Source: a virus. From it: a stretch of DNA of 20,723 nt. The stretch is from positions 1 through 20,723 of the IMG/VR virus record IMGVR_UViG_3300042691_025412. One strand, 5' to 3'. Shown here piece by piece: positions 1 through 20,723 of the stretch. A program made the translations under genes and the position numbers. The notes beneath the pieces are model-generated. The model had not been told where the DNA came from. It saw only the letters and a program-made list of their open reading frames with translations, and did not search any database. How positions within the stretch are numbered: the first letter of the stretch is position 1; each line of letters opens with the position of its first letter.

Positions 1-101
1 CTTGTAGGTGTCTGTGTACCGTATGCTTGAGAACCAATGATGGTTTCAAACAGGATAAGACCTTTCTCTACAAGGTATTCGTGTGTAATTTGTTTACTCA
101 T
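1..101 (-). CDS. Predicted nucleotidyltransferase (YcgL/COG3541-like), N-terminal part only
   Basis: This is the first 33 codons of a minus-strand gene that runs off the left edge. Reading starts at the ATG at 101-99 and gives MSKQITHEYLVEKGLIL followed by FETIIGSQAYGTQTPT. The GSxAYGxxTPTSD signature is the start of the nucleotidyltransferase core in the COG3541 (YcgL) family of predicted nucleotidyltransferases, where G-S and the following D-x-D bind nucleotide and metal. The D-x-D lies beyond the window and cannot be checked. A Bacteroidetes-type promoter sits directly upstream, with the -7 box at 122-129. The substrate is unknown; phage members are widespread but uncharacterised. The assignment rests on one motif. 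Confidence 0.7.
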   Translation of the reverse strand, partial: MSKQITHEYLVEKGLILFETIIGSQAYGTQTPT

Positions 102-121
102 TATATTATACTTTTAAAATG

Positions 122-153
122 CAAATATACTAAAATAATTCTAATCCACCAAA
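122..153 (-). promoter_or_regulatory. Bacteroidetes-type promoter for the nucleotidyltransferase gene
   Basis: On the minus strand the sequence has TTTG (153-150), a 20-base spacer and TATATTTG (129-122). This matches the -33 TTTG / -7 TAnnTTTG consensus of the Bacteroidetes primary sigma factor. The ATG of the downstream gene is about 20 bases after the -7 box. Confidence 0.65.
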
Positions 154-215
154 TTTTTTTGATATTTATTATTAAGAGTTTCACAAACATAATATTTTCA
201 ATAACACAAAACAAA

Positions 216-506
216 ATGAAAAAATTTTTCAGTCAAGTATTTCAAGACGAAACGGGTAATTTTTCATCAAAAAGATTAGTTGGTATTATTGCTGGATTAA
301 CTTTATGTGTAACTCTTTACGCTAATAGTTTTTCTCACGGTGATATAAAACCAGCAGATATCTTGGTAGAAGCTGTGGCTATGTTGTCGTTTGGTTGTTT
401 AGGTTTAGCCAGTATAGATAAAATCTGGGGTAAACGTGATTCTAACTCTGACGACAAACCAAAAAAAGTGGTCAAAGATATCATTGATGAAGTAAGTGAA
501 GAATAA
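216..506 (+). CDS. Small two-helix membrane protein, possible holin
   Basis: This 96-residue protein starts MKKFFSQVFQDETGNFSSKR. A cytoplasmic-looking N-terminal segment is followed by two hydrophobic helices at about residues 20-36 (LVGIIAGLTLCVTLYA) and 48-66 (ILVEAVAMLSFGCLGLASI), then a charged tail rich in Lys and Asp. Two helices, small size and a charged tail fit phage holins and holin-like proteins, and the D-E-x-G-x-x-SSxR start resembles small proteins of Bacteroidetes phages. The frame is open upstream to base 27, but the ATG at 216 follows an A-rich leader (ACACAAAACAAA) and the upstream residues look like translated non-coding DNA, so 216 is chosen. It is the only plus-strand gene in the left part, facing the minus-strand block across a terminator. 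The holin role is inferred from shape only. Confidence 0.75.
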   Translation: MKKFFSQVFQDETGNFSSKRLVGIIAGLTLCVTLYANSFSHGDIKPADILVEAVAMLSFGCLGLASIDKIWGKRDSNSDDKPKKVVKDIIDEVSEE

Positions 507-535
507 AAAAGGGGAGCATTGCTCCCCATTTTTAT
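505..535. terminator. Bidirectional intrinsic terminator
   Basis: A perfect 7-bp stem GGGGAGC / GCTCCCC (511-517 and 521-527) has a 3-base loop, with an A-run on the left and a T-run on the right. It lies between the convergent genes ending at 506 (+) and 539 (-), so it can terminate both. Confidence 0.85.
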
Positions 536-538
536 ATT

Positions 539-1195
539 TTAAGAATTTTTTTCGGAGGCATATTTTACTCCCATAATTGTGCCGACAATACTAAAAGCAT
601 TGGTTAGTAGTATTCCTATTATATTACTCCATGTCGAACCAATAACACTAGTATCAACACCAGCAAATAACGCAATTAAAAACATAAGTGTGGTTGTTAC
701 ACCAACACCCATAATAACCCAAAGAGCTACTTTAACTATTGTCCCAATTAATTCGAATTGAGATTTCTTTTGAATTAACTCTAAATCATTTTCAGCGTTG
801 GCCTTTGCGTTTTCAGCTTCAGCTCTTGCTGTCATAGCCTCAATCATTGATTTCTCAGCTTTGTCCTTGGATGCCTCTGCTTCTTCTTTTGCGTTTTCAG
901 CTTCAACAATAGCAACTCTATTAAGTTCTAGTGTTTCGAGTAGTTCACCATTAATTCGTTCATTTTCAGTTTTCCAATCGGTTAACTCTTTGTTTTGTTT
1001 TTGAATTTGTTTGGTTATTTCTAAACGTTTTTTCCTGGTTGCGTTGTCTTTTTCTATAGATTCATTAACATAATTTTGAAATTCAACATCACCATCAACA
1101 TCAATAACTTTCAATATATTACCTTCTAAAGATATTTTTTTTGTTTGATGGAGTTGGATTAATTGTTCTTTTGTTTTTTTATCTATTTTAATCAT
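539..1195 (-). CDS. Coiled-coil protein with two C-terminal membrane helices
   Basis: The protein has 218 residues. Residues about 50-150 form a long charged heptad-like region rich in Ala, Glu and Lys with repeated AEAENAK-type units, typical of a coiled coil. Two hydrophobic stretches follow at about 152-178 (TIVKVALWVIMGVGVTTTLMFLIALFA) and 188-210, then a short polar tail. It therefore looks like a C-terminally anchored membrane protein with a large coiled coil on one side. Its ATG overlaps the stop of the response regulator by one base (TAATG), implying translational coupling and a place in the same operon as the regulator and histidine kinase. No enzymatic motif is visible. Function unknown; acting as the output partner of the receiver is an inference from gene order. 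Confidence 0.85.
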   Translation of the reverse strand: MIKIDKKTKEQLIQLHQTKKISLEGNILKVIDVDGDVEFQNYVNESIEKDNATRKKRLEITKQIQKQNKELTDWKTENERINGELLETLELNRVAIVEAENAKEEAEASKDKAEKSMIEAMTARAEAENAKANAENDLELIQKKSQFELIGTIVKVALWVIMGVGVTTTLMFLIALFAGVDTSVIGSTWSNIIGILLTNAFSIVGTIMGVKYASEKNS

Positions 1196-1632
1196 TATCT
1201 ATAGATTTTAAATGGGTTGGTTTTGTTTTTGTAACCTTCGTAATCTTTTCTAAACTCTTCAAGTCTAGGTTCAATTTCATCTGATTTGATAATCCAAAAT
1301 TGTGCACCAGCTTGAATTGCTTTTGCTTGCTCGTTGGCTTCATCACTAGATGAAATAATACCGATAACAACATTGTTACCGTAATCAAAATTTATTTTTC
1401 TAATCAATTCAATACCATCATAAGATGAACCAATTATATTTAAGTCAACAAACACACATTCTGGTTTGTTTGAAGTATCAGCGTTTTCGTTCCAATCTTT
1501 GAACATGGTTTCAGCTGTGTCAGCACTATCTAAACTTTCTAAGGAAAGCGTTATGTCTAAAAGACTACATGCGTCTTCAAATACTAAGTGGAATAAATCT
1601 TCATCATCCACTAATAAAATAGAGTTAATCAT
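1195..1632 (-). CDS. Stand-alone response-regulator receiver domain (CheY-like)
   Basis: The 145-residue protein is essentially one receiver (REC) domain. The acidic pocket is D9-D10 (ILLVDDED), the phospho-acceptor is D63 (CVFVDLN), the conserved Ser/Thr switch lies in the run S94-S96 (GIISSS) and the conserved lysine is K116 (FWIIKSD). No DNA-binding or enzymatic output domain follows, so it probably acts by protein-protein contact, as CheY or Spo0F do. It lies 26 bases downstream of the histidine kinase and overlaps the next gene, for a coiled-coil membrane protein, by one base. A leader of AAAAAC repeats (1633-1660) precedes the ATG, as in other genes here. The receiver assignment is firm; the cognate partners are inferred from the operon. 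Confidence 0.92.
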   Translation of the reverse strand: MINSILLVDDEDLFHLVFEDACSLLDITLSLESLDSADTAETMFKDWNENADTSNKPECVFVDLNIIGSSYDGIELIRKINFDYGNNVVIGIISSSDEANEQAKAIQAGAQFWIIKSDEIEPRLEEFRKDYEGYKNKTNPFKIYR

Positions 1633-1658
1633 TTTTGTTTTTGTTTTTGTTTTTTTGT

Positions 1659-2894
1659 TTATTTTATTTTTATTCTTAATTTTGTACCTTGTTCTAACTT
1701 TTCAGCTGTGATATCAAAACCATGTTCTTTTAAAATCGCTTTACATATATTAAGTCCTAACCCAGTACCTGTTTCTTTTTGACCTTCTTTTCTAACGTAA
1801 GGTTTTGAAAGTTCATCAAAATCTTTCTGGTCAATACCCCTACCATTATCTTCAATACAAATATAACCATCTTCACTGTAAATTTTAACAAGTTTGCTTT
1901 TACTATCGTTGTATTTTAAACCATTTCTAATTAAATTATCAATAGATGTACACATCAAAGATTCATTGACTTCGATTGTAGGTAAATTATCATCTAAATA
2001 TACTTGTGATTTGTAAGCGGTGGAAGTTAAATAATCATCCATTATTTTTTGGATACTACATTCAGTTTTACTTAAAACCACATCAGTTTTTACCAAGTTG
2101 GTAAATTCATACACACCTTTATAAACTTTTTGGGTGTGTTTCAAACCTTCTTTTATCATTTTTAAAGGTGCTTCTAATTTTGCCGATTCTATGATTTCTG
2201 GGGTTAATCTTCTTTCTAAAGATGATACACCTCTAGGTATGTATGTATTAATACCAGAATGCATATCATGTCTTAATATCTTGGCAGCATGTTCTAGGTA
2301 TGTGTTTTTCTTGTCAATCTCCAATTGTTGGTTAATTTTTTCGGTAATATCAGTAGCTATTTTCATTACTCTGTAAGATTTACCGTTATTCCCAAAGATA
2401 GGGTTGTATGTCGCTTGAAGATAAATTAAATCACCATTTTTTTTCTTTCTGATAATTTCACCAGTAAAAAATTCACCTTTTTTAAGTGTTTCCCAAAAGT
2501 GTTCATATTCTTTAGTGTCTTTTACACCATCTTGAACAAATAAACTGTGATGCTTCCCTACAATTTCATCTTGATTTTCGTACCCTAATGTATTTAAAAA
2601 TAATTCATTTGCAAAAATTATCGTACCATCTAAATTAAACTCAATAACCGCATTCGATTTATTAATCGCGTCCATTCTATTGGAAAATTCATTTTCTTTG
2701 CGTCTTATTTTATTGTTAAAACCTTTTATGAAAAAATAAAAAGGTATGAAAAAAGTTATAAAACATATTAATTCAAAATAACCTAAAAATTTTGAATATT
2801 GAATTACATTTAAAAGTAATAAAGACTGTACGGTAAAAGATGCTAAAAAAATTAATATAGAAATTATTAGCGAAACTTTATATTTTGATATCAT
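1659..2894 (-). CDS. Membrane PAS-domain sensor histidine kinase
   Basis: The 411-residue protein from the ATG at 2894 has two membrane helices (about 7-30 and 37-57) with almost no external loop. A PAS/PAC domain follows at about 79-185, of the kind seen in chemoreceptors (KHHSLF, then TGEIIRKKKNGD, then YNPI and ATDITEK). Next is a HisKA-like dimerisation helix with probable phospho-acceptor H209 (ILRHDMHSG). The ATPase domain has an N box (N320, N324), a G1 box (D349-N-G-R-G) and a G2 box (G376-T-G-L-G). The frame is open to 2945, but that longer start would translate through a strong hairpin (2905-2947) and adds an unlikely polar prefix, so the inner start is preferred. With no periplasmic sensor loop, the input is probably cytoplasmic (redox, energy or small ligand). 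Complete two-component kinases are rare in phages. Confidence 0.92.
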   Translation of the reverse strand: MISKYKVSLIISILIFLASFTVQSLLLLNVIQYSKFLGYFELICFITFFIPFYFFIKGFNNKIRRKENEFSNRMDAINKSNAVIEFNLDGTIIFANELFLNTLGYENQDEIVGKHHSLFVQDGVKDTKEYEHFWETLKKGEFFTGEIIRKKKNGDLIYLQATYNPIFGNNGKSYRVMKIATDITEKINQQLEIDKKNTYLEHAAKILRHDMHSGINTYIPRGVSSLERRLTPEIIESAKLEAPLKMIKEGLKHTQKVYKGVYEFTNLVKTDVVLSKTECSIQKIMDDYLTSTAYKSQVYLDDNLPTIEVNESLMCTSIDNLIRNGLKYNDSKSKLVKIYSEDGYICIEDNGRGIDQKDFDELSKPYVRKEGQKETGTGLGLNICKAILKEHGFDITAEKLEQGTKLRIKIK

Positions 2895-2904
2895 ATTTAA
2901 AAAC

Positions 2905-2947
2905 AAATGTGGGCTATTACATTCTAAAATATAAATAGTCCACATTT
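2905..2947. terminator. Strong hairpin between the 2H-like gene and the kinase, probable terminator
   Basis: AAATGTGGGCTATT (2905-2918) pairs with AATAGTCCACATTT (2934-2947), giving a 14-bp stem with one G-T wobble and a 15-base loop, T-rich on both exits. It follows the stop of the 178-residue gene (2978) and precedes the kinase start (2894). It could be a terminator, or a leader structure controlling the kinase operon. Confidence 0.65.
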
Positions 2948-2977
2948 TTAAAAACTTAGTGTTTTTTGGTAAAAATT

Positions 2978-3514
2978 TTAAGTTAAAATAAACCCTTTTA
3001 TCATCATATTATGTAGGTATTCCGAGTGTTCTATGTTCTTTTCATTAGCGTACCCAAGGCTCATATGCATCCCAAAAAATGGTCTACCTAAACCTATTTC
3101 ACTTCTGATGGCTTGTAACCCATCTCGTTCTTCGTTTGGGATATTCAACCACCAGCTTCTACCGTCACTTCTTGGGTTTAAATCCAACACTATTTCAATT
3201 TTCTTACCGTGCCATTTCTTCTTAGCAGCTTCCCACGCATTTAGAGCTTCTTCCTCGGACTTTTCCCCGTTTTGAGTCAAATCCTTCATGCTGTCGTTAA
3301 TAAACGAAATGTGGGCCCCTCTAAGAGGTTTATTCAATACCAAGTTGTATCTCTTTTTGATGAACCATGCGTAGTATTCGCAAATCTCTCCATCTATAAG
3401 AACCATAGCCATTTTTTTCCATGCGGCTTGATTCATGTGTTTTTTTGTCTTGTCTTCTGGCTCAAACTCAATCTTGCCAGTAAGTGTTATTCTATTCTTC
3501 ACGTCGTAATCCAA
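2978..3514 (-). CDS. Putative 2H-phosphoesterase-like protein
   Basis: The 178-residue protein carries two H-x-S motifs about 80 residues apart: H68-I-S70 in RGAHISFIND and H150-M-S152 in GMHMSLGYAN. Paired H-x-(S/T) motifs, each in a beta-strand and separated by 70-90 residues, define the 2H phosphoesterase superfamily (LigT, cyclic phosphodiesterases, phage Acb1). The spacing and the hydrophobic residues around them fit, but overall similarity cannot be tested here. Known members open 2',3'-cyclic or 2',5'-linked phosphates, and phage Acb1 destroys CBASS signal nucleotides. The start is unusual: the longest frame begins at TTG (3514), overlapping the upstream gene by 23 bases; a GTG at 3502 is an alternative. 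It is followed by a strong hairpin. The enzyme call is tentative. Confidence 0.5.
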   Translation of the reverse strand: MDYDVKNRITLTGKIEFEPEDKTKKHMNQAAWKKMAMVLIDGEICEYYAWFIKKRYNLVLNKPLRGAHISFINDSMKDLTQNGEKSEEEALNAWEAAKKKWHGKKIEIVLDLNPRSDGRSWWLNIPNEERDGLQAIRSEIGLGRPFFGMHMSLGYANEKNIEHSEYLHNMMIKGFILT

Positions 3515-3887
3515 ATAAATTGTTAAGTATTTCTGTATCTATCTCATGCGCGATTTCATGAGACAACAATGCTGTTAATTCGGCTTCTGCATCTATGTTA
3601 TGGAAGGCTCGTAAATCTTGAGCCATTTCTGGTGTCCATGAGACTCTTAATCCTCTCCAATAAGCTCCACCCCACTCTTTTTCAGGTAACCCGTTGTTAA
3701 GTGCCCATCTCTTTAAACAATAATCGCAATATTCTTTGGTATATTGGAATATTGTGATTAATGATGAGGTAACGTCACTTCCTTTTACCTCATGTGGGTC
3801 GTGTTTATCCCAAAACCTATTATCTTGTATGATATAGTTTTTGGTAATGTATTTGTTTATTAAATCATATTTATCTCTGGTTGTCAT
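3492..3887 (-). CDS. Short protein with a C-terminal segment resembling T4 major capsid protein gp23
   Basis: The protein has 131 residues from the ATG at 3887. Residues about 78-123 (VSWTPEMAQDLRAFHNIDAE, then an EL...LLS...EIA.EID.EI pattern) closely match the conserved T4-family gp23 capsid block, which reads roughly Y-T-x-E-x-AQDL-x-A-x-H-G-x-DAE-x-EL followed by EI..EIN.E. Residues 1-77 are not recognisable to me, although they contain YCDYCLKRW, and the protein stops soon after the capsid-like block. A normal capsid protein is over 400 residues, so this is a fragment or a domain reused in a small protein. The HEIAH string falls inside the capsid-like helix and is probably not a metalloprotease site. 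A weak promoter-like TATAATTG lies just before the start. The gp23 likeness is from memory of the family. Confidence 0.6.
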   Translation of the reverse strand: MTTRDKYDLINKYITKNYIIQDNRFWDKHDPHEVKGSDVTSSLITIFQYTKEYCDYCLKRWALNNGLPEKEWGGAYWRGLRVSWTPEMAQDLRAFHNIDAEAELTALLSHEIAHEIDTEILNNLFGLRREE

Positions 3888-3890
3888 ATA

Positions 3891-3921
3891 CAATTATACG
3901 AAAACCAGAGTAATATGTAAA
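3891..3921 (-). promoter_or_regulatory. Weak candidate promoter of the same class
   Basis: On the minus strand TTTA, about 19 bases, then TATAATTG (3898-3891) is one mismatch per box from the TTTG / TAnnTTTG pattern seen elsewhere in the window. It is only a few bases from the start codon at 3887, so transcripts would be nearly leaderless. Confidence 0.3.
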
Positions 3922-3923
3922 CG

Positions 3924-4646
3924 TTACGCTAACCTAAGTGGTTTCAAAAACTCTCTAAGAAAAGCATTTTCTGCTCCACCAATCTTTTCAACCCATTTAT
4001 GGTAATTATTCACGTTACGTTCTTCTAATTCAATAATTGCTTTTTTGGATGGTTTGCGAACACCATATGGTAGCTTTTCTTCTTGGAAATCTGGATACAT
4101 TTCTCTGTTAAATACTCTTTCATCTACCAAGAACACTACAGCTGTTAATTGGTCACCTAAGTCTGGTTCGTAGAACTCAGATGTCAACAAACCTAGGTTA
4201 TTAAGGGTTGCTAAATGTTGATTAAGACTTCCTAATTTATCTGGGGTGTTGTTTGTCGTACCACCATTAAGAATGATAAATGTTTTATCTTTTTGAGCCC
4301 ATTTGTTGTAAATAGCTTCATGTGGTGGTAAGTTTCTAACGTTTTGTTGATACTCTACCACAGCGTGTCCAAATTGTATTCCTTGTTGAATTGGACTTAA
4401 GTTGTAAGGTACAAGTCCATACATTCTGTATTCCAAATACATTTCAGTTTTTCTTGGCATCGAGTTGGCTTTTACTTTACATTGTGACAATGCTTCAAGA
4501 AATTCATCCTTCGGCATTGTTGGAAATGTAAAATAATGTTTTTCTTTCGACCCATACCACTCTAGTGGCCATTCATTAAGGTTCAAGACCCTAATGTTAA
4601 GTTCTAAACACCATTGATAAGGTGTTTTTAATTCCATTTGTTCCAT
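3924..4646 (-). CDS. PTH2-like (peptidyl-tRNA hydrolase II fold) phage protein
   Basis: The protein has 240 residues. Its central part recalls the PTH2 fold: a first strand YGLVPYNLSPIQQGIQFGHA with helix VVEYQQ (compare the x-Q-x-x-HA helix after the first strand in PTH2), then a strand FIILNGG, a helix with LGSLNQHLATLNNLGLL, and a strand pair EFYEPDLGDQLTAVVFLVDE, which corresponds to the PTH2 D-x-G-x-T-x-I region. PTH2 enzymes release peptides from tRNA. This protein is longer than classical PTH2 (about 120 residues), with roughly 70-residue extensions on both sides, so the chemistry may differ. It follows the PARP and a small protein by 11 bases or less and precedes the gp23-like gene. 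The fold match is moderate and activity is not established. Confidence 0.5.
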   Translation of the reverse strand: MEQMELKTPYQWCLELNIRVLNLNEWPLEWYGSKEKHYFTFPTMPKDEFLEALSQCKVKANSMPRKTEMYLEYRMYGLVPYNLSPIQQGIQFGHAVVEYQQNVRNLPPHEAIYNKWAQKDKTFIILNGGTTNNTPDKLGSLNQHLATLNNLGLLTSEFYEPDLGDQLTAVVFLVDERVFNREMYPDFQEEKLPYGVRKPSKKAIIELEERNVNNYHKWVEKIGGAENAFLREFLKPLRLA

Positions 4647-4657
4647 TTTCTTTTATT

Positions 4658-4867
4658 TTACCAACTATCGTAGTCGGTTATATCTTTTTTAACTTCAAAC
4701 AATCCTTTTTCTTTGCTTTTTATAATAACTTCAATGTTATCACCAATACCAGTTGGTGTAAAGCAAAACGTTCTTGTGTAGTGAGTCTCATGACCGTATA
4801 ATGTTTTAACAGCGTCTTCAACTTCTTTTAAGTTTTGTTTTTCTTTTTCGTTTAAACTAAAATCCAT
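4658..4867 (-). CDS. Small protein translationally coupled to the PARP gene
   Basis: This is a 69-residue protein starting MDFSLNEKEKQNLKEVEDAV. The frame is open to 4903, but the ATG at 4867-4865 overlaps the stop of the PARP gene as TAATG, the same junction used at four other places in this window, so that start is preferred. The N-terminal half looks helical and the C-terminal half appears to form short beta strands (TRTFCFTPTGIGDNIEVIIKS, then FEVKKDI). No family is recognised. Tight coupling suggests it is made with the PARP and may modulate or accompany it. Inference only. Confidence 0.7.
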   Translation of the reverse strand: MDFSLNEKEKQNLKEVEDAVKTLYGHETHYTRTFCFTPTGIGDNIEVIIKSKEKGLFEVKKDITDYDSW

Positions 4868-6156
4868 TAGTGTTCCATTTGTATTAAGTGAGAAATTGTA
4901 CATTGTACTGGATTGTAAATGATAAACTCATCATTTCTCAAGTCAGCACCACCGTGAGCGTATACGCTATCAAAACCATCCTTTTGGATGTTAGAGTAAC
5001 TCAAACTATAACACGATGAATCATGTTTGTGAATGTGTTTCTCGTTTCCTAAATGTACATCGAACAAAGCCAAGAAACCTACTTGAGAGTTCCCTCTAGT
5101 CCAATGAGAACCTGACAGAGAACTATACCCTAACGATTTTTGACTCTTGTTTGCAAAATATACACCGTCACCGAACATTGAACCAGTATACACCGCGCCA
5201 GAAGGTCTAATCATAAGACCAGTCTGAATAATGTTAAACCAGTTCTCGTTACGTGAACCATGCCAGTAAAGTCTTTTCTTTTTAACTTTGGCAGTTTTAA
5301 AGTGAGCATCAAACTTAGCTTGTGTAGCCAAGTTAACCACTTTGAAAATCTTTTTAGCTTTATTGGCGTTATCACCCAATAATTTTGTGATAAGATTAAG
5401 TGTTTCAGTATCTTTCTCAACTTCAACTTTAAGACCCATTTGAGTAAGAATGTCGATGTCTGACATTTCTTTACCAGTGGTTTCAACAGTTTGTTTTTGT
5501 TGTTTGATAAGTTTAACCTGACCAGCCATTGTGTCTAACGCGCTTTGTTCCTCACCTAACAACCTTTGAGCTTTCTCTAATTCAACATCATCACCCAACC
5601 CTTGAACCAAGTGGTTTTTAACGTTGTCCATCTTTCTTGGTATGATTGTGTAAAGCTTCAACAACTCGTTGTTAACGTCTTTAAGGTCACCACCAACTTT
5701 CAACATCGCAGTTACTCTAGATAGAACTTCTTGAGCTGATTCCACTTGTTGTTCAGAAACCGCATCTTGCGTTACTTTATAGTTTTTCTGGATAGACTTA
5801 TTCGCGTATGCCATAAGGTCTTGAACCAATTTCTTAACCATCGCGTCTTTGATTGCTTCAACGGTGTTATTTTTTGATGCAGCGTTAGAATCATCCACTA
5901 CTGGCTCAGCCAACAACTCAGTTACATCAGTGTAACCTTTTGTTGATGAAGTTTTCTCTCGTAATATTTTATCCCACTCGTTTTTACTCTTAAACACGGT
6001 AGCCATGTTTTTGCCCACTCTACCATACTCACATTTGATTCTACCATCTGAAAGTTCTTCCATAATGTAGACTTTGTTGCTATTGTCTGTTTTACCGTTG
6101 TCTACCGACACGTGAATCAGTTTAGCGTATCTTAATCCGTTTTCTTTTGTAATCAT
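4867..6156 (-). CDS. WGR-domain poly(ADP-ribose) polymerase-like ADP-ribosyltransferase
   Basis: The protein has 429 residues. The N-terminal WGR-like domain spans about 8-85 (EYGRVGKNM in place of WGR-x-G). A helical PARP regulatory domain lies at about 100-275. The ART catalytic domain spans about 290-429 and has the full H-Y-E triad: H299 in LYWHGSRNENW, Y333 in GDGVYFANKSQKSLGY, and E410 in NDEFIIYN. S341 and Y344 match the nicotinamide-contacting Ser and Tyr of PARP1. It should transfer ADP-ribose from NAD+ to protein or nucleic acid; a Glu third residue permits chain elongation in PARP1. The ATG at 6156 is chosen over an upstream one because the promoter -7 box (6173-6180) would leave that start untranscribed. 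It is followed by a coupled 69-residue gene. The family call is strong; the target is unknown. Confidence 0.9.
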   Translation of the reverse strand: MITKENGLRYAKLIHVSVDNGKTDNSNKVYIMEELSDGRIKCEYGRVGKNMATVFKSKNEWDKILREKTSSTKGYTDVTELLAEPVVDDSNAASKNNTVEAIKDAMVKKLVQDLMAYANKSIQKNYKVTQDAVSEQQVESAQEVLSRVTAMLKVGGDLKDVNNELLKLYTIIPRKMDNVKNHLVQGLGDDVELEKAQRLLGEEQSALDTMAGQVKLIKQQKQTVETTGKEMSDIDILTQMGLKVEVEKDTETLNLITKLLGDNANKAKKIFKVVNLATQAKFDAHFKTAKVKKKRLYWHGSRNENWFNIIQTGLMIRPSGAVYTGSMFGDGVYFANKSQKSLGYSSLSGSHWTRGNSQVGFLALFDVHLGNEKHIHKHDSSCYSLSYSNIQKDGFDSVYAHGGADLRNDEFIIYNPVQCTISHLIQMEH

Positions 6157-6172
6157 TTTAAATAATTTTTGA

Positions 6173-6204
6173 CAAATATACAATTATAATTTTAAATCAC
6201 CAAA
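6173..6204 (-). promoter_or_regulatory. Bacteroidetes-type promoter for the PARP operon
   Basis: On the minus strand TTTG (6204-6201), 20 bases, then TATATTTG (6180-6173) lies about 17 bases before the PARP start at 6156. Both boxes match the consensus exactly. Confidence 0.7.
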
Positions 6205-6215
6205 TATTTTTTTTT

Positions 6216-6491
6216 TTAAAAACCTTTGAAATCATCTGGAAGTCTTTCGCAAATGTTGTTTCTCCACCATTCGCTAAATATTATTTTTCTAGAATAATAT
6301 CGCCACAAGTGCATAGGCCATAAAAAAACACACTCAGCGGCTAATTCCAGTAAAAACAAATCTTCTAAATTATCAAAAAATTCTGGGTCATCATCAACTA
6401 TTTTTGTTATTTGCAACCCAAACATGATTCCCCCAATTAAAAAATACGTTAATAATAAAATTATAATAATACTTCCCATAGTTACTTCCAT
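6216..6491 (-). CDS. Small membrane protein, unknown
   Basis: The 91-residue protein has a strongly hydrophobic N-terminal helix (about 6-27, GSIIIILLLTYFLIGGIMFGL) and a second amphipathic or hydrophobic segment (about 45-62, with ELAAECVFLWPMHLW), ending in a charged aromatic tail. The ATG at 6491 lies within the last codons of the preceding gene, a 10-base overlap; an inner ATG at 6479 would remove the overlap. It is the last gene of its run, directly upstream of the PARP promoter. No family is recognised. A small phage inner-membrane protein is the most that can be said. Confidence 0.7.
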   Translation of the reverse strand: MEVTMGSIIIILLLTYFLIGGIMFGLQITKIVDDDPEFFDNLEDLFLLELAAECVFLWPMHLWRYYSRKIIFSEWWRNNICERLPDDFKGF

Positions 6492-6688
6492 TTTTTTGTT
6501 ACATCGTCAAATTTTGACTCATTATTTGTTACATAGTCCAAAAACAATTTTTGCATTGCTGGTGGAACTGGATATCCGTTTACATAAACAACATCCATTA
6601 CTATTTCGACTTCTTGGCCAGCTGGAAGTGGCATATTTTTTGCCACTTCAACTGCTTCTTTAAGTCTGTAGACTTTATTCTGTATCAT
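6482..6688 (-). CDS. Small conserved-looking phage protein, unknown
   Basis: The 68-residue soluble protein begins MIQNKVYRLKEAVEVAKNMP and contains EVEIVMDVVYVNGYPVPP. The pattern of a short helix then a two-stranded sheet suggests a compact domain. Its ATG overlaps the stop of the upstream gene as TAATG (6686-6690), so the two are translationally coupled, and it overlaps the following membrane-protein gene by 10 bases. No motif indicates a function. Confidence 0.75.
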   Translation of the reverse strand: MIQNKVYRLKEAVEVAKNMPLPAGQEVEIVMDVVYVNGYPVPPAMQKLFLDYVTNNESKFDDVTKKWK

Positions 6689-7128
6689 TAGACGCCAAGA
6701 CTTCTTTTAATTTCTTCAAGTTCCATTTGTGCTCTAAGCTCTGGACTGATTAGTTTATTAAGACGGTCCTCTAAAAGTTCCAACTCTTTTTTCTTCATAG
6801 TAATCTCGATTTTGTCGATTCTTGTTTTGATATCCTCAGCCCAATCATCGAACGTGAAACCGAACCATTTGAACTCTAAAGTTGTTCCTACGATTTTTTG
6901 TGCTTCGTTAAACGCGTTGCGTTTCTCACACAATAAACCTAACATATAAACCAAGTCCTCTACAACAGCACAAACTTGTAGGTTTGTACTTGCTGATGAA
7001 TCTTTGCTGTATCTGAAAGCACAGTTAGTTTTCCAGTTAGGTCTTTCGGCTTTAGCGATAGCTAATTTTTTTGCGTTAACAATCTTTGTTAACTCTTGTA
7101 CCAATTGGTCATTGTTGTTTGTTGCCAT
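6688..7128 (-). CDS. Unknown phage protein with C-terminal coiled coil
   Basis: The 146-residue protein has a central segment ERPNWKTNCAFRYSKDSSAS followed by TNLQVCAVVEDLVYMLGLL, which reads like a small globular core (NWKTNC and a hydrophobic helix). Residues about 100-143 are highly charged and helical (IDKIEITMKKKELELLEDRL) and likely form a coiled coil. It starts 2 bases after the stop of the 445-residue gene upstream and is coupled to the next gene by TAATG, so these are co-transcribed. I recognise the core as resembling uncharacterised phage proteins but cannot name a function. Confidence 0.85.
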   Translation of the reverse strand: MATNNNDQLVQELTKIVNAKKLAIAKAERPNWKTNCAFRYSKDSSASTNLQVCAVVEDLVYMLGLLCEKRNAFNEAQKIVGTTLEFKWFGFTFDDWAEDIKTRIDKIEITMKKKELELLEDRLNKLISPELRAQMELEEIKRSLGV

Positions 7129-7130
7129 AA

Positions 7131-8468
7131 TTAAAAATATAATACTCTTTGTTTGTTATCTTTTTTGATTGTTAAAAGTTTCAAATCCATTTCTACCAAT
7201 TTATAGTAAGAAATCTTTTCAATAACTTTTGGTTTTGTTGTTTTAACTTTAAAATCGCCATCTTTTATCGTTACAACTTTTCTACTAGTCAAATTGTAAT
7301 TCTTGATGTTGTTTTTTCTGTTGTGGTAATAGTTGCCGTTACTGTATTCTGTTTCAGCAGCTTCTAAATTGTAAACTTCATAAGTGTTTTCATCAATCGG
7401 TAAAACAACTTCACCTAAATAAGAATCTCTTTTTCTAGAATAGTAGTCTAAAACTCTAGCAACACTAACTCCAATAGCTTCTGGTGAATTTATCACACCA
7501 CTGAATTTTGAAGCGTTAAATTCATCTAACAACTCAGCATAGTTTGATACTGGTGTATCACTAACTTTAGAAGCGAACTTGGTTAAACCGTTAAAAGGTT
7601 CAAAACTTTCTTGCCAAGTTTCTTTTTTAACTTTATAAAACACATGTGTTTTACTACAACTTGTAGTTGCGTGTGCATCGTTGCTGTACTGATAATTGTC
7701 AGTAAACCAATTGAATTTACCCAAATAGATATAATCTTCCATTTGTTTTGTTTTGTAAGTGCAACCTTCTACCAAGTCTTTAACACCAATTTTTTGTGAT
7801 TGCATTTCAGTGAATTTTTGCGACTCTTGGTAATCAGCACTTGTTGTTGGTAACAAAACCAAATCCTTACCATCCCAAGCATACACAAAAGTCCCTTCTA
7901 AACCTTTACCTTTCATCGCGTTACATTCTTGAAGAATGAACAACAAGTTAGGTACACTGATTTCAAACTCAAAACCTCTTGGGTCGTAAACACGACAATA
8001 AGTTGACCTATGGTCCCAACCGTTTGAATAACCACCAACTTTTTTGTTCAATACGAAACCTTCAGTTGGCACGTTGTCAAATTCAATAGGTTTAAGTGTT
8101 TCATCAGAAGAAACCCTACCAAGACTAGGTGTGAATTTATCATAAGAACCAACAAACTTATCAAGATATTCTTCCTCAGTCATATCAGCATATTGCTTAT
8201 ACCAATTATTTTTATTTTTTGAAGATTCTTCAACGTAATAAGCGTGGTCTTTTTTAGATTTAGCTACACGGTCATTGTACTGCTCAAGTCTTTTTTGTTG
8301 ATATGTAGCATCATCCATGTGGTGATATCTCCACCCATCCCAAGAAGGTTCTTTACGCCATTTTTTACCGTCATGACCTATGACGTAACCCAATTTTCCA
8401 CTATAAGTATCGGTTCTTGGGTTAAAACCAACCTTAACTTTTTCTGCAATAAATAATTTTGAATTCAT
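7131..8468 (-). CDS. Large conserved hypothetical phage protein
   Basis: The soluble 445-residue protein starts MNSKLFIAEKVKVGFNPRTD. It contains notable blocks: KLGYVIGHDGKKWRKEPSWD, VPTEGFVLNKKVGGYSNGWD with HRSTYCRVYDPRGFEFEI, and LEGTFVYAWDGKDLVLLP. The many W, Y and G residues and alternating hydrophobics suggest a mostly beta protein; there is no signal peptide, membrane helix or known catalytic motif. Similar long proteins with the KKVGGY and YDPRGFEFEI blocks occur, as far as I recall, in T4-like and jumbo phages without assigned function. It lies 2 bases upstream of the next gene and may start a transcript after the terminator at about 8502-8558. No clear promoter is seen at its start. 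Confidence 0.85.
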   Translation of the reverse strand: MNSKLFIAEKVKVGFNPRTDTYSGKLGYVIGHDGKKWRKEPSWDGWRYHHMDDATYQQKRLEQYNDRVAKSKKDHAYYVEESSKNKNNWYKQYADMTEEEYLDKFVGSYDKFTPSLGRVSSDETLKPIEFDNVPTEGFVLNKKVGGYSNGWDHRSTYCRVYDPRGFEFEISVPNLLFILQECNAMKGKGLEGTFVYAWDGKDLVLLPTTSADYQESQKFTEMQSQKIGVKDLVEGCTYKTKQMEDYIYLGKFNWFTDNYQYSNDAHATTSCSKTHVFYKVKKETWQESFEPFNGLTKFASKVSDTPVSNYAELLDEFNASKFSGVINSPEAIGVSVARVLDYYSRKRDSYLGEVVLPIDENTYEVYNLEAAETEYSNGNYYHNRKNNIKNYNLTSRKVVTIKDGDFKVKTTKPKVIEKISYYKLVEMDLKLLTIKKDNKQRVLYF

Positions 8469-8501
8469 TCGTTTTTTTATTATTAATATACGTTATTTTC
8501 T

Positions 8502-8558
8502 AAAAAAATAAAGAGTTTTCACTAAAAAAATGTGACTTTTTTCAGCTACTAACTCTTT
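8502..8558 (-). terminator. Probable terminator after the Rnl2-type RNA ligase gene
   Basis: AAAGAGTT (8510-8517) pairs with AACTCTTT (8551-8558), with an inner TCAC/GTGA stem, and on the minus strand it is followed by ATTTTTTT. It begins four bases after the RNA ligase stop. The interrupted stem lowers confidence. Confidence 0.5.
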
Positions 8559-8561
8559 GAT

Positions 8562-9614
8562 TTACACCAACTTAAAGAACATATCTCTAACTTTTGAAGA
8601 GATGTATTTGTTCACATCTTTTGGTTCGATTTTGTTATCAGTCATGGTGTCCATTTCCTCTTTTATTACGTCGTTTACTACCCAACGAATTACATCACCC
8701 AATTTTTTGTTTTCGATTGGTTCTTCGTTAGGGAATACGTTTTCAAGCGCTTGGTTGAAACGACTTTCAGTTACAGCATATTCAACAAAGCTTTGGATTG
8801 ACTCTAATTTCTCAGTGTCAACTGCTGCAAGTGTTTTTACTTTTGAACTAGAGTGTTTTTCACCTTTCACTTTGAAACGGTGTACGTTACCGTTTAGGTT
8901 AGTTGACCATACGATACCTTCACCGATTCCAGAGAACCCAAATGCTTTGGCAACTGGACATTCTTCTTCAACAGCTAGTGTAAGTTCAGACAATTTGTTT
9001 TGAACCAACTGTGGCATGTTAAAGTCAATATCCATTGTCCATGTTTGGAAATCTTCAATATTGTAAATGTTATCCTCAGGGCTTTTTAAATAATGTGAAG
9101 GAATCCAATAAGCTGGTTTTTGTCTAGCTTCTTCTTCGGTTTGTGTAATCGGAGTTACTTTAACACCAAAGATAAAGAATGATTTTGGTAGGTTTGAAAT
9201 ACCAACACCCTTTTGGATGTTACCACCAGCCCATTCACCGTAGATTGTGACGATATTGTGACGAACATCGAACATACCTAACGAATCAATTTGACTAGCA
9301 AATTTTTTAAAAGCTTCTTTATGTGATTCAACAAAGAAAGCAAAACCAGCATTGTCTTTTTCTGGCGTGATAATGTTTTCACGAGATTGTACCCAATACT
9401 CGCTAGTGTTATCATAACCGTATTTGAAAGAAACACCAGCGTTGGTTCCATGAAGTTTTACAGTACCTTTGAATGTAAGTGTTGGTTTTGGTTTAGTGGT
9501 GTCATAAATAGCGTCACCATTCTCGTCTAAACCTACGAAATTGTATTGTCTAAGGATAGTAGCTACTACGCTTCTGAATTGTTCGATAGACGGAAATTTA
9601 ATCATTTTTTTCAT
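8562..9614 (-). CDS. RNA ligase, Rnl2 family
   Basis: The 350-residue protein carries the nucleotidyltransferase motifs of the Rnl2 (T4 RNA ligase 2) family in order: motif I K53-LHGTN (lysine to be adenylated), motif Ia region QSREN, motif III E127 in IYGEWAGG, motif IV E232 in GEGIVW, and motif V K248-V-K250 in RFKVKG. A helical C-terminal domain (about 260-350) follows, as in Rnl2, where it is needed for sealing nicked double-stranded RNA. It would use ATP to seal 3'-OH/5'-phosphate RNA ends. Two in-frame ATGs lie close together (9614 and 9605). A terminator lies upstream (for the beta-barrel gene) and another downstream, so the gene is probably a separate unit. A second, Rnl1-type ligase lies about 4 kb away. 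Confidence 0.92.
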   Translation of the reverse strand: MKKMIKFPSIEQFRSVVATILRQYNFVGLDENGDAIYDTTKPKPTLTFKGTVKLHGTNAGVSFKYGYDNTSEYWVQSRENIITPEKDNAGFAFFVESHKEAFKKFASQIDSLGMFDVRHNIVTIYGEWAGGNIQKGVGISNLPKSFFIFGVKVTPITQTEEEARQKPAYWIPSHYLKSPEDNIYNIEDFQTWTMDIDFNMPQLVQNKLSELTLAVEEECPVAKAFGFSGIGEGIVWSTNLNGNVHRFKVKGEKHSSSKVKTLAAVDTEKLESIQSFVEYAVTESRFNQALENVFPNEEPIENKKLGDVIRWVVNDVIKEEMDTMTDNKIEPKDVNKYISSKVRDMFFKLV

Positions 9615-9644
9615 GATGTAATTTATTGTTTAATTAATACCTAG

Positions 9645-9681
9645 AAAAAAATGGGTGCTATTAGACACCCATTTTTATTTT
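9645..9681 (-). terminator. Intrinsic terminator after the outer-membrane-type protein gene
   Basis: AAAAATGGGTG and CACCCATTTTT (about 9647-9657 and 9665-9675) form a stem with a short loop, and a T-run follows on the minus strand (complement of 9651-9645). It closes the single-gene cassette transcribed from 10187. Confidence 0.75.
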
Positions 9682-9701
9682 TTATAAAATGGTTTATTCG
9701 T

Positions 9702-10187
9702 TTAAAACGCGTAACTAACACTTGGAGTTACATAGTCAACTCCATTCCAGTTGCTGTATGTTAAACCGTAGCTAATATCACCGTAGCTCTTAGATACACC
9801 TAAACCGTATTCAATGAAACCAGCGTCAGATGTAGCAAAGTAACTACCAGCACCTAAAATTACACTACCAGTTACTGAACCCAAAGGAAATGTAGGTTGT
9901 ACACGAACTTGCCAGAAATAGTTTCTTAAATCTTGAGCTGTGGTGTTTGTTGTAACATCACCGTTTAATTGACCACGACCCACGGCTAAACCATAACCAA
10001 TACCCTTGCTAACAATACCATACTCAACACTAGCATAAGTGCTTTGGCTGAACGTTTGTCCGTTAGAATTAGCCAGCGATAAACTAGCTGACACATACTG
10101 GTTTAGTTTTTCTTTTTTAGTTTCTTGAGCTTGTGCTGAAACTGTTAACGCGATAAACGCGAATAATACATAAATTAATTTTTTCAT
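9702..10187 (-). CDS. Secreted outer-membrane beta-barrel-like protein
   Basis: The 161-residue protein has a classical Sec signal peptide, MKKLIYVLFAFIALTVSAQA, with likely cleavage after A20 (AQA|QE). The mature part is made of alternating hydrophobic/polar strands rich in Gly, Ser and Tyr (for example YASVEYGIVSKGIGYGLAVG and YFWQVRVQPTFPLG). It ends in an aromatic-terminated strand VTPSVSYAF; a C-terminal Phe is the BAM recognition signature of outer-membrane barrels. About 8 strands would fit 140 residues. It has its own Bacteroidetes promoter and its own terminator, the organisation of a moron cassette. By analogy with phage Lom-like proteins it may modify the host surface or block superinfection, but that is inference. 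A host-acquired gene is also possible. Confidence 0.82.
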   Translation of the reverse strand: MKKLIYVLFAFIALTVSAQAQETKKEKLNQYVSASLSLANSNGQTFSQSTYASVEYGIVSKGIGYGLAVGRGQLNGDVTTNTTAQDLRNYFWQVRVQPTFPLGSVTGSVILGAGSYFATSDAGFIEYGLGVSKSYGDISYGLTYSNWNGVDYVTPSVSYAF

Positions 10188-10238
10188 CTTTTTTTGTTTT
10201 TAATTTGTTTTTAATTTTATTGTTATTGTTTTGAGGTA

Positions 10239-10269
10239 CAAATATACTACTTTATTTTGTAACCACAAA
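10239..10269 (-). promoter_or_regulatory. Bacteroidetes-type promoter for the beta-barrel gene
   Basis: On the minus strand TTTG (10269-10266), 19 bases, then TATATTTG (10246-10239), preceded by GTAG as in the copy at 12229-12236. The leader to the ATG at 10187 is about 50 bases and A-rich, longer than at the other promoters. Confidence 0.7.
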
Positions 10270-10270
10270 A

Positions 10271-10495
10271 TTATTTATTGTTTTTTTTATTAACTTCTTC
10301 AATTAACCTTTTTTGGAATTTACCAACACCCATGTCAATGTTGTCATTTAGGATTTGTTTACCCTTGTTAATCATAAATTCTTCTGCTCGTTTTTTAACC
10401 TTATATGCCGCATAAAAAACCGCTATATAAGAACCTAATACCACCAATAGTAAAATAGATAGAATCACTATTAAAATCGTCAACGCAATACTCAT
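10271..10495 (-). CDS. Small single-helix membrane protein
   Basis: The 74-residue protein has one long hydrophobic helix (about 3-31, IALTILIVILSILLLVVLGS onward) followed by a basic, amphipathic cytoplasmic-type tail (YKVKKRAEEF onward). The N-terminus-out or signal-anchor orientation follows from the positive residues after the helix. Its ATG overlaps the DNA ligase stop as TAATG (10493-10497), so it is coupled to the ligase gene. No family is recognised; holin, spanin and membrane-anchor roles are all possible and none is supported by a motif. Confidence 0.75.
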   Translation of the reverse strand: MSIALTILIVILSILLLVVLGSYIAVFYAAYKVKKRAEEFMINKGKQILNDNIDMGVGKFQKRLIEEVNKKNNK

Positions 10496-11895
10496 TACTC
10501 TACCAATAAAGTTTTAATCATGTTCTCAATTTCTTTGATGGACTCCAAGGAATCACATGTGTTTTTGTCATCTCTGAACCCAGCAAAAGAAGGGTATAAC
10601 AATGAATAGTTACCATCAATATCGTTTGATAAACCGTTACATTTGCATTGTATTACAGTACCTAACAAGTTCTCTTGGTTTTCTGTGATATAAGCCATCA
10701 TATCTTCTTTAAGACCTTGTGGTCTTGTTTTAACCAATCCATCAGAAGACTCACAGTTAAGACTAGAGATTACATTCTCATTCTTTGTTCCTTTGGTTCC
10801 GTAGTTGAACCCTACAATACGTAAATCAACATCCATTTCCAATTTCATTTTGATTTGCCATGTTGGTTTTCCGTCTTTCCACTCACCATTCCATGCTTTA
10901 AGGATTGTACCTTCTTCACCAGCAGATAACACTTCTTGGAAGTGGGTCATAGCTTGCGCATAATTGTGAACAATAAGGCTTTCAACGATGTTTACATGTG
11001 TTGGACCAACTCTTTCAATAGCTCTTTCCAAATATGCTAAACGTTCAGCGTATTTAAGTTTTGATGATTTGTTGAAGTATTCATCTACTGTAAGACGGTC
11101 CCATACGGTATAACGAATTTTGTCTAAAGCTTCTTCCATCGAACCATGTTTGTCAGTGAACGCTTTTAGTTTTTTCTCATTTTCTTTATCAGTTCTAGAG
11201 TCTTTCTTACCCAAGATGTCAATAAGTGATGCTATGATACCGTTAGACTCATATCTAGGTGTATCAACCATGGTTAACTCACCGTTAAGAACACAATCTT
11301 CAAATGAAGTTAATTCATCTAAGAACTTGGCACCAGTAAGGATTGTTGGCTCACCTTGACGTGATTCCATTTCAACCTCACCACTTCGAATGACAGCGTT
11401 GCAGTAACGACCATCCATTTTGATTTGTGATATACCTTTACCACCTTTTTCAAAAATTTTACGAGCTTTCTTCTCGTCAAAAGATACAGCACCCATATAA
11501 GGTGTATCTTCAATAAGGTCTTTAAACACTTTGTTCATAAACGTAGTACCCATACCAATTTTACAGTCTTTCTCGATAATACGCTCAATGATATAGGCAT
11601 CATCTGTTGATACACCACTCAATAACACTACAAGCCAGTTTATAGCTTCAGACCCAGTGAATTCTCTGTTGTAAATTTTCTCTAACCCAGCTAAAGCCCA
11701 TTCAAGTGTTTCACCACCATCGTTGTCTGGCGTGTATTCTGGAACACGTTTTAGATAGAATTTAACTCGTTTAGAGTTGGCCAAATATAGCACTCTTTTT
11801 AAAAGTTCATTATCTGAGTATTTTCTAAGGATATCAACCTTAGCGTTGTTACCGCTCTCAGCAGCAATCTCGTCAAAAATTTGTTTGATTATCAT
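10495..11895 (-). CDS. lig: ATP-dependent DNA ligase, T4 gp30-like
   Basis: The 466-residue protein has an N-terminal helical DNA-binding region (about 1-130) and an adenylation domain. Motif I is K159-M-D-G-R in QIKMDGR, motif III E206 in LNGELTM, motif IIIa VWDRL (264-268), motif IV EEGTILK (about 327-333) and motif V K349-M-K351 in WQIKMKLEMD. An OB-fold region follows (about 357-466). Length and architecture match T4 DNA ligase (487 residues). It would seal nicks in phage DNA during replication, recombination and repair. It lies one base downstream of a small membrane-protein gene and is coupled to another downstream, sharing the promoter at 12229-12259. Confidence 0.95.
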   Translation of the reverse strand: MIIKQIFDEIAAESGNNAKVDILRKYSDNELLKRVLYLANSKRVKFYLKRVPEYTPDNDGGETLEWALAGLEKIYNREFTGSEAINWLVVLLSGVSTDDAYIIERIIEKDCKIGMGTTFMNKVFKDLIEDTPYMGAVSFDEKKARKIFEKGGKGISQIKMDGRYCNAVIRSGEVEMESRQGEPTILTGAKFLDELTSFEDCVLNGELTMVDTPRYESNGIIASLIDILGKKDSRTDKENEKKLKAFTDKHGSMEEALDKIRYTVWDRLTVDEYFNKSSKLKYAERLAYLERAIERVGPTHVNIVESLIVHNYAQAMTHFQEVLSAGEEGTILKAWNGEWKDGKPTWQIKMKLEMDVDLRIVGFNYGTKGTKNENVISSLNCESSDGLVKTRPQGLKEDMMAYITENQENLLGTVIQCKCNGLSNDIDGNYSLLYPSFAGFRDDKNTCDSLESIKEIENMIKTLLVE

Positions 11896-11896
11896 A

Positions 11897-12208
11897 TTAA
11901 TTATTTAAGATTATTGAGTCACCTACTTTTTTGTTAAGGTATAACTCATGAGTTATTGTATAAACATCTTCACCTTTTTTGGTTTTGATAACCATCTTGT
12001 CATCGGGTAATTTTTTGGTCACTAGACCTTGTGTTGGTTGTGGTCTTTCTGCGGTGACTATAAAGTATACACCAACACATATCAATATTAAAAGGATTGT
12101 TGTAATTAAACAACCCCAACCAGATTTTTTATTATCTGAACTACCAGCGGCTTCAAGCCCTACTTCAGCAATCCCTACTATTAAATCTCCAATTATTTCT
12201 CCAGCCAT
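11897..12208 (-). CDS. Small membrane protein upstream of DNA ligase
   Basis: The protein has 103 residues. A Gly/Ala-rich N-terminal segment (MAGEIIGDLIVGIAEVGLEA) precedes one membrane helix (about 32-52, CLITTILLILICVGVYFIV). The C-terminal region has strand-like blocks (VTKKLPDDKMVIKT, then EDVYTITHELYLNKKVGDSI) that could form a small beta domain. It is the first gene after a consensus promoter and one base from the ligase start, so ligase is read from the same message. No function can be assigned. Confidence 0.78.
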   Translation of the reverse strand: MAGEIIGDLIVGIAEVGLEAAGSSDNKKSGWGCLITTILLILICVGVYFIVTAERPQPTQGLVTKKLPDDKMVIKTKKGEDVYTITHELYLNKKVGDSIILNN

Positions 12209-12228
12209 AATGTTTTTGTTTTAGAGTA

Positions 12229-12259
12229 CAAATATACTACTTATTTTTAATCCTCCAAA
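12229..12259 (-). promoter_or_regulatory. Bacteroidetes-type promoter for the ligase operon
   Basis: On the minus strand TTTG (12259-12256), 19 bases, then TATATTTG (12236-12229), about 20 bases before the ATG at 12208. The -33 box lies inside the 3' end of the HD-hydrolase gene. Confidence 0.7.
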
Positions 12260-12750
12260 CTTTTTCCCAATAATTTTTCCAAATGTTCCCACATTGGTTT
12301 GGCAGCGATGGGTGTATTAAGGTACAAAACACCTTTGAACTCCGCGTATTCCTTGGCATACATGTCAATTTTACCACCGTGTTCGATGTTCGCAATTCTA
12401 TCCGCTAATTTTAAAATAATCGCATCTGGGTTGCTAGCTGTTTTAGGTAGAGTTTTCTCTTTTTTCTCTTTTCTGTTTCTTCCAAGCTCATCAGTAACAC
12501 AGAAAACCATCTCAGCGACTTCAATACCGAAATGTTTTTTAATGTCGTTGTAGCTTATACCATCATCTTCTATGGCATCGTGTAACCAAGCGGCCACAAT
12601 GTATTTCCCAGAGTAACCAAATCGTTTGATTACATCCACAACATCTTGTAAGTGTTTGTGGTATGGAAATATCTCATCATAGGATTGGTTGCTGTGCGCT
12701 TTGATAGCTACCAACTTTGCTTCTTCGTAAGTTTTGTCAGTGTAAGTCAT
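12247..12750 (-). CDS. HD-domain hydrolase of the SpoT/MESH1 type
   Basis: The protein has 167 residues. Metal- and nucleotide-binding motifs of the RelA/SpoT hydrolase domain are present: H31/H33 in FPYHKHLQDV, the HD pair H57-D58 followed by E61-D62 in AAWLHDAIEDDG, and D117 in LKLADRIANI. The size fits a small alarmone hydrolase or MESH1-like enzyme without synthetase or TGS/ACT domains. Such enzymes remove the 3'-pyrophosphate of (p)ppGpp; animal MESH1 also acts on NADPH. In a phage it may lower starvation alarmone during infection. Its ATG overlaps the stop of a 57-residue gene (TAATG). Substrate is inferred; related HD enzymes act on other nucleotides. Confidence 0.85.
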   Translation of the reverse strand: MTYTDKTYEEAKLVAIKAHSNQSYDEIFPYHKHLQDVVDVIKRFGYSGKYIVAAWLHDAIEDDGISYNDIKKHFGIEVAEMVFCVTDELGRNRKEKKEKTLPKTASNPDAIILKLADRIANIEHGGKIDMYAKEYAEFKGVLYLNTPIAAKPMWEHLEKLLGKSLED

Positions 12751-12948
12751 TATCTTCTGATTAAAATGTATTTGTGTTTGTTTTCTTTTTGTTTCGGTAA
12801 CTCAATTTCGGAACAAGGGTTTGATTTGATGTCTGGAATATTCCAATTTGGGTAATAATTACCGAAACCCATTTCTTGACCGTATTCGTTAATTACCCTG
12901 CCGTATCTATCTAGTTTGTGCATATTATCTTCTGATTAAAAGGTATTT
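12749..12948 (-). repeat. 25-bp direct repeat at 12749-12773 and 12924-12948
   Basis: The two copies, ATTATCTTCTGATTAAAA followed by T or G and then GTATTT, differ at one base and lie 175 bp apart. On the minus strand each encodes the tail KY(I/L)LIRR and a TAA stop. The likeness continues upstream at protein level (KQKENKHKY versus KQKRETKNEYKY), so this is an old tandem duplication of a coding 3' end. Confidence 0.75.
12750..12923 (-). CDS. Small 57-residue protein coupled to the HD hydrolase
   Basis: An ATG at 12923 opens a 57-codon frame, MHKLDRYGRVINEYGQEMGF onward to KYILIRR, ending in a TAA that overlaps the HD-hydrolase ATG (TAATG, 12748-12752). The start, the exact junction and the lack of other coding content in the interval support a real gene. 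It includes Tyr/Asn/Trp-rich GNYYPNWNIPDI and a basic tail. It ends in the same LIRR tail as the open remnant just upstream. No family is recognised; it may simply serve as a leader peptide or partner for the hydrolase. Confidence 0.6.
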   Translation of the reverse strand: MHKLDRYGRVINEYGQEMGFGNYYPNWNIPDIKSNPCSEIELPKQKENKHKYILIRR

Positions 12949-13002
12949 ATATTCATTTTTTGTTTCTCTTTTTTGCTTCAATTTACCATTACCAACTAAT
13001 TC
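12925..13002 (-). pseudogene. Possible remnant reading frame ending in KYLLIRR
   Basis: An open stretch of 25 codons without an ATG (ELVGNGKLKQKRETKNEY, then KYLLIRR and stop) precedes the 57-residue gene and is similar to that gene's C-terminus. The upstream gene ends TAATG, but that ATG gives only M-V-N-stop, one base out of phase with this frame. This looks like a coupled small gene broken just after its start, or a lost C-terminal extension of the upstream gene. Confidence 0.35.
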
Positions 13003-13237
13003 TTAAGTAACCACCATCTCTAAATTCCCCATCAACATACTTGGTTTTAAAACCACGTTTGTTTAACTCTTTGATTGCTAAATCTTGTGGGTAACATGAA
13101 ACATCACAAGAAAATTGATTTCTTTTTACTGACATTTCTACCGCTTCCAAACATAACTTAATTTGTTTTTCAACCTGTTCACCTAAGATTGTTTCCGCTG
13201 TTTTTCTAGCCCAGTCGGCCGTAATGTTTTCTTTCAT
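12989..13237 (-). CDS. Small conserved-looking phage protein, unknown
   Basis: The 82-residue soluble protein has a helical N-terminal half (ADWARKTAETILGEQVEKQI) followed by FSCDVSCYPQDLAIKELNKR and a beta-type end with GYLRISW. The pattern of helix, CxVxCY strand, helix and final strand suggests a small alpha/beta domain. Similar short proteins ending in D-G-x-Y-L-x-I-S-W are, to my recollection, found in many phages without function. It is preceded by the terminator-like hairpin after RnlA and by an A-rich leader, with no clear promoter of its own. Confidence 0.78.
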   Translation of the reverse strand: MKENITADWARKTAETILGEQVEKQIKLCLEAVEMSVKRNQFSCDVSCYPQDLAIKELNKRGFKTKYVDGEFRDGGYLRISW

Positions 13238-13256
13238 ATTATTTATTTTAAAGGTT

Positions 13257-13284
13257 ATGCTCTAACCCATAAGGATTAGAGCAT
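13257..13284 (-). terminator. Hairpin at the end of the Rnl1-type ligase gene
   Basis: ATGCTCTAA (13257-13265) pairs with TTAGAGCAT (13276-13284), plus two C-G pairs inside. The 9-bp stem includes the stop codon of the ligase. The T-tract on the minus strand is poor, so termination may be weak or the hairpin may protect the mRNA end. Confidence 0.5.
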
Positions 13285-14412
13285 TTTGTATAACAATTTG
13301 TCATCGTAGTTAACTATGAAGTCTTCTACTGAATCAACTTTACCATCAACCAACCCAAAATACAATCCAGTGAATTGTTTTAAGTCGTGTTTACCACAAA
13401 CTTCAAAGACAGCCGCAGCGTATCTTTTCTTTTCTTCTTTGGTTATGTTTCTTGGTTTACGAGCACTTAACTCAACCCACATATCATTTAACTTTACAGT
13501 CAATTTATCGTAGTTTTCTTTAAGTCTTAACAATTCGTCTTTTCTTTCTGGGAAAGTTGAGGCGAATTCTTCTATCTCGTTAGATTTAACGATAGTTATG
13601 ATATTGTGTTCAGCAGTTTTACCTTTCAAGTGGTGAACCGCAACATAAGCTGGGTTTTTTATCTTGATACGGTTGAAATTAGCGTCTACAACAACGTAAC
13701 CTTCTTCTGACCATGGCATACCTTCAAATGTACGTAACAATGCACCTACATCCTTAGCATTCAAGTCAAACGATTTTACCAATGGTATGCTTAATGACAC
13801 AGAGGTCATTTCTAAAGCTTTTCCAGATAATTCAACTAGTGTTTCTCTGTTTCTCACAGTTAACAATGTTGCTGATGATTCACCATGTGGTTTAACCACT
13901 ATGTTATATGGTGTTGTCAACTCAAAAACATATATAAGGTCTTTGTTCAATAAACATTCATTGAATGTGTATTTGTTGTTTACTGTATCCCAAAACAAAT
14001 CGTTAAATGTTGTTCCGTTTTTGTTGTTTACTTCACCTTCACCCTCAGCGGTACCAGTTGTACCAGCAAACCATTTATTAGCGTGCCAATCCCAATATAC
14101 TTGTATAAGGGTACCATCAAGTTTCTCTAACACATTGGCTGTGTTCCAATCTATTTTAGCAGCGTTTCCTTCCTCAGCGTTGAAGAATTTACGGAACGCC
14201 AACGACATAACTTTCCACGTACCTTTTTCAAGAATAAGACCACGACAATCTTGCATCTCTGGCAACCCCATAAGAGTTGGTGATGATAATTGGTCGTATT
14301 TCAAAAGAATCTTCTTATCGTATTCTCTTGATTTAAGTTTAAAGTCATTTATAGCTTTATCTAGCCCATATTTTTTTATATATGTAACGATAGCTAATTC
14401 ATTATTTTTCAT
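13276..14412 (-). CDS. rnlA: RNA ligase, Rnl1 (T4 RnlA) family
   Basis: The 378-residue protein is close in length to T4 Rnl1 (374). Motif I is K97-LDG in LEKLDGTLI (T4 K99), followed by motif III E164 in YVFELTTPYN, motif IV EEGYVVVD (236-243) and motif V K250-I-K252 in RIKIKNPAYV. The upstream CRGLIL block (56-61) is also typical. The C-terminal about 110 residues are helical, as in Rnl1, where this domain recognises the tRNA anticodon loop. The enzyme repairs tRNAs cut by host anticodon nucleases such as PrrC. No polynucleotide kinase/phosphatase partner is in the window. The A-rich leader directly before the ATG (14413-14425) acts as the likely ribosome site. Confidence 0.95.
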   Translation of the reverse strand: MKNNELAIVTYIKKYGLDKAINDFKLKSREYDKKILLKYDQLSSPTLMGLPEMQDCRGLILEKGTWKVMSLAFRKFFNAEEGNAAKIDWNTANVLEKLDGTLIQVYWDWHANKWFAGTTGTAEGEGEVNNKNGTTFNDLFWDTVNNKYTFNECLLNKDLIYVFELTTPYNIVVKPHGESSATLLTVRNRETLVELSGKALEMTSVSLSIPLVKSFDLNAKDVGALLRTFEGMPWSEEGYVVVDANFNRIKIKNPAYVAVHHLKGKTAEHNIITIVKSNEIEEFASTFPERKDELLRLKENYDKLTVKLNDMWVELSARKPRNITKEEKKRYAAAVFEVCGKHDLKQFTGLYFGLVDGKVDSVEDFIVNYDDKLLYKML

Positions 14413-14429
14413 TTTTTTTTGTTTTTAAA

Positions 14430-15275
14430 TTAAAAAATATATCTGATAGTTTCTAAAGGAAAATACTTAGAATATAAATCTTTAAACTCTAATATTAAAC
14501 CATGTTTGAAACGTCTTTCATATCTGATGTTATCAGCAGCATACTGAGAATCTTTAGCTTCTTGTAACTCAGGAATACTAAGTAGATTATTTACTTCTAA
14601 AGTATTTCTTTTAAGTTGAATATTATTGTAAGTTAAAAAGATACATTCTGATTTAAAATCAATACCTTTCAACATTTCAAACAACTCTTTATAATCATCT
14701 AACCAATTTGGATAATATACAATAGGACTAAAGTTAATATGAACTTCCATTTTTTCTTGAAGAATAGGAATCATTGCAATTCTATCAGCGATACTATCCG
14801 TTTTAGGTTCTAAAACATCTGATATTTTTTGAGGCATTAAACTAATTCTTATTCTATGCTTATTTGCAGCTAAATTATAGTCTTGTATATTAAACTTTGT
14901 TGGGTATTTGGTTGCAAAAGTAGTTTTTACTTTGTCATGTGTGTTGAAAAAATCAAATACTTGTTGCCACTCATAGTGTTTACCATGTAAAGGCACATCA
15001 GTACTACACCCTATATCTATACAATAGTAAGTGTCATCAACTTGATTTGACACTTTAGGCCATGGCTTGGATTCAACCCATTTATTAACGGAAGCTAAGA
15101 TTTGCTCTGTGTTTTCGTTGATATAAACCTTGTCAGCATTATATCTACCTACATAACAATATGACTTCATACACCCACCAAGACAACCATATATAAAATT
15201 AGGTGAAATAGCATCACTACTTCTATCATTATCTCTGGTTATTAAGGTTTTAGTTTTTTGTTTCTTAATTTCCAT
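14430..15275 (-). CDS. Radical-SAM protein, spore-photoproduct-lyase-like
   Basis: The 281-residue protein has an N-terminal cluster motif GCLGGCMKSYCYVGRYN with C31, C35 and C40, followed by a TIM-barrel-like pattern (YYCIDIGCSTDVPL, FATKYPT, RIRISLMPQKISDV, VHINFSPIVYY). The CYxxRY after the third cysteine and the later S-P-(I/V) strand recall the SplB/COG1533 group. Spacing is C-x3-C-x4-C rather than the usual C-x3-C-x2-C, confirmed at base level at about 15155-15185. Members cleave SAM with a 4Fe-4S cluster; SplB itself repairs thymine spore photoproduct. Here a DNA-repair or base-modification role is possible but unproven. It lies 17 bases upstream of rnlA and 19 bases downstream of a small acidic gene. 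Confidence 0.72.
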   Translation of the reverse strand: MEIKKQKTKTLITRDNDRSSDAISPNFIYGCLGGCMKSYCYVGRYNADKVYINENTEQILASVNKWVESKPWPKVSNQVDDTYYCIDIGCSTDVPLHGKHYEWQQVFDFFNTHDKVKTTFATKYPTKFNIQDYNLAANKHRIRISLMPQKISDVLEPKTDSIADRIAMIPILQEKMEVHINFSPIVYYPNWLDDYKELFEMLKGIDFKSECIFLTYNNIQLKRNTLEVNNLLSIPELQEAKDSQYAADNIRYERRFKHGLILEFKDLYSKYFPLETIRYIF

Positions 15276-15294
15276 TTTAAATATTAAAGTTTAA

Positions 15295-15654
15295 TTATTG
15301 TTCGTCGTCTTCTTCGTTATCATCGTTATCATCGAAGCCATCTTCTCTCATGTCTTCAATTGCTCTGATGATATCATCATAAGTTCCGCTGTCCGCTCTA
15401 CTTTTCATTTCCCTAAGGAAAGATGAATCATTTTCATCCAAATTATCAAATAATTTTTTAGCAGAGAACATGGAAACCAGTTCGCTAAATTTGTTTACAT
15501 CATTTTCATCGAAAGCTAAACCGCCTAAGAAAATTAACATTGTTCCTAACTGCGATATTGTTACATCACCAGTTTCAGAACCTTCGTGCATTAAAGCTTG
15601 ACCCATTTTCATGAATTTAGTGGTCAACTCTAATCGTCTTTCTATGTTTGCCAT
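15295..15654 (-). CDS. Small acidic protein, unknown
   Basis: The 119-residue protein has a helical body (ERRLELTTKFMKMGQALMHE, then TISQLGTMLIFLGGLAFDEN) and a very acidic C-terminal tail of Asp, Glu and Asn from about residue 103 (DGFDDNDDNEEDDEQ). Such tails are common in DNA-mimic and nucleic-acid-competing phage proteins, but also in unrelated proteins. It is the first gene after a promoter at 15670-15700 and is probably co-transcribed with the radical-SAM and rnlA genes. No family is recognised. Confidence 0.75.
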   Translation of the reverse strand: MANIERRLELTTKFMKMGQALMHEGSETGDVTISQLGTMLIFLGGLAFDENDVNKFSELVSMFSAKKLFDNLDENDSSFLREMKSRADSGTYDDIIRAIEDMREDGFDDNDDNEEDDEQ

Positions 15655-15669
15655 ATTTTATATTTTTTA

Positions 15670-15700
15670 CAAAGATACTATTTTAAATTATATCATGCAA
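15670..15700 (-). promoter_or_regulatory. Bacteroidetes-type promoter for the acidic-protein/rSAM/rnlA run
   Basis: On the minus strand TATCTTTG (15677-15670) is an exact -7 box; a TTG (15700-15698) lies 20 bases upstream as the -33 element, lacking the first T of TTTG. The start codon is about 15 bases after the -7 box. Confidence 0.6.
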
Positions 15701-16333
15701 TTATTTTGAATAATAATAACTTGGAATTCTTATTTTAACACCATGTCTGGCACCCACAGCATCAATGCCTTCTGTAAACCTAGTGTCAAAATCACAAGTT
15801 TCTTCAACTATACTTGTAAGATAAAGAGTATACTGAGATTTACCCAACCAATCTTTTTCTTTTCTGAGGTCTTTAACAGTTACGTTGAAACCGTTAAACG
15901 TATGGTCTTTCATAAACTCATTTAATTCTTCTTTAAGTGTTTCTTCATCAATATCCATTTGGTATTGAACACCCATCGAAGTTAATGATTCACTAACCAT
16001 TTCATTGTATCTACCAAAACTTCCGTTGATAAGAACTTGCATTGGCACCCATTTAACCACATGCGGTTCATTATGGTTTATTTCACCAGAATACTTGGCT
16101 AAATAAGTATAACCCATGTTACCACTTTTATGTATTGCGAATACTAATTGTAAATCAGAAATATCTAAACCAGTTTCTTCTTTACACTCTCTTATCGCTG
16201 TTATCATAGAGTCGTTGTTGTCTTCTGGGTCCATTTTACCACCTGGTAATCCGAAATCGCTATGGTTATCTTTTCTTGATACACCTAGTACCAATCCTTC
16301 TTCGTTAATTAAAACTACTTGTGCTGTTATCAT
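15701..16333 (-). CDS. Nudix hydrolase with extra C-terminal domain
   Basis: The protein has 210 residues. The Nudix box is clear at residues 31-56: GGKMDPEDNNDS, then AIRECKEETGL with catalytic R48-E49 and E52-E53, preceded by a beta-strand ITAQVVLINEEGLVLGV. The loop between GG and RE is two residues longer than in the standard Gx5Ex7REUxEExGU box. After the Nudix fold (about 1-110) there are about 100 further residues (from DIDEETLKEELNEFMKDHTF to the basic SYYYSK end) that I do not recognise. Nudix enzymes cleave X-linked nucleoside diphosphates such as ADP-ribose, NADH, dinucleoside polyphosphates or capped RNA. It has its own promoter at the strand switch. The substrate cannot be read from sequence. 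Confidence 0.9.
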   Translation of the reverse strand: MITAQVVLINEEGLVLGVSRKDNHSDFGLPGGKMDPEDNNDSMITAIRECKEETGLDISDLQLVFAIHKSGNMGYTYLAKYSGEINHNEPHVVKWVPMQVLINGSFGRYNEMVSESLTSMGVQYQMDIDEETLKEELNEFMKDHTFNGFNVTVKDLRKEKDWLGKSQYTLYLTSIVEETCDFDTRFTEGIDAVGARHGVKIRIPSYYYSK

Positions 16334-16347
16334 AATATATTTTTTTG

Positions 16348-16378
16348 CAAAGATACAATTTTTTGTTTATAAAACAAA
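16348..16378 (-). promoter_or_regulatory. Bacteroidetes-type promoter for the Nudix gene
   Basis: On the minus strand TTTG (16378-16375), 19 bases, then TATCTTTG (16355-16348), about 14 bases before the ATG at 16333. It lies in the 88-base divergent interval at the strand switch. On the plus side of the interval only AT-rich sequence (TTTATATTTATATTAAA, about 16394-16410) is seen, with no exact host-type promoter. Confidence 0.7.
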
Positions 16379-16421
16379 ATTTATTGTTTAATTTTTATAT
16401 TTATATTAAAACAATTAAGCT

Positions 16422-16676
16422 ATGTTCATAAAAAAATTAATTAGTCCACAAGTGGTTACTATCGAAACCGATAAAAGTGACTTACCTAGCTATTGGTCAA
16501 ACCCAAACAAAATAGGTGCTGGGTCTGCTTGTATTGGGTCTGCTGCTGGTGGTGCTGGTGGTTCAACTGGAGGTAGTTCAAACAATAACAATAACAATAA
16601 CAATCAACTCGGCTACCTTTTAATAGAGTTAGGTCCTTACTTACTTTTAGAGGATGGTGGTAAAATTTATCTTTAA
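16422..16676 (+). CDS. Small Gly/Asn-rich virion-type protein
   Basis: The protein has 84 residues. The N-terminal third is ordinary ([20 protein letters not shown]); the middle is low complexity: [20 protein letters not shown] and then eight Asn from an (AACAAT) hexamer repeat. The C-terminus [20 protein letters not shown] resembles the LLLE-x-GG ends of structural proteins in Bacteroidetes phages and repeats itself (LLIELG/LLLEDG). It is the first gene of the plus-strand virion block, 2 bases before the fibre gene, so it is probably a small virion or fibre-assembly protein. That role rests on context. Confidence 0.65.
16581..16604 (+). repeat. In-frame hexanucleotide repeat (AACAAT) x4
   Basis: Four perfect copies of AACAAT encode eight Asn residues inside the small virion-type gene. 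The unit is a multiple of three, so length change would keep the frame. Confidence 0.85.
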
Positions 16677-16678
16677 TT

Positions 16679-19396
16679 ATGGCAGTAGACAAAAAAATTA
16701 GTCAATTACCCGTTGGTTCATTAGATATGGCTAGCATTTTACCAGTTGTTACTAATGGAATTACAACTCAAGTAACTTTCGATACTTTCGCAACTGGAAT
16801 TATCCCTTACGTAAATGGTGGACCTCAAGGACCTGTGGGTCCAGCTGGTGCTGATGGTTTGCCTGGTGCTACAGGTCCTGAAGGTCCTCAAGGTATTCAA
16901 GGACTAACAGGACCTCAAGGTCCTACAGGTCCTACAGGTCCTACAGGTCCTACAGGTCCTGATGGTGCAGTAGGCCCTGCTGGTTTGCTATGGCAAGGTC
17001 TTTGGGATGGCGACACATCTTATAATATTAATGACGCTGTAGGTTTTAGTGGTGCTTCATATTTCTGTTATAACCCTGTTTCAGGTACTGGTAACGATGA
17101 CCCTACTGTTGATACAGCTAGTTGGGCGTTGTTAGCTGCTCAAGGAGCAACAGGTCCTCAAGGCCCTACAGGTCCTACAGGTCCTCAAGGTCCAGCCAAC
17201 ACAGCAACAACAATTTCTTATTTCGTATCTGGTTCAACTGGTATTAGTTCGATAAAAGCAATTAATGCAACTGGTTTGGATGCTACTGGAGATTACGCTT
17301 TTGCTATTGGTAGTCAAACACTTGCTAGCGGTATGTACTCATATGCTGAAGGTTATAAAGCATCTGCTACTACCACGGTAGCACACGCTGAAGGTTGGTC
17401 AACGTTAGCATCTGGTCCTGTATCACACGCTGAAGGTTATTTAACAACAGCTAGTGGTCAAATGTCACACACTGAAGGTTATCAAACTAAAGCTATTGGA
17501 AATTATTCACACGCTGAAGGTAATGGTACAACAGCTAGTGGTAACACATCTCATGCTGAAGGTGGTGGTACAAGAGCTACGGGTATTTATTCACATGCTG
17601 AAGGTTATCTAACAAGAGCACAAGGTCAATATACGCATGCTCAAGGTTATGCTACAATAGCTAATGGGACCTATGCACACGCTGAAGGTGTAGCTACATT
17701 GGCTAATGGTGGTAGTGGTAGTCACGCTGAAGGTAGTAGTACAACAGCTAATGGTAATAGCGCACACGCTGAAGGTCTTCAAACAACAGCAAATGGTGAT
17801 TATAGCCACACTGAAGGTTATCAAACAAAAGCTGATAATAATGGTGCTCACGCTGAAGGATTCTTTACAACAGCATCTGGTTTTACAAGTCACTCTGAAG
17901 GTGCTAACACAACGGCTGGTGGTGATTATAGTCATGCTGAAGGTTCTTTTGCGATTGCTATAGGTCAAGCAAGTCATGCTGAAGGTTCTGTTTCAATTGC
18001 AAATGGTTATGCGTCACATGCTGAAGGTGATAGTACAGCAGCTAATGGTGATTTTAGCCATGCTGAAGGTTTACAAACAACAGCATCTGGTGAAGCTTCA
18101 CACGCTGAAGGGTCAGAAACTCTAGCAAGTGGAAACTATTCACACGCTGAAGGTGGTTTGACAACCGCAAATGGTAATTATTCACATGCTGGTGGTAGTC
18201 AATCTATTGCTAATGGAGAAACTTCATTTGTACATGGTAGTAATTCACTAGCTGTTGGGTCAAGTACAATTGTTTTGGGTAATAATATTACTGGGTTAAC
18301 ATCAAATACAACATATGTTGATAGATTAAATATTAAAAATTTATTTACTGGAACATCTATAAATAATTTAGGCGTAGATGTTAATGGAAATGTAGTTAGT
18401 GGGCAATCATCTTATTGGAGTGCTACTGGTTCTAGTATTTATTATTCAGATAAAGTACTAATCAACGCAAATACTGATACCAGTACCAAGGTATTAACAA
18501 ATAAATTATTTGTTAATGGGGATGTAGGTATAATTGGTTCTTATAGAGTAAAAGGTGTTAATGGTTACTTCTTTGCTGATGATGCTACTGGTATGTATAG
18601 TGATACTGGGAGTAGTATAAAATTTAGGGCCTATAATCCAAATGGTAATCTTTTTGAATTTATACCAATATATCCTAGTTGGACAATTACTGGGGCCATT
18701 CAAAATGTTATTCATCAAAACTATACAATAAACCCAGTTACAGGTGGAACAGCAATTAGAATGATTAATTTAGAACCTACAATAAATCAAACAGGTTCTA
18801 CATCATCAATTATCCATGGTGTTAGAATTGCACCTACATTAACTTCAGCTTTTGATTTTAGAGCAATTGAAGTAACAGGTGGTAAAGTAATAATACCTAA
18901 TGGAAGTTCTGCTAACGAAGCGGTTAATTTAAGTCAAATAACTGGGATGACTGGAACATCTATTAGTGGTGGTACTTTTACTAACCCTAACACTAAGATT
19001 ACTTTACCAAGTAGTACTGGTTCTACTGGTGAAATAGTTTATTTTGGTACAGGTTCAGGGTTATCGGCTGGTTTGATTTATTATTTCAATAGTTCAGGGC
19101 AATGGACAGTAGCTAACGCAACAACCGTTAGTTCATCAAAATATTTAATAGGAATTGCGTTGGGTACATCAATAACAGATGGTATATTGATTAAAGGTTA
19201 CGCTAGATACGCTGTAGGGAATTATTCAAGTGTTGGTACTGGTGATGTTTTATATTTAAGTACTACAAACGGTTTTTTCCAAACAACAGCTCCTTCAAGT
19301 TCAAATGAAGTGGTTAGGGTTATTGGATATTGTATAGATAGCGTTAATGATACTATTTATTTTAACCCTGATAATACTTGGATAGAAATAGTTTAA
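16679..19396 (+). CDS. Tail-fibre/adhesin with collagen-like and YadA-head-like repeats
   Basis: The protein has 905 residues. The N-terminus [20 protein letters not shown] is a typical start of Bacteroidetes phage structural proteins. A collagen-like G-x-y stretch (about 47-102, [11 protein letters not shown]) is followed by a spacer resembling a carbohydrate-binding module ([20 protein letters not shown]), then a second short collagen stretch (about 157-175). Residues about 206-528 hold some 22 copies of a 14-residue unit with consensus xSHAEGxxTTAxGx, as in the left-handed beta-roll heads of YadA-type trimeric adhesins. The rest is beta-rich with a C-terminal domain (from about 760) shared by fibre-type proteins. 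It should form a trimeric rod for host binding, with the collagen part giving flexible stalks. It lies between a small virion gene and a glycosidase-like gene. Confidence 0.9.
16922..16957 (+). repeat. In-frame 9-bp tandem repeat (CCTACAGGT) x4
   Basis: Four perfect copies encode the PTG run of the first collagen-like stalk; diverged CCTxxxGGT units flank them, and shorter runs recur near 17157-17190. Copy change by slippage would lengthen or shorten the stalk without a frameshift. Confidence 0.85.
17294..18262 (+). repeat. About 22 tandem 42-bp units (14-residue SHAEG repeats)
   Basis: The units code for xSHAEGxxTTAxGx with variations (AHAEG, SHTEG, THAQG, SHSEG, and final SHAGG and SFVHG). 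Units are diverged at DNA level, with conserved TCACACGCTGAAGGT cores. One unit around 17696-17730 (GGSGSHAEG) is longer by two residues. Confidence 0.9.
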
Positions 19397-19402
19397 GATA
19401 TC

Positions 19403-20723
19403 ATGACAACAGTTAATTATACAGCATCCACATCTATTATTGCAAACCCTGAAAGGGGTTTGCAAAAATATTCTAAAAACACAAGTGGAGGTTCTTATTC
19501 TCTCATTAACCAAACAACATTAATAAATAATAGAACAGGTAGTGATAAAATAACTGTTTTATATAGGTATATAATGTTAGAAAATTATATGAATACTGAT
19601 ATCATAGATTCTACTTATTTAAATAATTTACAAACAGATTTTACTAGAATAAGAAATGCTGGTGTTAAAGTAATTCCTAGAATTGCTTATAATATAACAA
19701 CAACAGCTAGCACACAACCTTCAAAAAGTAGAATTATAGCCCATATAGAGGCGTTATCAAGTACGATAAATGCAAATAAAGATGTTATATTGTCTATACA
19801 AGCTGGTTCTATTGGTTTATATGGAGAATGGTTCTACACTGATAGTAGTACTGAATTTGGAGACCAAAGCAATGTATCTCCAAGCCAATGGTTGAATAGA
19901 CAAAATGTTGTTGATGCTATGTTAAACAATTTTCAAGATGTACCAATTCAATTAAGAACAGCTAAAGCTAAAAGAGAAATGTACGGTTCAACTTTAATAT
20001 CTAATTTAACAGCTTATCAAAACACACCATTGGCTCGTATTGGTTTTTATAACGATGCTTTACTAAATAGTTATGGAGACCAAGGTACTTATGAAATTAT
20101 TGGTCAATGTACTAACCCAGTTGGTAGTGTTGATTACGATTTGATATCTAATGCTGGTATTTATTTACCTAACACTGGAGAATCAAATGGTTTTAATTCT
20201 TGTAATGGAGGGTTAAGAACTAGTGGTGTCAACGCAACCTATGAATTTAACTTATTAAATTTTAGTGTTATAAATAGAGATTATTACCTACCAGTTTGGG
20301 ATGGTTGGATAGCTCAAGGTTATTATGATGAAATATTAAAAAATATGGGTTATCGATTAGTATTATCATCATCTACACTAAACGGTAATAATTTAACACT
20401 AAATATAAATAACGTAGGTTATGCTAAAATTTTATTTGAGAAAAAAGTTTATATAGTTTTAAGAAATGCTTTAAACGTTGAGTATAAAAGACTTTTGGAT
20501 AAGGATTTTAGAACTTTGAATAAAGGTAGTAATAGTTTTAATTTTAACATACCTAATGATGTACCTGATGATACGTATGATTTATATTTACATATTTCAG
20601 ATAAAAATGCTGGTTTAGAAGATATGCCAGCATATTCTATTCAATTAGCAAATATAGGTTTATGGGAAAGTGCAACTGGTTATAATGATTTACAACAAAC
20701 AATAACTATTACATCTTCGGGTA
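19403..20723 (+). CDS. DUF4874/DUF4832 glycoside-hydrolase-like protein, 3' end beyond window
   Basis: This frame is open for 440 codons from the ATG at 19403 (MTTVNYTASTSIIANPERGL) to the window end, with no stop. N15-PERG-19 is the signature start of DUF4874. Residues about 50-150 look like the first strands of a TIM barrel, with QAGSIGLYGEW (E142-W143 as a possible catalytic-acid position). ARIGFYNDALLNSYGDQGTY (211-230) marks the start of DUF4832, and a beta-sandwich-like end (NNLTLNINNVGYA, VPDDTYDLYLHISD) follows. These paired domains occur in secreted Bacteroidetes proteins and are related to glycoside hydrolases. Six bases after the fibre gene, it is likely a virion-associated glycan-binding or glycan-cleaving protein. 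Activity is inferred. Confidence 0.82.
   Translation, partial: MTTVNYTASTSIIANPERGLQKYSKNTSGGSYSLINQTTLINNRTGSDKITVLYRYIMLENYMNTDIIDSTYLNNLQTDFTRIRNAGVKVIPRIAYNITTTASTQPSKSRIIAHIEALSSTINANKDVILSIQAGSIGLYGEWFYTDSSTEFGDQSNVSPSQWLNRQNVVDAMLNNFQDVPIQLRTAKAKREMYGSTLISNLTAYQNTPLARIGFYNDALLNSYGDQGTYEIIGQCTNPVGSVDYDLISNAGIYLPNTGESNGFNSCNGGLRTSGVNATYEFNLLNFSVINRDYYLPVWDGWIAQGYYDEILKNMGYRLVLSSSTLNGNNLTLNINNVGYAKILFEKKVYIVLRNALNVEYKRLLDKDFRTLNKGSNSFNFNIPNDVPDDTYDLYLHISDKNAGLEDMPAYSIQLANIGLWESATGYNDLQQTITITSSG

Follow-up and report, generated by a model that had tools for sequence, protein, structure and literature searches.

A phage-encoded operon of histidine kinase, stand-alone receiver and membrane coiled-coil protein with a possible role in the timing of host lysis

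The locus and the layout of the operon

The window analysed here, that is, the whole stretch of DNA (20,723 bases), is a fragment from IMG/VR which covers positions 1 to 20,723 of the record IMGVR_UViG_3300042691_025412. A preliminary description of this DNA had reported, on the minus strand between positions 539 and 2894, three consecutive genes coding for a histidine kinase with a PAS domain (HK), a receiver that stands alone (REC) and a coiled-coil protein with membrane helices (CC), and all three open reading frames are found there (Table 1). The frame of HK opens at 2945, and the start at the ATG in 2894, chosen in that description, is preferred because it places the transmembrane (TM) hairpin as in the relatives. 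The stop-start coupling proposed for REC and CC is also borne out, with one base common to both genes in the sequence TAATG at 1195. Among the relatives, the overlap between these two genes is of -1 in 64 and of -4 in 63 of the first 160 loci, and from these 127 loci it is predicted that REC and CC are translationally coupled.

Table 1. Coordinates of the operon, of its predicted functional sites and of the neighbouring holin candidate in the window.
Feature	Position	Strand	Characteristics
HK, PAS histidine kinase	1659..2894	-	411 aa; N-terminal TM hairpin, one PAS, divergent dimerisation/H-box domain, HATPase_c
Phospho-acceptor His H209 of HK (predicted)	2268..2270	-	Motif RHDMHSGIN, invariant in 62 kinases
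REC, stand-alone receiver	1195..1632	-	145 aa, without output domain; Response_reg PF00072
Phospho-acceptor Asp D63 of REC (predicted)	1444..1446	-	Invariant in 92/92 relatives
CC, membrane coiled-coil protein	539..1195	-	218 aa; AlphaFold2 model, 45-member alignment A1, TAATG overlap
CC N-terminal cap, residues 1-36, candidate docking site for the receiver (from the model)	1088..1195	-	Small alpha/beta cap; LEGNI motif
CC rod, residues 37-148, coiled-coil spacer	752..1087	-	Length differs only by multiples of 7 residues
CC TM1, residues 152-177	665..742	-	Hydrophobic, conserved
CC TM2, residues 188-212	560..634	-	Almost invariant; polar and small residues fixed in 45/45
HOL90-family protein, two-helix, holin candidate	216..506	+	96 aa; convergent to the operon; family recurs beside the operon

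Elsewhere in the window, a protein of 133 residues (3492-3893, minus strand) matches the major capsid protein Gp23 family over residues 80-127 (E 7e-15), and this capsid-protein fragment lies in a region of non-structural genes. The gene at 4867-6183 (minus strand) codes for a phage poly(ADP-ribose) polymerase, in which the PARP catalytic domain is matched with E 2e-24, and relatives of this protein are found in Cellulophaga phages and in an uncultured 462-kb phage. The product of 12247-12750 (minus strand) holds an HD-type motif (HDAIEDD) and, as read from its sequence, resembles a small (p)ppGpp hydrolase. On the plus strand, 16679-19396 encodes a collagen-repeat protein of 905 aa that also contains many YadA-head-like SHAEG repeats and is probably a tail fibre, and a protein with DUF4874 and DUF4832 (19403-20722) runs off the end of the window.

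Conservation of the gene order and ownership by phages

To avoid a selection biased by REC or CC, loci were collected by scanning DNA for the kinase motif RHDMHSGIN alone, keeping those with at least 2 kb downstream (n = 48). Both REC and CC are carried downstream of the kinase in 47 of these 48 loci, and in the remaining one REC is present downstream, so the linkage of the three genes put forward in the preliminary description is maintained in the relatives. HK is located directly upstream of REC-CC in 138 of the first 160 loci, and the order HK-REC-CC is found in 124 of 152 distinct CC loci, with 8 more in which one gene separates HK from REC.

The inserts seen between HK and REC code for a GIY-YIG-like protein, identified by its sequence (L048, L124, L198 and L284), showing that the operon tolerates an insert, and for YceI (PF04264), which is apparently devoid of a signal peptide (L327, L328 and L165; E 5e-43 for the insert of L327). 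YceI proteins bind isoprenoids, and this insert may be related to the signal that is sensed. The exceptions to the gene order are two large records (G001 and G002) with REC and CC but without this kinase, and two large records with CC alone (L116 and L147, which correspond to G003 and G004). The CC proteins of L116 and L147 are ~90% identical to that of the intact operon of L102, and represent a natural loss of REC and the kinase.

One scan of IMG/VR yielded about 590 stretches encoding REC relatives, and a second scan yielded 476 with CC relatives. In INPHARED (50,697 GenBank phage records), tblastn searches gave no match to REC or CC, and those with the kinase retrieved generic kinases only. 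When 84,980 species genomes of bacteria and archaea were scanned with the CC profile, by a method that relies on exact short peptides and could therefore let distant cellular relatives escape, a single relative, L161, was recovered. On the contig of L161, HK-REC-CC is accompanied by genes that resemble those of PhoH, a terminase and a portal protein (read from the sequence), and because of these neighbours this contig is regarded as a phage contig misbinned in a metagenome bin. In the phylum of this bin (245 genomes), a strong match to REC is found in the genome of L161 only.

Hundreds of contigs share this gene order, which excludes chance or a mis-join as its origin. The concern that the operon might be host DNA is likewise answered by its presence in hundreds of viral contigs and its near absence from species genomes, and it is very likely a real operon that belongs to phages. 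The closest cultured phages according to the DNA ligase are the Cellulophaga phages phi4:1 and phi17:2 (53% identity), and for this reason the host is probably Flavobacteria-like; searches with REC and CC gave no match in these two phages.

A kinase with a fixed transmitter and varied sensors

HK matches HATPase_c (E 8e-16) and PAS_9 (E 2e-13) in Pfam. The preliminary description considered it a complete histidine kinase, and this is correct regarding the catalytic boxes, since none of the 62 kinases compared departs from H209 or from the residues of the N, G1 and G2 boxes, and HATPase_c is found in 62/62. However, the term has to be qualified for the dimerisation part, as the Pfam domain HisKA is matched in none of the 62 kinases, although the His of the motif RHDMHSGIN is nonetheless invariant.

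The H-box of the kinases, EHAAKILRHDMHSGINTY, is nearly constant among relatives. The N-terminal sensor ranges between 82 and 515 residues, and its anchoring is equally diverse: 40 of the 62 kinases have an N-terminal TM anchor, 12 have a periplasmic loop, and 10 lack TM segments. Regarding the sensor domains identified with Pfam, PAS is present in about 45 of the 62 kinases and GAF in 23, with 0-3 PAS domains per kinase. A nearly constant H-box combined with variable N-terminal sensors therefore points to one output core that has been wired to many inputs. In addition, the H-box of the transmitter and REC appear to have been frozen together, which suggests that they form a private kinase-receiver pair.

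Several loci (L048, L065, L067 and others) hold two kinases, the second of which is the periplasmic-loop kinase, and between them a gene for a member of a secreted coiled-coil family (with a signal peptide and the sequence YPIQTIxKGDSVVILT). The structure model of the protein encoded between the kinases is of low confidence (mean pLDDT 63). In L375, L383 and L390, this secreted family is encoded beside the endolysin instead, and it is possible that it represents a part shared by sensing and spanin function.

A receiver without output domain

REC scores 35.3 bits against Response_reg (PF00072; curated cut-off, 30.2), which is its sole Pfam match, and the LytTR DNA-binding domain is absent from it. 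All 92 receivers compared keep the key residues that had been reported as intact (D9, D10, D63 and K116), together with S94/S95. The lack of an output domain noticed in the window is also common to the other loci, in which REC consists of about 143-150 aa with the receiver part alone. Identity of the relatives to the window proteins is 71-83% for REC and 49-68% for CC, and the dN/dS of REC (about 0.03-0.08) denotes strong purifying selection. No REC-CC or HK-REC fusion proteins were found among the relatives.

The possibility that REC is a derived form of the cREC domain of jumbo phages was considered and rejected, because a kinase is adjacent in 124 of the 152 distinct loci. Both are receiver-like and come from large phages, but cREC is reported never to occur with histidine kinases and to be linked to NAD/ADPr enzymes (PMC7824862), while REC is a classical receiver that is nearly always encoded in a kinase operon.

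A membrane protein with a register-locked rod

The coiled coil and the two C-terminal membrane helices that had been recognised in CC are reproduced by the AlphaFold2 model (mean pLDDT 87), which consists of a cap (residues 1-36), a long helix (37-178) that runs into TM1, and another helix (183-216). The LEGNI motif of the cap is conserved in alignment A1, and the size of the protein ranges from 184 to 246 aa among relatives. Between two conserved anchors, the coil has 50, 57, 64, 71, 78, 85 or 92 residues in 147 of 149 proteins, all of these lengths being equal to 1 modulo 7, so that the coil changes in length with no shift of the heptad register between the cap and the membrane. The two exceptional coils have 103 and 110 residues, 11 and 18 above the commonest class (92). 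Such register locking would be expected if the coiled coil relays a conformational signal, and it is the strongest hint that CC would function as a transducer and be more than a tether.

TM2 is the most conserved segment of CC, with residues W189, N191, T198, N199, S202, G205, T206, G209 and K211 invariant in 45/45 proteins. The polar stripe of this helix was not significant in a helical-moment test, in which 11% of the shuffles reached the observed value, and for this reason no claim of a pore is drawn from it.

No holin family of Pfam or PHROGs is matched by CC, which has no Pfam match of any other kind either, the MCP signalling domain included. The identification of CC as a known holin or as a chemoreceptor was rejected, since neither family nor structure matches. 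The UniProt protein A0A6J5PRT3, from an uncultured Caudovirales phage, is 55% identical to CC and has the same predicted fold (216 columns); it is uncharacterised and carries no assigned function or system.

Neighbourhood of lysis genes

Among the neighbours of the operon, the most frequent is an endolysin that combines PG_binding_1 with GH19 (Pfam, and lysis families of PHROGs). Other neighbours include Phage_lysozyme, Peptidase_M15_3, an Amidase_2 enzyme and the endolysin-like protein phrog_33083, while Phage_holin_10 is near the operon in 8 loci and spanin-like genes appear among the flanks too. A lytic enzyme is located one gene away on either side in 45 of 122 fetched loci (permutation mean 11.8, maximum 23), and in 17 of 47 after collapsing the loci at 70% CC identity (permutation mean 2.9, maximum 9; 5000 permutations).

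This association was also examined by an independent test at the level of whole records. GH19 endolysins were sought in 40 records of 100 kb or more, and 26 of these (105-430 kb) have one. The endolysin is at 2.5 kb or less from CC in 14 of these 26 records (1.1 expected) and at 6 kb or less in 17 (2.2 expected), and it is 25-119 kb off in 8. The link with lysis genes suggested in the preliminary description is supported: lytic enzymes are about 6- to 13-fold above expectation, with formal probabilities that are too small because the loci share ancestry. The linkage is not universal, with 41 kb between operon and endolysin in G261, the nearest large relative of the window, although in the clade of the window a holin-like gene adjoins the operon.

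Taken as a whole, genes for small TM proteins show a weak enrichment beside the operon (0.16-0.18 versus about 0.1), and the argument for lysis consequently rests on the cell-wall enzymes and on the named families. With respect to the gene of the window that had been called holin-like, its size and position agree with that name, but it has no Pfam or PHROG match. The HOL90 family to which it belongs has 23 occurrences near the operon, in 11 of which it directly adjoins CC downstream.

In the locus L375, HK-REC-CC is continued on the same strand by genes for two small TM proteins, for an Rz-like and a secreted coiled coil, which overlap, for a GH19 endolysin and for the endolysin-like protein.

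Proposed mechanism and alternative explanations

According to these data, the operon is proposed to encode a phosphorelay that belongs to the phage and has its output at the membrane, where it most likely times or gates host lysis, a joint claim for which the chances are put just above even. Taken separately, it is likely that REC acts through contact with CC, which is favoured as its output because of the gene overlap, the near-obligate co-occurrence of both proteins and the register-locked rod, and it is moderately probable that the purpose is the control of lysis. In this signal-transduction pathway, the sensor would read the state of the cell or of the envelope, and the kinase would set the phosphorylation of REC. 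Lacking a DNA-binding domain, REC would exert its effect by docking onto the cap or the proximal coil of CC, the rod of which would pass a register change on to the TM hairpin. This hairpin would restrain or trigger the holin step, or might itself open the membrane, and the endolysin would thereby act at a chosen time.

Several observations speak against this explanation. Neighbourhood is not function, and the GH19 endolysin is distant in 8 of 26 large records. CC has no holin family match and is bigger than typical holins, and small TM proteins are only weakly enriched beside the operon. Finally, REC and CC occur without the kinase in two records and CC alone in two, and REC-CC fusions are lacking among the relatives. 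A more far-reaching proposal, namely that a two-component system of tailed phages with interchangeable sensors, whose receiver acts directly on a membrane coiled-coil rod, fires or holds lysis by cell state and constitutes a new class of lysis control, is tentative, with odds slightly on the side of its being wrong.

The operon might instead serve some other purpose in the envelope, for instance to exclude superinfection or to remodel the envelope during infection, and be near lysis genes because envelope-acting late genes cluster. This would account for the link with the endolysin not being universal and for the neighbours found in the clade of L161, where tail-like, OmpW-like and sugar-enzyme genes take the place of lysis genes. 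It is nevertheless unlikely, given that the enrichment is strongest for cell-wall enzymes, that these come from several unrelated families, and that they are immediately adjacent.

It is likewise unlikely that CC itself is the holin or pore, in such a way that REC or REC~P on the cap alters the rod register and causes a TM2 oligomer to open. The strong conservation of TM2, with its fixed polar and small residues (45/45), the predicted topology with two TM helices and N-in/C-in orientation, like that of class II holins, and the many loci without a recognised holin family adjacent are all consistent with a pore. However, separate holin-like genes coexist beside CC (Phage_holin_10, or the two small TM proteins in L375), and both the lack of a holin family match and the size of CC (184-246 aa) argue against it.

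An interference of HK and REC with host two-component signalling, as a phosphate sink or by hijacking it, with CC as a tether that localises REC, is quite improbable. Stand-alone receivers can serve as phosphate sinks, and the persistence of REC and CC in G001 and G002, which lack the phage kinase and in which a host kinase might feed them, is in line with such a function. Nevertheless, the co-frozen H-box and REC suggest a private pair, and the rod and TM segments of CC are conserved far beyond the needs of a simple tether. Finally, a contig mis-join or host DNA has a negligible probability, because the operon is found in hundreds of independent viral contigs of up to 430 kb and its sole match in the 84,980 species genomes sits on a phage-like contig.

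Relation to known systems and implications

The preferred reading, a phosphorelay that ends at the membrane and controls lysis, combines parts which are of known kinds. The CheY-like stand-alone receivers of bacterial two-component systems likewise work with a HATPase_c kinase with its His and hold the DD, D, S/T and K residues of the receiver, and as REC has no output domain, its output would be exerted by protein contact, as in those systems. HK-REC-CC differs from them in being encoded by phages, in an H-box domain that is unmatched by Pfam HisKA, and in having as partner a dedicated coiled-coil protein with two TM helices encoded in the same operon. The changes in length in multiples of seven, with the register kept, are shared by CC with chemoreceptors and other coiled-coil signalling rods, but CC has neither the MCP signalling domain nor HAMP, and the signal would run from the cytoplasmic cap to the membrane.

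With regard to lysis, the two-component system LytSR (LytST) is tied to the holin-like proteins LrgAB/CidAB and to murein hydrolase activity (PMC2996381, PMC8805020). LytR is a DNA-binding transcription factor, whereas REC lacks an output domain and CC is unrelated in sequence. The timing of lysis by holins and antiholins (T-RI-RIII of T4, class II holins) resembles the role proposed here in that sensing is tied to lysis timing, and CC also has two TM helices and a lysis neighbourhood. In contrast, a kinase and a receiver would replace the antiholin in HK-REC-CC, and CC holds a long cytoplasmic coiled-coil arm. A description of a phage-encoded operon of this kind could not be found in the open-access literature (CC0, CC BY and CC BY-SA), and within that literature the assembly of these parts is without published description.

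The timing of lysis in phages is usually ascribed to clocks based on holin accumulation and to a few antiholins. If the interpretation proposed here is true, HK-REC-CC would offer a module specific to phages whose input at the sensor, phosphotransfer and output at the membrane can be studied one by one, and many environmental phages would make an informed decision on when to end the infection.

What the first reader, a model, noticed from the sequence alone, without database searches (positions are those of the whole stretch)
4867..6156. Complete phage PARP with WGR, helical regulatory and H-Y-E catalytic domains
The sequence shows H299, Y333, S341, Y344 and E410 in PARP1-like contexts plus an N-terminal WGR-like domain. 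Phage ADP-ribosyltransferases of the T4 Alt/ModA type are R-S-E enzymes; a PARP1-like architecture controlled by its own host-type promoter is unusual. WGR domains bind DNA ends, so the enzyme may respond to breaks or mark nucleic acids or host proteins early in infection.
Basis: partly seen in the sequence, partly recalled or inferred. Interest (0 to 1): 0.78.

Follow-up and report, generated by a model that had tools for sequence, protein, structure and literature searches.

The report
Phage PARP in a repair-gene cluster
A giant relative of phage T4 that probably infects Bacteroidota carries an intact enzyme built like the human DNA-break sensor PARP1, switched on by its own host-type promoter beside RNA- and DNA-repair genes; phage PARPs were already known, but this setting suggests what they may be for.

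Summary
On the minus strand, 4867-6156 encodes an intact 429-residue protein with H299, Y333, S341, Y344 and E410 exactly as stated. Pfam finds only the catalytic domain. Profile searches and an AlphaFold model show the full WGR - helical - catalytic layout of PARP1: best PDB matches are human PARP1 on a DNA break, Z 25.7 over 370 residues. H, Y, E and Y-G-R are invariant in 40 of 40 distinct viral sequences. A Bacteroidota-type promoter precedes the gene in 29 of 40, against at most 1 in shuffles.

It is not a new kind. Phage PARPs have been reported since 2005 (PMC1266365, PMC4245714, PMC7824862); a GenBank record already annotates WGR, regulatory and catalytic domains in a Klebsiella phage PARP; PHROG 23333 is this family. 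It is not host DNA: nearest chromosomal relatives are 45-46% identical.

New here: in this phage lineage the gene heads an apparent operon and sits among RNA ligase, DNA ligase, RlaP and 2H-phosphoesterase-like genes. Best reading: a break-activated ADP-ribosyltransferase acting in phage nucleic-acid repair. Activation, substrate and product are untested.

The parts
4867..6156 (-). PARP gene, 429 aa, WGR - helical - catalytic
5905..6156 (-). WGR-type domain (about residues 1-84); Y44-G45-R46, K68, K73, Y75
   Evidence: PARP3/PARP2 WGR domains; invariant in 40 of 40; Y-G-R aligned with W-G-R of PARP1
5476..5844 (-). helical (PARP_reg-like) domain, about residues 105-227
   Evidence: model; PARP1/2/3 and PARP4 matches; no Pfam match
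4870..5367 (-). ART catalytic domain, Pfam PARP residues 264-428, H299-Y333-E410
6173..6204 (-). Bacteroidota-type promoter TTTG-N20-TATATTTG
4658..4903 (-). 81-aa unknown protein overlapping the PARP 3' end
3924..4646 (-). phrog_3668 'hydrolase' (PTH2-like by my reading), downstream in same apparent operon
   Evidence: 3.6e-17; present at 26 of 28 core-clade loci
3492..3893 (-). small protein with a Gp23-like segment, same apparent operon
2978..3514 (-). phrog_12204, probable 2H phosphoesterase
   Evidence: two invariant histidine motifs; Usb1, plant CPDase, LigT among top folds, weak E
8562..9614 (-). Rnl2-type RNA ligase upstream
   Evidence: 21 of 28 core-clade loci
10495..11895 (-). T4-type ATP-dependent DNA ligase upstream
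   Evidence: 19 of 28 core-clade loci
13276..14412 (-). Rnl1-type RNA ligase upstream

Best explanation
It is a true PARP of the DNA-dependent (PARP1/2/3-like) type encoded by a jumbo T4-like phage of a probable Bacteroidota host. The likely mechanism: made from its own host-type promoter, it binds broken DNA or RNA ends through the WGR domain; binding loosens the helical domain; the H-Y-E site then uses NAD+ to attach ADP-ribose to itself, nearby repair proteins or the ends themselves, and so marks or protects breaks for the ligases and end-healing enzymes encoded next to it. Shown: gene, predicted fold, conserved catalytic and DNA-contact signature, promoter, purifying selection, conserved repair-gene setting. 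Inferred: activity, break activation, substrate, poly versus mono product, timing.
For: Best PDB matches are PARP1 WGR-HD-CAT on a DNA break. The WGR profile finds PARP3 and PARP2 WGR domains. The N..K.Y, YGRVG and K..KGY segments correspond to the three coupled WGR segments that PMC5966428 links to DNA-dependent activity in bacterial PARPs, which also mostly carry YGR in place of WGR (passages); key residues of these segments are invariant across 10 divergent phage proteins. H/Y/E in 40 of 40. Promoter in 29 of 40, shuffle maximum 1, coding control 0 of 40. In the core clade of 28 loci: phrog_3668 in 26, Rnl2 in 21, DNA ligase in 19, 2H-like in 19, RlaP in 9, same strand as PARP throughout. 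The 99% twin record encodes Macro, NADAR and NAPRTase, i.e. possible eraser and NAD+ supply.
Against: The core clade is one phage lineage, so its gene order partly reflects descent. Outside it the link is weak: ligase or RlaP near PARP in 5 of 26 viral loci and 3 of 7 phage records, which I judge not clearly above chance. PARG_cat_microb was found in 0 of 30 records, but its control was silent; Macro in only 12 of 30. Residues at the PARP1 acceptor positions Y889 and Y986 (numbers recalled) are not kept, so polymer formation is doubtful. No biochemical data.
Confidence: 0.55

Rival explanations
1. A host-takeover enzyme: it ADP-ribosylates host proteins (such as RNA polymerase) early in infection like T4 Alt/ModA, with the WGR domain serving only to place it on DNA.
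For: Host-type promoter suggests transcription by host RNA polymerase; PMC7824862 proposes that phage PARPs act like other phage ARTs (passages).
Against: A complete WGR plus helical switch is kept under strong selection, which a constitutive modifier would not need; neighbours are repair genes, not head or portal genes.
Confidence: 0.22
2. An end-capping enzyme: it ADP-ribosylates phosphate ends of DNA or RNA (cleaved tRNA) to block nucleases or tag the end until ligation.
For: RNA-repair setting: Rnl1, Rnl2, RlaP, 2H-like; PARP2/3 modify DNA ends (recalled).
Against: No direct evidence on substrate; the fold alone does not separate protein from nucleic-acid targets.
Confidence: 0.15
3. A conflict enzyme that drains NAD+ or signals against superinfecting phages.
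For: Same phages often carry NAPRTase (20 of 30 records) and Macro or NADAR genes.
Against: NAD+ supply genes argue against net depletion; no toxin-antitoxin or effector neighbour recognised in the scans of the window.
Confidence: 0.06
4. Host DNA, contamination or a dead relic.
For: Bacteroidota chromosomes carry relatives at 45-46% identity.
Against: Relatives at 99% and 90% lie in viral records of 362 and 306 kb with Gp23 capsid genes; dN/dS far below 1; phage clade separate from chromosomes.
Confidence: 0.02

Closest known systems
PHROG 23333 / Cellulophaga phage phi4:1 PARP (AGO49444.1)
   Same: full-length family match, E 5e-57; 30% identity over 99%; DNA ligase nearby
   Different: different phage type, no Gp23 found; shorter protein; CCA-adding enzyme as neighbour
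Klebsiella phage vB_KpM_FBKp34 PARP (QQV91759.1), annotated WGR + regulatory + catalytic
   Same: same three-domain layout and H-Y-E; RlaP-like gene within 6 kb
   Different: 27% identity; Klebsiella host; no Rnl2 or 2H-like neighbour found
Xanthomonas phage XacN1 PARP (BBA65562.1), named in PMC7824862
   Same: jumbo phage with Gp23; WGR-PARP
   Different: 26-27% identity; other neighbours
Bacteroidota chromosomal PARPs (Cytophagales, Saprospiraceae)
   Same: best 45-46% identity; neighbouring side of the tree
   Different: chromosomal; none of 60 scanned bacterial loci has Rnl2, RlaP or the 2H-like gene nearby
Human PARP1/PARP2/PARP3
   Same: WGR-HD-CAT fold and H-Y-E
   Different: about 23% identity; no zinc fingers or BRCT; Y-G-R instead of W-G-R
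T4 Alt/ModA
   Same: phage ADP-ribosyltransferases
   Different: R-S-E class (recalled; also PMC9503650 passages), no WGR or helical domain (recalled)

Membership tests
PARP (H-Y-E clade of ARTs) | PARP catalytic domain | tested here: met
   Pfam PF00644 87 bits vs cut-off 26.7; PDB PARP catalytic domains Z about 25
PARP (H-Y-E clade of ARTs) | H-Y-E triad | tested here: met
   H299, Y333, E410, aligned with PARP1, invariant in 40 of 40
PARP (H-Y-E clade of ARTs) | NAD+-dependent ADP-ribosyl transfer; polymer formation | not testable with these tools
   no biochemistry
DNA-dependent PARPs (PARP1/2/3 type) | WGR domain | tested here: met
   profile of 8 N-termini finds PARP3 and PARP2 WGR; single-sequence Pfam scan negative; 5 of 10 phage proteins positive
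DNA-dependent PARPs (PARP1/2/3 type) | helical regulatory domain before the catalytic domain | tested here: met
   model helices 105-227 within the full-length PARP1 match; Pfam PARP_reg negative for this protein, positive in 4 of 10 phage proteins
DNA-dependent PARPs (PARP1/2/3 type) | activation by DNA ends | not testable with these tools
   only the sequence signature is present
T4 Alt/ModA (R-S-E) ARTs | R-S-E triad | tested here: not met
   H-Y-E at the aligned positions
PHROG 23333 | full-length family match | tested here: met
   5e-57, residues 17-428 vs profile 9-383 of 383
phage (not host) gene | close homologues in phage genomes, not near-identical to chromosomes | tested here: met
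   63 viral loci; best chromosomal identity 46% among 72 loci; phage clade
2H phosphoesterases (neighbour 2978-3514) | two H-x-[ST] motifs in a 2H fold | tested here: inconclusive
   both histidines invariant in 16 of 16; best folds are 2H enzymes but best E 0.012; PDB sequence profile negative

The most novel reading that the evidence does not exclude
A phage-encoded, nucleic-acid-break-activated PARP is a working part of a phage repair operon: it senses DNA or cleaved-RNA ends, writes ADP-ribose that recruits or licenses the co-encoded ligases, RlaP and 2H enzyme, and is reversed by phage Macro/NADAR proteins while phage NAPRTase restores NAD+. That would be a viral DNA/RNA damage response built like the eukaryotic one, in a Bacteroidota phage.
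Probability: 0.25. Interest if true: 0.78.

Novelty: new member of a known kind. Interest (0 to 1): 0.48.

Why it matters
PARP signalling is best known in eukaryotes. Large phages carry divergent, selected PARPs with the complete break-sensing layout, and in one widespread jumbo-phage lineage the gene lies in a conserved repair cluster. That makes the unknown function of phage PARPs testable. The phage clade is broad (42 viral rows plus one phage record) and neighbours Bacteroidota chromosomal PARPs, which bears on where bacterial PARPs came from.

Tried and rejected
Rejected: host DNA or contamination; Alt/ModA kinship; chance ORF. Led nowhere: Pfam WGR and PARP_reg on the single protein; PDB profile for the phrog_3668 neighbour and for the 2H-like neighbour; PARG search with a silent control; E. 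coli-type promoter scan, 10 sites against 7.1 expected; the short motif TANNTTTG alone over the window, 36 against 33.8 expected. The padloc and ncbifam libraries were not searched.

Rows dropped: seven ORF hits from six truncated or frameshifted loci (L037 twice, L048, L049, L050, L058, L059); L064 holds only a fragment. In one search the start of L011 was probably set too far inside the gene, so the promoter count may be low. In one search, rows under 330 aa and L001, L037, L176 were left out, then 209 were reduced to 121 at 85% identity; the tree is a quick one with SH-aLRT only, and its warnings name L065 and L071 among the long branches. One search returned only the best 80 of 145 relatives, so divergent phage PARPs are under-sampled.

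Papers: passages only of PMC7824862, PMC9503650, PMC1266365, PMC4245714, PMC5966428, PMC13282480; others seen as search listings. PMC8120803 and PMC6126934 are not held. I found no experimental study of a phage PARP in searches of the open library; this does not cover most subscription journals.

Full report
What is there. The gene is on the minus strand at 4867-6156, 429 residues from an ATG at 6156. Pfam sees only the PARP catalytic domain, E 1.6e-24; PHROG 23333 covers nearly the whole protein, E 5e-57.

Domains. Single-sequence searches miss the WGR and helical domains. Three other tests find them. A profile of ten phage proteins aligns with PARP1 from the WGR domain onward, with Y-G-R on W-G-R and H, Y, E on the PARP1 triad. 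A profile of eight N-termini finds the WGR domains of PARP3 (1.8e-5) and PARP2 (0.0014). An AlphaFold model (26 sequences, mean pLDDT 81.7, pTM 0.75; weak at 85-96 and 318-326) has as best PDB matches human PARP1 on a DNA double-strand break: Foldseek E 3.4e-19 over 493 columns, and VIA-align Z 25.7, rmsd 3.9, 370 aligned, model 2-429 on PARP1 546-1007. PMC5966428 (passages) reports that most bacterial PARPs have Y-G-R with a conserved G-Y further on, and a helical domain that Pfam often misses but models show; this protein fits that description.

Conservation. Of 63 viral loci, 56 gave full-length proteins, 39 of them distinct; with the window 40. H299, Y333, Y344, E410, Y44, G45, R46, K73 and Y75 are identical in 40 of 40; S341 in 38. 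dN and dS are 0.058 and 0.888 against L003, and 0.0059 and 0.273 against L002. So it is an intact, selected gene.

Acceptor side. In the alignments, M327 and K340 match PARP1 M890 and K903, while Y889 and Y986 are not kept (PARP1 numbers recalled). Whether it makes polymer or adds single units is open.

Genome. The window is a 20,723-base linear virus record. A near twin of the PARP (99%) lies in a 362-kb viral record and a 90% relative in a 306-kb record; both carry T4-type Gp23 capsid genes. Nothing in 50,697 phage records matches the window's DNA closely apart from a 39-base collagen-like stretch.

Promoter and operon. TTTG-N17-23-TAnnTTTG, which I recall as the Bacteroidota promoter pattern, lies within 80 nt upstream of the gene in 29 of 40 distinct viral sequences; 500 base-composition shuffles gave a mean of 0.08 and a maximum of 1, and coding control segments gave 0 of 40. 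In the window it stands within 80 nt of 3 of 26 listed ORFs: PARP, 11897-12208 and the Nudix gene. The whole-window count alone (7 against a shuffle mean of 1.3, maximum 8) would not be decisive. PARP is therefore the probable first gene of an operon with an 81-aa protein, the phrog_3668 hydrolase, a Gp23-fragment protein and the 2H-like protein. The promoter also points to a Bacteroidota host; no host assignment was available to check this.

Neighbourhood. Among 54 dereplicated viral loci, 28 form the window's clade. There phrog_3668 is near PARP in 26, Rnl2 in 21 (always upstream), DNA ligase in 19, the 2H-like protein in 19 (24 of 27 by HMM, window not counted), RlaP in 9. Flanks are 5-6 kb and often cut by contig ends. 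RlaP is Pfam PF10127, RNA repair. The 2H reading rests on two histidine motifs, the histidines invariant in 16 of 16, and on Usb1, plant CPDase and LigT among the top folds of a good model (pLDDT 91.1), but with weak E-values (0.012 and worse). Outside the clade: ligase or RlaP in 5 of 26 viral loci, 3 of 7 phage records and 1 of 60 bacterial loci. I estimate this as not clearly above chance for large phages, so the repair link is solid for one lineage and only suggestive beyond it.

NAD+/ADP-ribose genes elsewhere. In 30 records (two of them near-copies, G007 and G008): Macro 12, ADP-ribosylglycohydrolase 6, NAPRTase 20, microbial PARG 0 with a silent control. The twin record has HAD_SAK_2, Macro, NADAR and NAPRTase genes within about 4 kb of each other, far from the PARP on the contig. 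PMC7824862 and PMC9503650 (passages) describe such NAD+-ADPr and RNA-repair sets in jumbo phages and name PARPs among their ARTs, but the passages I read do not describe a PARP-repair cluster.

Origin. The best chromosomal matches are Bacteroidota, 45-46%. In a 121-row tree the window sits in a 28-row viral clade (SH-aLRT 100) inside a 43-row clade of viral rows and one phage record (87), next to a group of 31 bacterial and 5 viral rows. Klebsiella, Xanthomonas and Stenotrophomonas phage PARPs fall far away, so phages have probably acquired or exchanged PARPs more than once; direction is not settled.

Verdict. Real, correctly read, already a known kind: PARP in phages since Aeh1 (PMC1266365) and phi4:1 (PMC4245714), jumbo-phage PARPs (PMC7824862), and the three-domain layout in a GenBank note. 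What is added here is the full architecture in a probable Bacteroidota jumbo-phage lineage, the conserved host-type promoter, and the repair-gene setting, which together make a testable proposal for what phage PARPs do.

Noticed in passing
3492-3893 (-): 133-aa protein carrying a 48-residue segment like Gp23 major capsid positions 148-195 (7.3e-15), though not a capsid gene; related small proteins at 12 loci next to PARP and further Gp23-fragment ORFs in several jumbo records. Unexplained.
   Followed up: partly
1195-2945 (-): Phage-encoded PAS histidine kinase followed by a response-regulator receiver protein; two-component pairs are rare in phages (recalled).
   Followed up: no
14430-15275 (-): Protein matching spore photoproduct lyase (PF20903, 6.8e-13), a DNA-repair radical-SAM family, also in this repair-rich stretch.
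   Followed up: no
L225 2468-6494 (twin record G001, 336-345 kb): Cluster of HAD_SAK_2, Macro, NADAR and NAPRTase genes: possible eraser and NAD+ salvage partners of the PARP.
   Followed up: partly
16679-19396 (+): 905-aa collagen-like and YadA-head-like protein with tail-fibre matches and many near-repeats.
   Followed up: no
L115: PARP in a MAG named Thalassovita (Pseudomonadota) groups inside the Bacteroidota clade: transfer or mis-binned contig.
   Followed up: no
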